Source: an uncultured Sulfurovum sp.
GTDB lineage: Bacteria > Campylobacterota > Campylobacteria > Campylobacterales > Sulfurovaceae
Direction: 5' to 3'
Assembly: GCA_902727895.1 (NCBI GenBank)
Contig: CACVAP010000047.1
Span: 52,213 to 116,212 of the forward strand
Length of the DNA: 64,000 nt
Shown: positions 1 through 64,000 of the stretch, one piece after another
Layout: every line of letters starts with the position of its first letter
How positions within the stretch are numbered: position 1 is the stretch's first letter
Notes under the pieces: generated by a model
Databases searched by the model: none
What the model was told of the DNA's origin: nothing
The model's input: only the letters and a program-made list of their open reading frames with translations
Made by a program: the position numbers and the translations under genes

Positions 1-377
1 TTTGTACAAGGTCTTGAAATACCAACAGCATCAATTTCTTGAAATCCATCCGTACCTAAAAGAAACTGTGGTACTTGTCCTGAAATAACAACCAAAGGAA
101 TTGAATCCATGTAGGCTGTTGCCAATCCTGTAACTGCATTGGTAAAACCAGGTCCACTGGTAACCATAGCAACACCAACTTCTCCGTTAGCTCTTGCATA
201 TCCATCAGCAGCATGTACAGAGGCTTGCTCATGTCTGTTTAAAATATGTTCGAATCCATCTTGCTTATATATTGCGTCATATACGTTCATGATAGCACCA
301 CCAGGGTAACCAAATACGGTCTTTACTCCCTCAGCTACCAGTGCTTCACAAACCATTTGTGCACCATTCATGTTCAT
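1..377 (-). CDS. ilvB: Acetolactate synthase large subunit (5' part only)
   Basis: This is the N-terminal 125 residues of a thiamine-diphosphate-dependent acetohydroxyacid synthase, the first shared enzyme of valine, leucine and isoleucine synthesis. The rest lies beyond the window edge. Visible family motifs are [13 protein letters not shown] near residue 24, [15 protein letters not shown] with the cofactor-activating glutamate at about E50, and [11 protein letters not shown] near residue 74. The ATG at 377 is preferred over the ATG at 371 because GGAG sits about 9 nt upstream of it. It is the last visible gene of the leftward lptA–mrdA string, about 70 bp after the previous stop. The family assignment is firm. 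Whether it is a catabolic or anabolic isoform cannot be seen from this fragment. Confidence 0.93.
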
Positions 378-450
378 GAATCTTTGCTCCAATCGTTTTG
401 TAATTTTGTGGGGGATTCTAACAAAATATGACTAAAAGAGGGGTGAAAAT

Positions 451-861
451 TTATTCTTTAGGACAGGAAAGTCCAGAACCTTCTAAACAAAAACTCTCTT
501 TACATTCAGCACCTTCGTAATCTGAACAACATTTACAAATTTCTTCTTCAACCATCTTTTCATCTTTTTCAACATAAGTAGAAAGCTTATCTTTAAAAAT
601 CGAAAATACAAAGCTACCTAATGTTGCTGCTGTTGAATTACTTTTTTTATACATACCCTCAAGCGAAGTTAAATGAGGTTTTACTTGTTCATCAATTTCC
701 AAGCGTAAATCAGAAACTAAAGCAGCCTCCTCTAGCTCTTCTTTAGAAACTACTTTTTTAGGTGTCGATAAAATATTTGAAAAAACTTTAATCACATTTA
801 AAAAAAGTACGATTCCGATGAGTGTAAATACGCCATAAATTAATAAGGTATTAATGTCCAT
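451..861 (-). CDS. Small membrane-anchored protein with Cys-rich tail
   Basis: Not recognised as a named family. One hydrophobic segment (about residues 6–25) would anchor the N-terminus in the inner membrane. A charged, probably helical region follows, and the last 30 residues carry six cysteines (ICKCC, AEC, SFC, LSC), which could bind metal or form disulfides. The ORF track begins at a GTG at 870. The ATG at 861 (MDINTL) is preferred because AAAAGG lies about 8 nt upstream. It overlaps the 3' end of mrdA by 11 bp, so it is almost certainly translated from the same message. A role beside PBP2 in elongation is only an inference from this coupling. Confidence 0.7.
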   Translation of the reverse strand: MDINTLLIYGVFTLIGIVLFLNVIKVFSNILSTPKKVVSKEELEEAALVSDLRLEIDEQVKPHLTSLEGMYKKSNSTAATLGSFVFSIFKDKLSTYVEKDEKMVEEEICKCCSDYEGAECKESFCLEGSGLSCPKE

Positions 862-2725
862 GTCCATCACCTTTTTTCTTTTTTGTTAAATCTTTTAATT
901 TTATTTTACCTTTAAAGTCATCTCCAAAGTAACCCTCATTTGCCATCCATTTATATATTTCTGCTGCAATAGGACCAGCTGTACTACCACCATGTCCTCC
1001 ATGTTCAACCAATACAGTAACCACATACTTAGGATTCTCATATGGTGCATAAGTAGTAAGCCAAGCATGAGAACGACTATAGTAATCTAACTGAGATTCA
1101 AGCATTCTTTTTTTCTCACCTTGGGGAATAGAAACAACCTGTGAAGTTCCCGTTTTACCTGCCACAATAATTGGTAATTTTGACATCGTACGTCTTGCTG
1201 TTCCTCTTTGTGAATTACATACATCATACATACCTAAACGTATGGTATTTAAATGTTGTTTATTAACTTCAAAGGTCTCATATTTTTTTTCAACTTTTCT
1301 TCCAGCAATAACATCTACAAAATGTGGTGTGGGTAAACGTTCTGTTGCTAAAAATGCTGTATACTGAGCTACTTGTAAAGGTGTTGCTAAGTTATATCCT
1401 TGTCCAATAGAAGAAATAACCGTTTCCCCTCTATACCAGCCCTGCTTAAAACGCTTTCTCTTCCATGGCTTGTCTGGAACAATTCCTGTACGCTCACGAG
1501 GTAAGTCAACACCTGTTTTAACACCTAAACCCATTTTTCTTAATGATTTTGCCATAGAATTAATACCCGTATCTAATGCCTTGTTATAAAAATAAACATC
1601 ACAACTTTCCCTAATAGCTTTTCTTAGCCCTACTTGTCCATGACCATAACGAGACCAACATCTAAACTTATGTTTACTTTTTCCTAGAGTAATATATCCT
1701 TTACAATACTCTGTACTTTCAACAGCTGTTCCAGCTTTAGAAAAAGCCAATGCCATTCCCATTTTAATAGTTGACCCTGGAGGGTACGCCCCTCCTACTA
1801 TTTTATTGGTGAAAGGATGATCTAAATTTGTAATTAATGCTTTCCAGTCTTTAGTCGAAATTCCTCCAACAAATAAATTTGGATCATAAGAAGGATAAGA
1901 GACACCTGCAATAATATCACCATCTATCCCCATAACTACAGCAACACCAGCTTGCCCAACAAAAAGCTCATTAATTCTTTTTTGTAATCCTAAGTCAATA
2001 TTTAAAACAAGGTTTTGATCATCTTTCGGATCTACTTTTTCTAACTCTGCTACTTCTTTATTTCTAGCAGAAACTTTTACCAAACGGTAACCCAGTTCAC
2101 CTTGTAAAACATTATTATATTCTCTTTCAAGCCCTGTCTTACCAATAACACCTACTTTTTCTACAACTGGGTCTTTTTCATTTTCTTTTAAATTTGATCG
2201 TCCTACATAACCTACAATATGTGTAGCCAATGAACCTGCTGGATACATCCTTTTAGTTTCAGATTCTATTTTTAATGACTTATTAATACTTAATTTTGGA
2301 TAAGCACCAATCATTCCATCATAACCAATAAAATCTACTACAGGAATATATCTATGATTATATGAGGAGTCTTTTTTAACATATTTTGTAATGAGTTTCG
2401 TTTGATTTAAGTCAGGAAATTCCTTAACAATCCCAGCAATAAGTTTAATAAGTTTTGTATCAGCAACTCTTTTTTTCAGTATTTTATCATACTTAGTCAA
2501 ATGAGGTGCGATTTTAATAGAAAATCCAATGTCGTTCACAGCCAATAATTTACCATGCCTATCCAAGATTTCACCACGTACTGGTTTTATAAAATATTTA
2601 CGCTCAATATTCATTTGAGCCAGATTTTCATAGTAGTAGTTTGACTTAATTGAAATTTGATAAATACGTGAAATTAACATAAGCCAAAAAAGTACAAAGA
2701 TAATAAGAATTATAGAAAATCTCAC
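851..2725 (-). CDS. mrdA: Penicillin-binding protein 2 (elongasome transpeptidase)
   Basis: Class B penicillin-binding protein that cross-links peptidoglycan during cell elongation, anchored in the inner membrane with its catalytic domain in the periplasm. A single N-terminal membrane segment spans about residues 3–22, followed by the PBP dimerisation domain with GEILDRHGKLLA. The transpeptidase motifs are all present: STIK with catalytic S318, SCD at 374–376 (the SxN-equivalent box, SAD in E. coli PBP2), and KTGT starting at K524. The length of 624 is normal for PBP2. The start codon overlaps the stop of the upstream MreD-like gene by 4 bp. The neighbourhood engB–(mreD-like)–mrdA matches what I recall of C. 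jejuni Cj0650–Cj0652. Confidence 0.95.
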   Translation of the reverse strand: MRFSIILIIFVLFWLMLISRIYQISIKSNYYYENLAQMNIERKYFIKPVRGEILDRHGKLLAVNDIGFSIKIAPHLTKYDKILKKRVADTKLIKLIAGIVKEFPDLNQTKLITKYVKKDSSYNHRYIPVVDFIGYDGMIGAYPKLSINKSLKIESETKRMYPAGSLATHIVGYVGRSNLKENEKDPVVEKVGVIGKTGLEREYNNVLQGELGYRLVKVSARNKEVAELEKVDPKDDQNLVLNIDLGLQKRINELFVGQAGVAVVMGIDGDIIAGVSYPSYDPNLFVGGISTKDWKALITNLDHPFTNKIVGGAYPPGSTIKMGMALAFSKAGTAVESTEYCKGYITLGKSKHKFRCWSRYGHGQVGLRKAIRESCDVYFYNKALDTGINSMAKSLRKMGLGVKTGVDLPRERTGIVPDKPWKRKRFKQGWYRGETVISSIGQGYNLATPLQVAQYTAFLATERLPTPHFVDVIAGRKVEKKYETFEVNKQHLNTIRLGMYDVCNSQRGTARRTMSKLPIIVAGKTGTSQVVSIPQGEKKRMLESQLDYYSRSHAWLTTYAPYENPKYVVTVLVEHGGHGGSTAGPIAAEIYKWMANEGYFGDDFKGKIKLKDLTKKKKGDGHGH

Positions 2726-3183
2726 AGTAACACTCCAATAAAGATGTCAACCACAATATAATAAACCAAAAGCATGTCAGCTAATACAGTACTGGTATTA
2801 AATATAAAATCATAGATAAATAAAGATAGATAATAAGAAGAATCAATAATAATAATTAATGCAAAAAGTAGACATACCTTACATCTAACCAAACGTTTTA
2901 AGGGTGTATACACAAACATATATATAATCATAATCATAAATATTGACAAAAAGAGAGGTAAACTTAAATTTAAATCTAAGTTTAATAAGTAAAATAATGC
3001 TGCAAAAACATAAACTTTCTCTTTATTCAGATTTAAAATTAAAATATACCCTACCAAGCCAATAAAGGGAGGAAGCATTGTGTACATAGAAACAAATAAA
3101 GGATAAGTAACAACAAAAAGAGTAATAAGTACTTTAGATAAAAGACTTAGCCCTTCTTCATCAAAACTATCAAATTTATTCAC
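2722..3183 (-). CDS. MreD-like integral membrane protein
   Basis: A 153-residue, very hydrophobic protein with about five predicted membrane segments and few charged residues after the first 12 positions. Size, topology and position immediately before mrdA fit the elongasome membrane protein MreD, which is highly divergent and often missed by sequence search. No diagnostic motif is visible, so the MreD link is inference from context. Its stop overlaps the mrdA start by 4 bp and the upstream acetyltransferase ends 9 bp before it, so it belongs to the same operon. A homologous unnamed membrane protein sits between engB and pbp2 in Campylobacter, as far as I recall. Confidence 0.75.
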   Translation of the reverse strand: MNKFDSFDEEGLSLLSKVLITLFVVTYPLFVSMYTMLPPFIGLVGYILILNLNKEKVYVFAALFYLLNLDLNLSLPLFLSIFMIMIIYMFVYTPLKRLVRCKVCLLFALIIIIDSSYYLSLFIYDFIFNTSTVLADMLLVYYIVVDIFIGVLL

Positions 3184-3192
3184 ACACTTCTC

Positions 3193-3660
3193 CTAACTTG
3201 CTAATTTATAAACTAATGAAATTTCGTTACAAACTGGAAAGTGAATACACTTTATGCAGTCTGCCCATATCTTATGTTCTGGAATGCTCTCTTTTGCTAT
3301 TTCAACAAAATTCATTTTCTTAAAAAACTCAGGTAAATAAGTTAAAACAAGTACCTCTTCAGCAACATTCAAATCTTTGGCTTCTTCTAATGCAAAAAGA
3401 ACCATCTGTTTTCCAATACTCTTTCCTCTATTACCTTCTGCAACTATTAAAGATCGAATCTCAGCCACTCTAAGAGAATGGATGTGTAATGCTGCATAGC
3501 CTACAATCACATCATTTTCTTTGGCTAAAACATATGAACGGATATTGGTTGCGACTTCATCTTCATTACGCTCAAGAATTATTCCATCTGCAACTTCTTG
3601 TTTAACCATAACTTGCATTTCGGGAATATCGGAAAGAGTAGCTTTAACTAATTTGACCAT
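3193..3660 (-). CDS. GNAT acetyltransferase, short N-acetylglutamate synthase-like
   Basis: A single-domain GNAT N-acetyltransferase of 155 residues. The acetyl-CoA binding signature is seen as SLIVAEGNRGKSIGKQMV (about residues 70–88). The C-terminal half has LTYLPEFFKKMNF and then IWADCIKCIHFPVCNE. This pattern resembles the short, kinase-domain-less N-acetylglutamate synthases (ArgA-like) that start arginine synthesis in several bacteria, but the substrate is not proven by sequence. The cluster DCIKCIHFPVC could bind a metal. It overlaps the end of engB by 13 bp and precedes the MreD-like gene by 9 bp. The arginine role is a moderate inference; the GNAT fold call is strong. Confidence 0.85.
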   Translation of the reverse strand: MVKLVKATLSDIPEMQVMVKQEVADGIILERNEDEVATNIRSYVLAKENDVIVGYAALHIHSLRVAEIRSLIVAEGNRGKSIGKQMVLFALEEAKDLNVAEEVLVLTYLPEFFKKMNFVEIAKESIPEHKIWADCIKCIHFPVCNEISLVYKLAS

Positions 3661-4265
3661 TCATCAAGCCCAAAAACATGTTCAAAAATTTTCTGATGTA
3701 TTCTGTCATAACCAATACGCTTAGAGTTAGAAATAGTTATACAACCAGGAAACGCTTTTTTCAATGCTGTCTTTTCTTTCATATTTAGTTTGTCAATTTT
3801 TGTAAATACATCCAAGTAAAGCTGATCTCCACGAATAAATTTCTTAACATATTCATCCACACTTTTATCTATGGAAGCATTAGGGTGTCGAGCATCACGA
3901 AGATGAATAAAAACACGAATTGAAACCCTATGTTTAATAAACTCAACTAAGTTCTTCTGCCATACACCTTTTAAATCTTTAGAAACTTTTGCATAACCAA
4001 AGCCTGGTAAATCTACAAAGCGAACATTCCAATCTTTCTCATCATGAATATAACGAATGTCAAAAAAGTTTATGAGTTGTGTCTTACCCGGTGTAGCTGA
4101 TGATTTTGCTAAATTCTTACGTGCTGTTAATCCATTAATTGTTGAACTTTTCCCAACATTTGATCGTCCTAAAAAAACAATTTCACTCACGGTATCATCT
4201 ACTGAATCACCCAATGCTTGGGCTGATTTCATAAAGTTTGCTTCTACAAGTCTTGGTGTTGCCAT
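3648..4265 (-). CDS. engB: Ribosome biogenesis GTPase EngB/YsxC/YihA
   Basis: Small Ras-like GTPase needed for maturation of the large ribosomal subunit. All G motifs are readable: G1 GRSNVGKSS (residues 33–41), G2 in TPGKTQ, G3 DLPGFGYAKVS, G4 FTKIDKL and the G5-like ISNSKRIGYD near the C-terminus. At 205 residues it has the normal length. Its ATG overlaps the lptA stop codon by one base, and its 3' end overlaps the acetyltransferase gene by 13 bp. Translation across lptA–engB–nat is therefore probably coupled. The lptA–engB adjacency is shared with Campylobacter. Confidence 0.95.
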   Translation of the reverse strand: MATPRLVEANFMKSAQALGDSVDDTVSEIVFLGRSNVGKSSTINGLTARKNLAKSSATPGKTQLINFFDIRYIHDEKDWNVRFVDLPGFGYAKVSKDLKGVWQKNLVEFIKHRVSIRVFIHLRDARHPNASIDKSVDEYVKKFIRGDQLYLDVFTKIDKLNMKEKTALKKAFPGCITISNSKRIGYDRIHQKIFEHVFGLDEWSN

Positions 4266-4729
4266 TATTTTCTGTCCTCAATCTCAAATATAAAGTGTAC
4301 TGGTTTTTTCTTTTTACCTTTAATATCAGCTAAGCCTGTTTTTAAATCTAGTGAGACAGATTCTGCTTTGATAACCCTATTATTCGTTAAATCTTTTAAG
4401 ACTACGTTCTTTTTAAAAAGATATTTTGAACTTTTAGGTGAATAAGTAACGGATCCAGCTTCACCGAGATAGTGAATTTTTTTTTCCGTTAAATCAAATT
4501 TTACATCACCTGTTGCAATGTATTTTTCAGCTTTTCTTTGATCATTAAAAAAGACTGTTATTTTAGAAGCATTAAATTCATTTTTATCTTGTTTAATTTT
4601 AGCATTTCCTTCAAAATAAGCTTCTTGATTAATATCGTTAGCATAAAAATGATCTGCCTTAATATCAACGATATCTGCCATCAAATTTAAGGTATATAGA
4701 AAAATAAATAATAAAAAAATTCGTTTCAT
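4265..4729 (-). CDS. lptA: LPS transport periplasmic protein LptA (OstA-like)
   Basis: Periplasmic bridge protein of lipopolysaccharide export. After a signal peptide (MKRIFLLFIFLYTLNLMA) it has the OstA-like β-jellyroll pattern: VDIKADHFYANDINQEAYFEG, then repeated strands through YIATGDVKFDL and KAESVSLDL. The ORF track starts at 4756. The ATG at 4729 is better because it gives a clean signal peptide, has GGGA about 9 nt upstream, and a TATAAT box at 4755–4760 overlaps the longer start. It heads the leftward lptA–engB–nat–mreD-like–mrdA operon. Its usual partners lptC and kdsC are about 33 kb away in this window, whereas in Campylobacter they are adjacent, from memory. Confidence 0.88.
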   Translation of the reverse strand: MKRIFLLFIFLYTLNLMADIVDIKADHFYANDINQEAYFEGNAKIKQDKNEFNASKITVFFNDQRKAEKYIATGDVKFDLTEKKIHYLGEAGSVTYSPKSSKYLFKKNVVLKDLTNNRVIKAESVSLDLKTGLADIKGKKKKPVHFIFEIEDRK

Positions 4730-4754
4730 ATAAAGTATTCCCAGTTTTTCTGTC

Positions 4755-4760
4755 ATTATA
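4755..4760 (-). promoter_or_regulatory. -10 box of the lptA operon promoter
   Basis: On the minus strand this reads TATAAT, preceded by GC. It lies 25 nt before the lptA ATG at 4729 and overlaps the alternative upstream ATG, which argues against that longer start. It forms a divergent pair with the psd promoter. Confidence 0.65.
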
Positions 4761-4826
4761 GCGTTTTAAGAAAAAATGATAAAGACTTTAGAAAAATTCA
4801 TTAAATTTTCTTTGTGCTAATATTGA

Positions 4827-4832
4827 TATAAT
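4827..4832 (+). promoter_or_regulatory. -10 box of the psd promoter
   Basis: TATAAT preceded by TGTGCTAATATTGA, in an AT-rich stretch typical of Campylobacterota sigma-70 promoters, which often lack a clear -35 box. It lies 32 nt before the psd ATG. Confidence 0.6.
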
Positions 4833-4864
4833 GTCATTAATTAACTAAAGAAAGAACTATTTTA

Positions 4865-5680
4865 ATGAAAAAACACTACTCCTCTCTCCTCTCAACTGGC
4901 TTTGGTAAGTTTGCCTCAAGACCTTTTTCAAAACCTGTGCAAAAATTTATCAATAAATCTTATGTAAAACTGATGGGTTTAGACATGTCAGAATTTGACA
5001 ATCCAGCAAATTATCCAACACTTAATAAGCTCTTTACCCGTTCATTTATAACAGCTAAAGAGATTACAGAAGATGAAAGTATTATGATTTCACCTGTTGA
5101 TGCATTGGTAACTGATTTCGGTGAAATTACAGAGGGAAAAGCGTACCAAATTAAAGGTATGGAGTATGATATTTCTGAACTTTTTGGCGAATATCATAAG
5201 GAAGCAAGTAGCGCTGTAGAAGGTGGAGAGTTTGTAAACCTTTACCTTTCACCAAAAGACTACCACCGTTATCACACACCAGACAAACTAAATATTAAAT
5301 CTTTAACACATATTCCAGGAAAACTATATCCTGTTAACTTTCCATTATTACGTAATAAGAAAAATCTATTTATAGAAAATGAACGTGTCATCATAGAGTG
5401 TACTGACCAAAAAGACAATGTATTTATTATGGTTCTAGTAGGTGCATTAAATGTTGGTAAAATGGTCGTGACTTTTGAAGACAGCATCAACACAAATTCA
5501 GATATTAGAGAACCTCAACATTACACTTATGAAAACTTAACATTGGAAAAAGGTGAACTTTTTGGTTGGTTTGAAATGGGTTCTACTATTTTACTGTTTA
5601 GCCAAAAAGGTGTTTATACTCCTGCCCTTGAAGTGAATCAAAAAGTTAAATTTACAGAAAATATTGGAACACTAAAATAA
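4865..5680 (+). CDS. psd: Phosphatidylserine decarboxylase proenzyme
   Basis: Pyruvoyl-dependent membrane enzyme that makes phosphatidylethanolamine from phosphatidylserine. The self-cleavage site is seen as EMGSTI, with cleavage expected between G239 and S240 so that S240 becomes the pyruvoyl group of the short α chain. The charge-relay residues fit SPVDALVTDFG (Asp) and SPKDYHRYHTP (His). The length of 271 matches the bacterial family, and the last 32 residues form the α chain. Its stop codon overlaps the ATG of the following HAD phosphatase (TAATG), showing an operon psd–HAD–DUF445. Confidence 0.95.
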   Translation: MKKHYSSLLSTGFGKFASRPFSKPVQKFINKSYVKLMGLDMSEFDNPANYPTLNKLFTRSFITAKEITEDESIMISPVDALVTDFGEITEGKAYQIKGMEYDISELFGEYHKEASSAVEGGEFVNLYLSPKDYHRYHTPDKLNIKSLTHIPGKLYPVNFPLLRNKKNLFIENERVIIECTDQKDNVFIMVLVGALNVGKMVVTFEDSINTNSDIREPQHYTYENLTLEKGELFGWFEMGSTILLFSQKGVYTPALEVNQKVKFTENIGTLK

Positions 5681-6309
5681 TGAGTACTACTAAAAAACTT
5701 GTCATTTTTGACATGGACGGAACCCTAGTTGACAGCTCTATTACCATTGTAAATGCCATCAACCATGTACGCTCTAAATTAGGACTGGTAGCTTTAGAAG
5801 CAGAATTAATTTTAGAAAAGGTCAATGACCCAGAACTCAATCCTGCTCTTTTCTTTTATGAAACAGAAGAGTTTACTTCTGAACATGAAGAGTGGTTTTC
5901 AGGGTACTACACCGACAATCATGAACAAGAACTACAGCTCTATAAAGGCATTGAAGAATTTCTAAAAGAATTAATAGCTAAAGGCTATAAACTAGCCATC
6001 GCAACCAATGCTTACAGGGGTTCGACTTTAGAGTCTTTAACGCATCTAAATGTTCTTGAGTACTTTTCAAGTATTGCTTGTTATGATGATGTGGGTAGAG
6101 GTAAACCAGCACCAGATATGTTAGAGAAAAACTTAGAAGATTTAAAGCTAGTAACTAAAGATGCTATCTTTGTAGGTGACAGCGAACGTGATCTCATGGC
6201 TGCTAACACCATGAAAATGGATTACATCATGATAAACTGGGGTTTCTCAGACTATGACGATGCTATTCATACCGTAGACAAACTCAAAGAAAGAATTTTG
6301 GAACTTTAA
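5680..6309 (+). CDS. HAD-family phosphatase, phosphoglycolate phosphatase-like
   Basis: A 209-residue HAD-superfamily hydrolase. Motif I is FDMDGTLVDSS with nucleophile D11 and acid D13. Motif II is in LAIATNAY, motif III is the lysine in GRGKPAPDM, and motif IV is VGDSERDLMAA. The helical cap between motifs I and II is of the type seen in phosphoglycolate phosphatase (Gph) and PpaX-like enzymes. The substrate cannot be fixed from the sequence. Gene overlaps of one or a few bases on both sides place it in one transcript with psd and the DUF445 gene. Confidence 0.88.
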   Translation: MSTTKKLVIFDMDGTLVDSSITIVNAINHVRSKLGLVALEAELILEKVNDPELNPALFFYETEEFTSEHEEWFSGYYTDNHEQELQLYKGIEEFLKELIAKGYKLAIATNAYRGSTLESLTHLNVLEYFSSIACYDDVGRGKPAPDMLEKNLEDLKLVTKDAIFVGDSERDLMAANTMKMDYIMINWGFSDYDDAIHTVDKLKERILEL

Positions 6310-7031
6310 TGCCAATGTCAATAAATTTTTCAAAAGCCACTATAACGGATGTTGTTTCAGTATCACTGATAGGTATTGGTCTTACTGTTGCTGCACCCAT
6401 AGCTAAACCCATTCTCTACACAGGGCTTTTTGCTTTCTCAGGTGCCATTACCAACCAAGTAGCAATCTACATGCTCTTTAACAAAGTTCCTTTTCTTTAT
6501 GGTTCAGGCGTTATAGAAGACAACTTTGAAAACTTCAAAGCTTCTATAAAAGAGATGATTATGAAACAGTTTTTCAATAAAGAACAACTAACAGCTTTTT
6601 TTCAAAGTGAAGAAAAGAAAATAGACCTTGCTCCTTTGGTAGAAAGTGCTGACTTCTCCCCTGCTTTTCATGCCCTAAAACAAAGTGTTATGGAGTCAAA
6701 ACTGGGTGACATGCTAAATTTATTTGGTGGAGAAAAATCTTTAGATGCATTAAGAGAACCTTTTGCAAAAAAACTAAAGTCAGCAGTAGTAGGTATAGTA
6801 AGTTCGGAAACTTTCAAAACTCAGATTGACCATCACCTAGTAAACTCATCACTCAACGATGATATTTTAAATACCCTAGATGACCTCATTACAAAACGTT
6901 TAAAGGACTTAACACCTAAAATGGTAAACGAACTTGTACATGAACTCATTCATACACATTTAGGCTGGTTAGTTGTTTGGGGTGGTGTGTTTGGTGGAGT
7001 TATTGGGCTTATTTCTTCATTTTTAGTTTAA
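6309..7031 (+). CDS. DUF445-family membrane protein
   Basis: A 240-residue protein with hydrophobic segments at the N-terminus (about residues 15–45, with GAITNQVAIYMLFNKVPF) and at the very C-terminus (LVVWGGVFGGVIGLISSFLV), and a soluble α-helical middle. The segment NQVAIYMLF.KVPFLYGSGVI followed by a helical FKASIKEMI region is typical of DUF445 proteins, whose function is unknown. It is the last gene of the psd operon and overlaps the HAD gene by one base. No catalytic residues are recognisable. Confidence 0.8.
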   Translation: MPMSINFSKATITDVVSVSLIGIGLTVAAPIAKPILYTGLFAFSGAITNQVAIYMLFNKVPFLYGSGVIEDNFENFKASIKEMIMKQFFNKEQLTAFFQSEEKKIDLAPLVESADFSPAFHALKQSVMESKLGDMLNLFGGEKSLDALREPFAKKLKSAVVGIVSSETFKTQIDHHLVNSSLNDDILNTLDDLITKRLKDLTPKMVNELVHELIHTHLGWLVVWGGVFGGVIGLISSFLV

Positions 7032-7054
7032 GATAAATATATTCTATATGATTT

Positions 7055-7072
7055 TTTACCCCATAGGGTAAA
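7055..7072. terminator. Hairpin between convergent DUF445 and aldo/keto reductase genes
   Basis: TTTACCC and GGGTAAA form a perfect 7-bp stem around a CATA loop. It spans the stop codon of the reductase and lies 24 bp after the DUF445 stop. It could end transcription from both sides. No long T-run follows it, so confidence is low. Confidence 0.4.
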
Positions 7073-8075
7073 GAATCTCTTCATGTACTTTATTACATTC
7101 TGCTAACACTTCAGAACTTAACTCTAAGTCCATTGCTTCAAAAATAGGGTCTAACTGTTCAGCAGAAGTAGCACCTATAATGGTCGAAGCCACAAAGTCA
7201 AACTGTTTTGACCATGCTGTGGCTAAAGTTACAGGGTCTATTCCAGCACGTTTTGCTACACCCAAATACTTTTGAGTCGAAGCCAAAGTTTTGTCGTTCA
7301 TAAAACGCGATGCCATTGCTCTTTGTCGTTGATGTTGAGACTTTAGATAAGTTGCAAAGCGACCTTCTACATTGATGGGGTCTTGATTGTACTTACCACT
7401 TAAAACACCACCAGCTAAAGGAGAATAAGGGAGTAGAGAAATCTGCTCTTTTTTACATACTTCTGCCAGTTCATCTAAAAATCTACGGTTTAGTAAAGAA
7501 AAGTTATTTTGAATAGACTCAAAACGTGCAAAGCCATGATGCTCTGAAGTCATCAGCGCTTTGGTAGCTCCATAGGCTGTGTCGTTAGAGGTTCCTACAT
7601 AACGTACTTTTCCACTTTTAACCAATCTGTCAAATGCTTCTAGTGTTTCTTCTTTCGGTATCAGTGTGTCAGGCCAGTGCATTTGATAAAGATCTATGTA
7701 GTCGGTCTTTAAACGCTTTAAACTTCCCTCTACAGCTCTTTCTATATGAAACCTATCCATTGCTGTTAAACCATGACGAATGGGTGGTACAAACCAGCCA
7801 TTGGCTGCCCCTGCAACCTTGGTAGCAATAATTAGAGAGTCTCTTGGTTTGTCAGCCATCCACTCACCTACCCACTCTTCACTAATCCCTGCTAATTTTC
7901 CAGAAGGAGGTACAGGGTAAATCTCTGCTGTATCAAAAAAGTTAATGCCTCTGTCATAGGCTTTATCCATTATTTTAAAAGACTCTTTTTTGTCAGCTTG
8001 TGTACCAAAAGTCATGGTTCCTAAACAAATTGGGCTAACTCTTAATCCTGTTTTTCCGATGTATCTATGTGTCAT
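7056..8075 (-). CDS. Aldo/keto reductase (Tas-like)
   Basis: NADPH-dependent oxidoreductase with the aldo/keto reductase TIM barrel. The catalytic tetrad is visible: D48 and Y53 in FFDTAEIYP, K86 in IIATKVAG and H133 in LYQMHWPD. The cofactor-binding end is seen in STIIGATSAEQL. The length of 339 and the insertion VPPSGKLAGISEEWVG are typical of the Tas subgroup of E. coli. The physiological substrate is unknown. It starts 14 bp after the envC-like stop but has its own TATAAT-like box and AAGG ribosome binding site, so it may be transcribed both with the ftsEX operon and separately. Confidence 0.93.
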   Translation of the reverse strand: MTHRYIGKTGLRVSPICLGTMTFGTQADKKESFKIMDKAYDRGINFFDTAEIYPVPPSGKLAGISEEWVGEWMADKPRDSLIIATKVAGAANGWFVPPIRHGLTAMDRFHIERAVEGSLKRLKTDYIDLYQMHWPDTLIPKEETLEAFDRLVKSGKVRYVGTSNDTAYGATKALMTSEHHGFARFESIQNNFSLLNRRFLDELAEVCKKEQISLLPYSPLAGGVLSGKYNQDPINVEGRFATYLKSQHQRQRAMASRFMNDKTLASTQKYLGVAKRAGIDPVTLATAWSKQFDFVASTIIGATSAEQLDPIFEAMDLELSSEVLAECNKVHEEILYPMG

Positions 8076-8088
8076 AATTTATACCTTG

Positions 8089-8094
8089 ATTATA
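8089..8094 (-). promoter_or_regulatory. Candidate -10 box for the aldo/keto reductase gene
   Basis: TATAAT on the minus strand, 13 nt before the ATG and overlapping the last codons of the envC-like gene. A transcript from it would have a very short leader containing AAGG. Confidence 0.35.
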
Positions 8095-9289
8095 AACGTA
8101 TCAATTTCATAGGGTTAATATGTTTATTATTTTTTGTCACTTCAAACATAAGACTTTTATCTACTTTCCCAATAACTGCACCACGAGAAAGTTTTTTTCC
8201 TACATGTACCCCAGGTGCTAAACGTGAGAGTTTTGCATAAATAGTATGCATCTTATTGCTATGTTCTACAATCACAACTTTACCTAACATACCACCAGAG
8301 TTTTCAGCAAAAACAACTTTTCCTGCTAATACTGAACGTACCTTTGAACCTGCATGTGGTGCTTTTAATGTAATAGACTTATTAAAGATTTTAAATTTAT
8401 AAATAGGATCAATATAAGTACCAAACTTTTTAATAAGTCTTGAACCCTTAAGTGGTGAAGCTATTTTTCCTCCAGTATAGTTAGCTATAGCAGGAGCAGA
8501 TGCTGAGTTTGAAGAAATAGCTTTTTTCGGAGCTTTAGCAGAAGATCGAGCTGCATTTCTCGCGTCTACTTTAGCTTTATCTTTAGACTTTTTAATAATC
8601 TTTAATTTTGCTAACTTTCTTTCTAAACTTGTTCTAGCAGACTTTATCTTGTTAAAACGCTTTTTATAAATAGCTTTATCTCTTGCTAAGTTTTTCACTA
8701 GTGTGTCTTGCTTAGCTTTTTTACTCTTATATTCACTACGCTCTTGAACATAAGCTGTCATGGCTTTTTTAACACTAGACTTTTTCTTAGTCAATCTAGA
8801 TTTTTTACGATCAAGTACTTCAATTTCACTTGTTAGCTTATTGAGTTCTTCTTTATTTTTCTTCTCATAAACCTTATATACTTCTTTCATCATTACTGAG
8901 TCAGCTGTAGGTTTATTTAACTCTTCCTGTGCCAAAGCCAAGGAAAAGTTTTTAGCCACAAGGTCTAAAAATTTTTGCTTTTTCTTATCCATACCAACAG
9001 CTAGATTTGCTAAGTCAGTTCTATATTTCTTATCTTTGGTCTGTAAAGCATTAAATTCTGCTTCATTATTCTTTATGTTTTCAGCAAGCTTGGCAAGTTT
9101 ACTTTCTAAATTTGCTTGTTCTTTTTTTGCAGAATTTATTTTTTTTGCAACAGAAGAGAGTTGTTTATCCATTTTTTTATATTGTATTTTTTTAGAACTT
9201 AATTGTTTTTTATTCTGTTTGATTTTACTCTCAACAGAAGCAGAAAAAAGTAAAGAAAATGAAAGTACTACATAAAGGAAAATTTTCAC
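8090..9289 (-). CDS. EnvC-like murein hydrolase activator with degenerate LytM domain
   Basis: A 399-residue exported protein. It has a signal peptide (FLYVVLSFSLLFSASV), a long Lys- and Glu-rich coiled coil (about residues 20–250), a Ser/Ala linker and a C-terminal LytM/peptidase M23-like domain (about residues 285–395). The zinc ligands of active LytM enzymes look lost: the HxGxD box reads HAGSK, YxHL reads YAKL, and the final HxH region reads MFEV. That pattern fits EnvC, which does not cut peptidoglycan itself but activates amidases when driven by FtsEX. The gene begins with GTG directly after the ftsX stop, so coupling with FtsEX is strong. Function in septal wall splitting is inferred from family and position. 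Confidence 0.88.
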   Translation of the reverse strand: MKIFLYVVLSFSLLFSASVESKIKQNKKQLSSKKIQYKKMDKQLSSVAKKINSAKKEQANLESKLAKLAENIKNNEAEFNALQTKDKKYRTDLANLAVGMDKKKQKFLDLVAKNFSLALAQEELNKPTADSVMMKEVYKVYEKKNKEELNKLTSEIEVLDRKKSRLTKKKSSVKKAMTAYVQERSEYKSKKAKQDTLVKNLARDKAIYKKRFNKIKSARTSLERKLAKLKIIKKSKDKAKVDARNAARSSAKAPKKAISSNSASAPAIANYTGGKIASPLKGSRLIKKFGTYIDPIYKFKIFNKSITLKAPHAGSKVRSVLAGKVVFAENSGGMLGKVVIVEHSNKMHTIYAKLSRLAPGVHVGKKLSRGAVIGKVDKSLMFEVTKNNKHINPMKLIRL

Positions 9290-10099
9290 TTACTCTTCCT
9301 TTACATTCACAACAACTAAATATACGGCAACCATTACAACAAAAATAGAAGCTACAAGTAAAATCAAAATATCTGTAAAAGCAAACATCGCATCAACGTT
9401 GTCTCTTAAAATATCCATTTGACTTCCTCTCACCCAAACATTTTGAATGACATAAAAAATAGCAGAAGTTATAAGTGCAGAAATTACAGCATCTATCAAT
9501 GCCATATTAATTAGGACTTTAGATCTTAAAAAAAGTGATGCTCCAAATATTTCCATAATCTTCATACGTTGAGCATGTAAAAAATTCCAAACTTCCATCT
9601 GTTTCAAAATCAAGAAAAAACTAATAATAGACATAAACAAAATAAAGGTTTGAAATGCAAATTTAATAAATGAAAACAACTCATATTTTGACTGATAGGC
9701 TGATTGAAAAGACTCAATACTTAAAATATTATCTGACTTTTCTAAATTTGACTTTACCTTTTCTAACTCTGGTACAGTTAAATAACCGTCTAACTTTAAA
9801 GAATAAAAATTAGGAAGTGAATCTTGAAACTTCATCTTCTTCTCATCTTCTTTTGTCATTTGTAAACGCTCTAGAATTTTAACTTTTTCTAATTCTATTA
9901 CTTGTTCAATATGTTTGTCCCATGATTTAAAATCATCAATACTCATTTCATCTTTAGAAACAACCATCATACTGTAACCATTTTGTAAATTCTTTTCAAA
10001 AGTATCTGTTGTACGATCAAAAACAATAAAAAATTCTAAACCAAGTAAAATCGCCATTAAAGGAAAAATTAGTGAGACATGTGTTTTAATGAATTTCAT
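9290..10099 (-). CDS. ftsX: Cell division ABC transporter permease-like protein FtsX
   Basis: Membrane partner of FtsE in the divisome. The topology is one N-terminal membrane segment, a periplasmic domain of about 130 residues (the expected EnvC-binding part), then three membrane segments, the last near residue 250. It has no ATPase motifs. The ORF track starts at 10120. The ATG at 10099 ([10 protein letters not shown]) is preferred because GGGAG lies 6 nt upstream. This start overlaps the ftsE stop by 14 bp. The identity rests mainly on topology and on the neighbours ftsE and envC, because FtsX diverges strongly in sequence. Confidence 0.88.
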   Translation of the reverse strand: MKFIKTHVSLIFPLMAILLGLEFFIVFDRTTDTFEKNLQNGYSMMVVSKDEMSIDDFKSWDKHIEQVIELEKVKILERLQMTKEDEKKMKFQDSLPNFYSLKLDGYLTVPELEKVKSNLEKSDNILSIESFQSAYQSKYELFSFIKFAFQTFILFMSIISFFLILKQMEVWNFLHAQRMKIMEIFGASLFLRSKVLINMALIDAVISALITSAIFYVIQNVWVRGSQMDILRDNVDAMFAFTDILILLVASIFVVMVAVYLVVVNVKEE

Positions 10100-10760
10100 A
10101 TACACTCCCATTTTCGTCAATTGTAAAATGTCTATACGGAATATTAAACACCATCGGGATTCTATGTGTTACAACAACAACTGTAGTATCTAGTTGATGA
10201 CAAGCATTTTCCATCAAGTCCCAAATAACATTTGAAGAGTATTCATCAAGGTTACCCGTTGGTTCATCTGCTAAAATTAAAAATGGATTCTTTGCTAAAG
10301 CACGGGCTACCCCTACTCTTTGTTGTTCTCCACCTGAAAGTTCCATAGGGTATTTCTCTTCTTTTCCTGAAAGCTTTACATGATGTAAAAGACGCTTAGC
10401 TTGTGTCTTCTGTACCTCTTCTGAATATCCAGAAATCCATAATGGCAACACAACATTTTTTTCAACTGTCCATTCATTTATAAGACGATAATCTTGGAAA
10501 ACAATACCTAAATGACTTCTAAGTTCTTGTAGTTTGTCTTTTTTAATGTCAATCATGTCTAAACCACCCACAACCAATGCACCATCATCAGGGGTAAGGT
10601 TTCCATAAAAAGATTTTAAAAGCGTTGATTTTCCAGAACCACTGGGTCCTGTTATAAAAACAAAATCACCTTTCTTAATAGAAAAGTTTGCATTTTTAAT
10701 AATCTCTTCCTCACTGTCATAAGAGAGCGTCAAATTATTAGCTGTAATAACATTAGACAT
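10086..10760 (-). CDS. ftsE: Cell division ATP-binding protein FtsE
   Basis: ABC-type ATPase that with FtsX transmits a signal across the inner membrane to periplasmic murein hydrolase activators during division. Walker A is [10 protein letters not shown] (about residues 38–47), the signature is [15 protein letters not shown], Walker B is [13 protein letters not shown] and the switch His is in VVTHR. The length of 224 is typical. It overlaps trmB by 8 bp and ftsX by 14 bp. The order trmB–ftsE–ftsX–envC is conserved in Campylobacter (Cj1278–Cj1275 by my recollection). Confidence 0.93.
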
Positions 10761-11940
10761 TAAGATACTCCATAATTTTCAAATGTGTTTTGTAGTTGGT
10801 CAATGTTTTTACAGGACTTGAATTGAAATAATATGCCTCAGTTTTATCTAAGTATATATATTTATGCTCAGGTCTGTCAAAACTACCAAATGCAAGTTTA
10901 ATCAAAACAGCTTCATCACCTATCTTAAATAAACGTTCAAAATGCATAAAAAAACCTTCAAAAAGTTCAGGCTTATAAGATATCTTATCTAAAATTTCTT
11001 TTTTATATACAATATCTTTAAATGAAAAGTCAAAAGCTAAGACTCTTAATTCAGATTTTTCACTGGAAGTTACATAAACATCATAAATATCTTTTTCTTG
11101 TTTTAGCCATCTGGCTTCATATTTAGAAGTGATTTCTAAGGCTTCATTCTTACGAACTTCTACACCTATTTTAGCTACTGTATCACCTAAAAAAGTTTCC
11201 ATTGAGTACCAAAAATACTTATATGAATCCGTTCTAAGTTCAAGTCTTCCACCTACTTCTAACACACGCATAGACTCTTTTAAAAATGAAGGAGAAATAA
11301 CCCGCCTATGAGGTTTTTTGTCCCAAGGTACAGGAAAATGAACAAATACTTGATGACAGATATTCGAAGGAATCATTTCTAGTAATAAACGTGCATCATA
11401 ATTAACAACCCAAATATTTTTCAAATCTAAGATATCAATTTGTTTTAAAACTTGTTCAGCCGAGGGAGTATGTATTTCAATACCTATATAAAGTCGCTCT
11501 GGATTTTTTTGTGCTTGATAAAGTAAATGTTTTCCTGAACCAAAACCAACTTCTATAGAAAGTGAATCAAAAGGATATTCAATATCAACAAAATCTTCAA
11601 TACCTTTTTCGTAGACACTCGAAGGTACTATCTTAGTAGGATGAATAGTAATATTAGACTGTAAAACATCTAAGTTTAGCCCTCTTGAAACATCAGCTAT
11701 ACTTTGTTTCAACAAGTTCACTTTTAAAGGTCTGGTTACCTTGTCATATTTTAACAACCAAGTAGCTTCATTCTTTTTTAAATGAAGTAAAAAGTCTTCA
11801 TCCCCATGATTGATACCAATTAATTCATCGTCAGAAAAATTATCTTCTGCTTTAAATAAAACCTTTGTTTCCTCAGCATCTCCATAATTCCCTTTTACAA
11901 TACAAGAAGAATCAAAAGGCTTAACAGTAATATGTGGCAT
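10753..11940 (-). CDS. trmB: tRNA (guanine-N7-)-methyltransferase, long Campylobacterota type
   Basis: SAM-dependent enzyme that methylates G46 of tRNA. The Rossmann SAM site is IEVGFGSGKHLLYQA, followed by YIGIEIHTPSAEQV, and the tRNA/active-site motif is QVFVHFPVPWDKKPHRRV. At 395 residues it is much longer than the E. coli enzyme (about 240), with extra N-terminal (about 120 residues) and C-terminal segments. This is the known form in Campylobacter relatives. It lies 8 bp downstream of the FN3 lipoprotein gene and overlaps ftsE by 8 bp. Confidence 0.92.
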   Translation of the reverse strand: MPHITVKPFDSSCIVKGNYGDAEETKVLFKAEDNFSDDELIGINHGDEDFLLHLKKNEATWLLKYDKVTRPLKVNLLKQSIADVSRGLNLDVLQSNITIHPTKIVPSSVYEKGIEDFVDIEYPFDSLSIEVGFGSGKHLLYQAQKNPERLYIGIEIHTPSAEQVLKQIDILDLKNIWVVNYDARLLLEMIPSNICHQVFVHFPVPWDKKPHRRVISPSFLKESMRVLEVGGRLELRTDSYKYFWYSMETFLGDTVAKIGVEVRKNEALEITSKYEARWLKQEKDIYDVYVTSSEKSELRVLAFDFSFKDIVYKKEILDKISYKPELFEGFFMHFERLFKIGDEAVLIKLAFGSFDRPEHKYIYLDKTEAYYFNSSPVKTLTNYKTHLKIMEYLNV

Positions 11941-11948
11941 TTATTCCC

Positions 11949-12632
11949 TTATCTTGACTGGATAGATACAATAACACTTGGCTTAGAAAAACTATGTTCA
12001 AAACCTATTGCAATAACACGGTAAGTGTACATGTTTCCAGCTACGATTCCATTGTCAATGTATTCAGACATCATGCGTTCTTTAACCGTTCCAACCCATT
12101 TCCATTCTCCTGAGTTAACTGATCTTTCAACCTTATACCAAGAAACCTGTTTGTTAGGATGTGGTCTCCAGATTAGCTTAATTGTACTTCTAGTTTTTTG
12201 AAAACCTTGAAAGAAAGTAACTGGATCAAAAGGTGCTAATGTTTTTACATTAATAACTTTTCCATGAGCTGATTCGAAGTTGTTTTTTACCGTAGTAAAA
12301 GTATAAGTATATGAACTATTTTGTTTTAATTGCGTATCCACAAAATGTGTGGCAAAACGGTCATGTACTGTTCCAATTTTTTTCAATTGTTTTGTTGAGC
12401 TATTCACGTATTGGTTTGTATCAGTTCTATAGATATTTAGACCTGTCACACCCTCATTTACCATTGACTTCCACTCAAAAGCTACAGAAGTACTACTTGG
12501 AACAGCCTGTACATCATTTAACTTTGGTAATGACGGGTCTAACTGCTCATTATTTAACATGCTTGAAGGATTACATCCTGTTAGTAATAGTAGTAAAATA
12601 GCCATCAATGAGATCTGGGTTAATTTTTTCAT
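11949..12632 (-). CDS. Fibronectin type III lipoprotein, FlpA-like
   Basis: An exported lipoprotein with lipobox LLTGC and two fibronectin type III domains (about residues 35–130 and 135–225). The domains are visible in VAFEWKSMV.EGVTGLNIYRT, SYTYTFTTV, IKLIWRPHPNKQVSWYKVERS and MYTYRVIAIG. It stands between rluD and trmB, the same place as C. jejuni flpA (Cj1279c, a fibronectin-binding adhesin), which from memory is longer and has three such domains. Host adhesion is not implied in what looks like an environmental relative. The ORF track starts at 12650. The ATG at 12632 is chosen because AAGGAG lies 6 nt upstream. It overlaps the end of rluD by 62 bp. Confidence 0.85.
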   Translation of the reverse strand: MKKLTQISLMAILLLLLTGCNPSSMLNNEQLDPSLPKLNDVQAVPSSTSVAFEWKSMVNEGVTGLNIYRTDTNQYVNSSTKQLKKIGTVHDRFATHFVDTQLKQNSSYTYTFTTVKNNFESAHGKVINVKTLAPFDPVTFFQGFQKTRSTIKLIWRPHPNKQVSWYKVERSVNSGEWKWVGTVKERMMSEYIDNGIVAGNMYTYRVIAIGFEHSFSKPSVIVSIQSR

Positions 12633-13542
12633 GAACTTCTCCTTTTTCAAATTCTTGATTAATATATTCTTGCATATCAGGGAAAAGTGGCGCTACAAAC
12701 TCCATCTTTTTACCTGTGGTTGGATGATACATATATAACTTATATGCATGCAAGTAAACTCGCTTGATTGTATCTTTTTTGCTCTTAAATCCATATAAAG
12801 CATCCCCCAGTATATGTCGTCCTAAATTTTCTAAATGCACTCTAATTTGGTGAGTCCTACCCGTAAAAAGCTTAACAGCAATTAACTCAATTTGTTTAGG
12901 GCTTTCGGTCAACTTATGAAAGGCAGACTTTGCATCTTTCCCATTTTGTACCACATCCATTTTCAGTCTGTTATTGGGGTTTCTACCAATTGGTTTTTCA
13001 ACAATTCCAGAATCTTTTAAAGGATAATCAATAAGTGCCAAGTAATAACGACCCATACTCTTATCTTGTAGTTGTTCACTCAATTTCTGATGAGCTTCAT
13101 TCGTCTTTGCAATTACCAATGCACCAGTGGTATCTTTGTCAATTCTATGAACAATGCCATGACGTTCTTCACCAGACATAGTTGAAAGAGAAATACCTTT
13201 GTGGACTAACCAATCAACCAACGTAGCTTCTTTTACAGAAGGTGCTGGATGGACAACTAGCCCTGAAGGTTTGTTAACAACTAACATCACATCATCTTCA
13301 TAGATAATCTCTACATCAAAATCTATTACAGCTGCTTCTTTAGGTACTATTTCTTTAAATCTATATTCAACTTTATCCCCTATAGAAAGTTTTTTTCCTG
13401 TTTTTAGAATATTTATTCCATTCACAGAAACTAAACCCTCTTTAATGAGTTGTTCAACTTGATTTCGACTTTCTCCTAAAACATCTGTCAAGACTTTGTC
13501 TAATCTTCCAGCTTGTTCTACTTCAAATGATTTTAAATCCAT
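12571..13542 (-). CDS. RluD-family 23S rRNA pseudouridine synthase
   Basis: Isomerises specific uridines of 23S rRNA. An N-terminal S4 RNA-binding domain (about residues 1–75) is followed by the RluA/RluD catalytic domain with HRIDKDTTGALVIAKT, which contains the catalytic Asp, and the later motifs GRTHQIRVHL and ILGDALYG. The length of 323 suits RluD. RluC and RluA are alternatives because site specificity cannot be read directly. A TATAAT box lies 27 bp upstream, so this gene heads the operon that carries the FN3 lipoprotein, trmB and ftsEX. The C-terminal tail overlaps the next gene by 62 bp, unusually long for this compact genome. Confidence 0.9.
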   Translation of the reverse strand: MDLKSFEVEQAGRLDKVLTDVLGESRNQVEQLIKEGLVSVNGINILKTGKKLSIGDKVEYRFKEIVPKEAAVIDFDVEIIYEDDVMLVVNKPSGLVVHPAPSVKEATLVDWLVHKGISLSTMSGEERHGIVHRIDKDTTGALVIAKTNEAHQKLSEQLQDKSMGRYYLALIDYPLKDSGIVEKPIGRNPNNRLKMDVVQNGKDAKSAFHKLTESPKQIELIAVKLFTGRTHQIRVHLENLGRHILGDALYGFKSKKDTIKRVYLHAYKLYMYHPTTGKKMEFVAPLFPDMQEYINQEFEKGEVHEKINPDLIDGYFTTITNRM

Positions 13543-13569
13543 TGTACTCTTTTATAAAATTTTAATCGT

Positions 13570-13575
13570 ATTATA
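13570..13575 (-). promoter_or_regulatory. -10 box of the rluD–trmB–ftsEX operon
   Basis: TATAAT on the minus strand in the context TCGATATAATACG, 27 nt before the rluD ATG. It is the only strong box between the preceding gene end and rluD. Confidence 0.6.
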
Positions 13576-13603
13576 TCGAAATCAATAATTATTTAGACTA
13601 AGC

Positions 13604-14521
13604 CTATTTTTGTTGTAGGTAAATACCGAACTTCAATAACAAACGATAAGATGTTTTAAAATTATTAATATCTCTTTGAAGAATAGAAGGTGCCACTTCA
13701 TAATAAGCCCAATGTTTATAAAAAACATGGTGAAATACACCATGAAGATAATAGTAATCTACATTCATGTCTTCAAACTTTTTTATATGATTAGAGATTC
13801 CTAATCCATATCTGATATGCTGCTTTTCATTAAAGATAGAAACCATCGTAATATCATTTGCTAAGGTTTCATAAGGATCTTCATTAGAATGATAAAGTAT
13901 GTTACTCCAAATAGCATAAAAGTCATCTGCTATGGTATATAATGAATTGAATTCAAGATTATTTTCAATTTCTCCATCAGTATAATAACGGAAACGATTA
14001 AAAAATTCTCCTTTACTCTTTCCCTCCTTATGAAGTTCGTAACGTGAACGAATGTTAAAATAAGGAACAAGGTTACCTCTACGTATCTTGACCCCTCCAC
14101 CCATTCTCATGTTGAAGGTATCTTTCACGTAATTCAAATACTCTAAACGAAGATAATACTCTTTACTGTCTAAGTGTCGGTCATTTAAGGTTGTACCATC
14201 GTACAAAAGATTATCACTACTATCATCTTCAAAAATCAAACGTAAATTTTTTTGTATTTTAGGTAAGTTTAGACGTAAACGAAAACGTACATCTTTTTCT
14301 AAACCCATGTGACTTTCTTGGGCCATAGAAGTACTAAACTCAGCATAAGTTTCACTAGACTCATTCGTACGGTTATCATCTACAAAGTAATTATCAATAC
14401 TATTACTCGTATTGACTAAAACTTTACATAAGTTATTGTGATAAACATCAAATACAGAGGTATTATTCTCAGCATGTAAAAAAGATAAAAAAAGAAGCGT
14501 AATTATAGGTTTAAAATACAT
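13604..14521 (-). CDS. Exported protein of unknown function, possibly outer-membrane
   Basis: Not recognised. A signal peptide (MYFKPIITLLFLSFLHA) is followed by about 288 residues with a high content of aromatic residues and alternating polar/hydrophobic strands, as in small outer-membrane β-barrels. It lacks the classic terminal aromatic residue, ending LLLKFGIYLQQK. One cysteine sits near the new N-terminus. The region FRYYTDGEIENNLEF and similar stretches look like β-hairpins. The ATG at 14521 has no ribosome binding site, and a TATAAT box ends 6 nt before it, so the message may be leaderless. It is monocistronic, between tRNA-Ser and rluD. Confidence 0.75.
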   Translation of the reverse strand: MYFKPIITLLFLSFLHAENNTSVFDVYHNNLCKVLVNTSNSIDNYFVDDNRTNESSETYAEFSTSMAQESHMGLEKDVRFRLRLNLPKIQKNLRLIFEDDSSDNLLYDGTTLNDRHLDSKEYYLRLEYLNYVKDTFNMRMGGGVKIRRGNLVPYFNIRSRYELHKEGKSKGEFFNRFRYYTDGEIENNLEFNSLYTIADDFYAIWSNILYHSNEDPYETLANDITMVSIFNEKQHIRYGLGISNHIKKFEDMNVDYYYLHGVFHHVFYKHWAYYEVAPSILQRDINNFKTSYRLLLKFGIYLQQK

Positions 14522-14527
14522 TGTATT

Positions 14528-14533
14528 ATTATA
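14528..14533 (-). promoter_or_regulatory. -10 box directly before an ATG (possible leaderless transcript)
   Basis: Minus-strand CCCCTATAAT is followed by six bases (AATACA) and then the ATG of the unknown exported protein. The usual spacing to +1 would put transcription start at or next to the A of the start codon. Confidence 0.55.
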
Positions 14534-14553
14534 GGGGATTTGTAATTAAAATA

Positions 14554-14644
14554 TGGCGGACAGTGAGAGATTCGAACTCTCGGTACCCTTACGAGTACGC
14601 ATCCTTAGCAGGGATGTGGTTTCAGCCAACTCACCCAACTGTCC
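14554..14644 (-). tRNA. tRNA-Ser(GCU)
   Basis: A 91-nt class II tRNA. The acceptor stem GGACAGT pairs with ACTGTCC, followed by discriminator G and an encoded CCA. The anticodon stem CATCC/GGATG encloses loop CTGCTAA, giving anticodon GCU for AGC/AGU serine codons. The long variable arm (GTACTCGTAAGGGTAC) is typical of tRNA-Ser, and the T-arm shows GTTCGAATC. A TATAAT box lies 19 nt upstream of the 5' end. Confidence 0.97.
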
Positions 14645-14662
14645 GTGTGTTTGTGGAGTGAG

Positions 14663-14668
14663 ATTATA
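14663..14668 (-). promoter_or_regulatory. -10 box of tRNA-Ser
   Basis: Minus-strand CCCCTATAATCTC, with the box ending 18 nt before the mature 5' end of tRNA-Ser. It shares the CCCCTATAAT context with the promoter of the next gene downstream. Confidence 0.55.
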
Positions 14669-14709
14669 GGGGAAAGAAGCTTAAAAAAATATAAAATTGG
14701 AGCATTTTT

Positions 14710-15390
14710 TTAAATTCCAAATATCTCTTTGTAAATAGCCTGAATATTACCACGTTCTTTGTACTCTATTAGGTCTCCAAACTCAACTTCTATGAGCTGT
14801 TCTGAGTTTTTATCTTCCAATGCATTTCCTAGAGCTTTATTAGTATGTGTACGTATATAAACTGGTAAAATAGGTAATCTATTTTTAAGTGCAATAATTC
14901 GAAATCCTTCTTTGAACTCAATAAGTTCTTCTTCACCCTTATTTCTTGTTCCTTCTGGAAAAATAAAAATTGAAGAACCCTCTTTTACTGCTTTTTTTGT
15001 GTCAGCAAAAAAGCCTGACATTTGACTTTTCTCTCTGTCTAATAAAATAGAACCAGCATTACGAACAAAAAGACCAAAGAATGGTGAATTATAGAGTTCT
15101 TTTTTTGAGACCCAAACACCAAAAATATTTGTATCTTTTAAAGCAACCTCTAATATAGGAGGATCAATAATACCTCTATGATTACAAATCACCAAGTACT
15201 GACCATCTTCAGGAATTTTTTCCTTATTCACTACTTTAACGTTGATGTTAAGTGCTTTTAATTGTGTCTCTGAATATTCTGCACGAAGACGTTTTTTCTC
15301 TAGTGAATTAGCTGTTTTTTTAAGTCTAAAGCCATAAGAATTTGTTAAATACAATGCATAGACTGCTTGTTTTATAGAATTAAATGTCAT
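14710..15390 (-). CDS. plsC: 1-acylglycerol-3-phosphate acyltransferase (PlsC family)
   Basis: Membrane-associated acyltransferase that makes phosphatidic acid from lysophosphatidic acid. The HX4D catalytic motif is CNHRGIID and the glycerophosphate-binding motif is FPEGTRNKGEEE. A following IALKNRLPILPVYI block is also typical. The length of 226 is normal. It is the last gene of the folD–lepB–rpiB–era operon, 9 bp after era, with GGTGAG as ribosome binding site. Other members of the family acylate lipid A or glycerol-phosphate, but the simplest reading is PlsC. Confidence 0.9.
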   Translation of the reverse strand: MTFNSIKQAVYALYLTNSYGFRLKKTANSLEKKRLRAEYSETQLKALNINVKVVNKEKIPEDGQYLVICNHRGIIDPPILEVALKDTNIFGVWVSKKELYNSPFFGLFVRNAGSILLDREKSQMSGFFADTKKAVKEGSSIFIFPEGTRNKGEEELIEFKEGFRIIALKNRLPILPVYIRTHTNKALGNALEDKNSEQLIEVEFGDLIEYKERGNIQAIYKEIFGI

Positions 15391-15399
15391 CTCTCACCT

Positions 15400-16290
15400 T
15401 TAAAAGACATAACCCATGTCTTCAAGACCACCACGTGATTTTGACCAACCTTTTTTAACTGCCACATGCAAATCTAAGTAAATTCGTTTTCGTGAAAAAA
15501 GTTCAAGTTGTTGACGTGCTAATTTACCAACACGTTTAATACCTTCACCTTTATTCCCAACAATAATACCTTTTTGTGTTTCTTTCTCAACAATAATAGT
15601 GGCATAGACTCTGTCCATACCTTCTTCTTCATCAATCTTCTCAATTGTTACATCCGACTCATAAGGAATTTCATCTGAAAGGTTTTCAAAAATTGACTCA
15701 CGAATTAACTCTTTATAGATGTCTCTTACAAACTCTGTTGTTGTAATGTCTGTGTCATAAAGTGCAGGAGAAACAGGAAGATGTTTAACAACTTCACTAA
15801 GTAAAGGTGCTTTACCTACTTTTTTGTTAACTGAGAATGGAATAATCGCTTCAAATCTATCTTGATACTTTTGATACTCTCCAAGCTTCTCTAAAATCTT
15901 ACCTTGAGGTACATGATCCATTTTAGTCAATAAAACAATATGCTTTGCTTTAGAACTCTCTTTTAAAGCCAAGAACTTCTCATACTCATCTAACTTATCT
16001 GTAATAGGTGCTAGAAACAAAATTAAATCTGCATCACCCATTGCCTTTAGTGCTTCTTCAAGCATAAATTCATTGATAAGACGTTCTTTCTTATGAATAC
16101 CTGGAGTATCAACAAAAATAAGTTGATCGTCACCATGCATTACAATAATGTTCATTCTCTTTCTAGTAGCTTGTGCTTTTTTAGAAACCATAGCAAGTTT
16201 TTCACCTACTAAAAAGTTTAAGAGCGTACTCTTACCTGAGTTGGGTCTACCAACAACAGCAATAAATCCCGATTTTGTTTCATTTGTCAT
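15400..16290 (-). CDS. era: GTPase Era
   Basis: Ribosome assembly GTPase that binds the 3' end of 16S rRNA. G1 is GRPNSGKSTLLN, G2 lies in KRMN, G3 is DTPGIHKKERLINE and G4 is LLTKMDHV. The C-terminal third is a KH RNA-binding domain with IIVGNKGEGIKRVGKLAR. At 296 residues it is full length. It lies 2 bp after rpiB and 9 bp before plsC. Nothing unusual was seen. Confidence 0.96.
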   Translation of the reverse strand: MTNETKSGFIAVVGRPNSGKSTLLNFLVGEKLAMVSKKAQATRKRMNIIVMHGDDQLIFVDTPGIHKKERLINEFMLEEALKAMGDADLILFLAPITDKLDEYEKFLALKESSKAKHIVLLTKMDHVPQGKILEKLGEYQKYQDRFEAIIPFSVNKKVGKAPLLSEVVKHLPVSPALYDTDITTTEFVRDIYKELIRESIFENLSDEIPYESDVTIEKIDEEEGMDRVYATIIVEKETQKGIIVGNKGEGIKRVGKLARQQLELFSRKRIYLDLHVAVKKGWSKSRGGLEDMGYVF

Positions 16291-16292
16291 TA

Positions 16293-16745
16293 TTATCCTA
16301 AATCTGCTCCAGTAGAGCAGCCTTCAATTTTCTCAACACGTCCAGCATGTCTTCCACCTTCGAACTCTGTATTACAAAAAGCATCTAACATACTTTCAAT
16401 AACACCCTTACCTACAACACGTTCACCAAAACATAAGATATTTGCATCATTATGCGCTCTTGTTGCTGTTGCTGTAAATGCATCGTGACAAAGTGCAGCA
16501 CGTATACCAGCTACTTTATTTGCTGCCATAGAAATTCCTATACCTGTACCACAAATAAGAATACCATGACTACCTTCATCAGCCATAACAGCATCAGCAC
16601 ACTTTTTAGCAAAATCTGGATAATCAACTCTATCAGCTGAGTCTGGACCTAAATCAATAATCTCATGTCCTAACTCTTCAACATAAGCTTTTGTAAATTC
16701 TTTTAATGCATATCCTGCATGATCTGTTGCTATATAATACTTCAT
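16293..16745 (-). CDS. rpiB: Ribose-5-phosphate isomerase B
   Basis: Interconverts ribose-5-phosphate and ribulose-5-phosphate in the pentose phosphate pathway. Family motifs are ATDHAGYALKEF at the N-terminus, DYPDFAKKCA and the active-site cysteine in GILICGTGIGISMAANK (about C66). The phosphate-binding region includes HNDANILCFGER. The length of 150 matches RpiB/LacAB-type isomerases. It lies 8 bp after lepB and 2 bp before era in the folD operon. Confidence 0.95.
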   Translation of the reverse strand: MKYYIATDHAGYALKEFTKAYVEELGHEIIDLGPDSADRVDYPDFAKKCADAVMADEGSHGILICGTGIGISMAANKVAGIRAALCHDAFTATATRAHNDANILCFGERVVGKGVIESMLDAFCNTEFEGGRHAGRVEKIEGCSTGADLG

Positions 16746-16753
16746 ACTTTTTC

Positions 16754-17587
16754 CTAATATCTTGGTTCTTCTAATTGTAAATCATTAATAACGGTACCCA
16801 ATCTGTCCCAACGAATGCTCTTTTTCTCAGTGTCCCAAGAAAAATAGATAAACCAAGGTTGACCAATCACAAGTTTATAAGAAACTGAACCCCAGAAACG
16901 GCTGTCTGCTGAGTTATCTCTGTTATCACCAACCATATAGTATTCATCTTTTTCAACTTTTTTATAAAAAGCATTCATTTTAAGTCCCGTCTGACTCTGA
17001 TACATAACCTCACCTAATTCTTCAACATAAATTGCTTTCATGTCATTCGAACGGTTTGCAAGGTTTACAAAGGCACTGTTACCTTCTGGTTCATACTGAA
17101 TTCCAGGGTATTTATCCATATATGGATTGTCAACCCAAAGTTTACCTCTAAACTTTTTTATTTTTTCTTCTTTATAGTTTTTCTTAATGTACTCATCACC
17201 TTCTACAAAGTGAACATACATATGTTTATCTTGATAAACTATTTCATCTCCACCTGTCGCTACACAACGTTTTACAAAATGTGTTTTTCCATCTTTAGGA
17301 TAAAGAAAAATAACAATGTCCTCACGTTCTGGTTTATCACCTTCTATAAGGTGTCCATTATCATTAAAGTCTGGAACTAAAGGAATTTGAACCCAAGGAA
17401 GTACAGGAATTGGTGTTCCATAAGAAAATTTCTTAGCAAATAAAAAGTCCCCAATCTGTAAGGTTTTCTTCATAGAACCAGAAGGAATTACAAATGATTG
17501 AACCACAAAAAATATAAGAAAAAGTACAATGATAATTGTACCTGTCCAAGAACTTGAAAACCTATAGAACTTATTTAAAAATTCCAT
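16754..17587 (-). CDS. lepB: Signal peptidase I
   Basis: Inner-membrane serine protease that removes signal peptides. One N-terminal membrane segment (about residues 13–34) is followed by the catalytic Ser in IPSGSMKKTLQIGDFLF, the catalytic Lys in FVKRCVATGGDEI and the conserved box YMVGDNRDNSADSRFWG. The length of 277 is normal for the Campylobacterota form, which carries an extra loop between the Lys and GDNRD boxes. Its ATG overlaps the folD stop (TAATG). The order folD–lepB–rpiB–era–plsC forms a tight operon. Confidence 0.95.
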   Translation of the reverse strand: MEFLNKFYRFSSSWTGTIIIVLFLIFFVVQSFVIPSGSMKKTLQIGDFLFAKKFSYGTPIPVLPWVQIPLVPDFNDNGHLIEGDKPEREDIVIFLYPKDGKTHFVKRCVATGGDEIVYQDKHMYVHFVEGDEYIKKNYKEEKIKKFRGKLWVDNPYMDKYPGIQYEPEGNSAFVNLANRSNDMKAIYVEELGEVMYQSQTGLKMNAFYKKVEKDEYYMVGDNRDNSADSRFWGSVSYKLVIGQPWFIYFSWDTEKKSIRWDRLGTVINDLQLEEPRY

Positions 17588-18450
17588 TAATTACCTTCTT
17601 TTTCGTCTGCAAATGCTTTTGCCGAAATCAGTGTATTTTGAAGTAACATCGCAATGGTCATTGGTCCAACTCCACCAGGAACAGGTGTAATATAAGAACA
17701 CTTAGGAGCAACAGCATCATAATCTACATCACCAACCAAACGTCCATCATCCAAACGATTAATCCCAATATCTATAACGATAGCACCTTCTTTAACCATG
17801 TCTTCTTTAATAAGACCTGGAACACCCACACCCACAATAACGATATCTGCTTTTAAAGTATGTGCTTTTAAATCTTTAGTATAAATATGCGTCACCGTAA
17901 CTGTGGCATTTTTATTTAACAATAAAGATGCCATTGGCTTTCCAACAATATTTGAAGCACCCACAACGACAACATCTTGACCTTCAAGATTAATCTCATA
18001 CTCTTCAAACATCTTCATCACCCCTAAAGGTGTACAAGCAACAAAACTTGGTAAGTTAGAAACCATACGCCCAACATTGTAAGCATGAAAACCATCTACA
18101 TCTTTGCTAGGATCAATAACTTCTAAAATTTTATCGGTATCAATCTGTGAAGGAAGTGGTAACTGTACTAAAATTCCATGAATATGAGGATTATTATTCA
18201 TCATTGTAATAATTTGGATAATTTCTTCTTGAGTAATTGTTTCAGGCATTTTATGCGCTATAGAGTAGAAACCAACATTTTTACATGCCTTTTCTTTCAT
18301 TGAAACATAAGCATGACTTGCTGGATCATCACCAACAATCACTACTGCTAAACCAGGAACCATTCCTTGATCTTTTTTTAAAACTTCTACTTCAGACTTA
18401 ACATAGTCTTGCACTTTTTTAGATAATGATTTTCCATCGATAAGTTGCAT
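17587..18450 (-). CDS. folD: Bifunctional methylenetetrahydrofolate dehydrogenase/cyclohydrolase
   Basis: Cytosolic one-carbon enzyme converting 5,10-methylene-THF to 10-formyl-THF. Visible motifs are SHAYVSMKEKAC, which includes the catalytic Lys, HGILVQLPLP, the DVDGFHAYNVG block, the NADP site VVGASNIVGKPMA and the C-terminal TPVPGGVGPMT. The length of 287 is typical. It heads a five-gene operon; a TATAAT box at 18478–18483 lies 27 nt upstream and overlaps the divergent promoter of the small cytochrome gene. Confidence 0.96.
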   Translation of the reverse strand: MQLIDGKSLSKKVQDYVKSEVEVLKKDQGMVPGLAVVIVGDDPASHAYVSMKEKACKNVGFYSIAHKMPETITQEEIIQIITMMNNNPHIHGILVQLPLPSQIDTDKILEVIDPSKDVDGFHAYNVGRMVSNLPSFVACTPLGVMKMFEEYEINLEGQDVVVVGASNIVGKPMASLLLNKNATVTVTHIYTKDLKAHTLKADIVIVGVGVPGLIKEDMVKEGAIVIDIGINRLDDGRLVGDVDYDAVAPKCSYITPVPGGVGPMTIAMLLQNTLISAKAFADEKEGN

Positions 18451-18476
18451 TTTTTCACTTTAAACTGATTTTTTGG

Positions 18477-18483
18477 TATTATA
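18477..18483. promoter_or_regulatory. Overlapping divergent -10 boxes (folD operon and cytochrome c)
   Basis: Seven bases carry TATAAT on the minus strand (18478–18483) for folD and TATTAT on the plus strand (18477–18482), preceded by TTTTTTGG, for the small cytochrome c. The two polymerases could not occupy the site together. Confidence 0.5.
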
Positions 18484-18517
18484 TCAAAAAATCTATTTTA
18501 GAGAGGTAATCCTCATT

Positions 18518-18946
18518 TTGAAACACTTAATATTTTTAACTCTATTAAGCATTTGTATTTATGCTTCAAATACCGATAACAACACCACTAACAACGAAGA
18601 CAACTTAAGTGTAGAAACCTCTGAAAGTTTCCTTTCATCCGTTGAATATGGAAAAATGCTCTACAAAAACCCTAGAGGTATTTCTTGCTCTCAATGTCAT
18701 GGAGATGCAGGAAAAGGTGGACAAAAAATTGCCAAGTATTATGACAAACATAAAAATCCAAAACTCTTAAAAGGGGTTAACATTACCTCTTACTCTTTAG
18801 AAGATTTAAAAGCCAGCCTAAAAAATGAGTATCGTGAAAATAACAAACGAAAACGTCATAAAATTATGCCAATGTATTACTTGACTGAAAAAGAAATACA
18901 AGCCATATACGACTATTTACAATACTCTAATAAACAAGAAAGCTAA
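18518..18946 (+). CDS. Small periplasmic mono-heme cytochrome c
   Basis: An exported class I-type cytochrome c. A signal peptide (KHLIFLTLLSICIYA) precedes an acidic, Asn-rich linker and one heme motif CSQCH. A distal methionine is likely from KIMPMYYLTEKEIQAIYDYL, the typical C-terminal helix of cytochrome c. The track starts at a TTG (18473) inside the promoter. The TTG at 18518 is a better start because it opens the signal peptide and has GAGAGG upstream. It is monocistronic and its 3' end overlaps the tamB 3' end by 4 bp. The electron partner is unknown. Confidence 0.85.
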   Translation: MKHLIFLTLLSICIYASNTDNNTTNNEDNLSVETSESFLSSVEYGKMLYKNPRGISCSQCHGDAGKGGQKIAKYYDKHKNPKLLKGVNITSYSLEDLKASLKNEYRENNKRKRHKIMPMYYLTEKEIQAIYDYLQYSNKQES

Positions 18947-18958
18947 CGATCTTGTTTA
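18931..18958. terminator. Hairpin spanning the ends of convergent cytochrome and tamB genes
   Basis: TAAACAAGA and TCTTGTTTA form a perfect 9-bp stem with a 10-nt loop. It covers the stop codons of both convergent genes and could act as a bidirectional terminator. No long T-run is present. Confidence 0.45.
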
Positions 18959-21900
18959 TATAAAAACTCTATACTCGAAGTGTTTGGTGGCTGTATAATA
19001 ATATCTGTCTCAAAATTCTTAGAGTGTTCTATTCTTACTTTTGCTCCATCCAAACCATTTTTGTGTAAGTAAAGAACGGAGATGTCTTTTGAAATTCTTT
19101 TTCCTACTTCTAAAGAGAGCTGTTCATCGGCATCTGTCCCTAAGAGTAAATGGTCAACATCAATCCCCAAACTTTTAATCAATCCTTTTGCAAAACTCCC
19201 TCCTAAAAGTGTATAAGCTTCTGCTCCATTTCCTGAACTTGACCCCGTACCATCAAATAAAATAAGAGACAATATCTCCTGCTGTGTCAAATAGGGATCA
19301 GAGTTAAAGTTCACAATAGGCGCATCTGTCGTACCTGAAATAAATACGTATACATTATATTGATCTTTTTCATAACTGGCTTTAATGTCTAATAGAGGTG
19401 TTTTAATGTCTCCTGTAAAATATACATTACTTTTATCTAAAACAAATTTCTTATCTTCTAACCTGTAATAACCACTCTCAATATTTGAAGTTCCTGTTAC
19501 CATCATATCTTGGTGATAGTTTTTGACAATTGAAAGTTTATTCAAAAATTCTATGTTAATGTCATCAGTAATATATTTTAAAGGACCTTTACTATTTACT
19601 TTTACATAAAGTTTAAAGTTGTTAAATACTGACTCCTTGGTATTTAACATGTCCTTCAAAATAATAATATCTGAATCTTCAACAATATTTGTACCCACTA
19701 CTTCATAGGTAATAATGTCCCCTAAAATATCTATATCACCCTCAATATCAAACTTATTACTGTCTATTTTTACAACTAAGTCTAGATCCAATATCAGTGC
19801 AAAATCTTTAGTTTTTAATGTATACGAACTACTATCTACTTCAAATCTTCCTTTTGAAGTATCAGTATCATAGTTACCAAGCAATTTAATTTTATCATTC
19901 AACCAAAACTCACTCATATGTAATTGACCTTTTTTCAAAGACAAATAAGATTTTTTAGTACTGTAAAATGCGTTCATATAGCCATTGTCATCTATCTTAA
20001 ATTGATAGTTATTAATGACTATATTTGATGCTTCATCTACTGTAAATGCTAACTCTACATTGTAAAAATTGGTAACCGTTAAATTTACACCTTCATCAGA
20101 TAAGTATTGTAATTTAGGACTTTTAACATTAACCGTAACTATGCCATTTTTTTGCTTTTTAACAAAAATATTGGCTTCCCCTCGAATATTAGGTATCTCA
20201 AAATCATAATAAGATTGCATTTTTTCTAAAAACTTTTGAATATTAGCAATATTAGAATTAAAGGCTAAGGCTTTATTATGATCTCTTTGTATGTTAAATT
20301 CTTCACCTTCCAAATTTAATACTATATCTCTAATTGAAGAAGAATCACTGTCATACTTCATTCTAAATTTTAAAAACTGATTTTGAAGATTAATCAAATA
20401 ACTATTCTCATTAAACAAAATATCACCATTAAGTCTTTGTAACTTAGTAAACTTTACTTTTGGTTCAATTTCATTTAACAGCCTATCATCTTTAATTCTA
20501 CTTTGTAATGATATGTTATACGGCATTTCAAGTGTCATTTGTCCATCAACATCTACGGTATTATTTATTATTTTTAAATCAATGTTTGATTTTTGTAAAT
20601 TTTTAAAATTAAAAAAGCTTTGACTTGAAAAAGCTACTTTTTCATTTCTCAAGGCTATTGGTAAATTAGGTATAAATTCATTTAATGCTATATTTTTTTC
20701 TTTACTATTTAACTCTAATAGTCCATTTTTATAGGCTGGCATAGAAAATTTTCCACTTAATAACTTAGAATCTAAATTCATATCAAAATTATTACTACCT
20801 CCTTTAAACTTTCCTTCTACAGAGGGTAATAAATATTCTGAAACTATTTTTGGTAAAGCTTTCACTTGTTTAACTTGGACTTCCCCTTCATAGGAAAATC
20901 CTTTTTTATTAATAAGTACATTATTTTGTATCGCAAAGTTATCTGCGTAAGTCATTGCTCCTAGTAAATCACTTTTTATAGTAAAATCACCTTTACTATA
21001 ATTATAATGTAAATTATGTTTTCCTTCAGAAACATCCAAATTAAAGTCACTTTTTAGCTTTAAAAGCTTTTCAACTTTATGGTCAATATCAATCCAAACA
21101 GCGCTATGGTTTAAACGTAATTTACTTGGAAGTTTTTCTAAACCTTTAAAATTTAAAGGTAATGTATACTTAGAAAAAAGTGCTTTATCTAATACAATAT
21201 TTCCTTTGGCATAAATAGTAGAATCTTTAACCTCACCCTTATACAATAGCTTACCAAAATTTGTTTTACCATTAAAGTCTAACTTCTTAACTTGATATTT
21301 AAAGTTATCATTAGGATCAATGGTTCCATTATATAGGTGTAATGTAGCACCTTTGATTTTCAAATCTCCATATTGAACAGGTTTCATCGTTCCTAAAATA
21401 TGTTTAACTTTAATCTCTTTTAGAAAATTTGATTTGCTATTTTCTTTTTTAGTAGTACTTTTGTCTTTTTTATATTTACTTTTTAGCCTACGTGTTAATT
21501 TTGTTATGTCATTAGCAGAAATGTTTTTTAAGTCTAAATTATTAACGAACAAACTACTGTCATCAATCTTTCCATCTAAAGTCACATTAACAATATCTGA
21601 GTCAAATTTCAAATAAAGAGTATCCGTATTGACTTCTAAATCTTTACTAACTTCTATTTTTCCTGTTTCTAATGTAAATGAAGAAAACTTTAAACCCTCA
21701 TAGATATAAGGATTAATATCAAAATATGAAGAATTTATAGCTAAGCCAAAATCTAAAGCGCTAGATTCACCTGAACTTTCTGATTTTAAATCATTCATCA
21801 TTCTCATAATATGTTCAAGCTCAATGCCCTTTGCATCTAACTTAGTGATGGTGACCTTATCATAAAAAAGGGTTAAAGGATTCCAATAAATTAGTGCTGA

Positions 21901-22116
21901 AGAAAACAATGGTTTGTTCTTATAACTCAGTTTATTAATCTCTAAACCATTAAAAAGATTTCCTTGAATACTTTCATAAGCCAAATCAGAAGAGTCCAGT
22001 GAAGTTTCGGCAATATATTTGATGGTTCTAGAATCAGTTATAATGAAAAGTAGAAGTGCTGCTAATACTAATAGCACCTCTATCAACGCTAAAGTCCAGT
22101 AAATAAAACGAATCAA
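18943..22116 (-). CDS. tamB: Translocation and assembly module protein TamB (AsmA-like)
   Basis: Very long β-taco protein anchored in the inner membrane by an N-terminal helix (about residues 5–27) and spanning the periplasm toward TamA. It is thought to help phospholipid transport and insertion of some outer-membrane proteins. The C-terminal DUF490/TamB domain is recognisable from VFISGTTDAPIVNF, DPYLTQQEILSLILF and the final QLSLEVGKRISKDISV region. The length of 1057 is usual. The start codon is a TTG overlapping the tamA TGA, which shows translational coupling. Confidence 0.9.
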   Translation of the reverse strand: MIRFIYWTLALIEVLLVLAALLLFIITDSRTIKYIAETSLDSSDLAYESIQGNLFNGLEINKLSYKNKPLFSSALIYWNPLTLFYDKVTITKLDAKGIELEHIMRMMNDLKSESSGESSALDFGLAINSSYFDINPYIYEGLKFSSFTLETGKIEVSKDLEVNTDTLYLKFDSDIVNVTLDGKIDDSSLFVNNLDLKNISANDITKLTRRLKSKYKKDKSTTKKENSKSNFLKEIKVKHILGTMKPVQYGDLKIKGATLHLYNGTIDPNDNFKYQVKKLDFNGKTNFGKLLYKGEVKDSTIYAKGNIVLDKALFSKYTLPLNFKGLEKLPSKLRLNHSAVWIDIDHKVEKLLKLKSDFNLDVSEGKHNLHYNYSKGDFTIKSDLLGAMTYADNFAIQNNVLINKKGFSYEGEVQVKQVKALPKIVSEYLLPSVEGKFKGGSNNFDMNLDSKLLSGKFSMPAYKNGLLELNSKEKNIALNEFIPNLPIALRNEKVAFSSQSFFNFKNLQKSNIDLKIINNTVDVDGQMTLEMPYNISLQSRIKDDRLLNEIEPKVKFTKLQRLNGDILFNENSYLINLQNQFLKFRMKYDSDSSSIRDIVLNLEGEEFNIQRDHNKALAFNSNIANIQKFLEKMQSYYDFEIPNIRGEANIFVKKQKNGIVTVNVKSPKLQYLSDEGVNLTVTNFYNVELAFTVDEASNIVINNYQFKIDDNGYMNAFYSTKKSYLSLKKGQLHMSEFWLNDKIKLLGNYDTDTSKGRFEVDSSSYTLKTKDFALILDLDLVVKIDSNKFDIEGDIDILGDIITYEVVGTNIVEDSDIIILKDMLNTKESVFNNFKLYVKVNSKGPLKYITDDINIEFLNKLSIVKNYHQDMMVTGTSNIESGYYRLEDKKFVLDKSNVYFTGDIKTPLLDIKASYEKDQYNVYVFISGTTDAPIVNFNSDPYLTQQEILSLILFDGTGSSSGNGAEAYTLLGGSFAKGLIKSLGIDVDHLLLGTDADEQLSLEVGKRISKDISVLYLHKNGLDGAKVRIEHSKNFETDIIIQPPNTSSIEFLYKQDR

Positions 22117-23855
22117 AAGGATTGTCCAACTTGGAAGTGTATTGCTTTTTCATCTGTGTTATGGACATTAACTCCCATGTCAATTTTAAAAGGACCTATA
22201 GGTGTTAAGTATCTAAATCCTATACCAGCAGAAGTTAACACTTTATTCGAAAACTCCCAAATTCCTTGGTTATCAGATATCATGGTATTGTCTGAAAAAA
22301 CTGCTCCTCGAAAACTTTTATAGAGTGGGAAGTTGGCTTCAACACTTAAGTTCGCCAAAGTAAATCCTCCAAGTAAAGCATCACTAGTAGCAGATTCTGT
22401 AATCCCTATTCTGTCATATCCATATGCCCTATTTGAAAATGCCCCACCTGCAAAAAACTTTTTAGAGTCAGGTAAGTTATTATCATATACCTCTATGGAA
22501 CCCATTCTTCCTACAGAAGAAAATGTAATATCATTATAGGTATAAATAAGACGTAACTCTTCAATGTATTTTAAATAAGCTGTACTCTCAGATGAATACG
22601 GTAATCCATACTCCATTTCATGTGAAAAATAAATTCCGTTTTTAGGATTTAATTTAGAATCACGCTTATCATAAACCAGTCGCATAAAAGGATAAATTAA
22701 AAAATGTTTATCATTAGCTGCCCCAGTATTTATGGTTTCAATCTGTTCAAAACCTACCCCTACACTGTTGTACCAATCTGAACTAGAATGTGAAAGGTAT
22801 AGCCTATCATAAAGAACTTTTTCATCAAAAGGGTGAATGTCATCTTCTTCTGCATATCCCAATGAATTTTGAAAATCAAAATGGTAACCATTTATAGAAA
22901 ACACATAAGGCACAAAAAATCTTGCTTCTACAATTTTTTGAATGCTAGAATAAAGCCCATCAAAGACAAGTTTTTTTCCATTTCCTTTAAAGTTTTTATA
23001 CTCAGCATAGAGTTTAGCCTGAAACTTTAAATCTGTCGCATAACCAATACCCATACGAGTATGAATCTTTTTACTTACTTCTTTAAATTTAATATCTACA
23101 GGTTTTACATTGTATAAATTTCGGCTATAATCCAAATTTAACTGGTCAAAGCTCTCCAAAGAATAGAGAGACTCATAAGACTCTTGAATCTTAGAAATGT
23201 CAAAAACATCACCCTCTTCAAAATGTAAACGAGAACGTATAATATCATTCTCCATAGTACTAGAATTTGTTTCAATATTTACTTTACCAAAATGACAAAG
23301 CTTTCTCTTTTTTAAATCAACAACAATACGTGCAGAATAATCTTCAAGAGACAAGTAAGCTTTTGTTTCAAGAGCAGGACTACAGTAACCCTCTAAAAGA
23401 AGTTTTTTCTTAATGTTTTTTTTCATTTCAGAAAAATCATTTGCTCTAAAACGGGTCTTTTCCACAAGGTTCATCTCTTGTTTAATGTCTAAATCACTGT
23501 CTATGGCAATTTCATCAATTATAATAGGTCGATTCTCTTCAATAGAAATTTTTACACCTTGCGCCATAATTTTATGAGAAATATTAGCTTCATAAAAGCC
23601 TTCATTTTTGTAAAAAAGTGTAAATGTTTCGTTGAGTCTTTCACGAAGTTTAATATCGACTTTGGAGGTATCATCTTTCCAAAAAGCATAGAAAGGAGGC
23701 TTGTCAACACCCACAACCTCTTCAAGCTCAGCAGTGCTAACCTCTTGGTTTCCCTCGAAAATTATAGGTGTTAAAACAGAATCAGCTTTTTTAGCTGTAA
23801 GCAAATTTGTTAAAATTAAAAAAATTAAACAATATTTGCTTATTTGAGATTTCAT
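22113..23855 (-). CDS. tamA: Outer-membrane Omp85-family protein TamA
   Basis: Outer-membrane β-barrel of the BamA/TamA family with a signal peptide (MKSQISKYCLIFLILTNLLTA), POTRA-type periplasmic domains (about residues 25–265) and a 16-strand barrel ending in GQSF, a terminal Phe as expected for barrel insertion. The conserved loop-6 motif RGY reads SNRAYGY here. The pairing with tamB downstream (4 bp overlap) distinguishes it from BamA. The track start is a TTG at 23870. The ATG at 23855 gives a standard signal peptide and is preferred, although its ribosome binding site is weak. It lies 23 bp after proA. Confidence 0.88.
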   Translation of the reverse strand: MKSQISKYCLIFLILTNLLTAKKADSVLTPIIFEGNQEVSTAELEEVVGVDKPPFYAFWKDDTSKVDIKLRERLNETFTLFYKNEGFYEANISHKIMAQGVKISIEENRPIIIDEIAIDSDLDIKQEMNLVEKTRFRANDFSEMKKNIKKKLLLEGYCSPALETKAYLSLEDYSARIVVDLKKRKLCHFGKVNIETNSSTMENDIIRSRLHFEEGDVFDISKIQESYESLYSLESFDQLNLDYSRNLYNVKPVDIKFKEVSKKIHTRMGIGYATDLKFQAKLYAEYKNFKGNGKKLVFDGLYSSIQKIVEARFFVPYVFSINGYHFDFQNSLGYAEEDDIHPFDEKVLYDRLYLSHSSSDWYNSVGVGFEQIETINTGAANDKHFLIYPFMRLVYDKRDSKLNPKNGIYFSHEMEYGLPYSSESTAYLKYIEELRLIYTYNDITFSSVGRMGSIEVYDNNLPDSKKFFAGGAFSNRAYGYDRIGITESATSDALLGGFTLANLSVEANFPLYKSFRGAVFSDNTMISDNQGIWEFSNKVLTSAGIGFRYLTPIGPFKIDMGVNVHNTDEKAIHFQVGQSF

Positions 23856-23878
23856 ATTAATTCTTTTCAAGAAATTTT

Positions 23879-25111
23879 TTAACGTACCTGTCCATTACCA
23901 TAAATTTTAAATTTGTAAGTAGTTAATTCATTTATACCCATTGGACCACGTGCATGTAGTTTATTAGTAGAGATTCCTACCTCTGCTCCAAAACCAAAAG
24001 CACCACCATCTGTAAAGCGCGTACTCGCATTAACATAAACACAAGCTGCATCAATGGCATTCATAAATTTCTCAGCAGCAGAATAATTTTCAGTAATAAT
24101 CGCTTCAGAATGACCTGACCCATACTTAACAATATGTGCCATCGCTTCTTCAATACCAGTAACAAGTTTAATGTTCAATTCATTTGCTAAGTACTCAGTA
24201 TTATAATCTTCATCTGTTGCAGGGTCAATAAATATATGTTCTCTTGTTTTTGCACAACCTTTTAACTTTGTACCATTATCAACAAATGATTTATAGAGCC
24301 CAGGAAGTATTGTCTTAGCAATCACTTCGTCTAAAATCAATGTCTCCATTGAATTACAAACCCCTGGTCTATCACATTTTGCGTTAATAGCAATTTTCAA
24401 AGCTTTACTAGGACTTGCATCTCTATGAATATACGTATGACAAAGACCTTTGTCATGTTTGACCACAGGTACTGAAGAGTTTGAAGAAATGTATTTAATA
24501 AGTGCTTCACCACCACGAGGCACAATAAGGTCTACATACTCATCTTCTTTAATAAGTTTAGCTACCCCTTCGCGTGTTGCATCAGGTAGCAAAGAGATGA
24601 TTTCTTTTGCTAAATTATTTTTAATCAATACAGCTTGTAAAACTTTTGCAATGGCATTGTTTGAATGTTCAGCTTCTTTTCCACCTTTTAAAATGGCAAC
24701 ATTTCCACTTTTAAAACAAAGTGCAGCAACATCAGATGTTACATTTGGTCGAGACTCATAAATGACCCCAACAACCCCAATAGGTACAGAAACTTTCTCT
24801 ATACGTAAGTTGTCATCAGTAACCCAACCATCAAGAATTCTACCAAGAGGCTCTTTTAATATGGAGATTTCTCTTAAAGACTTTGCCATTGCATTCACTC
24901 TGGCTTCATCTAAAAGAAGTCTGTCTAAGAGTGCAGAGTCTAAATTATTTTTTTTTCCTGCTTCCATATCTTTTATATTTTCAGTAACAATCCCTTTAAG
25001 ATTGACTATTAAAGCATCTGCCATTTCATTTAATATTCTATTTTTTGTTTTTCCATCTAGCGTTGCAATGGTTATTGCTGAAGCTTTTGCTTTTTGTAAA
25101 AATTCTTTCAT
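23879..25111 (-). CDS. proA: Gamma-glutamyl phosphate reductase
   Basis: NADPH-dependent second enzyme of proline synthesis, an aldehyde dehydrogenase superfamily member. The catalytic cysteine is in RPGVCNSMETLI. Other family marks are VGVIYESRPNVTSDVAALC, ILKGGKEAEHSN and the C-terminal NASTRFTDGGAFGFGAEVGIST. At 410 residues it is full length. A TATAAT box 27 nt upstream suggests that it starts the proA–tamA–tamB transcript, a pairing without an obvious functional link. No proB is visible nearby. Confidence 0.96.
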   Translation of the reverse strand: MKEFLQKAKASAITIATLDGKTKNRILNEMADALIVNLKGIVTENIKDMEAGKKNNLDSALLDRLLLDEARVNAMAKSLREISILKEPLGRILDGWVTDDNLRIEKVSVPIGVVGVIYESRPNVTSDVAALCFKSGNVAILKGGKEAEHSNNAIAKVLQAVLIKNNLAKEIISLLPDATREGVAKLIKEDEYVDLIVPRGGEALIKYISSNSSVPVVKHDKGLCHTYIHRDASPSKALKIAINAKCDRPGVCNSMETLILDEVIAKTILPGLYKSFVDNGTKLKGCAKTREHIFIDPATDEDYNTEYLANELNIKLVTGIEEAMAHIVKYGSGHSEAIITENYSAAEKFMNAIDAACVYVNASTRFTDGGAFGFGAEVGISTNKLHARGPMGINELTTYKFKIYGNGQVR

Positions 25112-25138
25112 AATATTATATTTCCATTTTTTAATTCT

Positions 25139-25144
25139 ATTATA
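25139..25144 (-). promoter_or_regulatory. -10 box of the proA–tamA–tamB transcript
   Basis: TATAAT on the minus strand in the context AGATATAATAG. It lies just beyond the dedA stop and 27 nt before the proA ATG. Confidence 0.55.
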
Positions 25145-25145
25145 T

Positions 25146-25742
25146 CTACTTTGCTCTTTTATTCAAATAAACATAAATGACACTGGCTAAAACTATAAGC
25201 CCTAGAGTCATAAAGATAATTTGATGTAGGTATTCCTTAATCAAAGCTTCATTCCCACCAATAAAATAACCCAATAAGGCTAATACCGTAACCCAAATTC
25301 CAGCACCTAAAGTTGTGTGTAATGAAAACTTACCTAGATGCATTTTAGACAAACCAGCAGGAAGAGAAACCAACTGACGTACCCCAGGAATAAGACGTGC
25401 TACAAAAGTAGAAAACGATCCATGTGCGACAAAGAACTTTTCCATTTTTTCAAGTTTTTCTTCATTGAAAAAGAAATATTTACCAAATTTCAAAACACCT
25501 TTTCGCCCATATTTTCGTGCTAAAAAGTAATTAAACAAAGCACCCAATAACGAACCAGCTGTTCCAACTGCTATGGCTATGGGTAAACTCATTTCACCTT
25601 TAACTGCCAAATATCCAGCAGGTATCATGGCTACTTCACTTGGAAAAGGGAAAAAGGTGCTTTCTAAAAACATCATTATAAAGATACCTAAGTATCCAAA
25701 CTCTCTGGCTATATTCACTACAAAATCTATTATTTCTTGCAT
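25146..25742 (-). CDS. DedA-family membrane protein
   Basis: Polytopic inner-membrane protein of the DedA/SNARE-associated family. Recent work on relatives links the family to flipping of undecaprenyl phosphate or phosphatidylethanolamine. Family marks are the E-rich start of the first re-entrant helix [22 protein letters not shown], the GxxxG-like [17 protein letters not shown], and [18 protein letters not shown] with the conserved Arg residues. The length of 198 is typical. The start overlaps yigZ by 13 bp, so it is co-transcribed with hemH and yigZ. Confidence 0.9.
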
Positions 25743-26293
25743 ATTTCTTCTTTAAATTTATTTATTTTTTCTTCTGTACTTCTAATCTTCCAAGCCACTT
25801 TATCACCTAAAAACTCACGGTTAACTTGAAAAATTTCTAATTTATTTAATAGGTATTCACTTTTTTGTACATCAGAGTAAGATGAGTGGAATTCATAAGA
25901 GAATTCTTTTTCATATTTTTTTATATCAGCTACAGAAACAACTTCTTTTACAGCCGAAGCATAAGCCCTTGCCATACCACCAATACCGAGTTTAGTACCA
26001 CCAAAGTAACGCACTGTAAGTACAGCCACGTTAATGAGTTCTTTGCCTCTAAGTACATTTAGAGAAGGTACACCAGCAGCCCCTTTTGGTTCTTCATCGT
26101 CTGAAGAGTTTTCTACTATTTGGTCAAACTCGTTAAGATAACGCAAAGCATAAACAACATGTCTCGCTTTTGGATGTTCAGCTTTTAGCTTCTCTTGTAA
26201 GCCCTTGTATTGGGCTATGGGAACTAAGTGGGCTATAAACTTAGACTTCTTAACTTCATACTTTCCTACAAATGATTCTTCAATGGTTTGCAT
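25730..26293 (-). CDS. IMPACT/YigZ-family protein
   Basis: A 187-residue member of the UPF0029 (YigZ/IMPACT) family. The N-terminal domain signature is visible: [42 protein letters not shown] and [26 protein letters not shown] ferredoxin-like C-terminal domain follows. In E. coli the biochemical role of YigZ is not settled. Its ATG overlaps the hemH stop and its 3' end overlaps dedA, so it sits in the middle of one transcript. Confidence 0.92.
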
Positions 26294-27234
26294 TAAAGTG
26301 CATTTACCTTTTTAACTATAAAGTCTATAAATGCATCATCATCGTTAAAACATTTAGCTACACGATAGTCATCATATTTAATCTTATCTGCTATTTCTCT
26401 ATGTTCAATATCAAGCTCATAAACCGTCTCAGAGTTGTCAACCGTAAAAGCCAAAGGATAAATGAGTACTTTTCTATGATAAGGATTACGAAGTACATCT
26501 ACTAAGTTTGGTTCTAACCAAGCTGCTGAACCTACTTTTGATTGATAAACCAACTTAATGTTATTAAATTTAATACCACGCTCATGAAAATACATACGTA
26601 GTGCAGAGACATTTCCCTCTACTTGGTTTTGATAAGGGTCACCAGAATTTATGATACTCAAGGGTAAGCCATGTGCCGACAATAAAAGATCATAATCTTC
26701 TGTCTTTTTATCTTCAAAGGCTTCCATAATTTTGTTTGCACACATTTCTATGTAGTCAAAGTCATCATAATAAGGGTCTATCATTGTAATCTTAGGATTG
26801 TATTCCAACGCTTTACAACGTGTTTCTACGTCTTGCAGCGAAGAAAGCGTAGTAGTAGTAGAATACTGTGGGTACATTGGAAATAAAACTAACTCATCCA
26901 CCCCATCTTTTTGAAACTGTATTAGGGCATCTGTAGCAAAAGGAGGAACATAACGCATTGCAGGTGCAATTTTCATGTCAAGCTTAGTATTTAGCTTGTC
27001 TATGACCTTATAAGTCAATCCTGGTAATGGAGATTTCCCACCTAGGTATTTTGTGAAATTTTCTTTAACTTCATCAATACGACTAGAAACAATAATCTCT
27101 CTAATCAAAGTCCGTGTATATCTGTCCATGGTCAAAATATTCTCGTCAGAAAACATGTTAGCTAGAAACATCTGAACTTCATCAACGTTATTGGGACCAC
27201 CCATGTTTAATAATAATAGTGCTTTTTTATTCAT
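26293..27234 (-). CDS. hemH: Ferrochelatase
   Basis: Final enzyme of protoheme synthesis, inserting Fe2+ into protoporphyrin IX. The metal-binding His is in LLLSAHGLPLSI and the conserved Glu in VDNSETVYELDIE. The N-terminal KALLLLNMGGPNNVDEV motif is typical. The length of 313 is normal. It fits the cytochrome-rich content of the window. It lies 18 bp after the radical SAM gene and overlaps yigZ. Confidence 0.96.
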   Translation of the reverse strand: MNKKALLLLNMGGPNNVDEVQMFLANMFSDENILTMDRYTRTLIREIIVSSRIDEVKENFTKYLGGKSPLPGLTYKVIDKLNTKLDMKIAPAMRYVPPFATDALIQFQKDGVDELVLFPMYPQYSTTTTLSSLQDVETRCKALEYNPKITMIDPYYDDFDYIEMCANKIMEAFEDKKTEDYDLLLSAHGLPLSIINSGDPYQNQVEGNVSALRMYFHERGIKFNNIKLVYQSKVGSAAWLEPNLVDVLRNPYHRKVLIYPLAFTVDNSETVYELDIEHREIADKIKYDDYRVAKCFNDDDAFIDFIVKKVNAL

Positions 27235-27252
27235 GGAAGTATTTTAGCAGTT

Positions 27253-28119
27253 TTAGTTAAACCTATCTTTATAAGAACACTTCAAACACATCTCTTCTGA
27301 ACATTGTCCTACTCTAAAGCCCTCTATCATAGCTGTGGCACGTTTATCATAGAGTATTTCTTTTAAACTCTGCTCTTTTAGGTTTCCTAGTTTCATAACA
27401 GCATCATTATCTAAACAACAAGGAATGACATCTCCGTTAGCAAGTATTCCCATGTGAGAGTTTAAACCTTGGCATGTTCCGTGACCATAGTTTTTATTTT
27501 TTAAAGAAGGCCATTCAAAATAATTGTCAAAATGAAGTAGTACTTTGTTGTCTAAACGTATGCTTTTTTTCTCTTTGGGATTTAAACTTTGTAAATCTAA
27601 TTTTACAGAAAAGTGTTCTTCTAAAACATCAAAAAGTTCTGTGTTAAATTTCTCTTCTGACATAATTTCGTCTAAGTTCCACATACGCAGGTTTATAAAT
27701 ATCTCTTTTTCTTGTTTAACTTTTTCAGTACAAAGGTTTAAAACAGGTTTCATGTATTGCTCAAAACTTATACTTGTATCATTTTTATTAAAAGCATTCA
27801 AAGACACATTAATTTGTTTTACAGCTGGGTGAAAGAGTGTTTCAAAAGAATGTTTTTTCATAAAGTAACCAGAGGTAGTTAACATGGCTTTGAGTTTATA
27901 TTTATGAATAATGTCTAAATACTCTTTCAAATTAGGAAGGGTCAGAGGATCACCAACGACATGACAAGCAATCTCTTTTGTAAAGGGCTTTGCTTCTGCA
28001 ATCACGGACTCAAAAAATGCTAAATCCATTGTAGTATTGGGTAATTCTTTAGTGGGACAAAATGAACAACGAAGTCCACATATATTGGTAAGCTCAATGT
28101 AAATACGGTAAAATTTCAT
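27253..28119 (-). CDS. Radical SAM protein with C-terminal SPASM-like cysteines
   Basis: The radical SAM [4Fe-4S] motif is NICGLRCSFC (CxxxCxxC) near the N-terminus, followed by a TIM-barrel region. The C-terminal segment has GDVIPCCLDNDAVMKLGN and CSEEMCLKCSY, the spacing of a SPASM/twitch domain that binds auxiliary clusters. The substrate is unknown; peptide or cofactor modification are family possibilities. The track starts at a TTG (28134). The ATG at 28119 is preferred, but it has no ribosome binding site and a TATACT box ends 5 nt before it, so it may be leaderless. It lies directly upstream of hemH. A heme-related role is only positional inference. Confidence 0.82.
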   Translation of the reverse strand: MKFYRIYIELTNICGLRCSFCPTKELPNTTMDLAFFESVIAEAKPFTKEIACHVVGDPLTLPNLKEYLDIIHKYKLKAMLTTSGYFMKKHSFETLFHPAVKQINVSLNAFNKNDTSISFEQYMKPVLNLCTEKVKQEKEIFINLRMWNLDEIMSEEKFNTELFDVLEEHFSVKLDLQSLNPKEKKSIRLDNKVLLHFDNYFEWPSLKNKNYGHGTCQGLNSHMGILANGDVIPCCLDNDAVMKLGNLKEQSLKEILYDKRATAMIEGFRVGQCSEEMCLKCSYKDRFN

Positions 28120-28142
28120 AGCGAAGTATAACAACTTTTAGG

Positions 28143-28148
28143 TACAAT
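28143..28148 (+). promoter_or_regulatory. -10 box for the thioredoxin-like lipoprotein operon
   Basis: TACAAT in the context TTTTAGGTACAATTCTCGCC, 20 nt before the ATG and upstream of the AAAGGAA ribosome binding site. It is divergent from the radical SAM promoter. Confidence 0.5.
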
Positions 28149-28168
28149 TCTCGCCAAAGGAAATTTTT

Positions 28169-28630
28169 ATGTCGAGACTTTTTAAATCTTTACTCTTTTT
28201 GAGCTTAATTCTTTTTCTATCTTCCTGTTCTGCACCAGAAGAAGAGGTAAAAAAGAAAAAGGTAGTGCCTGAAAAAATCACCATGCTTTTTGTTACTCAA
28301 CCATTTTGTCCTTCTTGTGACAAACTCGAACTTACCATGAAACTGACTAAACCTAATGAACTTATAAAGAACTATTTTGAAGTTAAGAAAGTTTATCTTG
28401 GAGAAGAACTTCCCGATGGACTCATCCCTCCTAATGGAACACCAACTGTTTACTTTTTAGGTTCAGATAATGAAGTATTAGTTGAGCCAATGGTTGGAGA
28501 AAAAAAAGAATCTGCCCTTATGGAGTTCTTAGAAGATGCCCTACTAGAGTTTAAGATTACTTATAATGTAGACTTAGTAGAAAAATTCAAAATAAAACAA
28601 GAAAAAGACAATAATGAAACAACTGTTTAA
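28169..28630 (+). CDS. Thioredoxin-fold lipoprotein
   Basis: An exported lipoprotein (lipobox LSSC, lipidated C20) with a thioredoxin-like domain. The redox motif is FCPSC (C47, C50) and the cis-proline is in GTPTVYFLG (T91-P92). A charged KKKK linker separates it from the membrane. A periplasmic disulfide reductase or heme-lyase helper role is likely for the family, but the partner is not seen. Its 3' end overlaps the next lipoprotein gene by 17 bp, so the two are translated together. Confidence 0.82.
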   Translation: MSRLFKSLLFLSLILFLSSCSAPEEEVKKKKVVPEKITMLFVTQPFCPSCDKLELTMKLTKPNELIKNYFEVKKVYLGEELPDGLIPPNGTPTVYFLGSDNEVLVEPMVGEKKESALMEFLEDALLEFKITYNVDLVEKFKIKQEKDNNETTV

Positions 28631-29336
28631 TACCCTCTTACTTTTAACTACGCTTAACTTTACAGCTTGTGCTGATAATCAAAAAAGTGACATCATTGCT
28701 TCCATACCTGAAGCTTCAGGTATCTCATTTTGTCAAGACACAAAAACACTTGTCGTTGCCAATGATGAAGGTCTCTTTTATGAACTTAGTACTGATGGTG
28801 CCATACTACTAGAACATAAACTGGGTAAGTATGACTTAGAAGGTGTTGTTTGTGAAAAAGAAAACTTTATTTTTGCCATTGAAGATGGTGCTATACTTAA
28901 AGTAAATCGCCAAACATTAAAATCTAAAGTTCTTAAACTAAAAGGTAAAGGCTTTAAACTCTCTAAAAAAGCTGGGATTGAGGGCATTACTAAAATAGGT
29001 GATTTATACTACCTTGCTATTCAAGCCAAAGAAAAAAAAGATGCTAAATTATTGCTTGTTAAAGCTGGTGCCAACTATGCAAAAGTCGTTAAGGTTATTG
29101 AACATGGTATTATAGACTCTGCTGGACTACAATACCATAACAAAAAACTTTTTATCGTCTCTGACAAAAAAGACAAACTCTATGTTTACAATTTAAAGAA
29201 AAACAAAATATCCAAAAAAATCAAACTTCCAAAGTTCGCCCAAGAAGGAATTACTTTCGATAACAGTGACTTTGTCTACTTCGCAGATGATGACGGAACT
29301 GTTAGAAAATATTCAAAGACCTCATTAAAGATTTAA
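28614..29336 (+). CDS. SdiA-regulated (YjiK-like) β-propeller lipoprotein
   Basis: A 240-residue lipoprotein (lipobox region LNFTAC, C19). The repeated pattern IPEASGISFCQDTKTLVVAND, YDLEGVVCEKENFIFAIEDGAIL, AGIEGITKIGDLYYLAIQ and FAQEGITFDNSDFVYFADDDGTV is that of the SdiA-regulated/YjiK family, a β-propeller of unknown substrate related to phytase-like folds. It overlaps the thioredoxin-like lipoprotein gene. Acidic DDDG turns could bind calcium. The fold call is good; the function is unknown. Confidence 0.75.
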   Translation: MKQLFNTLLLLTTLNFTACADNQKSDIIASIPEASGISFCQDTKTLVVANDEGLFYELSTDGAILLEHKLGKYDLEGVVCEKENFIFAIEDGAILKVNRQTLKSKVLKLKGKGFKLSKKAGIEGITKIGDLYYLAIQAKEKKDAKLLLVKAGANYAKVVKVIEHGIIDSAGLQYHNKKLFIVSDKKDKLYVYNLKKNKISKKIKLPKFAQEGITFDNSDFVYFADDDGTVRKYSKTSLKI

Positions 29337-29362
29337 ATTTTATTTAAAATACTTCATAAACC

Positions 29363-29403
29363 TAATTAATATATTTTCTTACTCTAGTTAAATATATTAA
29401 TTA
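29363..29403. repeat. Perfect 14-bp inverted repeat, all A/T
   Basis: TAATTAATATATTT (29363–29376) and AAATATATTAATTA (29390–29403) are exact reverse complements with a 13-nt spacer. It lies 26 bp after the stop of the SdiA-regulated-like gene. It may be a terminator stem, an operator or a DNA-bending site. Confidence 0.7.
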
Positions 29404-29496
29404 TCTCCAACTTTATACTCCTAAAAGCATTAACATTTTACAGCATATCAACAAATTAGACTTAAAAGTGCATTATTATAAAGTCAAAATATTTAA

Positions 29497-29526
29497 ATTA
29501 TTAAAAAATTTTAAATTTTTAATAAT
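29497..29526 (+). terminator. AT-only hairpin followed by a T-run
   Basis: ATTATTAAAAA and TTTTTAATAAT form an 11-bp perfect stem with an 8-nt loop, followed closely by ATTTTTT. This fits a weak rho-independent terminator for the lipoprotein pair upstream. Confidence 0.45.
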
Positions 29527-29614
29527 AATTATTTTTTCTATATAAATACCAAGAAATAGTGCTTTAATCGATGAATTTATCTTATAAATCATTATAATTG
29601 ATTAAGTGTACAAC

Positions 29615-29620
29615 TATAAT
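29615..29620 (+). promoter_or_regulatory. -10 box for the 129-residue exported protein
   Basis: TATAAT in the context ACAACTATAATTC, 57 nt before the ATG. The leader carries AAAGGA about 9 nt before the start codon. Confidence 0.5.
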
Positions 29621-29677
29621 TCAATATTATTTAAGTTATAAGTTGATATTATTTTAAAAATAACAAAGGATTATGAG

Positions 29678-30067
29678 ATGACAAACTCAATCACTAAAAA
29701 ATTACTAACAGCTTTGACAATTACTTTATTGTCTCAACCAATTTTTGCAACAGAGAGCAATGTTTCAGATAACTGTCTTGTTCCTAAAGGTGCTAAAACA
29801 GCTGTACTTGATGCAGTAAAATTCACTACTGTTTGGTTAAAACTTCATAGAGATAATAACAGCACTGCTGGTTCACAAAAACACCTAGAGGCATACATTC
29901 AAGAATCTTTAAGAGAAAACAATGGAACACTTGATGTAGAAAAGTTCTCAGCACTTTGGGACAAAGCAGGTAACAATAAAAATACAACCGATCAAGCACA
30001 CTTACAAAATGCTTTAATCATTATTGTAGATAAAGCAACTGGTCAGATTACTACTAACTCAAAATAA
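29678..30067 (+). CDS. Small exported protein of unknown function
   Basis: Not recognised. A clear signal peptide (about residues 1–24, ending QPIFA) precedes a 105-residue mature part with one cysteine, helical segments such as AVKFTTVWLKLHRDNN and AHLQNALIIIVDKATG, and many Asn, Thr and Lys residues. It has its own promoter and a strong ribosome binding site (AAAGGA). It is monocistronic in an accessory region. It could be a periplasmic or secreted small protein. Confidence 0.75.
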   Translation: MTNSITKKLLTALTITLLSQPIFATESNVSDNCLVPKGAKTAVLDAVKFTTVWLKLHRDNNSTAGSQKHLEAYIQESLRENNGTLDVEKFSALWDKAGNNKNTTDQAHLQNALIIIVDKATGQITTNSK

Positions 30068-30130
30068 GTTATAATTCAGGATTGAAATAAATCAATTTCA
30101 TTTTAAACCTAACTCATGGGTTGAAATTGC

Positions 30131-30136
30131 TACAAT
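30131..30136 (+). promoter_or_regulatory. -10 box directly before the LRR gene (possible leaderless transcript)
   Basis: TACAAT is followed by six bases (CCGTTC) and then the ATG. No ribosome binding site is present. Confidence 0.45.
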
Positions 30137-30142
30137 CCGTTC

Positions 30143-30718
30143 ATGAATAAAATAGCCTTAGAGAAAATAGAAAGAACAAAGAAGCTACAACTTAACCATG
30201 TGGATCTAAGAGGTCTGGGTCTCACTAGCCTACCTAAAGAACTTTTAGAAATCACACATATCAGAAGTTTAGCTCTTTCCTCTAACAAGCTAACAGACCT
30301 CTCCCTACTAAAACATTTTTCACATATTAAAAAACTTTCCATTACCCATAACCAAATAAAAGACCTTTCTGTCTTACATAACTTTCATAATTTAAAATAC
30401 CTCTTTGCAGCTAACAATAAAATAGAATCTGTAAAAGGATTAGAAGGCTTAAAAAAGTTAAAAAAAGTTGTGTTAAATACAAATAAGATAGTAGACATAA
30501 GCCCTCTACAAAAAACAACAAATATTGTCTTCTTGGATTTGACATATAATCAAGTTAATGATTTTACCCCTGTAAAAAGCTTAGATAAGTTAGCATGGCT
30601 TTCCCTTTCTGAAAATCCTATAGACTTACAAAAGGCTCAGTATTTAAGAAAAGAGATGCCCATACTTTATTTTTACCGTTTAGACTATGTTCGTTCAGCC
30701 ATTTTATGCGAGATATAA
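30143..30718 (+). CDS. Leucine-rich repeat protein
   Basis: A 191-residue protein without a signal peptide, built from about six leucine-rich repeats of roughly 22 residues (for example IRSLALSSNKLTDLSLL, IKKLSITHNQIKDLSVL, LKKVVLNTNKIVDISPL, IVFLDLTYNQVNDFTPV). The repeat type resembles the short bacterial SDS22/internalin-like class. It would form a small curved solenoid used for protein binding. The partner is unknown. The start has no ribosome binding site but sits 6 nt after a -10-like box. It stands alone between two small exported proteins. Confidence 0.82.
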   Translation: MNKIALEKIERTKKLQLNHVDLRGLGLTSLPKELLEITHIRSLALSSNKLTDLSLLKHFSHIKKLSITHNQIKDLSVLHNFHNLKYLFAANNKIESVKGLEGLKKLKKVVLNTNKIVDISPLQKTTNIVFLDLTYNQVNDFTPVKSLDKLAWLSLSENPIDLQKAQYLRKEMPILYFYRLDYVRSAILCEI

Positions 30719-30741
30719 ACAGAGCCTAAAAGTAAAATGTA

Positions 30742-30984
30742 TTAATGAGTGGCGTTGTTTTCTTCTTTAGCAACTTCTTTAGTAGCTACTTCGGTAACAA
30801 CAGTTTCAGCTTTCTCCTCAACATTTGAAGTGACATTAGCTTCAACTTTTTCAATATACTGAGCTTTGGGAGCCTCTACTTTTGTATTAGCAGCTTTAAC
30901 CATGTCTGCGTGTAATGCACCTAATCCAGTGTCAGCAAGTGCCAAGCCTGACACAGCTAATAGTGAAAGAATGATTTTCATCAT
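30742..30984 (-). CDS. Small exported Ala/Val/Glu-rich protein
   Basis: Not recognised. A signal peptide (KIILSLLAVSGLALA) is followed by a mature part of about 63 residues with low complexity: runs such as VEAPKAQYIEKVEANVTSNVEEKAETVV. It ends in NNATH. There are no cysteines. Ribosome binding site AAGGAT precedes the ATG. Downstream of it there is only the 3' end of the LRR gene. Its real expression is likely, its role unknown. Confidence 0.6.
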   Translation of the reverse strand: MMKIILSLLAVSGLALADTGLGALHADMVKAANTKVEAPKAQYIEKVEANVTSNVEEKAETVVTEVATKEVAKEENNATH

Positions 30985-31069
30985 AATAAAATCCTTGATA
31001 ATATAGTTTGTTCTAATTATAGTGTTTTTAGAATAGTAAAAAAATGATGTTGGTCATGTACTTTTATTC

Positions 31070-31148
31070 AGCGTGGGCTAAAGCCCACCCTACAGCTCAA
31101 TAACCTTATAAAAGTTCAAACTCTATAGGGTTGGCTTCAGCCAACGCT
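31070..31148. repeat. REP-like inverted pair A (GGGCTAAAGCCC type)
   Basis: Unit 1 (31070–31095) contains GTGGGCTAAAGCCCAC and ends CCTACAG. Unit 2 (31123–31148), inverted, begins CTATAGGG and contains GTTGGCTTCAGCCAAC. Each unit is itself a hairpin, and the two share the flank CTRTAGGGT, so they form a head-to-head BIME-like pair with a 27-nt spacer. They differ by a few compensatory changes in the stems. Confidence 0.75.
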
Positions 31149-31200
31149 TTATTATCACCTCATCGACAAAAACAAACCCATCATAAAATAATATTGGAAA

Positions 31201-31362
31201 CGGCGTAGGTCGGGTTGTCCTCTACCCGACATTTACCCATGATGAAATAAAGATTTGATTGTTCTATGGAAGTTTTTTATGCAGATGTTTTTTATTTTAT
31301 TGAGTTTTTAATTTATGCCACGGAAATGTCGGGTTACGGAGAACCCGACCTACAGACTGCCG
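31201..31362. repeat. REP-like inverted pair B (GTAGGTCGGGTT type)
   Basis: Unit 1 (31201–31233) reads GTAGGTCGGGTTGTCC then ACCCGACATT. Unit 2 (31324–31362), on the opposite strand, reads GTAGGTCGGGTTCTCC then ACCCGACATT. Each folds as a CGGGTT/AACCCG-type hairpin. They flank about 90 bp of AT-rich sequence without an ORF. The two units are closely similar, so the pair may be recent. Confidence 0.78.
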
Positions 31363-31419
31363 TCTTATTTGAAAAAAAGACGAATAAAGAAGCTCTAACT
31401 TTATTAGCAAATACTTACG

Positions 31420-31629
31420 TTAAATATTAAAAGTAACAGCCCCAGGATTTGCATTAGAAATAGCTACTAAATCGAACTTTGTCTTTGTTCCTGCATTATT
31501 TAACTCAAGTGTTGCATTATTTTGTAAAGCACTAGCAATAGCAACTAAATCAAATTTTGTATACTTAGTAGCATCAATAACAATACTCCCACCTGCCTTG
31601 GCTATTGAAACTAAATCAAACTTTGTCAT
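31420..31629 (-). CDS. Small protein with triplicated TKFDLVxIA motif
   Basis: Not a family I can name. The 69 residues contain the nonapeptide TKFDLVSIA, TKFDLVAIA and TKFDLVAIS at a spacing of about 22–26 residues, each followed by a short Ala/Asn loop and a β-like segment (GSIVIDA, ATLELNN, GAVTFNI). This helix-plus-strand repeat suggests a small solenoid. It has no signal peptide and no cysteines. The ATG has AAGGA 8 nt upstream, and a TATAAT box lies about 30 nt upstream, so it is probably expressed. It follows metH by 37 bp on the same strand and ends next to REP-like pair B. Confidence 0.7.
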   Translation of the reverse strand: MTKFDLVSIAKAGGSIVIDATKYTKFDLVAIASALQNNATLELNNAGTKTKFDLVAISNANPGAVTFNI

Positions 31630-31658
31630 ATATTTTCCTTCTATAATAAATTAAAATT

Positions 31659-31664
31659 ATTATA
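31659..31664 (-). promoter_or_regulatory. -10 box of the triplicate-repeat protein gene
   Basis: TATAAT on the minus strand in AGTATAATAATTT, immediately after the metH stop codon. It would give a leader of about 20 nt with AAGGA. Confidence 0.45.
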
Positions 31665-31666
31665 CT

Positions 31667-34600
31667 CTAAACAGCATAATAACTAGCCTTCCCATGATGC
31701 ACCACCAAAGCACTTGTACTCTGCTCAGGATGTATCTGGAAAGTCTCACTCAGTTCAATCCCAAACTCTTCAGGTTTCAACACATCAAACAATTCACGAC
31801 TAGCTTCTAAGTCGGGACAAGCAGGATAACCAAATGAGTATCTTGCTCCTTGGTAACGTCGCATTCTTACATCACGTAAGGTTGCACCCTCATCTTCTTT
31901 TAAAATATCCCAATCCATACGTATTTGCTTATGTACTACTTCTGCTAACGCTTCGGCTAACTCTACTGAAAAACCGTGAACCATATTGTATTCTAGGTAT
32001 TCACCTTTTTCATAAAGTTCTTTTTCATACTCTGAAAACTTTGATCCAGCACTTACACAAGTTAAAGCAATAACATCATGTCTATCATGTCTGTAGAAAT
32101 CACTTAAGGCTCTATGTGGTTTCTTACCTTGTCTTGGAAAGTCAAACTTTACCGTATGTCTATCTTTCACCTCATCAAAAGGTTCTCTTGAAGCATTTTC
32201 ATCTATGTTCCAACCCTCTTCTTCATCAAAAAGATACAACTCTTGGTCATTGGATCTACATGGATAGTAACCGTAAATAATCGTTGGATCAAACAAATCT
32301 TTTTCAATAAACTCTTGCTTTAAACGTTCAAATGCTGGGTAAACTTTCTCTTCTAAAAGTTTGTCATACGCTTCTTGACCCATTTTGGCACGTTTGTAAC
32401 CCCAATGCATTTTAATAACCGTCTTTTTATTAACCCAGTCAAAAATCATATTCATATCTAGGTCTTCTTTTTGAAGTACACGTCTTCCCCAAAAAGGTGG
32501 TGTTGGAATGTCCACTTGTTCAGGTTGTTTTATCTCTTCAAACGGAGGGATGATAATTTCTTTTTTTACTTTAACCTCACGCTCTCGCATGTCTCCAGCC
32601 ATTCGTGTGTCAAGTCCTACAGAGTTGTCTTCATTATACTTTTCAATACGACTCATCGCAATAACACCATCAAACGCATCTCTACAATAGAAAATTGGAC
32701 CTTTATAAATAGGTCGGCAGAAATCATCCACAAAACTTCGTGTTAGCGCTGCACCACCAAGTAATACAGGAATTTCTAATCCCATATCAGTCATGGCTTC
32801 TAAATTGTCTTTCATCACAGCCGTAGATTTTACCAGTAATCCACTCATACCAATTGCTTGAACATTATGCTTCTCATGCGCTTCCAAATAGGTTTCTAAC
32901 TGAGTTTTAATTCCTACGTTTATAACTTTAAATCCATTGTTAGACAAAATAATATCAACTAAATTTTTACCCACATCATGAACATCACCTTTTACCGTAC
33001 CTACTACTAAAGTTGTGTCTGTCTCTTTTTCTTGTTTGGTTAAATGAGGGTTCAAATAATCAACTGTTTTTTTCATGGTCTCAGCAGATTGAAGTACAAA
33101 TGGTAACTGCATTTGTCCTGAACCAAAGAGTTCACCAACTACTTTCATGGCATCAATAAGAATTTCATTTACAATTCTGTCAGGGTGAATTTCATGACGT
33201 GCTTCTTCCACTAAAGGAATCATTCGTTCTTTATCACCATCGAGAAGTAATCTTGCTATCTTCTCTTCCGTGTTCATGGCTTCATACTCTTCATCTGAAT
33301 TATCATCTTCAATATTTACATCTGAAAAATGATCAATGAACGTAAATAACGATTGGTCATCAGGAGCAAAAAGTAACTCTTCACAAATCTCACGATCAGC
33401 ATCAGACATTTTAGCAAGAGGAACAATGTGCTTAACATTAATAATAACTGTCGTTAGCCCAGCTTGTAGACAATGGTGTAAAAAGACTGAGTTTAAGAAA
33501 CGACGTGCATTAATGGCAAGACCAAATGAAATGTTAGACAGTCCCAAGGTTGAACCCACTTCTGGGTGTCTTATGTGTAACTCACGAATGGCTTCTAACG
33601 TTTGAATAGCAGCATCACGGTACTCTAAATCTCCAGAACCAACGGTAAATGTCAACATATCAAAAACGAGGTTTCGTGGATCTATACCGTGACCATTTAC
33701 AGCCATATCATACATACGCTCTGCTTGAGCAACTTTATCGTCTTTTGTTTTTGCCATTCCTATTTCGTCAATGGTTAAACAAACCAGTGCTGTTCCAAAC
33801 TTTTTAGCCAAATTACAAATGGCATGAAACTTCTCTTCACCATCTTCTAGGTTTACAGAGTTAATAATTGGCTTACCACCAATACATTTTAAACCCTCTT
33901 CCATGGTATTAACACGTGTAGCATCTGGCATAAGTGGTAAAGGAATCTTTTGATTATACAGTTCCATAATGGCACGCATATCAACAGCACCATCTCGTCC
34001 TGCAAACTCAACGTTAACATCAAGGCAATGCGCACCATCGCGTACTTGTGCTTGTCCTACTGTTACTGTTCCTTCATAATCAGAAGCAATAATGAGTTCT
34101 CTAAAAGCTTTAGAACCTGTAGAGTTAGAACGCTCACCAATGAGTAGTGGTGCTGGTTCTTGAAAAAGTTCTGTGGTGTTAAAAAGTGACGCCACACTTG
34201 GCTCTATAGACCCTGTAGGTTTTTTAGGTTTCATCGTTGAAACAGCTTTCTGTAGTGCATGAATATGTTGAGGTGTTGTACCACAACATCCACCTAAAAA
34301 GCTCACACCATCAAACTCTGTAAATTCTAACTGTTTGTTCGTAAATTCATCTGGTCCCATTGGGTAGTAAGTGTACCCTCCTCTATTTTGAGGAAGTCCA
34401 GCATTGGCATGAACTGAAATAGGTATGCTACAAAGCTCAGAAAGTGTACGTAAGTGTTTTTTAACTTGGTCTGGACCTGTTCCACAGTTAAAACCTAAAG
34501 ACAAAATATCAAAAGGCTCTAAAATAGTAACAATGGTCGTAGCATCTGTTCCAATAAGCATAGAACCACTTAGCTCAATGGTTACCGAAACCATAATAGG

Positions 34601-35173
34601 AAGTTTTACATTACGTTCTTCGTTGGCAGCTTCACAACCATGAAGTGCTGCTTTAATTTGTAAGGGATCTTGACAAGTTTCTAGCATAAAGATGTCACAA
34701 CCACCGTCTATGAGACCAAGAGCTGTCTCTTTGTACCCTTCATACATCTCATCATAATGGATATGTCCAAGACTTGGAAGCTTCGTTCCAGGGCCAATTG
34801 ATCCTAAGACAAAACGTGGTTTTTCTTCAGTAGAAAACTCATTACAAACATCTTTAACAATTTCTGCTCCCAGTTTTGAAAGCTCATAACAACGTTCACC
34901 CATTTGGTACTCGTCTAGTACCCAAGGCATGGTTCCAAAGGTATTGGTTTTAATGATGTCTGCACCAGCTTTAGCATAAGCATGGTGTACTTCTCTCATA
35001 AGTTCAGGTGCTGTTGCGTTAAGAAGTTCATTACAACCTTCTTGATCTACACCTTCATCATCGAGCCATGCTTCTGCTGGTATTTCTAAATTTTGTATTT
35101 GAGTACCTGTAGCACCGTCAATTACTAAGATTCGTTCTTCTAATAGTTCTTTAATTTGTTCTGTACTTGCCAC
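31667..35173 (-). CDS. metH: Cobalamin-dependent methionine synthase
   Basis: Transfers a methyl group from methyl-tetrahydrofolate to homocysteine through cobalamin. All modules are present in order: the homocysteine domain with zinc cysteines in GFNCGTG and GGCCGTTP, the pterin domain starting at LLIGERSNSTGSKAF, the cobalamin cap and binding domains with GDVHDVGKNLV carrying the lower-ligand His, and the C-terminal reactivation domain with RYSFGYPACPDL. At 1168 residues it is complete. The start codon is GTG with AAGGG upstream. A TACAAT box at 35212–35217 is the likely promoter. No cobalamin or SAM riboswitch was recognised in the short leader. Confidence 0.97.
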   Translation of the reverse strand: MASTEQIKELLEERILVIDGATGTQIQNLEIPAEAWLDDEGVDQEGCNELLNATAPELMREVHHAYAKAGADIIKTNTFGTMPWVLDEYQMGERCYELSKLGAEIVKDVCNEFSTEEKPRFVLGSIGPGTKLPSLGHIHYDEMYEGYKETALGLIDGGCDIFMLETCQDPLQIKAALHGCEAANEERNVKLPIMVSVTIELSGSMLIGTDATTIVTILEPFDILSLGFNCGTGPDQVKKHLRTLSELCSIPISVHANAGLPQNRGGYTYYPMGPDEFTNKQLEFTEFDGVSFLGGCCGTTPQHIHALQKAVSTMKPKKPTGSIEPSVASLFNTTELFQEPAPLLIGERSNSTGSKAFRELIIASDYEGTVTVGQAQVRDGAHCLDVNVEFAGRDGAVDMRAIMELYNQKIPLPLMPDATRVNTMEEGLKCIGGKPIINSVNLEDGEEKFHAICNLAKKFGTALVCLTIDEIGMAKTKDDKVAQAERMYDMAVNGHGIDPRNLVFDMLTFTVGSGDLEYRDAAIQTLEAIRELHIRHPEVGSTLGLSNISFGLAINARRFLNSVFLHHCLQAGLTTVIINVKHIVPLAKMSDADREICEELLFAPDDQSLFTFIDHFSDVNIEDDNSDEEYEAMNTEEKIARLLLDGDKERMIPLVEEARHEIHPDRIVNEILIDAMKVVGELFGSGQMQLPFVLQSAETMKKTVDYLNPHLTKQEKETDTTLVVGTVKGDVHDVGKNLVDIILSNNGFKVINVGIKTQLETYLEAHEKHNVQAIGMSGLLVKSTAVMKDNLEAMTDMGLEIPVLLGGAALTRSFVDDFCRPIYKGPIFYCRDAFDGVIAMSRIEKYNEDNSVGLDTRMAGDMREREVKVKKEIIIPPFEEIKQPEQVDIPTPPFWGRRVLQKEDLDMNMIFDWVNKKTVIKMHWGYKRAKMGQEAYDKLLEEKVYPAFERLKQEFIEKDLFDPTIIYGYYPCRSNDQELYLFDEEEGWNIDENASREPFDEVKDRHTVKFDFPRQGKKPHRALSDFYRHDRHDVIALTCVSAGSKFSEYEKELYEKGEYLEYNMVHGFSVELAEALAEVVHKQIRMDWDILKEDEGATLRDVRMRRYQGARYSFGYPACPDLEASRELFDVLKPEEFGIELSETFQIHPEQSTSALVVHHGKASYYAV

Positions 35174-35211
35174 TGTTGTACCCTTGGGAAATGATAGTTT
35201 TTATTAGTGGA

Positions 35212-35217
35212 ATTGTA
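35212..35217 (-). promoter_or_regulatory. -10 box of metH
   Basis: Minus-strand TACAAT in TTTTTGCTACAATTCC, 38 nt before the GTG start of metH. The leader is short, which leaves no room for a riboswitch. Confidence 0.45.
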
Positions 35218-35235
35218 GCAAAAACTTCTGATTAT

Positions 35236-35427
35236 TTAGACTAAACCCAATTCTCTAAAAATCTCTTTAAAGGCCATGTTCACTTCTAAAAGCTCATCAT
35301 AAATAAGTCCAAAGGCTCTATCTTCTCTTACCCACTCTTCAATATGTTTTACACTTTGGGTTTTTTCTTCACTACTTAAAGTTTCTGAAGCTTCAATCGC
35401 CTCTTTTAATTGTTCAAATTTTGGCAT
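35236..35427 (-). CDS. Small acidic helical protein of unknown function
   Basis: A 63-residue, charged, probably all-helical protein (FEQLKEAIEASETLSSEEKTQ, then HIEEWVREDRAFGLIYDELLEV) without signal peptide or cysteines. Ribosome binding site AAAGGAT lies upstream of its ATG. It precedes metH by about 60 bp on the same strand. It is not recognised. The composition and codon use look like those of its neighbours, so it is probably real. Confidence 0.6.
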   Translation of the reverse strand: MPKFEQLKEAIEASETLSSEEKTQSVKHIEEWVREDRAFGLIYDELLEVNMAFKEIFRELGLV

Positions 35428-35503
35428 TGTAAATCCTTTTATTTTGTGAAATTAAGAAGAAGTCTTCTTCCTTTATTATATTCTTTTTTATTGAATTTTT
35501 GGT

Positions 35504-35509
35504 TATAAT
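35504..35509 (+). promoter_or_regulatory. -10 box directly before the NlpC/P60 gene (possible leaderless transcript)
   Basis: TTGGTTATAAT is followed by six bases (CTACAA) and the ATG. There is no ribosome binding site between them. Confidence 0.55.
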
Positions 35510-35515
35510 CTACAA

Positions 35516-36850
35516 ATGAATAAAAGCCTAATGATTACCATAGTTTCTGCTTTGTTATTAACATCTTGCCAAGATGTAGGAGACAACAAACCCCTCCTTT
35601 CTAACTCGAAGAAAAAACAACCTATTATTATTGTTAACCGAAATAGACATCTAAATATCCCAGAATTTTGGATGGATAGAATTGAAAATTCTGACAAAGT
35701 TATTATGAACCAAAAAGAGATAGAATCTTTTAACAAAAATACTGCGCATACAAAACATACTTTAAATTTTTTCAAAGAAATTAACAAAGCCTATGGAAGT
35801 TCATGGGTACGAAAAAGTATCTTAGGTAATTATGAAGGTATCAAATCTAGTGTTCGTTATTTTGAAGATGGTAATAAAATTACCCAAATGTTTTATGCCA
35901 ATGTAAAAGAGATATTAAATCTCGATGGTATTTTAAATAAATCTGTCAAAACACGTTATGCCCTAACCACAGCCTACGCTAACCAGAAAATTATACCAAC
36001 GGGACTTTCTTTACTTAAGAAAAAAGACCAAATTCACTTTGACCGTAATCAAAACTCTGCGTTAGACCTTGCTACACCCGTAGCTATCTTACATACAAGT
36101 GATGATGGTTTATGGCACTATGGTATTGGACCTACAAGTTCAGGTTGGATACGTTCTGAAAATCTGGCTTTTGGAGAACGCGAAGAAATTTTAAATTATA
36201 TAAATTCAAAAAGCTTTGTCATTACCACAGCTGCTAAAACAGCCCTAAGTATTGGTGGTAAATATCATGACTACATGCGAATGGGTGTAAGGCTACCTTC
36301 GATTTTAAAACTTGATGACATGACCATGGTTATGATTCCTACTGCTGATGACAACGGAAACTTAGTACTCTCAAATGCAACCGTAAAAACAGCCGATGTC
36401 CATAAAGGCTATTTGGCTTATACGCCGAAGAACATTTTAACCCAAGCCTTTAAGTTTTTACATGCTCCTTACGGTTGGGGTGGTATGTATGGTGAGCAAG
36501 ATTGTTCAAAATTTTTACAAGAGATTTATGCTACAGTGGGTGTAAAACTTCCGAGAAACTCAATGTCACAGTCAAATGTATCAGAAGCCAAACTTGAACT
36601 TTCAGGACTTTCTAGAACATCTAAACAAACTTTTTTAAGAACGACAGCTATGGTCGGTGGAAGTATCATTCACTTAAAAGGTCACATTTTTTTGTATCTA
36701 GGTGAGTATAAAGGTGAATCGTACATTATACATACTGTTTGGGGAGCTTCTTCAAGACATTATGCCTTAGGACGAACAGCTGTTACCTCATTAAACTTTA
36801 ATGACTACATGGGGAAGATAGATAGACTTACCAATATTACTCTTGAGTAG
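35516..36850 (+). CDS. SH3–NlpC/P60 cell-wall peptidase lipoprotein
   Basis: A 444-residue lipoprotein (lipobox LLTSC, C18) with an N-terminal stabilising region, SH3b-type domains (about residues 170–300, including GLWHYGIGPTSSGWIRSENLAFG) and a C-terminal NlpC/P60 cysteine peptidase domain. The catalytic Cys is C330 in GEQDCSKFLQEIY, with H390 in LKGHIFLYLG and a third polar residue probably H406 in YIIHTVWG. The domain set matches the DvLysin-like family (SH3_6/SH3_7 with NlpC/P60), which cuts between D-γ-Glu and the diamino acid of peptidoglycan peptides. It overlaps lptC by 14 bp in convergent orientation. Confidence 0.9.
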   Translation: MNKSLMITIVSALLLTSCQDVGDNKPLLSNSKKKQPIIIVNRNRHLNIPEFWMDRIENSDKVIMNQKEIESFNKNTAHTKHTLNFFKEINKAYGSSWVRKSILGNYEGIKSSVRYFEDGNKITQMFYANVKEILNLDGILNKSVKTRYALTTAYANQKIIPTGLSLLKKKDQIHFDRNQNSALDLATPVAILHTSDDGLWHYGIGPTSSGWIRSENLAFGEREEILNYINSKSFVITTAAKTALSIGGKYHDYMRMGVRLPSILKLDDMTMVMIPTADDNGNLVLSNATVKTADVHKGYLAYTPKNILTQAFKFLHAPYGWGGMYGEQDCSKFLQEIYATVGVKLPRNSMSQSNVSEAKLELSGLSRTSKQTFLRTTAMVGGSIIHLKGHIFLYLGEYKGESYIIHTVWGASSRHYALGRTAVTSLNFNDYMGKIDRLTNITLE

Positions 36851-37370
36851 TACTTCTTTTCTGAGGTATAAAATAAATAGAAGCTTCTATATGATCAGCT
36901 TTTACTTTTTTAGTTTCTGTATTTAATTCTAAGTTATCACCTAAAATAATACTTGAATTAAATTCTAAACGAAAAGGATGAACAGTTTTAACATCTTTTG
37001 TTTCAACATTGTAGTTTAAACTCTTTGTCGTAAACTTCAAGCCATCATCACGTATAACATTTACACCTTGATCCATATAAACATAGTCTTCTTCATAAAT
37101 GGCTTTTTTAGACAAAAGTCGATAACCATTTTCATCTTTCAAATCAATCTCATCCATGTCCAAATAATTTTGATGCTTCACCATTTTTAAGGCAGATACT
37201 ACTTGTGCTGGTTCATCTTTTTTAATGTCAAAGAGAGAAAATTTTTGAAACTCTAACTCTTTGTCTCCTTTAGAAGAGGTTGCTTCCTTAGAAGTAGGAT
37301 TAATACCTAAAATACTTAACAGTAGTATTAATACTATGAGAAGTAATAAGTACTCTATTCTTATTGCCAT
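36837..37370 (-). CDS. lptC: LPS export protein LptC
   Basis: Inner-membrane-anchored periplasmic protein that passes LPS from the LptBFG extractor to LptA. It has an N-terminal membrane helix (about residues 6–23) and an OstA-like β-jellyroll seen in ENGYRLLSKKAIYEEDYVYMDQGVNVIRDDGLKFTTKSLNYN and NTETKKVKADHIEASI. The length of 177 is normal. It overlaps kdsC by 10 bp. The kdsC–lptC pair is conserved, but lptA is far away in this genome. Confidence 0.85.
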   Translation of the reverse strand: MAIRIEYLLLLIVLILLLSILGINPTSKEATSSKGDKELEFQKFSLFDIKKDEPAQVVSALKMVKHQNYLDMDEIDLKDENGYRLLSKKAIYEEDYVYMDQGVNVIRDDGLKFTTKSLNYNVETKDVKTVHPFRLEFNSSIILGDNLELNTETKKVKADHIEASIYFIPQKRSTTQE

Positions 37371-37858
37371 AAAGCCAAATACTCGTCTTCTAAATTTTCT
37401 AAGACAATAAGCTTTTCAATCATCTCACGAATAGCAGCATCTCCACCCTTAGCAGACAATACTTCTGACGCAATCTTTTGAACATGTACAGAAGCATCAG
37501 CTGGAACATAAGAGAGTTTAGAAGCCACGAGCATAGAGTAATCATTTAAATCATCACCAGCAGAAGCTACATTGTCCATAGTTAAATCTAACTCTTTAAG
37601 TATCTCTTCTAAGACTTCTCTTTTATTATGAATGCCTTGATGAAAATGAACAATACCAAGCTCTTTGGCACGGCGCTCTACTATCTTAGAGGTACGCCCT
37701 GTAATAATAGCCACTTGCTTACCAAGCTTAACCCATGAAGCAATGGCAAGACCATCTTTTACAGAAAAAGATTTTACCTCATCTCCATTTTGAGTGTAAG
37801 TAATTTTACCATCAGTTAAAGTACCATCAACATCTAGAACAATGAGTTCTATGCTCAT
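37361..37858 (-). CDS. kdsC: KDO-8-phosphate phosphatase KdsC
   Basis: HAD phosphatase without a cap domain that makes KDO for the LPS core. Motif I is LDVDGTLTDGKI, motif II AIITGRTS, motif III lies in the HQGIHNKREVL region and motif IV is AGDDLNDYSMLVAS. The length of 165 and absence of a cap suit the tetrameric KdsC family. It overlaps hisB by 4 bp upstream and lptC by 10 bp downstream. Confidence 0.92.
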   Translation of the reverse strand: MSIELIVLDVDGTLTDGKITYTQNGDEVKSFSVKDGLAIASWVKLGKQVAIITGRTSKIVERRAKELGIVHFHQGIHNKREVLEEILKELDLTMDNVASAGDDLNDYSMLVASKLSYVPADASVHVQKIASEVLSAKGGDAAIREMIEKLIVLENLEDEYLALWQ

Positions 37859-38427
37859 AAAACACCTTTAGTACTAGGAATTCCTGCATTTTCATTAATG
37901 GTAGCTCCACGACGAAGTGCCACAGCCAATGCTTTAAATGCAGCTTCTATTCTATGGTGTTTGTTTGTTCCACGACCACAAATTAAGTGTACGGTCATAG
38001 ATGCATTGAAAGTAATGGCTCTAAAAAACTCTTCTACTAATTCAACATCAAAGTTTCCAACTTTACCTTCCATTGGCATTTCAAATACTAAGAAAGGTCG
38101 ATTAGAAATATCTAAGTCACAAGTTACAGCAGCTTCATCCATAACCACGGTAGCATTACCATAACGCTCTATGTTTTTAATAGGATAAAGCTCTTTTTTA
38201 AGTGCTTGACCAATAACAATACCAATATCTTCAACAGAATGGTGATCGTCTATGTGTGTGTCACCATTACAAGTAACCTCTAAATTCATGTGGGAGTGTT
38301 TTGAAAGTGCTTCTAGCATGTGATCAAGAAAACCAACACCTGTGTTGATGTTTGATTTACCTTGACCGTAAAGTTCGAGCTTAACAGAGATTTGAGTTTC
38401 TCTTGTTTCTCGTGAAAGTTCTACCAT
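37855..38427 (-). CDS. hisB: Imidazoleglycerol-phosphate dehydratase
   Basis: Mn-dependent sixth-step enzyme of histidine synthesis. The metal-binding His repeats are GVGFLDHMLEALSKHSHM, DTHIDDHHSVEDIGI and TNKHHRIEAAFKALA. At 190 residues it is the monofunctional form, without the HAD phosphatase fused in E. coli HisB. It is placed between a SPOR lipoprotein gene and kdsC, a gene order I recall as partly shared in Campylobacterota. It overlaps kdsC by 4 bp. Confidence 0.95.
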   Translation of the reverse strand: MVELSRETRETQISVKLELYGQGKSNINTGVGFLDHMLEALSKHSHMNLEVTCNGDTHIDDHHSVEDIGIVIGQALKKELYPIKNIERYGNATVVMDEAAVTCDLDISNRPFLVFEMPMEGKVGNFDVELVEEFFRAITFNASMTVHLICGRGTNKHHRIEAAFKALAVALRRGATINENAGIPSTKGVL

Positions 38428-38433
38428 AATTTA

Positions 38434-38453
38434 TCCTCTATTATATTAGAGGA
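38434..38453. repeat. Inverted repeat just upstream of hisB
   Basis: TCCTCTA and TAGAGGA form a perfect 7-bp stem around TTATAT. On the minus strand the spacer includes a TATAAT-like box and the right arm contains the AGAGGA that serves as hisB ribosome binding site. It may be an operator or a start-masking hairpin. Confidence 0.4.
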
Positions 38454-38469
38454 CATTCTATCATAGTTT

Positions 38470-39174
38470 CTATTTTCTTACAAGAAATCCATCTGAGATA
38501 CCATAACTGTTCATAAATTTTTTGGCTTCAAAGTTATTGTTAAAGCCTTCAATTCTTACTCTGTATAAAGGTTTACCATTTTTAGTTCCTTTTTTAATGG
38601 CAACATTGTATCTATCTGAAAGTGCCCTATATCTTTTAACGTATTTAGTAGCACCACTGTACTTTCTAAAAGCACCTACTTGAATGGCTGTATTAGCTGT
38701 TGAAGCGTAGTTATTCTTGATTGTAAATGATCCCTGTGCTGTATTTATAGGAGTAACAGGAGATGCCATACGTGTATTATTAGCATAAGTACGCTCTCTT
38801 TTCACTGTCGTATCTGATTCTTTTTCATTATAAGGATATCTACCATAACTACCATCATGCTTCTGATTACTGGTTTTCCTTGCCTGAGCAATAGGTGTAA
38901 CTGGTTTTTTTAAGTTGTGTGCAAAAGTATTATTAGATACGGAAGGTGCCTTAGAATAATCTGTACCACTTGCATAACAATCAATACAGTCTTTATCTTT
39001 AGCCTTCACAGTTTTCACAGTTCTCCAAGTGTTCTGACTTTTTTGAACATTCTTAACATTCATAATAGGTATAATTTTAGTGTCACGTTGAGGTTCATTC
39101 TTAACCACACAACCATTAATCATTAATGTAGTGATTGAAAAAAATATTAGGTTTCTTTTATTAATAATGTTCAT
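38470..39174 (-). CDS. SPOR-domain lipoprotein in the RlpA position
   Basis: A 234-residue lipoprotein (C22 in MINGC) with a long low-complexity, basic linker and a C-terminal SPOR domain (about residues 160–234: TAIQVGAFRKYSGATKYVKRYRAL, PLYRVRIEGFNNNFEAKKFM). SPOR domains bind denuded septal glycan strands. In Campylobacter this position, next to mltD and tatD, holds a RlpA-type protein by my recollection, but the double-psi β-barrel catalytic domain of RlpA is not visible here. The linker holds CIDC, possibly a disulfide. It starts 3 bp after mltD. Confidence 0.82.
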   Translation of the reverse strand: MNIINKRNLIFFSITTLMINGCVVKNEPQRDTKIIPIMNVKNVQKSQNTWRTVKTVKAKDKDCIDCYASGTDYSKAPSVSNNTFAHNLKKPVTPIAQARKTSNQKHDGSYGRYPYNEKESDTTVKRERTYANNTRMASPVTPINTAQGSFTIKNNYASTANTAIQVGAFRKYSGATKYVKRYRALSDRYNVAIKKGTKNGKPLYRVRIEGFNNNFEAKKFMNSYGISDGFLVRK

Positions 39175-39177
39175 AAC

Positions 39178-40119
39178 TTACCTTTGTGCGTATTTTAAAT
39201 AACCAGTTCTAGCTGGTTGTATATTTTGTGTATAGCGATTGTAAAACATACCTACCTTTGAAGTTGGTATATTAATCTTATATCCATGTCTATGAGGAAC
39301 TTTTCCATTTTTTAAATGTGCATTAATTTTCTCTAAATAATAAGTATTCATATTTAATATTTTTGATAAGTTCACTAAGCTTTCACCTGAACGTACATTG
39401 ACAGGAGTAATACTATCTTTGTTAATTGTATACATCATCTCACCAAGATTATCATTAGACTTAAACAAATAGTTTTCACCAATCATTGCCATAAGTAAAA
39501 CTTTTTGAATGTATTTTCTTGTTTCTGCTTTAATATAACCATTACGAGATGAAATAAGCGTACCTAAATCTCTTGTACCAGCTTTTTTAAGTGAACGATT
39601 TACACAACCATTACCACAGTTATATGCCATCGTAGTAAGATACCATGAGTTTAAATTATTATTTATTTTATATAAGTATTTAATAGCTGAATCAGTTGCT
39701 CTAATAGGGTCATAACGTTCATCTAAGGTTTTTCCCACATGTAAGTTAAACTCTTTTGTACCCGTATTGACCGTAAACTGCCATAGTCCACCAGCACCCG
39801 TACGAGATACTGCTTCTGGATCAAAAGCAGATTCAACCATTGCTATATAAAGGAAAACAGGGGAAATATCTTTTTGATACATCATCTCTTTAATCGTAGG
39901 GATAATAAGTCCACCACGTTTTACAGCGTTAATGTATCTTTTTGTGTATTCTCGTTTATTCTTATGCACAAAGTTTTTAAACTCAGCATTATCAATAAAA
40001 CGTTCATCTACATCAAACTCTGTCAAGACATATGAATAACTTGGAAATTCAGACCGTATGTCTGCATAGGAGAATGAAGTAAAAAATAATGATATAATGA
40101 GTAATTTATAAAATTTCAT
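39178..40119 (-). CDS. MltD-like lytic transglycosylase with LysM-like tail
   Basis: Exported peptidoglycan-cleaving enzyme. A signal peptide (KLLIISLFFTSFSYA) precedes an SLT domain with catalytic E96 in AMVESAFDPEAVS, then GAGGLWQFTVNTG and MAYNCGNGCVNRS. The C-terminal 80 residues contain a LysM-like segment (NVRSGESLVNLSKILNMNTYYLEKIN). Such enzymes cut the glycan strand to give 1,6-anhydro-muropeptides. Ribosome binding site AAGGAT is upstream of the ATG. It is followed 3 bp later by the SPOR lipoprotein, which supports joint work on septal or lateral wall. Confidence 0.9.
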   Translation of the reverse strand: MKFYKLLIISLFFTSFSYADIRSEFPSYSYVLTEFDVDERFIDNAEFKNFVHKNKREYTKRYINAVKRGGLIIPTIKEMMYQKDISPVFLYIAMVESAFDPEAVSRTGAGGLWQFTVNTGTKEFNLHVGKTLDERYDPIRATDSAIKYLYKINNNLNSWYLTTMAYNCGNGCVNRSLKKAGTRDLGTLISSRNGYIKAETRKYIQKVLLMAMIGENYLFKSNDNLGEMMYTINKDSITPVNVRSGESLVNLSKILNMNTYYLEKINAHLKNGKVPHRHGYKINIPTSKVGMFYNRYTQNIQPARTGYLKYAQR

Positions 40120-40205
40120 TTCGAATCCTTAATATTTATAAAGAAAGTATACTATATTAAATATTAAGTTAAAGAGTTAAATTAGAATTTATAATTAATT
40201 TTAAT

Positions 40206-40982
40206 TTAAGAAATGGTTTTAAATAACCTTTTTGCATTGCTTGTAGTCTTATCTATTAAATCACTTTTTTCTACATTTGAAAGTTCAACCATCTTAGAAG
40301 CTACTAAATCACAATAAGCTGGTTCATTCCTTTTACCTCTATACGGATGAGGTGTTAAGTAAGGAGCATCAGTTTCTATAATCAATTTGTCATTGGGAAT
40401 TTTAGGATAAACATTAATGAGTTTTTTGGCATTCTTAAAAGTTAAAACCCCACCAATACCATAGTAAAAATTCTTATCTGCAAGTTTTAAAAGTGATTCA
40501 TCAGCATTATAACAATGTAATACACCACCCTCATCCCCAGCGTACTCAGTTAAAAGTTCTAAACAATCAGCTGAAGATTCACGCACATGCACAATAAGGG
40601 GTAATTTTAACTCTTTCGCCCAAAGAATTTGATCAATAAAAACTTTTTTTTGTAATTCTTTTTCTGTAGTAATTTCTTTCTCTGTTTCAGGTAAACGAAA
40701 ATAATCCAAACCACATTCACCAATGGCAACACACTTAGGATGGGAAATAAATGATTTTAAAAATGCTTTGTCATAATTTGTGGCATCGTAAGGGTGAACG
40801 CCTACAGAGAAATATATTTCTTCATAAAGCTCAGAAAGTTTAACTGCGCGTTCTAATGTTTTTGGGTCTGCTCCAGGAATGATAAAACGCTCAACACCTT
40901 GGTCTTTTGCACGTTTTATTACTTCTTCTATATCATCATTATACCGTTCATCATCCAAGTGGCAATGTGTATCAATAATCAT
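40206..40982 (-). CDS. tatD: TatD-family metal-dependent hydrolase
   Basis: TIM-barrel nuclease/hydrolase. The metal-binding motif is IDTHCHLDDERY at the N-terminus, followed by AIGECGLDYF, PLIVHVRES, VLHCYN and the C-terminal ETDAPYLTP. The length of 258 is typical. Family members act as 3'–5' DNA exonucleases, but other hydrolase roles are possible. It is located between mltD and the LysM proteins, as in Campylobacter from memory. Confidence 0.93.
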   Translation of the reverse strand: MIIDTHCHLDDERYNDDIEEVIKRAKDQGVERFIIPGADPKTLERAVKLSELYEEIYFSVGVHPYDATNYDKAFLKSFISHPKCVAIGECGLDYFRLPETEKEITTEKELQKKVFIDQILWAKELKLPLIVHVRESSADCLELLTEYAGDEGGVLHCYNADESLLKLADKNFYYGIGGVLTFKNAKKLINVYPKIPNDKLIIETDAPYLTPHPYRGKRNEPAYCDLVASKMVELSNVEKSDLIDKTTSNAKRLFKTIS

Positions 40983-41019
40983 ACTAACCCTTTAAAATAT
41001 TTTAAAGAAGTTTACCATA

Positions 41020-41649
41020 TTAATATGGTAAATTAATTTTTTGTCCTTCATAAAGAATATCATTTTCCAGTAAACTGTCATTACTTGCAATAATTCTCTT
41101 ATAATTCATAGCATCACCATAAAATTTATCGGAAATACCTTGTAATGTATCACCTTTTTTAATAGTAACCACACGTTTATCTTCATATTCTTCAAGACCA
41201 AGTTCTTCTCTTAGCTTATTAGTATACCCAGAGTTATCAGCCAATTTTGTGTCATCCATAAGATCACTCATTGCTGAACTTAAACTCATTTGACTAGTTG
41301 TATCTAAGGCAATTTCGCTTCTTGATTCTATCAATTCATTTTCAATACTTCTAAGTGCATTCAAATATTCTTCTTCTGAATTATCTAGCTTATTATTCTC
41401 TGCAACAACTACGATAGGTGTTTCAACTCTATTTTCAACTTGAGATATAATTTCTTGTTTAACAACTAACGTATCATCAAGAGGAATTGTCGATTTATAA
41501 AAATAAAATCCAAAATAAGCAATTCCAGCAAGTAATATTATTCCTACAACCTTAGTACCCATTCCTGATTGTTCAAAACTATTTTCATCTTCAGCATGTA
41601 AAATTGAACCCTTTACGGCATCATTGTAAACATCATTTGTATCAAACAT
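41020..41649 (-). CDS. Membrane-anchored LysM protein, copy 1
   Basis: A 209-residue bitopic protein: a cytoplasmic N-terminus of about 30 residues (MFDTNDVYNDAVKG), one membrane helix (VVGIILLAGIAYFGFYFY), an acidic periplasmic stalk, and a C-terminal LysM domain (VVTIKKGDTLQGISDKFYG through ILYEGQKINLPY). It would hold the inner membrane close to peptidoglycan or present a binding site there. It is paralogous to the gene immediately upstream. The enzymatic partner is unknown. No catalytic domain is present. Confidence 0.85.
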   Translation of the reverse strand: MFDTNDVYNDAVKGSILHAEDENSFEQSGMGTKVVGIILLAGIAYFGFYFYKSTIPLDDTLVVKQEIISQVENRVETPIVVVAENNKLDNSEEEYLNALRSIENELIESRSEIALDTTSQMSLSSAMSDLMDDTKLADNSGYTNKLREELGLEEYEDKRVVTIKKGDTLQGISDKFYGDAMNYKRIIASNDSLLENDILYEGQKINLPY

Positions 41650-41732
41650 AAACTTCCTTTTAGTTTTCTCTAAGGAGTATAGTTAAACAAAAGGCACTAA
41701 GTGTGAAATTTTAAAAAATATTTATATCTTAA

Positions 41733-42335
41733 TTAAATAGGTATCTTTATACTTTGTCCAACTTGGAGTAAATGAGAGCCATCTGATAGATTTTGATTTG
41801 CTTTAATAATTTTAAAATAATGCCTAGAGTTTCCATAAAACTTTTCAGAAAGACTAGAAAGTGTATCTCCTCGTTTTACAACAACAATACGACCTCTAAA
41901 GCCACTTTTCTTATCATCTAGTTCTCTAGCAATAGCTTCCGTGTAAGATGATTGACTCTTAATGTGTGAATCATTCATTAATACTTTCATAGAGTTTGTC
42001 AACTCTTTATGGTAATTCTTAGTTCCATAATCCTTATTTACATGGTGTCCTGTAGTATCTGTTTCTGTAACTCTTAAAAGCTTTACAAGCTCTTCATCAG
42101 AATACTCAGCAGCATCAACGACTTCACTTACACCTAGTACACCTTGACTATAAGAAACAGGCATAGAAACTAATTCTCTCTCAGTTTTTAAATATATAAA
42201 TCCTAAATATAATAAAATTACACCCATAAATAAATTCATAATTATTAATTTATTTTTCGTAGGTTTTTTTTCTTTACACATATTAATTTCTGCATGTTTT
42301 GTTGCATTTAAATATTCTTCTTCTGTATCAAACAT
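41733..42335 (-). CDS. Membrane-anchored LysM protein, copy 2
   Basis: A 200-residue protein with the same layout as its neighbour: a MFDTEEEYLNATKHA cytoplasmic start, a membrane helix (IIMNLFMGVILLYLGFIYL), a stalk, and a C-terminal LysM domain (IVVVKRGDTLSSLSEKFYG through LLQVGQSIKIPI). The shared MFDT…YNA start and end-to-end similarity show tandem duplication. Ribosome binding site TAGGAG lies upstream. The two stalks differ, so the copies may have different partners. Confidence 0.85.
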   Translation of the reverse strand: MFDTEEEYLNATKHAEINMCKEKKPTKNKLIIMNLFMGVILLYLGFIYLKTERELVSMPVSYSQGVLGVSEVVDAAEYSDEELVKLLRVTETDTTGHHVNKDYGTKNYHKELTNSMKVLMNDSHIKSQSSYTEAIARELDDKKSGFRGRIVVVKRGDTLSSLSEKFYGNSRHYFKIIKANQNLSDGSHLLQVGQSIKIPI

Positions 42336-42438
42336 TAAATATCTCCTAAATTCTTTATAATAAAAGAATTATATCAGAATAATATTAATATTTATAATTA
42401 AAAAAATAATTTAATATTAGATTAATAAATAGAATATC

Positions 42439-43962
42439 TTATAATAATAATTTTTTAGCAAAATCTGTGGCTTCATCATTTGCTTTCTCTCCACCTATGA
42501 TTCTTGCTATCTCAGAGATTTGTCCTGTTTTATCTAAAAGTTTAACCACACTCTTTTGCTTTATTTTAGTAACAAGTAGATGTTGGTCTGCCTTAGAAGC
42601 CAAATGTGCTTGATGAGAAATAGCAAATATTTGATAAACCGAAGAGAGTTTAGCAATCATGTTAGCAATGGCAATTGACTCATCTCCTGAAACATTGGCA
42701 TCTATCTCATCTAAAATCAATACACCACCCTCTTTAACCCCTGAAAGTGCTACAACCATTAAAGCTAAACGAACACGGTTAAACTCTCCACCTGAGAGTG
42801 TGCTTGCTTTTGAACCATTTAAATTCACTTCTATACCATCTTGTCCTAATGCATCTAAAGTGTTTACTGTAAATATAAATTGAAGTGCTGGTAATTTTAA
42901 CTCAGCCAAGTATTTTTTTAAAGGTTTTTCTAACGCCAATGCTTTTTCTTTTCGTGTCAAAGAGATTTGTCCAGCCAAAACAGTTAATTCAGATAATTCC
43001 ATGTTTAAAAAAGAGACCAACATACTTTTGTCTTGCTCTATATTCTGGTAACCTGATAACTCTTTCTTTTTAACTTCAGCATATTCGAGTGCTTCGTCAA
43101 TACTTCCATATCTATTTTTTAAAGAAGATATTTTTTCTAATCTATCCAATACAGCTTCAATATCAACCTCTGCCAACTCCTCCGAAAGAGATTCAATGTC
43201 TTCAAAGTCTGCCCGTAATTGATTCATCATTTCTGAAAATACAGAGTCATCTTTATCTAGTAGTCTATACACTTCTGAAACAGATTCTTCAAAAGTAAAA
43301 ATACCATTAGAACTTTCTAAGGCATCATTTATCTTTTCAATTTTTGAAAGTTGATGTTTTACTTTTAACAACTCTTCATCTTCTCCAACAACTGGTTTTA
43401 CAGACTCAATTTTTTCTATTTCAAACTCTGTAAATTCTATCAGTTCTAAAACTTTTGCTTCATCTGATTTAAGTTTTTCTAACTGTGTTACTTTAGCTTT
43501 ATAGTTAACATAACGACTTTGATACTCTTTCACTAATTTTTTAAAGCCTTTGTCTTTAGACAGTAAGTCATTGTCTATTAAAGCCAATAGGTCACTACTT
43601 TCAAAACCACTTTTATCCCGTACCGATAAAAATTGCACAAAGGGGCTAAACATTCCATTTAAAACTTTTTTAGAAATGTTTTGTCCATCTATGCTATAAC
43701 GAACTTTCTCTTTCTTTATTGTCTTAAGTGTTATTTCATCTTCAAATTCAAAAACATCACTCTGCAATTTTTTTGGTTTAGACACCAAAACCTCACACAG
43801 TGCTGCCTCTGCTGTTCCATAACCAAAAGTAGACAAAATACTGTTCATAAAAAGTGATTTACCTGCTCCAGATGGACCAGATAAAACTACTAAGCCCTGA
43901 TTTAATTCAACTTCAACTTCTGAAAAACTTATTAGATTCTTTAAAAATACTCTGTTTACCAT
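42439..43962 (-). CDS. recN: DNA repair protein RecN
   Basis: SMC-like ATPase that acts early in double-strand-break repair. Walker A is GPSGAGKS (residues 29–36), the central third is a coiled coil, the ABC signature is LSGGEFNRVRLALMV, and Walker B is VLILDEIDANVSGDES. At 507 residues it is a little shorter than typical RecN (about 550) because of a short coiled coil, as in other Campylobacterota. Its start overlaps the nadK stop (TAATG). Confidence 0.93.
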   Translation of the reverse strand: MVNRVFLKNLISFSEVEVELNQGLVVLSGPSGAGKSLFMNSILSTFGYGTAEAALCEVLVSKPKKLQSDVFEFEDEITLKTIKKEKVRYSIDGQNISKKVLNGMFSPFVQFLSVRDKSGFESSDLLALIDNDLLSKDKGFKKLVKEYQSRYVNYKAKVTQLEKLKSDEAKVLELIEFTEFEIEKIESVKPVVGEDEELLKVKHQLSKIEKINDALESSNGIFTFEESVSEVYRLLDKDDSVFSEMMNQLRADFEDIESLSEELAEVDIEAVLDRLEKISSLKNRYGSIDEALEYAEVKKKELSGYQNIEQDKSMLVSFLNMELSELTVLAGQISLTRKEKALALEKPLKKYLAELKLPALQFIFTVNTLDALGQDGIEVNLNGSKASTLSGGEFNRVRLALMVVALSGVKEGGVLILDEIDANVSGDESIAIANMIAKLSSVYQIFAISHQAHLASKADQHLLVTKIKQKSVVKLLDKTGQISEIARIIGGEKANDEATDFAKKLLL

Positions 43963-44849
43963 TATTCTTTTTCACCCCAATGTAATTTTTCTCTTAATAC
44001 AGAAAAATAATTTCTCTCTTTTTTATGTAACAATCGTGCATCTACTTGTGCACAATTTATCACTAACATTTCTCCTGCTTGCATTTCATAATCATCTTGC
44101 CCATCAACCATTACAATAACTCTGTCCTTAGGAGAAGAAAAGTCAATGGTAAAATTAGAAGGTAATACCAAAGGACGTTGGGTTAATGAATGTGCAGCAA
44201 TTGGTGTCATAATAAATGCTTTACTTAAAGGATAAACCAAGGGACCTCCAGCTGCTAAATTATAAGCTGTAGCTCCCGTAGGTGTTGAAATAATAAGTCC
44301 ATCACCACGATAAGTGTTAAACCACTCACCATCAATAGAAGCATCTATTTTAACCATATGAGAGATACTTGGTCTGGTTATGACAACATCATTAAAAGCA
44401 TGAAAATTCTTACGACCATCTGCTGTTTGAATATAAGCATCAATCATCATACGATTTTCCATTCGATACTGCCCGATAAGTAAGCCATCTAAAAATCTAT
44501 CTACTTCTTCTATACGGACATCAGCTAAAAAACCTAGAGTTCCAGCGTTTATACCCATTACTGGTTTATTGTAACCATAACTATTTCTCACCAGTCCAAG
44601 TAACGTTCCATCACCACCTAAAGAAACTAAAAAATCAGACTGTGTACAAAGTTCAGTAAAAGAAACACCAGCTGTTACAGAAATCATTTGTGCTGATTCT
44701 TGCAGTAAAAGTACTTTTATATCTCTACGTTCAAATTTTTCTTTTATATCATTATATACAGTAAAAAGTTCAGGTGCATCAGGTTTTATTACAAAACCAG
44801 CAACATTCATTTGTGATGACTTTTCATCTGACACTTTATTCGCTCCCAT
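43962..44849 (-). CDS. nadK: NAD kinase
   Basis: Phosphorylates NAD to NADP. The GGDGTLL motif (in LVSLGGDGTLLGLVRNSY) and the NE/D-type loop GINAGTLGFLADV are readable, followed by STPTGATAYNLAAGGPLVYP. The length of 295 is usual. The track ATG (44849) has no ribosome binding site. A GTG at 44834 (V6, before SDEKSS) has GGGAG 8 nt upstream and may be the true start, which would shorten the protein by five residues. It is coupled to recN downstream, as in C. jejuni from memory. Confidence 0.94.
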   Translation of the reverse strand: MGANKVSDEKSSQMNVAGFVIKPDAPELFTVYNDIKEKFERRDIKVLLLQESAQMISVTAGVSFTELCTQSDFLVSLGGDGTLLGLVRNSYGYNKPVMGINAGTLGFLADVRIEEVDRFLDGLLIGQYRMENRMMIDAYIQTADGRKNFHAFNDVVITRPSISHMVKIDASIDGEWFNTYRGDGLIISTPTGATAYNLAAGGPLVYPLSKAFIMTPIAAHSLTQRPLVLPSNFTIDFSSPKDRVIVMVDGQDDYEMQAGEMLVINCAQVDARLLHKKERNYFSVLREKLHWGEKE

Positions 44850-45022
44850 TTTACGTTTTCAGTAGAATATCATAAAATCTCTTCATCAATCTATTTATAT
44901 GTCAAATTGTCATTTTTATTATTTTAAGCATGACTCTATTTTACTTCTATGCAACAATTAGATATAATCTTAAAAAATTTTAAACTATATGCAAATTGCT
45001 ATATAAAATAGAGGAAATAACT

Positions 45023-46789
45023 GTGAGAACACACTATTGTGCTGATGTAACAGAAACACAAATTGACGAAACTGTAACCGTTGCTGGTTGGGTTGCTAGT
45101 CGTCGTGACCATGGTGGATTAATTTTTATTGATTTACGAGACAAAGATCAAGTTGTACAAATTGTTTGTGACCCTGCTGATAATGCAGAAGTACATAAAC
45201 TTGCTGAAGGTATTAGAGACCAATTTGTATTGGTTGTAACAGGTAAAGTACGTGCCAGAGGTGAAGGTCTTGAAAACCCTAAACTTAAAACTGGTAAAGT
45301 TGAAATAGTTGCTGACAGTTTGGTTATTGAAAATGCTTCAAAACCAATGCCTTTTGAGCTTGGTGATGAAAAAGTAAATGAAGAAATTAAACTAAAGTAT
45401 CGTTACTTAGAACTTAGAACACAAAAGTCTTACGACATTTTCAAACTTCGTTCAAAAGCAACCATTGCTGCTAGAAATTCACTTGATGAATTAGATTTCC
45501 TAGAAGTTGAAACACCAATCATTACTAAATCTACGCCAGAAGGTGCTAGAGATTATCTTGTTCCTTCACGTGTTCATGGTGGTCAATTTTATGCACTACC
45601 ACAGTCTCCACAACTTTTTAAACAGTTATTAATGGTAGGTGGTTTTGACCGTTACTTCCAAATTGCTAAATGTTTTAGAGATGAAGATTTAAGAGCAGAC
45701 AGACAACCAGAGTTTACTCAAATAGATGTTGAAATGTCTTTTTGTGACCAAGAAGACGTTATTGGTGTTGCTGAAAAATTAATTCATAATATTTTTGATA
45801 AATGTGGATTTGAAATTCCTACTAAATTTACCCGTATGGCATACATGGATGCAATGGAGAACTACGGTTCAGATAAACCAGACATGCGTTATGACCTAAA
45901 AATGGTAGATGTTATTGATATTTTTGAACGTTGTGACAATGAGATTTTCTCTAACATCGCAAAAGATTCAAAAAAGAACAGAATCAAAGCCCTTAAAGTT
46001 CCAAAAGGGGACGAAATTTTCTCAAAACGTCAGATGAAAGGTTTTGAGGATTACGTACGTAAATTTGGTGCTTCTGGTCTTGGTTATTTCCAAATGAAAG
46101 AAGATGGACTTAAAGGTCCTCTTACTAAATTCTTTACACCAGAAGATATTCAAGCTATAATTGATAGATGTCAACTTGAAGTTGGTGATGCTGTATTCTT
46201 TGGTGCTGGAAATAAAAAACTAGTATGGGACTACATGGGTCGTTTCAGAATCTATCTTGCTGAGATTATGAATATAATTCCTAAAGATACTTTTGAGTTC
46301 TTATGGGTTATGGATTTCCCAATGTTTGAAGAAGATGACGGTAAAGTTAATGCTATGCACCATGCCTTTACTATGCCAGAAACGGATGAAAACGGTAAAA
46401 TAGTTTATGATGACATCGAAGATCTAAAATCTATTGCCTATGATATTGTGCTTAATGGTACAGAACTTGGTGGTGGGTCAATCCGTATCCATAAAGAAGA
46501 ACTTCAATCTGAAATCTTCAAACTTATGGGGATTTCAGAAGAAGAAGCTAATGAGAAATTTGGTTTCTTACTTGATGCCTTTAGATTTGGAGCGCCACCA
46601 CATGGTGGATTTGCTCTAGGTCTTGACAGACTCATTATGCTTATGACAGGTTCATCAAGTATTAGAGAAGTTATAGCCTTCCCTAAAACACAAAAAGCAC
46701 AATGTATCTTAACCCAAGCTCCTTCGGAAGTTGAACAGGAGCAACTGACTGAGCTTAGTTTAAGAGTTAGAAAACCAGCTGCTGAATAA
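45023..46789 (+). CDS. aspS: Aspartyl-tRNA synthetase
   Basis: Class II aminoacyl-tRNA synthetase charging tRNA-Asp (and perhaps tRNA-Asn in this phylum, where it is commonly non-discriminating). The N-terminal OB fold contains [21 protein letters not shown], class II motif 2 is [20 protein letters not shown], and motif 3 is [20 protein letters not shown]-type insertion lies in the middle. The track starts at a TTG (44996). The GTG at 45023 ([11 protein letters not shown]) is preferred because GAGG lies 8 nt upstream and it matches the normal start of AspRS. adk follows on the same strand 37 bp later. Confidence 0.96.
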
Positions 46790-46826
46790 TTTCAGCTAAC
46801 ATTCATTTAAAAACAAAAGGACACAC

Positions 46827-47417
46827 ATGAAAAAACTATTTCTTATCATCGGAGCACCAGGATCTGGTAAAACAACAGATGCAAGTATTATTGCAGGTAA
46901 AAATGACAATATCGTTCACTACTCAACAGGTGACATGCTCCGTGAAGAGGTAGCTTCAGGTTCTGAACTTGGTCAAACTATTGATGGATTCATTTCAAAA
47001 GGTGCATTAGTTCCTTTAAATATTATCATTGACACTATCATTTCTGCTATTAAACAAGCGCCTGTAGATAACATCTTAATTGATGGTTACCCACGTTCAG
47101 TTGAGCAAATGACAGAATTAGATTCACTTTTAGAAAAAGAAGATGAGATTACTTTGGTATCTACAGTTGAAGTAAGAGTTTCAGAAGAAGTAGCAAAAGA
47201 CAGAATTTTAGGTCGTGCTGCAGATGCTAAACCAGGTGAAGAGCGTTCAGATGACAGTGTAGAAGTATTCTTTGACAGAATGAAAATCTATACTGATCCT
47301 TTAGCTGAGATTCAAGCTTTCTACACAGAAAAAAACTTACTTAAAGTAATTAACGGTGAAAGAGCTCTTGAGCCAATCGTTGAAGAAATGGAAGCTTTCG
47401 TAAAAAATAACATCTAG
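46827..47417 (+). CDS. adk: Adenylate kinase, short form
   Basis: Converts AMP and ATP to two ADP. The P-loop is GAPGSGKTTDAS (residues 8–19), the AMP site YSTGDMLREEVA, and DGYPRSVEQM is the typical DGFPR-like box. The LID domain is very short (GRAADAKPGEERSDDSVEVF), without the Cys zinc cluster or the 30-residue LID of long bacterial enzymes. That fits the short AK1-like type found in Campylobacter relatives. It follows aspS as in C. jejuni (Cj0640–Cj0639 by recollection). Confidence 0.94.
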   Translation: MKKLFLIIGAPGSGKTTDASIIAGKNDNIVHYSTGDMLREEVASGSELGQTIDGFISKGALVPLNIIIDTIISAIKQAPVDNILIDGYPRSVEQMTELDSLLEKEDEITLVSTVEVRVSEEVAKDRILGRAADAKPGEERSDDSVEVFFDRMKIYTDPLAEIQAFYTEKNLLKVINGERALEPIVEEMEAFVKNNI

Positions 47418-47426
47418 TTTTTACGC

Positions 47427-47900
47427 TTAAAGTCTTTCCATAATGTTGTTAGTTCCTGCTAACAACTCCACTTCATTAAGCATTACCAATGGTAGTGAAG
47501 TGGGTTTGCTATATGAACAATTCTCTGACATTTTTGCCAAAGCTCTTCTACCTCTTGAAGAATTAATAAAATGTACAATAAAACGGCTATCCATTTTAAT
47601 ATAACTCTTTACACGAATAATACTCATGTAGTGTGGTACCACATACCCTTCTTGACCTTTTTCTACATAACAAGCAATCATTGGAGAGTAGAGACTTACA
47701 ATTATATCCCCAGCTTTTGTTAATTGTTTTTGAGAAACCTGATGTGTAACATCTACACTAATGAATTTTCTCTCATCTAAAAAAGAAATGGGTTCTAAAG
47801 AGAGCATTGTCAACTCTTTATATTCTTTTACTTTCTCTTTTTTTCCACCTTCTATAAGATGTATACCTTTAATAACTTCTGCAATTTCTTGTAATTTCAT
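47427..47900 (-). CDS. Orphan HsdS-like (type I restriction specificity) domain protein
   Basis: A 157-residue protein that resembles one target-recognition half of type I restriction S subunits: KLQEIAEVIKGIHL at the start, a DVTHQVSQKQLTKAGDIIVSLYSPMIACYVE core and HYMSIIRVKSYIKMDSRFIVHFINSSRGRRAL. A normal HsdS is about 400 residues with two such halves. No hsdM or hsdR gene is in the window. It may be a stand-alone DNA-binding protein, a relic or a partner of genes elsewhere. It is convergent with adk (9 bp apart), with ribosome binding site GGAAAG upstream of the ATG. Confidence 0.78.
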   Translation of the reverse strand: MKLQEIAEVIKGIHLIEGGKKEKVKEYKELTMLSLEPISFLDERKFISVDVTHQVSQKQLTKAGDIIVSLYSPMIACYVEKGQEGYVVPHYMSIIRVKSYIKMDSRFIVHFINSSRGRRALAKMSENCSYSKPTSLPLVMLNEVELLAGTNNIMERL

Positions 47901-48183
47901 AATTCTACTTTCCTTTACACTTAATAATTTTTAACTCTTTATCTAAACTTAATTATTATAGTTAAGATAACTTTAATATTAATTTAATATTAATTAAATA
48001 TTTTAGTTATACTTATAAAGTTTAATTCTATATAATAAATTTAAGTATAAATAGATATATTTTAATAAGCATATACCTGAATAAACAGCTTAACCGTACT
48101 GTTAACTATTCATTAGATTTCTATTATCAATTATCTGTTAGAAATATGTTAGAATAAGAAAATTTATTTTAATAAGGATATTA

Positions 48184-48828
48184 ATGCCATACATATTTCT
48201 ACTAGTATTTGCTTTTTTATTTACAGCGTGTAACCCAACTACTACTGCTAATATTCCTGCTCCTACTGTTTCTAATCAACCTAATGGTCTACCTATCAGT
48301 AAACAAGATACTGATATAGATGATTTAAAGATCCTTGATGAAGACTCAATTGTTGGTCACTATATACTACAACGTGGAATGTTTCGTAACCAAGAACTTG
48401 ATGAAGGCTATTTAGTTGTTGAAGAAATCGATGTTAATAATTATGGATACTATTATGTAACAAGAGCTGGTAAACTAACCCCTGAAACACATACTGGTAT
48501 TTTTTATAAAAAAGGTGGAAAGTACGTTCAAAAGGTAATTGAAGACAGTTCTGAATCAGAAATTCGTCAAGGTAAAAAGAAATCAAAGATGAGTATTATT
48601 GACAACATGCATATTGTCCAAGATGGAGAGTTATTAAAACTTACTATTAATTCTACTAAAAAAGAAAAACTTATCTGGCGAAGAGATGTTGATGAAATTG
48701 AAAAAAGTAGTGCTCTAGAAGAAACACTTAAGAATGCTCGATATGAATACTTAAAGTACTATCAAGAAAAATGTGCAGAATGTGCAGACTTTTGTGGTGA
48801 CTCTGCTTATACAAAAGTAAATGAGTAG
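48184..48828 (+). CDS. Lipoprotein of unknown function
   Basis: A 214-residue lipoprotein with lipobox LFTAC (C16), a Pro/Thr/Asn-rich spacer and a β-rich domain (HYILQRGMFRNQELDEGYLVVEE). The C-terminus has a cysteine cluster KCAECADFCGDS, possibly metal-binding or disulfide-forming. Not recognised. AAGGAT lies 8 nt before the ATG. It overlaps the MFS gene by 8 bp, so a joint function in export or sensing is possible but unproven. Confidence 0.75.
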   Translation: MPYIFLLVFAFLFTACNPTTTANIPAPTVSNQPNGLPISKQDTDIDDLKILDEDSIVGHYILQRGMFRNQELDEGYLVVEEIDVNNYGYYYVTRAGKLTPETHTGIFYKKGGKYVQKVIEDSSESEIRQGKKKSKMSIIDNMHIVQDGELLKLTINSTKKEKLIWRRDVDEIEKSSALEETLKNARYEYLKYYQEKCAECADFCGDSAYTKVNE

Positions 48829-50026
48829 TCCAAGTTACCTAGAAACACTTAGGCACCCCGTTGTCGCGAGACTAACACTTATACAATTTATTTCTTACTT
48901 TGGTACTTGGTTCTCCCAAGTTGCCATTGCCTCTATGATGCTTCAATACGGAGCATCAGAACTCGCCATTGCTTATATTTTCATGATGATTATGCTTCCT
49001 GCCATTGTTTTAGCACCTATTTCTGGTTGGATTATTGACAAAGTCCCTTTTAAAAAGCTCATGGGAGTGTTACTACTTGTCGAAATAGTAATGACTTTAT
49101 GTTTCATGATGGTTAATTCTCTAAATGACATTTATGCATTAATGCTCTTTATCTTTATTCGTTCTGCTGCTGCTTCTATTTTATTTGCTGCTGAAATGGC
49201 ACTCTTCCCTAAACTTTTAAAAGGTGAGATGCTCAAAAAAACCAATGAAATCCATTCAATGGTTTGGTCGGTTTGTTTTGCAGCTGGTATGGCACTTGGT
49301 GGATTGGTTACTTATTATTTTGGTTATGACACCACGTTTCTAATAGATGTCATACTTTATAGTATCGCGTTTCTTTTACTCTTAGGACTTAAACTCTCCA
49401 TAGAACCTGTTAAACATACAGAGTCAGCATTTAAAATGATGAAGAGTGGTTTTATCTATTTAAAGAATCATAAAAAAATAATACATCTTATCATTTTACA
49501 TGCTGCCGTTGGATTCTCAGCATTCGACACGCTCATTACCTTGCTAGCTGACTTACATTACAAATACATCTTAGCCATTCCTTTAGCCATTGGATGGATA
49601 AATGCCATAAGAGCCTTAGCCATGACACTAGGACCTTTTTTATTTTCAAAATATTTTAATGAAAATAATCTACACTACTTTTTTGTTCTGCAAGGTCTAA
49701 CCATCATTGCATGGGCATTTCTACAACATAGTTATGGTATATCTATTTTAGGTATATTTGTAGTAGGACTACTAACTACCTCACTTTGGTCCTATACCTA
49801 CTATATGTTACAACAAGAGATAGAAGAAAGCTACCTTGGTCGTGTTATCGCCTATAACGACATGGTTTTTATGATATCCAATATAACCGTAACCCTATTT
49901 GTTGGCTATGCTGCAAAAATGGGAATGGAATTAAAATACATAACTATTGTTTTAGGATGTGGATTTATCGCCATGGGTCTGTATTACCTCTGGTTTAAAC
50001 AAAACTATTTATCAAAAAACTCATAA
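48821..50026 (+). CDS. MFS transporter (EntS-like, MFS_3)
   Basis: A 401-residue polytopic inner-membrane protein with about 11–12 membrane helices and the MFS loop motif in GWIIDKVPFKKLMGVLLL (A-motif-like). The fold GTWFSQVAIASMMLQYGASELAIAYIFM and LGRVIAYNDMVFMIS resembles the MFS_3/enterobactin-exporter-like group. The substrate cannot be predicted. It overlaps the lipoprotein gene upstream by 8 bp. Confidence 0.88.
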   Translation: MSSPSYLETLRHPVVARLTLIQFISYFGTWFSQVAIASMMLQYGASELAIAYIFMMIMLPAIVLAPISGWIIDKVPFKKLMGVLLLVEIVMTLCFMMVNSLNDIYALMLFIFIRSAAASILFAAEMALFPKLLKGEMLKKTNEIHSMVWSVCFAAGMALGGLVTYYFGYDTTFLIDVILYSIAFLLLLGLKLSIEPVKHTESAFKMMKSGFIYLKNHKKIIHLIILHAAVGFSAFDTLITLLADLHYKYILAIPLAIGWINAIRALAMTLGPFLFSKYFNENNLHYFFVLQGLTIIAWAFLQHSYGISILGIFVVGLLTTSLWSYTYYMLQQEIEESYLGRVIAYNDMVFMISNITVTLFVGYAAKMGMELKYITIVLGCGFIAMGLYYLWFKQNYLSKNS

Positions 50027-50034
50027 GAAAAGAG

Positions 50035-50040
50035 TATAAT
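50035..50040 (+). promoter_or_regulatory. -10 box for the seven-repeat protein gene
   Basis: TATAAT in GAGTATAATTTATT, 17 nt before the ATG of the next gene and just after the MFS stop. AAAGGAA serves as ribosome binding site. Confidence 0.5.
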
Positions 50041-50057
50041 TTATTAAAGGAAAAACC

Positions 50058-51242
50058 ATGATAAAAACTTATACAACAATATTTTTAGCATCTGCCCTAC
50101 TTAGTTCTTCTTTATTTGCAAAAGAAAAAGTAACAACCCCTAAAAAAACTTATACAGCCCAATGGCAAAAAGTTTATGGTCAAAAAGATGATGACATTGC
50201 CAACGCTGTTATTATGTTAGAAGGTGGTCATACTGCTGTTGCAGGTACCTGTAAATCATTTAATGCTGAGCGTTCAGACATTTGTGTAACACGTCTAAAT
50301 GAAAAAGGACAAACCATATGGCGTAAAATGTTAGGTGGTAAAAAAACTGACAAAGCCGTTGCTATTTCACGTGCTAAAGATGGAAACCTACTTGTTTTAG
50401 GTGACAGTAAGTCTTTTAAGAAACATGATGGTCAAGATATTTATGTTGCTAAAGTCTCTTTAGACGGAAAACTCATCTGGGAAAACTCTTTGGGTGGAGA
50501 CAGAGATGATTTTGCAGCAGGTATTGCAGGAACGGATGATGGTGGGGCATTACTTGTAGGTGACTCTGAATCATTCTCCAAAAAAGGTTATAGAGACATT
50601 TATATTGTTCGTTTAGATAAAAATGGGAAAATGCTTACAGGTAAAACCATTGGTGGAAAACTTAATGATGAAGCCAATGCTTTAACCAGAACAGCTGATG
50701 GAAACTTTATCATGGCTGGTTCAAGAGAGATTAGAAGTTCTGGTGATGCTGACTTCTTTTTAATGAAGCTAAACCAAAAGGGAGAAAAAATATGGGCAAG
50801 AACCTTAGGCGAAAAGTATAATGACGTTCTACATGCCATAGCACCCACACCAGATGGAGGGATTGTAGCAACAGGAAAAACACGTTCATACAATTCAGCT
50901 CAAACAGACTTACCAATTATGCACTTTAACAAAGATGGGAAACTTATTTGGTTTAAGATTTATGGTTTTGCTTACTATGATGAAGGGAATGCTATTACCA
51001 TGACAAAAGATGGTAACTATATGGTAGCTGGTAGAACCAACTCTATGGGAAAAGGTAACTTTGACAACTATGTTTTATCGTTAGATAGAAAAGGACAACT
51101 TTTATGGTCAGGTATGTATGGTGGTGAAAACCAAGATGTTGCGCATGGAATTACAAGAACAACAGATGGGGCAGTGGTAATCGTTGGGGAAAGTGACAGT
51201 TACAGCCGTTCTAAAAAATTCTTTATGATTAAATTAAAGTAA
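50058..51242 (+). CDS. Exported seven-repeat β-propeller-like protein
   Basis: A signal peptide (TIFLASALLSSSLFA) is followed by seven repeats of about 52 residues, most beginning with W and a LGG/YG motif, for example WRKMLGGKKTDKAVAISRAKDG and WENSLGGDRDDFAAGIAGTDDG. Each contains DGG/DGN and ends D-x-Y-V-x-L-x-x-x-G. The pattern fits a seven-bladed β-propeller with one repeat per blade, like proteins with delta-60-type repeats. It has no enzymatic motif. It is probably a periplasmic or secreted binding or structural protein. It has its own promoter. Confidence 0.8.
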   Translation: MIKTYTTIFLASALLSSSLFAKEKVTTPKKTYTAQWQKVYGQKDDDIANAVIMLEGGHTAVAGTCKSFNAERSDICVTRLNEKGQTIWRKMLGGKKTDKAVAISRAKDGNLLVLGDSKSFKKHDGQDIYVAKVSLDGKLIWENSLGGDRDDFAAGIAGTDDGGALLVGDSESFSKKGYRDIYIVRLDKNGKMLTGKTIGGKLNDEANALTRTADGNFIMAGSREIRSSGDADFFLMKLNQKGEKIWARTLGEKYNDVLHAIAPTPDGGIVATGKTRSYNSAQTDLPIMHFNKDGKLIWFKIYGFAYYDEGNAITMTKDGNYMVAGRTNSMGKGNFDNYVLSLDRKGQLLWSGMYGGENQDVAHGITRTTDGAVVIVGESDSYSRSKKFFMIKLK

Positions 51243-51291
51243 TTCTTGATATACTCATTTTTCAAAAATTAAACAAAATAAGGAACATATT

Positions 51292-51519
51292 ATGAGTGGA
51301 ACAATAACCCCAATAGATGAAATGACATTATCAGGAACAAAAGGTAAAATTACCGTAACAACAGTAGATCAACCATACGGACCAAAGAGCGAAAGCGTTG
51401 CAAGTATAGGAATTTCTTTAAAAGCAGACGCTACAGAACCTGAATGGAAAGTACATATTCCAAAAGCAAACATTGCACAGGTTATTGAAGCTTTACAAAA
51501 AGCAGAAAAAGAACTTTAG
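51292..51519 (+). CDS. Small cytosolic protein of unknown function
   Basis: A 75-residue protein with a β-rich start (GTITPIDEMTLSGTKGKITVTTVDQPYG), a WKVHIP segment and a C-terminal helix (ANIAQVIEALQKAEKEL). It has no signal peptide and no cysteines. AAGGAAC lies 8 nt upstream. It does not match a named family that I know. The codon use is ordinary and it looks like a conserved gene of this phylum, but that needs a database search. Confidence 0.62.
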   Translation: MSGTITPIDEMTLSGTKGKITVTTVDQPYGPKSESVASIGISLKADATEPEWKVHIPKANIAQVIEALQKAEKEL

Positions 51520-51545
51520 TCTTCTCTACAATCTAATCTTACACC

Positions 51546-51568
51546 GACTTCATATTTCATATGAAGTC
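51546..51568. terminator. Perfect 10-bp hairpin downstream of the 75-residue gene
   Basis: GACTTCATAT and ATATGAAGTC pair perfectly with a 3-nt loop TTC, 26 bp after the stop. A T-run is missing (ACCCTCTCCTTT follows), so it might be an RNA stability or regulatory hairpin instead of a terminator. Confidence 0.5.
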
Positions 51569-51607
51569 ACCCTCTCCTTTAAAATTAATTAAAACTAAAA
51601 TTTATGT

Positions 51608-51613
51608 TATAAT
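51608..51613 (+). promoter_or_regulatory. -10 box for the 74-residue exported protein
   Basis: TATAAT in TTATGTTATAATATAAAG, 35 nt before the ATG, with AAGGA before the start codon. Confidence 0.45.
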
Positions 51614-51648
51614 ATAAAGTGATTAATTAACATTAACAAGGAAAATAA

Positions 51649-51873
51649 ATGATTAAAAAAATAATTATCAGTAGCCTTTTACTTACAACACTTAGTTCAA
51701 ATTTACTAGCAAAAGAAGAAAAAAAGATAACAATTACTCAGATGGAAATTCATCTTGCAACATTGGCAAAAGAGATAGCTGAAGAGAAAGTAAAACTTTT
51801 TCAAAAAGAAGCATTACTTCAAGATGCAAAACTTGCACTTCTAAAAGAAAAAGAAGCACAAAAAGTAAAGTAA
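51649..51873 (+). CDS. Small exported helical protein
   Basis: A 74-residue protein with a signal peptide (KKIIISSLLLTTLSSNLLA) and a mature part of about 53 residues that reads as a single charged helix or coiled coil (EIHLATLAKEIAEEKVKLFQKEALLQDAKLA). It has no cysteines. Its function is unknown. Small periplasmic coiled coils of this kind could bridge envelope layers or act as chaperones, but nothing in the sequence proves it. Confidence 0.65.
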   Translation: MIKKIIISSLLLTTLSSNLLAKEEKKITITQMEIHLATLAKEIAEEKVKLFQKEALLQDAKLALLKEKEAQKVK

Positions 51874-51914
51874 ATCAAAAACTCTTAGTTTGCTTTAGAT
51901 TTAAAGGTTGTGGC

Positions 51915-51955
51915 AAAGGAGTTTACGTACAGTAAATGACTGCGCCAACTCCTTT
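51915..51955. repeat. Nested inverted repeats between the 74-residue gene and guaA
   Basis: AAAGGAGTT (51915–51923) pairs with AACTCCTTT (51947–51955). Inside, TTTAC (51922–51926) pairs with GTAAA (51932–51936) around GTACA. The structure lies between convergent genes and could end both transcripts, or be a mobile palindromic unit. Confidence 0.5.
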
Positions 51956-51980
51956 AAAGATAAAGTGAAATAAGCGTTTT

Positions 51981-53516
51981 TTATTCCCACTCAATTGTTG
52001 CTGGTGGCTTTGAAGAGATATCATAAACCACTCTGTTTATTCCATCAATTTCATTAATAATCCTACGGCTCATTCCTTCTAAAACATCATGAGGAACATG
52101 TGCAAAGGTAGCTGTCATACCATCAACAGACTCTACCATTCTAATACATACTGTATTGTCATAAGTACGATTATCACCCATTACACCAACAGACTGAACA
52201 TTTAAAAGAACCGTAAATGCTTGCCAAACTTTGTCATAGTATCCAGTTGCACGTAACTCTTCTTGCATAATAGCATCTGATTCACGAATAAGGTGTAAAC
52301 CATCTTCTGTAACAGCTCCCATAGTACGAATAGCAAGTCCAGGTCCAGGGAATGGGTGACGACCAATCATATCTCTTGGAAGACCAAGCTCAAGACCCAA
52401 TTTACGAACCTCATCTTTAAAGATTTCTCTAAGTGGTTCAACCAACTCAAATGTCATCCAATCTGGAAGTCCACCAACATTATGATGAGACTTAATTGTT
52501 TTAGAAGGTCCTTTCACAGAAACAGACTCAATCACATCTGTATACAATGTACCTTGTGCTAAAAACTCTACATCAGTATGTTTTTTTGCTTCTTTATCAA
52601 AAACTTCAATAAACTTTTCACCAATGGCTTTACGCTTTGTCTCAGGATCAGAAACACCTTCAAGTGCAGCCATAAACTCAGCTTTAGCATCTATGGTAAT
52701 TAAAGGCATATCTAAAAGCTTAAACATGTTTTGAACATCTTCAGCTTCATTTTTACGAAGTAGCCCTTGGTCAACAAACACACAAATAATCTGTTCTTTT
52801 GGTAACGCTTCATTAAGCATCGCAGCAACAACCGAAGAGTCAACCCCACCAGAAACACCACAAAGTACTTTCTTGTCTCCAACTTGTGCTTTAATGGTTG
52901 CTATTTTCTCTTTAGCAAACCCACCCATGTTCCAAGTACTGTCACAACCACAAATATGTTTTGCAAAGTTCTTAAGAAGTTTAGTTCCCTCTACAGTGTG
53001 GTGAACTTCTGGGTGAAATTGAAAGGCGTAAAGTTTTTGTTCTACATTAGCAATGGCAGCATAAGGAGAATTTTCAGAAGTACCAATAACTTCAAAACCA
53101 TCAGGAATTTTCTCTGCTCTGTCCCCATGAGACATCCAAACAATTTCATCGGTATTCATTCCAGCGAAAATCGCAGAAGAAGTAATGCTAAGTTTAGCTT
53201 TTCCATACTCATGATGATCAGCTGCTACAACTTCTCCACCATAACGCTGAGTCATTAACTGCATACCATAACAAATTCCCATTATAGGTATACCAAGAGA
53301 CCAAACACCCTCTTCTGGTTTATAAGCATCTTCAGCATAAACAGAAGCTGGACCACCAGACAAAATGATACCTTGTGGTTTACGTGCTTTAATATTTGCA
53401 AGATTTTCTCTATAAGGAACTACTTCACAGTAAACCCCCGACTCTCTTAGTTTTCTTGCTATTAATTGTGTGTATTGTGAACCGAAATCTAAAACGAGGA
53501 TTGGTACTTGTTTCAT
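51981..53516 (-). CDS. guaA: GMP synthase (glutamine-hydrolysing)
   Basis: Makes GMP from XMP using glutamine and ATP. The N-terminal class I glutamine amidotransferase domain has C82 in GICYGMQLM and the His/Glu pair in [10 protein letters not shown]. The ATP pyrophosphatase domain has the P-loop [12 protein letters not shown], and the C-terminal dimerisation domain ends [10 protein letters not shown], the standard GuaA terminus. At 511 residues it is full length. A TATAAT box at 53556–53561 and AAGGA before the ATG mark its start. It is monocistronic. Confidence 0.97.
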
Positions 53517-53555
53517 GGGTTTTCCTTCTGAAGTAATTAAGTTTTTATTTGTGGA

Positions 53556-53561
53556 ATTATA
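53556..53561 (-). promoter_or_regulatory. -10 box of guaA
   Basis: Minus-strand TATAAT in CACAGTATAATTCC, 39 nt before the guaA ATG. It is the best box in the 225-bp gap. Confidence 0.55.
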
Positions 53562-53665
53562 CTGTGTTTTTCATGAAATGGGGTTGCGAGTTTTAGTAAA
53601 TATTTAAATATATTTCTTCTTTTCAAAGCTAAAAAAATCTAAAAAAAGAATTCCTAGATGAATTA

Positions 53666-53695
53666 CTTCTATAGAGCTAAGTTCTACTATAGAAG
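53666..53695. terminator. 9-bp hairpin after the Cys-tailed TauE/UreH-like gene
   Basis: CTTCTATAG and CTATAGAAG pair perfectly with a 12-nt loop, 47 bp after the stop of the minus-strand gene. On the minus strand it is followed by AT-rich sequence but no long T-run close by. Confidence 0.4.
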
Positions 53696-53741
53696 CTTCA
53701 AATTAGTATAAAAATAAAAAATAGATTAGACTACTAGCTTC

Positions 53742-54515
53742 TTACCCACACTTCCCAGGTGCACATTTCATCCCACCACATTTTCCACTTTTAGGAGTTT
53801 CTCTCATGTCATCCATCATGGCTTGCATTTTGTCTGGATTGGCTACAAAGTTGTAACCTTTGTACATAGTAAACAAGGCATAAAACACTACTAACAAAGC
53901 TGCTGCTTTCATCATACTCCCTCGTAAACTTCCTTTTTGTAAAAACTTAGTTACCGTTCCCAAAAAGAAAAGTGCTGGAATGGTTGCCAAACCAAAAGTA
54001 GCCATAACAATTGCTCCCCACAATGGCGAAGCCGTAGCAGCAGCCATAATAGCAAACGAATAAACCAATCCACAAGGAATGATACCATTTAACATACCCA
54101 ACAAAAAGAACGACCTGTAAGATTTACTCTTTAACAAGCTTCTAAAGCTATTTTGAAACCATGCGTACTTAGAAAAAGAGAACTCAGCCGAATTTAAAAA
54201 TTTAAACTTCCCAAGAAGCGAAAGCCCTGCAAGCAACATCAACAAACCTGTTAGTAAAAAGAGTATCCCTTTAGTAGTAGGCGTAAATGCAATGGCTTGT
54301 CCAAGTAAACCAAACAAAGCCCCTATCATGGAGTAAGTTGCTACGCGTCCAAAGTTATAAGATAAATGCGAAAGGGTTTGTGTTAGATGTGAGCTTGTCT
54401 GGTCAATCTTAGAACTAGAGTAAGCAACCACTATTCCACCACACATACCAATGCAGTGTCCAAAACTTCCTAAAAATGCTGTTGTTAAGATAATGACTAA
54501 ATCTATGTTTTCCAA
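53742..54515 (-). CDS. Sulfite exporter TauE/SafE-like (UreH_2-type) membrane protein with Cys-rich tail
   Basis: A 257-residue protein with about six membrane helices. The metal-binding-like motif GHCIGMCGG (C21, C25) lies in the first helix and a second conserved cysteine site is in GIIPCGLVYS. The C-terminus carries a soluble tail SGKCGGMKCAPGKCG with four cysteines. This set is typical of the UreH-like/TauE-SafE group near cytochrome oxidase copper maturation genes, where copper or another metal is the expected cargo. The start codon is TTG, with AAAGG 6 nt upstream. No oxidase genes are visible in the window. Confidence 0.82.
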   Translation of the reverse strand: MENIDLVIILTTAFLGSFGHCIGMCGGIVVAYSSSKIDQTSSHLTQTLSHLSYNFGRVATYSMIGALFGLLGQAIAFTPTTKGILFLLTGLLMLLAGLSLLGKFKFLNSAEFSFSKYAWFQNSFRSLLKSKSYRSFFLLGMLNGIIPCGLVYSFAIMAAATASPLWGAIVMATFGLATIPALFFLGTVTKFLQKGSLRGSMMKAAALLVVFYALFTMYKGYNFVANPDKMQAMMDDMRETPKSGKCGGMKCAPGKCG

Positions 54516-54630
54516 GTGAGACCTTTTTTAATAGTTTTAAATTATAATAAAAATTTGTTTAGATTATAATTAGAGTTTGTTAAATTTGTGTTAAGACTCT
54601 TACCTCTACTCTCCATAGTTTTTTCTTCTT

Positions 54631-55458
54631 TTAATTTTTTACATTGAACATAGGCTGAGCATTTCCCATAATGATAGTTATATTAACCTTACCCTCTTTA
54701 GCAGCCTCTATCGCTAGCTTCTGCACATCTAATCGTTTCATCTCTAAATATTGAGATGCGTTCATACCAATAGCATCCATATAAGCCTTATCAGCATTAG
54801 CTGAAGCTTTTTCAGCTTTTTCACGTGACTCTTCTGCTTTAACACGCTCTTGTTGAGTTTTAACATTCTGTTTCTGTACAGCTGTTTGAATCGTGGAGTC
54901 AATTACTATTTTAGGTGGCATAACCTTTCCTACAGTTGCTTCTAGTAATTCTGTAGGAATTTTCTCTTTTAATAAAAAATCTTTGATCTCTTTTTTAACT
55001 TGTTTCTCAAGCTTATCGGTAATACTACTATTCGTTGTCATTTCAAACATTGTATGATTTTTTGTAAAAGTTCTTGTAGCATTTCTAAGGGGTTCACGAA
55101 CTTTATTTTTATACCAATTATCACCAAACTTCTCAACCAACACAGGAGTTTTCCCTGCAATATGTTTAAAGGTCAAATGAATTTTAAAATCAACAGGGTT
55201 ATTATCTTTAGTTACTAAGTCATCAAAAACCTCATTAATATTAAAAGGTCTAATATCAACCCTAATTACAGAAGTACTCCAAGCTTTCCAAACAAGCCCC
55301 GTGGACACAGGAGTTTCATCCACCCCACCATGACCAAAAATCCATGGCTGATAAACAAGAACTCCTTCTTCTCCTTGATCAATAGCAGAAGTAGAAATAC
55401 ACCCAGAAAGAGAGAAAGACAATAGTGAAAGGGAAATTAGATGTAATGCTTTGTTCAT
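54631..55458 (-). CDS. SPFH/prohibitin-like domain lipoprotein
   Basis: A 275-residue lipoprotein (LSGC, C20) whose central part looks like an SPFH/Band 7 domain (VDETPVSTGLVWKAWSTSVIRVDIRP, NPVDFKIHLTFKHIAGKTPVLVEKFG, YKNKVREPLRNATRTFTK). A charged α-helical coiled-coil segment (QERVKAEESREKAEKASANADKA) and a short β tail follow. SPFH proteins usually are membrane-embedded scaffolds, so a lipid-anchored form is unusual. It would face the periplasm. It has its own promoter region and no operon partner. The function is unknown. Confidence 0.78.
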   Translation of the reverse strand: MNKALHLISLSLLSFSLSGCISTSAIDQGEEGVLVYQPWIFGHGGVDETPVSTGLVWKAWSTSVIRVDIRPFNINEVFDDLVTKDNNPVDFKIHLTFKHIAGKTPVLVEKFGDNWYKNKVREPLRNATRTFTKNHTMFEMTTNSSITDKLEKQVKKEIKDFLLKEKIPTELLEATVGKVMPPKIVIDSTIQTAVQKQNVKTQQERVKAEESREKAEKASANADKAYMDAIGMNASQYLEMKRLDVQKLAIEAAKEGKVNITIIMGNAQPMFNVKN

Positions 55459-55589
55459 AAATAAAACTCTTTTATTATATTTTATTTAAAATTTACTTAT
55501 ACCAGCTGTAATTATTAAACTTTCTCACACCAACCTCAAAGACAACTTTAGATATAACAAATAAAAATACCCTTAATAAAGAATATCCT

Positions 55590-57356
55590 ATGAATCAACA
55601 AGAAAAAGTATACTCAAATCCTATAGCAAAAGACTTCCTCCCCACCACACGTAAAGAAATGGACAAGTTGGGTTGGAAACAGTGTGATGTCATTTTAATT
55701 TCGGGTGATACTTACATCGACTCGCCTTTTATTGGGGTGGCTACTGTTGGACGTATTTTAGAACGTTTGGGCTACAAAGTCGGGATTATTGGTCAGCCAG
55801 ATGTTAAAAGTGGCAAAGACATTACCCGTTTGGGTGAACCACGACTTTATTGGGGTGTTTCTGGTGGTAGTATTGACTCTATGGTTTCTAACTATACAGC
55901 TACTAAAAAGTTTAGAAACAACGATGACTATACCCCTGGAGGGAAAAACAACAAACGTCCAGACCGTGCGACCATGGTTTATTGTAACCTAATCCGTCAA
56001 CATTTTAAAAATACTGTTCCTTTAGTTTTAGGTGGTATTGAGGCGAGTCTTCGTCGTGTAACGCATTATGACTTTTGGACAAACAAACTTAAAAAACCTA
56101 TTCTATTTGACTCTAAAGCTGATGCGCTTATCTATGGTATGGGAGAACATGCCATTCGTGAGCTTACAGAAGCCATGGACAGAGGAGAAGACTGGAGAAA
56201 AGTACGTGGGGTTTGTTACATTTCTAAAGAGCCTGTTCCTGAGTATCATCAACTGCCTTCCCACAAAGAGTGTTTAGAGGACAAAGAGAAGTACATTGAT
56301 CTTTTTGACTTTTTTTATGATAACAATGATCCAAAAGGCGCCAAAGGACTTTGTGAACCAGTAGATACCCGTTACTCTATTCAGAATCCACCCTCACCCT
56401 ATCTTAGTGAAGAAGAAATGGATGCCGTTTCAGCCTTACCTTTTACCCGTGAACTCCACCCTTTTCACCAACCAGAAGGAAAAGTTAAATGTTTAGAAAC
56501 CATTAAATTTTCCATTATGACCCATCAAGGATGTTGGGGTGAATGTAACTTCTGTGCCATTGGTGTTCACCAAGGACGAACCATTCGAACACGAAGTGAA
56601 AAGTCTATTGTTCAAGAAGCCACAGACTTTACAAAGTACAAAGACTTCAAAGGAATCATCTCTGACCTTGGTGGACCAACTGCAAATATGTATGGTTATG
56701 AGTGTGCTAAAAAAGAAGACTTTGGAACCTGTGACCATCAACGTTGTGTGGATTCAAAACATATCTGTGGTTCTATGAAACCTGACCATAGCCGTGTTAT
56801 TAACCTTATGAAAGAAGTTCGTGAAATTCCTGGAATTCGTAAAGCTTTTGTTGCCTCAGGAATTCGTTATGACCTCATTAACCGTGACAAACGCCAAGGG
56901 TACTCTTACCTAAAAGAGTTGGTACAACACCACATTTCAGGACAAATGAAAGTCGCACCAGAACATACCCAACAACATGTTCTTGACCTTATGGGGAAAC
57001 CTGGTAAAAATACACTCATTGAGTTTAAAAAGCTTTATGACCAACTCAATAAAGACATGGGTAAGAAACAGTTCTTAACTTACTACCTCATCGCAGCTCA
57101 TCCGGGTTGTACTGAAGATGATATGCATGAACTTAAACGTTTTACGACTAAAGAGCTAAAGATTAATCCTGAGCAAGCGCAAGTATTTATCCCTACTCCG
57201 GGAACTTATTCTGCTGTTATTTACTATACTGAAATGGATCCGATTACACGTAAAAAAGTATTTGTGGAGAAAGACATCAAACGTAAAGAAAAACAAAAAG
57301 CGATTATTCAAGAAGCGATTAAACATAAAGGTTATCAAAGTGGGTTTGCTAGTTAA
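55590..57356 (+). CDS. YgiQ-family radical SAM protein
   Basis: A 588-residue member of the UPF0313/YgiQ family. The N-terminal cobalamin-like domain (FIGVATVGRILERLGYKVGIIG) is followed by the radical SAM motif CWGECNFCAIGVHQGRTI (CxxxCxxC). Conserved blocks include GGIEASLRRVTHYDFW, SDLGGPTANMYGYEC, MKVAPEHTQQHVLDLMGKPG and FIPTPGTYSAVIYYT. The biochemical role of YgiQ is unknown, although it is widespread. The length is usual for the family. It is monocistronic. Confidence 0.93.
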   Translation: MNQQEKVYSNPIAKDFLPTTRKEMDKLGWKQCDVILISGDTYIDSPFIGVATVGRILERLGYKVGIIGQPDVKSGKDITRLGEPRLYWGVSGGSIDSMVSNYTATKKFRNNDDYTPGGKNNKRPDRATMVYCNLIRQHFKNTVPLVLGGIEASLRRVTHYDFWTNKLKKPILFDSKADALIYGMGEHAIRELTEAMDRGEDWRKVRGVCYISKEPVPEYHQLPSHKECLEDKEKYIDLFDFFYDNNDPKGAKGLCEPVDTRYSIQNPPSPYLSEEEMDAVSALPFTRELHPFHQPEGKVKCLETIKFSIMTHQGCWGECNFCAIGVHQGRTIRTRSEKSIVQEATDFTKYKDFKGIISDLGGPTANMYGYECAKKEDFGTCDHQRCVDSKHICGSMKPDHSRVINLMKEVREIPGIRKAFVASGIRYDLINRDKRQGYSYLKELVQHHISGQMKVAPEHTQQHVLDLMGKPGKNTLIEFKKLYDQLNKDMGKKQFLTYYLIAAHPGCTEDDMHELKRFTTKELKINPEQAQVFIPTPGTYSAVIYYTEMDPITRKKVFVEKDIKRKEKQKAIIQEAIKHKGYQSGFAS

Positions 57357-57378
57357 CTTTCTTTTCTAGAAATTAAAA

Positions 57379-57396
57379 AGAGTGCTTTTACTCTTG
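57379..57396 (+). terminator. Candidate terminator after the YgiQ gene
   Basis: AAGAGT and ACTCTT form a short stem around GCTTTT, followed by GTCTTT, 22 bp after the stop codon. The stem is only 6 bp, so the call is weak. Confidence 0.35.
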
Positions 57397-57631
57397 TCTT
57401 TAGGACAGGGGTGAAATATATATTAAAGTAAAAGCTATGAAAGTTTAATGGTAAAAATAGGAAGGAAAAACCATCTCTTTCATGTTTGTATTATAGGTGC
57501 TAACTGTGTCTCAATCGTGTAAGATATAAACTTTTATAAAACTCTTTAAAGTCCTATAAATAAGGACTCTTAGGGATAAATAGAAAAAAATATCTTGTAT
57601 TTGTTTTTATGTTTTCTTAACCATATTAAAT

Positions 57632-58183
57632 TTACTTCTCACTCTTTTTAATACTTCTAAGGCAAGGTAGTTCATCTTTAGAATCTAGTATCTTTCTTGC
57701 CATCTCATTCTGTCTTTCTTGAGGAGCTACTTTTGCCACAACACACATCTCTTCATTGGTTATTTTACTAACGAGTAAATAAGACGATGATTTACCTATA
57801 TTTTCATAATCATCATTCGCCTCAAAACGAACAATCATTCCTATAACATTTTTAGGCTGTTGCAATTCATGTCGCCATTCAATTTTTAAACCTAAAGAAG
57901 AAAATGCTGAGCCAACTGTTGACCAAAAAGCTAAATCATACTCTTCTCCATGTCGTGTCAAAACAATACTTTGTCGAATGTCCCCTTCTATAACTTTAAC
58001 ACCAATGTCAACAAAAGATTCACATTCTTGAATGCTTCCCATATTATCACTGTCCAATGTCACACAATCTTTTTGATTAATTGAGGTATAAGTACTGGTA
58101 TACAACAAAGATGTAAAATTATCAGCCTGAACATTCAAAAAACTCAAAAAAAATAAAACTACAAATGTGATTTTTTTATTCAT
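57632..58183 (-). CDS. Exported protein of unknown function
   Basis: A 183-residue protein with a clear signal peptide (KITFVVLFFLSFLNVQA). The mature part has cysteines at DCVTL, IQECESFVD and near the end (MCVVAK, LPCLR), which could form two disulfides. Segments such as GVKVIEGDIRQSIVLTRHGEEYDLAFWST look β-rich. Not recognised. AAAGGAC lies before the ATG. It is divergent from the TPR-like gene. A periplasmic role is inferred from the signal peptide only. Confidence 0.72.
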   Translation of the reverse strand: MNKKITFVVLFFLSFLNVQADNFTSLLYTSTYTSINQKDCVTLDSDNMGSIQECESFVDIGVKVIEGDIRQSIVLTRHGEEYDLAFWSTVGSAFSSLGLKIEWRHELQQPKNVIGMIVRFEANDDYENIGKSSSYLLVSKITNEEMCVVAKVAPQERQNEMARKILDSKDELPCLRSIKKSEK

Positions 58184-58282
58184 GTTTGTCCTTTAGATAT
58201 TATAGAACTATTTACTTGAAATACAACTTTTATTTTTATATGATAAAATTTAACATATATAGTCGGAATTGGGGAATTCAAT

Positions 58283-59536
58283 ATGCTTAAGCCTTTACTC
58301 TTTATACTTACCCTTGTTATACTCATAGCCTTAGCACTTAACTTTGACTTTTTTAGTAAAGACATCAGTATTAATCAACCCATTAAAGAATCTACGCAAG
58401 TAAAAGTAGAACCTCTACCAAAAGAAATTATTAGCTCTAGCACAATAAAAGAACCAATTATTATAAACAATGATTTAAGTAAAGAAATTCAACTACTCCT
58501 TAATAAAGCTCAAAAACTACTCGCGCAACATAAGATGGCTGAAGCACTATTAGTCTATGAAGAAATTATTGAAAAGACAAAAAAATCTGATGATATAAAA
58601 GTACTAAAACTCTTTGCAGAAGCTTGCTTTAAAAAAGCAGGTATCCATTATATGTTTCCAAATTATGACATTGAATCTACCATAGAAAGTTATGAGCTTA
58701 TTATTTCAAAATTTATAAATAGCAATAACAAAGAGTTACTCTTAATTTATATGCAGGCTAAAATCCAACAGGCTCCATTTAATTCAAAAGATGAAATACT
58801 CATAGCCTATAACGAAGTAATTGAAAAATTTACAAATGACAAAGAACAAAGATTTGACAAAGAGATAGAAGAACTACTTTTTGCTAAGAGTTTTGCCTTA
58901 ATGGGAGTAGATGACGAAGAAGCCATAGAAGTTCTTGACAGTATCATTGCTAAATATGAGAATAAAACGGAACTACCTGAAACAGTAAGGTTTTCTATTT
59001 TAAATAATATTGAACTCTCTATAATAACAGGTAATGACACAGATAAATATGTTGACTTAGCCACACAATATATGTCTGACTCGCCAGATACAAAACCTCT
59101 TATTGCTATGCTAAATATTATTAAAGATGCACAGAATTTAGATCAAACTGAGGCACTTACAGCATGGAATGATGAATACAATAAATATAATTTCCCAGAC
59201 TGGGATTTTTCAGAACTAAGAAAATGGGTCAACAAAATGGAAACGCCTGAATCTCAAATGAGAATTAGCAAATACTTAGATGCCTTTGAAAAGCAAAAAT
59301 ATACTAATCACTACCAACCTTCTACACGTACTGTAGATGCAAGCCAAAACTATTCTGATAGTTCTACGAGCAATGAAGAAAATATAGAAGGAGAATACCA
59401 AGAAAATCCAACTTATGAACCTGACCCTTATATCAATGATATGCTCAGTACTGAAGCAGAAGTAACCTACCCTAATCCCTACTCAACTACTAGAGAATCT
59501 GTAGAAGTAGATGCTGTCAGTCACACTAACTTTTAA
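58283..59536 (+). CDS. Membrane-anchored TPR-like protein of unknown function
   Basis: A 417-residue protein with one N-terminal membrane helix (LLFILTLVILIALALNFDFF), then a long helical region with TPR-like helix pairs (KAQKLLAQHKMAEALLVYEEIIEK, CFKKAGIHYMFPNYDIESTIESYELII) and a disordered, acidic, Ser/Thr/Tyr-rich tail. It has no catalytic motif. GGGG lies 9 nt before the ATG. It overlaps the 118-residue gene by 11 bp in convergent orientation. A scaffolding role is a reasonable inference. Confidence 0.75.
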   Translation: MLKPLLFILTLVILIALALNFDFFSKDISINQPIKESTQVKVEPLPKEIISSSTIKEPIIINNDLSKEIQLLLNKAQKLLAQHKMAEALLVYEEIIEKTKKSDDIKVLKLFAEACFKKAGIHYMFPNYDIESTIESYELIISKFINSNNKELLLIYMQAKIQQAPFNSKDEILIAYNEVIEKFTNDKEQRFDKEIEELLFAKSFALMGVDDEEAIEVLDSIIAKYENKTELPETVRFSILNNIELSIITGNDTDKYVDLATQYMSDSPDTKPLIAMLNIIKDAQNLDQTEALTAWNDEYNKYNFPDWDFSELRKWVNKMETPESQMRISKYLDAFEKQKYTNHYQPSTRTVDASQNYSDSSTSNEENIEGEYQENPTYEPDPYINDMLSTEAEVTYPNPYSTTRESVEVDAVSHTNF

Positions 59537-59882
59537 GATCAAACACAACCGTATGAGGTTTTTGAAAAACATAAAAATAAAATAGATAAAGAAACAATCC
59601 TACAATATAAAGACCCAATCCTATCATCATCAAGCCCATAGAAAGTATCTTTCTCTTGGCTACAACTCTGTGTTCTGTTACCTCAACAACTTCATAATCA
59701 TTTTGCTCCAACATCAGTTCAAATTTCAAAATTTTTTCTTTATCTGTTAACTTTGCATTGGCAAGTGTCTTTGCATGAAAATCATCAAAAACTTTTTGAT
59801 ACGCCAATTTATCTTTCTTTTCTACCCCAAAATAAACATAAAGTCCTATGGGTAGCATCAGTATCATTAGTACGGTAGTCAT
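59526..59882 (-). CDS. Small two-helix membrane protein downstream of the 12-heme cytochrome
   Basis: A 118-residue protein with membrane helices at about residues 2–18 and 80–106 and a charged soluble loop between them (DKLAYQKVFDDFHAK, LKFELMLEQNDYEVVEVTEHRVVAKRK). It has no cysteines and no heme motif. AAAGGAT lies before the ATG, and the gene begins 9 bp after the cytochrome stop, so it is co-transcribed and likely works with it. Assembly factor or quinone-side subunit are guesses without support. Confidence 0.7.
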   Translation of the reverse strand: MTTVLMILMLPIGLYVYFGVEKKDKLAYQKVFDDFHAKTLANAKLTDKEKILKFELMLEQNDYEVVEVTEHRVVAKRKILSMGLMMIGLGLYIVGLFLYLFYFYVFQKPHTVVFDLKS

Positions 59883-59891
59883 CTAAATCCT

Positions 59892-62255
59892 TTACTTTCT
59901 TCGTCTATAGAAAAACCAAAATACTAATCCAAATAAAACTAAAATAGGAATCCCGACTTGTGTCCAAGCCGAGATTTTTACTGTTTTATTTAAAATATCA
60001 TTATGTTTCTCTTTGTCTATTTCAATGCCTGCCATATTTGCCATATGATTCATGGCTGAAATTGCTAAGTCACCCTTTGGAATGCTTTCATGACAAGACA
60101 AACAAGCCCCTTGACGGTCAAGTGTAGCTCTTTGCTTAGCAGACAAAGGATTCGCTAAAGTCCAATGGTTATCAACCGTTTGAACTTGTGTTCCATTTTC
60201 ATCTACCATGACTGAATAGTCATGCTTTAAGTTTGGAATAGCTGGAATCTGTTCATCTACTTTCTTAGGTAATACTTTACCATCTGCTGTCATAAGATCA
60301 ACAATGGTTGACTTAGTTTGGTCAGCAAAATACTTACCCCCATTTATTCCCATACCCAAGGCTTTTTTAGAAGTATGACAAGACTCACAGGTACGAGACT
60401 TCTTGCTAATAGTATGTGGATTCACTTGTGCCATGGTAATGGTGTTTTGCCCCTCTGCTCCAGCACCTTCTACATTTGGCATCTTGACAATATGGTTTTG
60501 CAGTAAAGCATTACCATCTTTCCCTATAACTGTAATGGTCGTTTGACAACCAGGAATGGTAGGCGAAACACGTCCTTCACCATTAACACTTAATGCAGGG
60601 TCTTCCCAACGTAGATAAGATCTTGTCTCTGTTACTTTACCATCTACTAAAAAATCTTTTAAGGTATCTTCTCCAGAATTTCCATGAATGTCATGTGCAT
60701 GAGAAGCAGCCAAATAATCAGGATTTTGTTTTCCTTCTGAATAGTCTATCTTCACATGACAACCATAACATTGAGGCGCCCACGTTGCATGACAAGTATA
60801 ACACTCTAGTTTATCGGTATGTGCTTCTATCTGATCCATGGCTACCAATGCTTTTTTAGAAAGCTTGTCTTGTTCTTTGAGGTATTTTAGAGGTTTAAGT
60901 TCTATATCTTTTCCTGATGCCAAGTGCATCATTATTTTGTCACCATGTCGAACTACTTTAGTCATGGGGTTTCCACGAGCTGAAAGTAAAAAACCATCTC
61001 CTTTATCTTTAGGGATGGCTCCTTTCTTTAGATACTCAGCTAAAGTGTCCGTTGTTCCACGCCCTTTTCCAGTTTTTGGTTTTAATTCAAACTCATCGGA
61101 ATAACCAAGAGGTAACTCCCAAGGATACTTTTTAGTTGTTCCATGACAATCTTGACACTCAATTTCCACAGCCCCAAGATTTGCTCCTGTCATAAAACCA
61201 TCTCCATGCATATCATTTGAAGTGTGACAATCTTGACATAACATTCCTTTAGAATAATGAATGTCTTCTGTCAGATGTAAATAACGTTTGGTATGTAGTT
61301 TTGGCTGTCCATTTCCATCATGATCAAAAGTACCTTGGTACTCTGTTTCCATTAGTCCTTGATAGGAAACTCCAATACGTTTTCCACGGTTATGACAAGT
61401 GGTACAAGTCTCTACAGGCACACCTGAATATTCTGTACCATGTACATTCACCTTGACCTTACGTGAAGACTGGATTTGATGGGTTAACATATGCCCTGCT
61501 TTATCATGAGGAATCATAGAATCATTCCCTTCATAAAACCCTTCATTTGAATAAGGAATATGGCAAGAAGCACAACCCATTCCTCTAAAGTCTCCACGGC
61601 GTTTTCGACCTTTTCCACCTGTATGACAACGTAAACATTCTTGTCTTAAGTACGTATAAACAGAAAGCAGTGGATCTTTTTCAATCTCTTCTGCTGTTGG
61701 TGCTTCAGGAATTTTCTTAGACTCTTTAGGAAAAGCTTGTGGTTCCATTTTTGAGAGTCGTGCCATGTATTCTTGATAAGTTTTTGTACCAAGTCTAGCA
61801 TGGGTATTGTTAGCATCATAATTTGACTCTGTATGGTTATACCCATCTGCTTTTCCAAACGACCACAAAGCCCCATGAATTTTCCCTGCTTCGGTGTTCA
61901 TTAGTGAGTTCCATTGAGACTTTACTTGCTCAGGATGGCACATACCACAAGTGTTAATGTTTATCCATTGACTCGTAGGACTTGGATAAAACTCTTTAGG
62001 ACCTTTATTTTCTAAAAAATACTTTAGCGTTCCAGAGTGTGAAGCATTTTTATCGTCAGTACTTGGGTTACCACCATGACAAACCACACAGTCATTACCT
62101 TTAGCCCCTGCTGTCTCTGCTACAGCTAAAATCTCTTGCATCATCTTAGAAGAGTGGTCACGAATATGTTCTATGCCATTATGACACTCGATACAGGAGT
62201 TTTTAGAAAAAAGTAAAATAGGAATAATAAATAATAAATAGAGAAGGTTTTTCAT
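59892..62255 (-). CDS. Membrane-anchored 12-heme c-type cytochrome
   Basis: A 787-residue periplasmic multiheme cytochrome. A signal peptide (MKNLLYLLFIIPILLFS) is followed by twelve CxxCH motifs: CIECH, CVVCH, CGMCH, CLRCH, CASCH, CTTCH, CQDCH twice, CYTCH, CYGCH, CESCH and CLSCH. A C-terminal membrane helix (VGIPILVLFGLVFWFFYRRRK) anchors it. A domain of about 90 residues without heme motifs lies between hemes 8 and 9 and another of about 120 between hemes 10 and 11. It would carry electrons between a quinone pool and periplasmic or outer partners, or be an enzyme. Substrate and subfamily are unknown. AAAGGAT lies before the ATG. Confidence 0.88.
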   Translation of the reverse strand: MKNLLYLLFIIPILLFSKNSCIECHNGIEHIRDHSSKMMQEILAVAETAGAKGNDCVVCHGGNPSTDDKNASHSGTLKYFLENKGPKEFYPSPTSQWININTCGMCHPEQVKSQWNSLMNTEAGKIHGALWSFGKADGYNHTESNYDANNTHARLGTKTYQEYMARLSKMEPQAFPKESKKIPEAPTAEEIEKDPLLSVYTYLRQECLRCHTGGKGRKRRGDFRGMGCASCHIPYSNEGFYEGNDSMIPHDKAGHMLTHQIQSSRKVKVNVHGTEYSGVPVETCTTCHNRGKRIGVSYQGLMETEYQGTFDHDGNGQPKLHTKRYLHLTEDIHYSKGMLCQDCHTSNDMHGDGFMTGANLGAVEIECQDCHGTTKKYPWELPLGYSDEFELKPKTGKGRGTTDTLAEYLKKGAIPKDKGDGFLLSARGNPMTKVVRHGDKIMMHLASGKDIELKPLKYLKEQDKLSKKALVAMDQIEAHTDKLECYTCHATWAPQCYGCHVKIDYSEGKQNPDYLAASHAHDIHGNSGEDTLKDFLVDGKVTETRSYLRWEDPALSVNGEGRVSPTIPGCQTTITVIGKDGNALLQNHIVKMPNVEGAGAEGQNTITMAQVNPHTISKKSRTCESCHTSKKALGMGINGGKYFADQTKSTIVDLMTADGKVLPKKVDEQIPAIPNLKHDYSVMVDENGTQVQTVDNHWTLANPLSAKQRATLDRQGACLSCHESIPKGDLAISAMNHMANMAGIEIDKEKHNDILNKTVKISAWTQVGIPILVLFGLVFWFFYRRRK

Positions 62256-62304
62256 GGAGCATCCTTTAGGCGTATTTTACCTAAAGAATGTAAGATTTGT
62301 TTTT

Positions 62305-62378
62305 TTAGTTCTTACGTCCTAAAACAGCAAGTGTAATTCCACCAGCTATGCTAAAATGCTTACTGCTTTATTATTCAT
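62305..62378 (-). pseudogene. Frame-disrupted mini-ORF (about 24 codons, hydrophobic)
   Basis: An ATG at 62378 with AAGGA 8 nt upstream begins MNNKAVSILA and then meets TAG. A single extra base near that stop would continue as IAGGITLAVLGRKN and end at TAA (62305). The two halves together look like a small membrane peptide. It lies between fabD and the 12-heme cytochrome on the same strand. It may be a recent frameshift, a sequencing error or a 10-codon leader peptide. Confidence 0.45.
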
Positions 62379-62408
62379 TTTGTAATCCTTAATAAAAAAT
62401 TCAAAATC

Positions 62409-63347
62409 TTATAACGCTTTTAAAGCCTCTATAGTCGCTTCAAGTGAAGCCATGTCTGACACATTAAAATGTGGTTTTTTAGTTGCTTTTTTGTTAAGCC
62501 CTTTAAGAACAGCACCATGACCAAACTCAATGTAGCAGTCTACCTCATCATCAAAATTTGCCATAGACTGTTTGTACTTAACTGGCTGTACGAGTTGTTG
62601 AGGAAGTAAAGCTAATGCTTCTTCTTTTGAACCATACGCATTTGCTGTAACATTTGAAATCACAGGAGCAACAAATGTATCTTTAATCATCTCATTTAAT
62701 TTTTCAGAAAGTGGGGCAACTGCTTCTTCTAATAAAGGACAGTGTGAAGCCACAGACATATCAAGTAACATGGCTCTTTTTGCTTTTGCTTCTTTTAAAA
62801 TAGGCACTAAAACTTCTAAGTCTTTTTTAATCCCAGCAATTACAATTTGACCATCAGAGTTATAGTTAACAGCCCAAACTTGAAGTCCAGCTGCTCTTTG
62901 CTCTTCACAGATTGTTTCTACAACTTCGTCTGAAAGACCTAAAGAAACCATCATGCCTACTTCTTGTTTTGAACAAGCATCAGCCATAAGCTTACCACGT
63001 AAGTTTACTAACTCAACAGCATCAATAGCATCTAAAGCCCCAGCAGCTACTAAGGCAGAAAACTCACCCAGTGAATGTCCCATAGTAATCGTTGGTTTAA
63101 TCTCTGTTGCATCTCTGAAAAGTTTATGCGCAATAGCAGCTACCAATAAAATAGCTGGTTGCGTAAACTCTGTTTGACCTAAGTTCTCGTTCTCTTCAAA
63201 AAGAAGATTTTCAAAGTCTATTCCTGTACGCTCACTTGCATCAGCTATCATCTGTTTTGCAACATCTGAATTTTCAAAAAAATCTTTTCCCATTCCCATT
63301 TTCTGAGAACCTTGACCTGCAAACAAAAATGCACATTTAACTGACAT
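62409..63347 (-). CDS. fabD: Malonyl CoA-ACP transacylase
   Basis: Loads malonyl groups onto acyl carrier protein for fatty acid synthesis. The nucleophile elbow is GHSLGEFSAL with S92. The N-terminal FAGQGSQKMGMGK oxyanion motif, the catalytic His in SVASHCPLL and the terminal HGAVLKGLNKK region are also visible. At 312 residues it is full length. It lies 45 bp after the 121-residue gene on the same strand. No other fab genes are adjacent. Confidence 0.96.
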   Translation of the reverse strand: MSVKCAFLFAGQGSQKMGMGKDFFENSDVAKQMIADASERTGIDFENLLFEENENLGQTEFTQPAILLVAAIAHKLFRDATEIKPTITMGHSLGEFSALVAAGALDAIDAVELVNLRGKLMADACSKQEVGMMVSLGLSDEVVETICEEQRAAGLQVWAVNYNSDGQIVIAGIKKDLEVLVPILKEAKAKRAMLLDMSVASHCPLLEEAVAPLSEKLNEMIKDTFVAPVISNVTANAYGSKEEALALLPQQLVQPVKYKQSMANFDDEVDCYIEFGHGAVLKGLNKKATKKPHFNVSDMASLEATIEALKAL

Positions 63348-63392
63348 ACTAAACCCTTAATTTAAAATTTAGATATTTTAGCCAAATGGTGG

Positions 63393-63758
63393 TTACGCCA
63401 TAATGAATAAGGCATATTTAGCATCAGCTGCATTAAAACCGAAACCAACTAACTCTTGAGGAGCATGTTCGTCACTTACAGATAATTTTACTTCATACAT
63501 CATTTGATCCATATCCATAATGGTTAAATGTTTAGCAAGTTCACCTATATCAAGTGCTTTCTCTTCTTTGTTAACTGTAAAGACTAACGTTCTAGAAAGT
63601 TTATCAACATGAAATGAAGCCACAGAAGCTTCACCAGCATAAATAAGATTCTTTTTCTCTTGTTCATCTTCTTTAAGTAACATTGCTGTTACTGCATACG
63701 TTTCATTATTGTTAATACTCTCTCTAATGTCTTCGATTAAGTCAATGACTACTTTCAT
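63393..63758 (-). CDS. Cytosolic protein of unknown function upstream of fabD
   Basis: A 121-residue soluble protein without signal peptide or cysteines. It has an N-terminal helix (VVIDLIEDIRESINNNETYAVTAMLL), a β-rich centre (VASFHVDKLSRTLVFTVNKEEKAL) and a C-terminal FGFNAADAKYALFIMA. Not recognised. GGAA lies 5 nt before the ATG. It sits between an L,D-transpeptidase and fabD on the same strand, 11 bp after the transpeptidase stop, so the three are probably one transcript. Confidence 0.72.
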   Translation of the reverse strand: MKVVIDLIEDIRESINNNETYAVTAMLLKEDEQEKKNLIYAGEASVASFHVDKLSRTLVFTVNKEEKALDIGELAKHLTIMDMDQMMYEVKLSVSDEHAPQELVGFGFNAADAKYALFIMA

Positions 63759-63769
63759 TTATTTCCTTT

Positions 63770-64000
63770 TTATCTACCTGTGTAACTGTATAAGAGTGCT
63801 TTCTTTAGTTTCGCGAAAACCTGCCATTTATCTTGAGGACGTATGGCAAAACAACCATGACTACGCCCACCCCCATTAACATATTTTGCAGGGTGTATAA
63901 TAACATCTCTTCCCCCTCTTCGTGTTGGATAACCTACCTTTTTATTAGACCATTGTAAACCTTGTACAGAAAGGTATCGATAACGCTTCTTTTTTGTTTT
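63770..64000 (-). CDS. Murein L,D-transpeptidase catalytic domain protein (3' part only)
   Basis: The C-terminal 77 residues of a YkuD_2-type L,D-transpeptidase. The catalytic motif is GGGRSHGCFAI, with the nucleophile Cys, preceded by DVIIHPAKYVNG. The family makes 3–3 cross-links or attaches proteins to peptidoglycan. The 5' part lies beyond the window edge; the codon frame is intact to base 64000. This segment was not in the ORF track because it lacks a start. It lies 11 bp before the 121-residue gene. Confidence 0.9.
   Translation of the reverse strand, partial: KTKKKRYRYLSVQGLQWSNKKVGYPTRRGGRDVIIHPAKYVNGGGRSHGCFAIRPQDKWQVFAKLKKALLYSYTGR

Follow-up and report, generated by a model that had tools for sequence, protein, structure and literature searches.

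The window, that is, the whole stretch of 64,000 nucleotides analysed here from an uncultured Sulfurovum sp., encodes a twelve-heme c-type cytochrome that is an uncharacterised, widespread variant of the ExtM-type dodecaheme cytochrome and that probably works alone, with no obligate gene partner. In an alignment with seven ExtM-like paralogs of other Campylobacterota, all 12 hemes of this protein and its sole non-heme cysteine, Cys570, fall in matching columns. On balance, the cytochrome is probably a stand-alone periplasmic wire, anchored in the inner membrane and equipped with a special, possibly catalytic site at heme 10 and Cys570.

The features of the locus are collected in Table 1. The CxxCH motif occurs exactly 12 times in the cytochrome, at residues 21, 56, 103, 207, 228, 284, 340, 367, 485, 496, 623 and 718, and the cysteines total 25; in 2000 shuffles of the same protein the motif appeared 0.03 times on average and twice at the maximum. 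The C-terminal membrane helix, which is missing from the soluble and ten-heme clades of the family, opens with a conserved SAWxQ motif whose A, W and Q are invariant in the alignment. The RRRK that follows the helix would place the positive side inward, which fits an inner-membrane anchor. This layout had been outlined in the initial annotation, and its coordinates and counts, including the length of 787 residues, the 12 motifs, the signal peptide and the C-terminal helix, were all confirmed.

Table 1. Features of the cytochrome locus, in coordinates of the window.
Feature	Position	Strand	Basis or remark
Dodecaheme c-type cytochrome, 787 aa	59892-62255	(-)	ExtM-related, membrane-anchored clade; tree and Campylobacterales orthologs
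Signal peptide, residues 1 to about 18	62202-62255	(-)	Hydrophobic segment 4-22, directly ahead of heme 1
Heme 4 motif CLRCH, residues 207-211	61623-61637	(-)	Absent, like heme 10, from reduced Sulfurimonas forms
His321, candidate distal ligand or site residue of heme 10	61293-61295	(-)	Co-loss in two lineages
Heme 10 motif CYGCH, residues 496-500	60756-60770	(-)	Lost jointly with Cys570
Cys570 in PGCQ, sole non-heme Cys	60546-60548	(-)	Invariant wherever heme 10 is present
C-terminal membrane helix, residues 761-779	59919-59975	(-)	Hydropathy; conserved SAWxQ, then RRRK
118-aa two-helix membrane protein, incidental neighbour	59526-59882	(-)	Adjoining only here and in G009/L013
Mini-ORF, nonfunctional DoxX-family gene remnant, deleted internally with both ends (5' and 3') preserved	62305-62378	(-)	Comparison with L033
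Promoter/ribosome-binding block around TTCTTTAGGTAAAATACGCCTAAAGGATG	62261-62292	(-)	Conserved among close relatives

Initially, the heme arrangement could not be placed among the sulfite, nitrite and tetrathionate-linked enzymes of Campylobacterota, an assessment that missed a distant kinship with ExtM. The best curated family for the cytochrome is NCBIfam NF040943, ExtM, a "selenite/tellurite reduction operon c-type cytochrome" (E=1e-64, 218.5 bits), and the profile covers most of the protein, namely residues 197-635 plus an N-terminal stretch. The equivalog cut-off of this model is 800 bits, which no relative among 41 genomes passed; at 218 bits the cytochrome is therefore not an ExtM equivalog. 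As judged by sequence comparison, it is a distant relative of Geobacter ExtM across all 12 hemes. ExtM (GSU2935), encoded in the extHIJKLMNOPQS or bc-complex cluster of Geobacter sulfurreducens, has the same number of hemes; a Rieske protein, a b-type cytochrome and ExtI, an outer-membrane porin, are encoded in the same cluster (PMC5877670; PMC2825233). In contrast, the window cytochrome exceeds the 599-position ExtM model by about 190 residues and carries a C-terminal membrane helix. Its gene has no ExtN, Rieske, cytochrome b or porin gene adjoining, and the loci of its clade lack recurrent neighbours of this kind.

Other multiheme families were searched in Pfam and NCBIfam, and the cytochrome as a whole fits none of the types that had been named for checking (MccA, octaheme tetrathionate reductase, HAO, NrfA and OmcA/MtrC). 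NrfA, HAO, octaheme tetrathionate reductase and MccA gave no match at E<=1 in the two databases, nor did OmcA/MtrC in NCBIfam. Pfam matches are confined to generic c3/c7/c554 domains (Cytochrome_C7, c3) and MtrC/F domains, the latter being partial, with residues 204-375 matching PF22113 (domains II/IV). The outer-membrane decahemes OmcA/MtrC and MtrF have ten hemes and split barrel domains, and a full-length match between them and the window cytochrome is absent. The NrfH model reached only E=0.26 over 39 residues; NapC/NrfH quinol dehydrogenases carry their membrane anchor at the N-terminus, whereas that of the window cytochrome is C-terminal. A profile search of the PDB returned no related solved structure, and a plasmid search returned a partial match to multiheme-type proteins of Sphingobium/Sphingopyxis and nothing else. 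In the literature searched, ExtM turned up solely in papers on Geobacter and cable bacteria; no description of the present family and no biochemistry for any of its members were found.

The family is represented in 61 of the 397 Campylobacterota genomes surveyed (completeness at least 90%), all within one order. Many genomes of the same genus carry full-length homologs, and the named records include Sulfurovum, Sulfurimonas and Campylobacteraceae-type MAGs. As had been anticipated, the cytochrome falls in a separate Campylobacterota clade of the phylogenetic tree. This membrane-anchored clade comprises 36 sequences and that of locus L029 (support 90), and stands beside a soluble 12-heme clade of 10 sequences, a ten-heme clade of 4 and the ExtM-like paralogs with 7 (support 100 for each). 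Between nusB and mqnC, Sulfurimonas-type loci (L137-L142) contain the cytochrome in 12-, 10- and 7-heme versions of about 800, 754, 678, 610 and 423-447 aa, all of which keep the membrane anchor. These versions are a natural heme-loss series at one conserved chromosomal place.

The most noteworthy result is the association between Cys570 and heme 10 within the protein. The cysteine is present in 46 of 46 sequences with heme 10 and in none of the 10 without it, so that joint presence or absence holds in 56 of 56. Both are retained in all seven ExtM-like paralogs, and both are missing from the one ExtN-like protein that was aligned (L144). The tree calls for three losses of the pair, but the alternative of just one loss inside Sulfurimonas could not be rejected (p=0.146), and the number of independent losses is therefore at least two, two to three in total. 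Such a number of events has modest statistical weight, and the deep conservation of Cys570 and heme 10 is the stronger argument. Taken together, the pattern indicates that Cys570 may lie near heme 10 in a special site. In His/Cys-ligated or catalytic multiheme enzymes, such as those resembling TsdA, a cysteine is at or next to a heme iron; for Cys570 and heme 10, the observation is their co-occurrence across the 56 sequences. An AlphaFold2 model of the cytochrome built from 19 homologs had a mean pLDDT of 36.6, too poor to place Cys570 relative to heme 10.

Heme loss also bears on the distal ligands. The 12-heme members have 12 conserved histidines outside the heme motifs, a number equal to that of the hemes. 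In the ten-heme clade, the loss of hemes 10 and 12 is accompanied by that of exactly His321 and His751. Two reduced Sulfurimonas forms (L140, L141) lack hemes 4 and 10 together with His321 and His697, one or two of these positions being judged by eye in a gapped alignment. From these overlapping co-losses, heme 10 would pair with His321, heme 12 with His751 and heme 4 with His697. This pairing is not strict, since the protein at L029 retains all 12 histidines, including His321, despite having lost hemes 4 and 10 and Cys570.

The soluble homologs have 45-48% identity to the window cytochrome and possess all 12 hemes and Cys570, but are devoid of the membrane helix. Their genomes are presumably Sulfurospirillum/Campylobacter-like. 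In 10 of 10 of them a gene for a thioredoxin-fold, lipoprotein-like protein lies beside the cytochrome, followed in most loci by a second thioredoxin-fold gene. In the anchored-clade genomes tested, the first of these genes was missing, save for a single weak and partial match. The thioredoxin-fold partners are a hint of thiol or sulfur chemistry. A two-component system is encoded near the cytochrome in most soluble-clade genomes, often divergently. In addition, a direct repeat, GCACTT-N5-GCACTT, is found upstream in all 10 soluble-clade members and in none of 46 others, with 11 occurrences in all over 313 kb. The repeat, combined with the nearby two-component system, therefore suggests direct control of the soluble clade by the adjacent response regulator, with the repeat as a putative binding site. 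The loci concerned are L065-L074, an example being L066:7505-9901 with its flanks.

The ExtM-like paralogs of Campylobacterota (585-612 aa, 12 hemes) differ from the window cytochrome in being shorter, in lying apart on a long branch and in having a second cytochrome gene adjoining in every case seen. The ExtN-like partners are 399-507 aa long and contain 8-10 hemes; such pairs occur at L079:255-9348 and also at L071, L080-L084 and L144. In the operon annotated as an example (L079), the ExtM/ExtN-like genes are accompanied by those for a cytochrome b, a Rieske protein, an iron-sulfur protein and a PhsA/PsrA-type molybdoenzyme, and this operon possibly encodes an undescribed quinol-linked complex. 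A further observation concerns NCBIfam NF040968 (FeS_ExtO), which matches multiheme cytochromes with scores and coordinates nearly equal to those of the ExtN model NF040967. The name or seed of NF040968 looks wrong, because ExtO is a small Rieske protein.

From the window sequence, it had been proposed that the cytochrome and the small membrane protein encoded downstream form a membrane-bound electron conduit or an undescribed reductase or dehydrogenase module of two proteins. The C-terminal membrane helix of the cytochrome holds, and the small ORF is confirmed: its product has hydrophobic segments at residues 2-20 and 79-97, and the gene starts 9 bp past the cytochrome stop and overlaps, at the 3' ends, a converging gene for a 417-aa protein (58283-59536). 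The two-protein part does not hold: the cytochrome has no conserved neighbour, and a conserved module is refuted. The same-strand spacing of 9 bp, shared by the window and a single close relative (G009/L013), speaks for a joint conduit; against it, none of the other cytochrome loci examined has the small gene alongside, which is the very result that had been named in advance as refuting the module. Homologs of the 118-aa protein were found in 15 of 60 related genomes and, leaving aside G426, whose contig ends at the gene, they sit away from the cytochrome everywhere but in the window and G009/L013. In four genomes (G012, G021, G004, G029) the two genes lie on different contigs, and a two-protein conduit is considered highly improbable. 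Across 41 loci of the anchored clade, within a range of 4.5 kb, no neighbour family occurs in more than nine, and those that recur are restricted to particular lineages, as with nusB and mqnC in Sulfurimonas. At L114-L119, from the same genus, homologs of the 118-aa protein are located beside a 617-aa protein and a possible TonB-type receptor of roughly 677 aa, and these surroundings possibly represent its real functional context.

On the other side of the cytochrome gene, the broken mini-ORF that had been described about 50 bp upstream is indeed present. It consists of 10 codons, MNNKAVSILA*, from 62378, with a Shine-Dalgarno-like AAGGA, while another frame runs through ...GGITLAVLGRKN* to 62305. 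At the same position, the genome of Sulfurovum HLG_WM_MAG_03 (L033) contains an intact 122-aa DoxX-family gene that starts with MNEKAINVLA and ends with LSGGLALAFLGRRN / SGGLALAFLGRRN. Relative to this gene, the window keeps MNNKAVSILA and AGGITLAVLGRKN, the middle is missing and the frame is changed. The mini-ORF was rejected both as a cytochrome partner and as a small regulatory peptide, being a deletion remnant of a DoxX-family gene with no peptide homologs. The block closest to the cytochrome start shows 91-94% identity upstream of the same gene in two related genomes (G001, G012) and recurs in the aligned upstream regions, which marks it as the gene's own promoter-like region. An inverted repeat, CTTTAGG-N9-CCTAAAG, was rejected as a regulatory hairpin; since it overlaps with a -10-like box and relatives have it in imperfect form, it is taken as ordinary promoter region. 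Elsewhere in the window, the minus strand at 53742-54515 encodes a DsbD_2/CcdA-like membrane protein whose C-terminal tail, KSGKCGGMKCAPGKCG, is rich in cysteine and perhaps binds metal. A second multiheme gene of the same genome (G000:C86:99446-100168) has at least six clustered CxxCH motifs.

In the proposed mechanism, the cytochrome is anchored in the inner membrane with its heme domain in the periplasm, and the quinol/cytochrome pool would supply it with electrons at the membrane or close to it. They would then run along a mostly bis-histidine heme chain, which would make the protein a periplasmic electron hub. Heme 10, Cys570 and His321, close to heme 4, may form the special site. A small acceptor in the periplasm would be bound or reduced there, the likeliest candidates being oxyanions of the sulfur or selenium type and sulfur species. 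This site would be dispensable, and the remaining wire could stay. An indirect link to sulfur chemistry is suggested by the kinship with ExtM, the thioredoxin partners of the sister clade and the PhsA-type enzyme in the L079 operon. It is possible, if less than probable, that the protein is a pure electron-transfer wire in which Cys570 is a structural residue or an axial ligand holding heme 10. The agreement between 12 hemes and exactly 12 conserved candidate distal histidines is consistent with such a wire, as are the electron-carrier domains matched by the family (Pfam Cytochrome_C7, c3 and MtrC/F II-IV) and the retention in Sulfurimonas of 7- and 10-heme forms without the heme-10 site. However, an extra invariant cysteine linked in its occurrence to one heme is unexpected for a plain bis-histidine wire, and Cys570 is lost alongside heme 10 in 10 of 10 cases yet retained across the deep ExtM-like split.

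A stronger version of the catalytic reading is regarded as rather unlikely. In it, heme 10 and Cys570, perhaps with heme 4 and His321, constitute the active site of an unrecognised class of dodecaheme reductases, common to ExtM-type cytochromes. If this were true, ExtM, the soluble thioredoxin-linked clade and the anchored clade would act as enzymes instead of wires, with the reduced Sulfurimonas, ten-heme and ExtN-like forms as natural wires that are catalytically dead. Extracellular electron transfer through an outer-membrane porin-cytochrome route, which may be the role of ExtM in Geobacter, has in its favour the kinship with ExtM, whose gene is clustered with that of ExtI (PMC5877670), and the origin of relatives from vents and sediments. 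This outer-membrane conduit was nevertheless judged improbable, given that the C-terminal helix with its RRRK suits an inner-membrane anchor, that no MtrB/PioB-type porin was found in the organism's own genome and that no porin-type neighbour recurs in the 41 anchored-clade loci.

Chemolithotrophic Campylobacterota from vents and sediments commonly carry the family to which this cytochrome, a probable inner-membrane-anchored wire with a special heme-10/Cys570 site, belongs. The heme-losing variants of this family supply ligand assignments and a single residue for mutation. Cys570 makes the question of wire versus enzyme testable for ExtM-type proteins, and this applies to the selenite/tellurite cluster of Geobacter as well.
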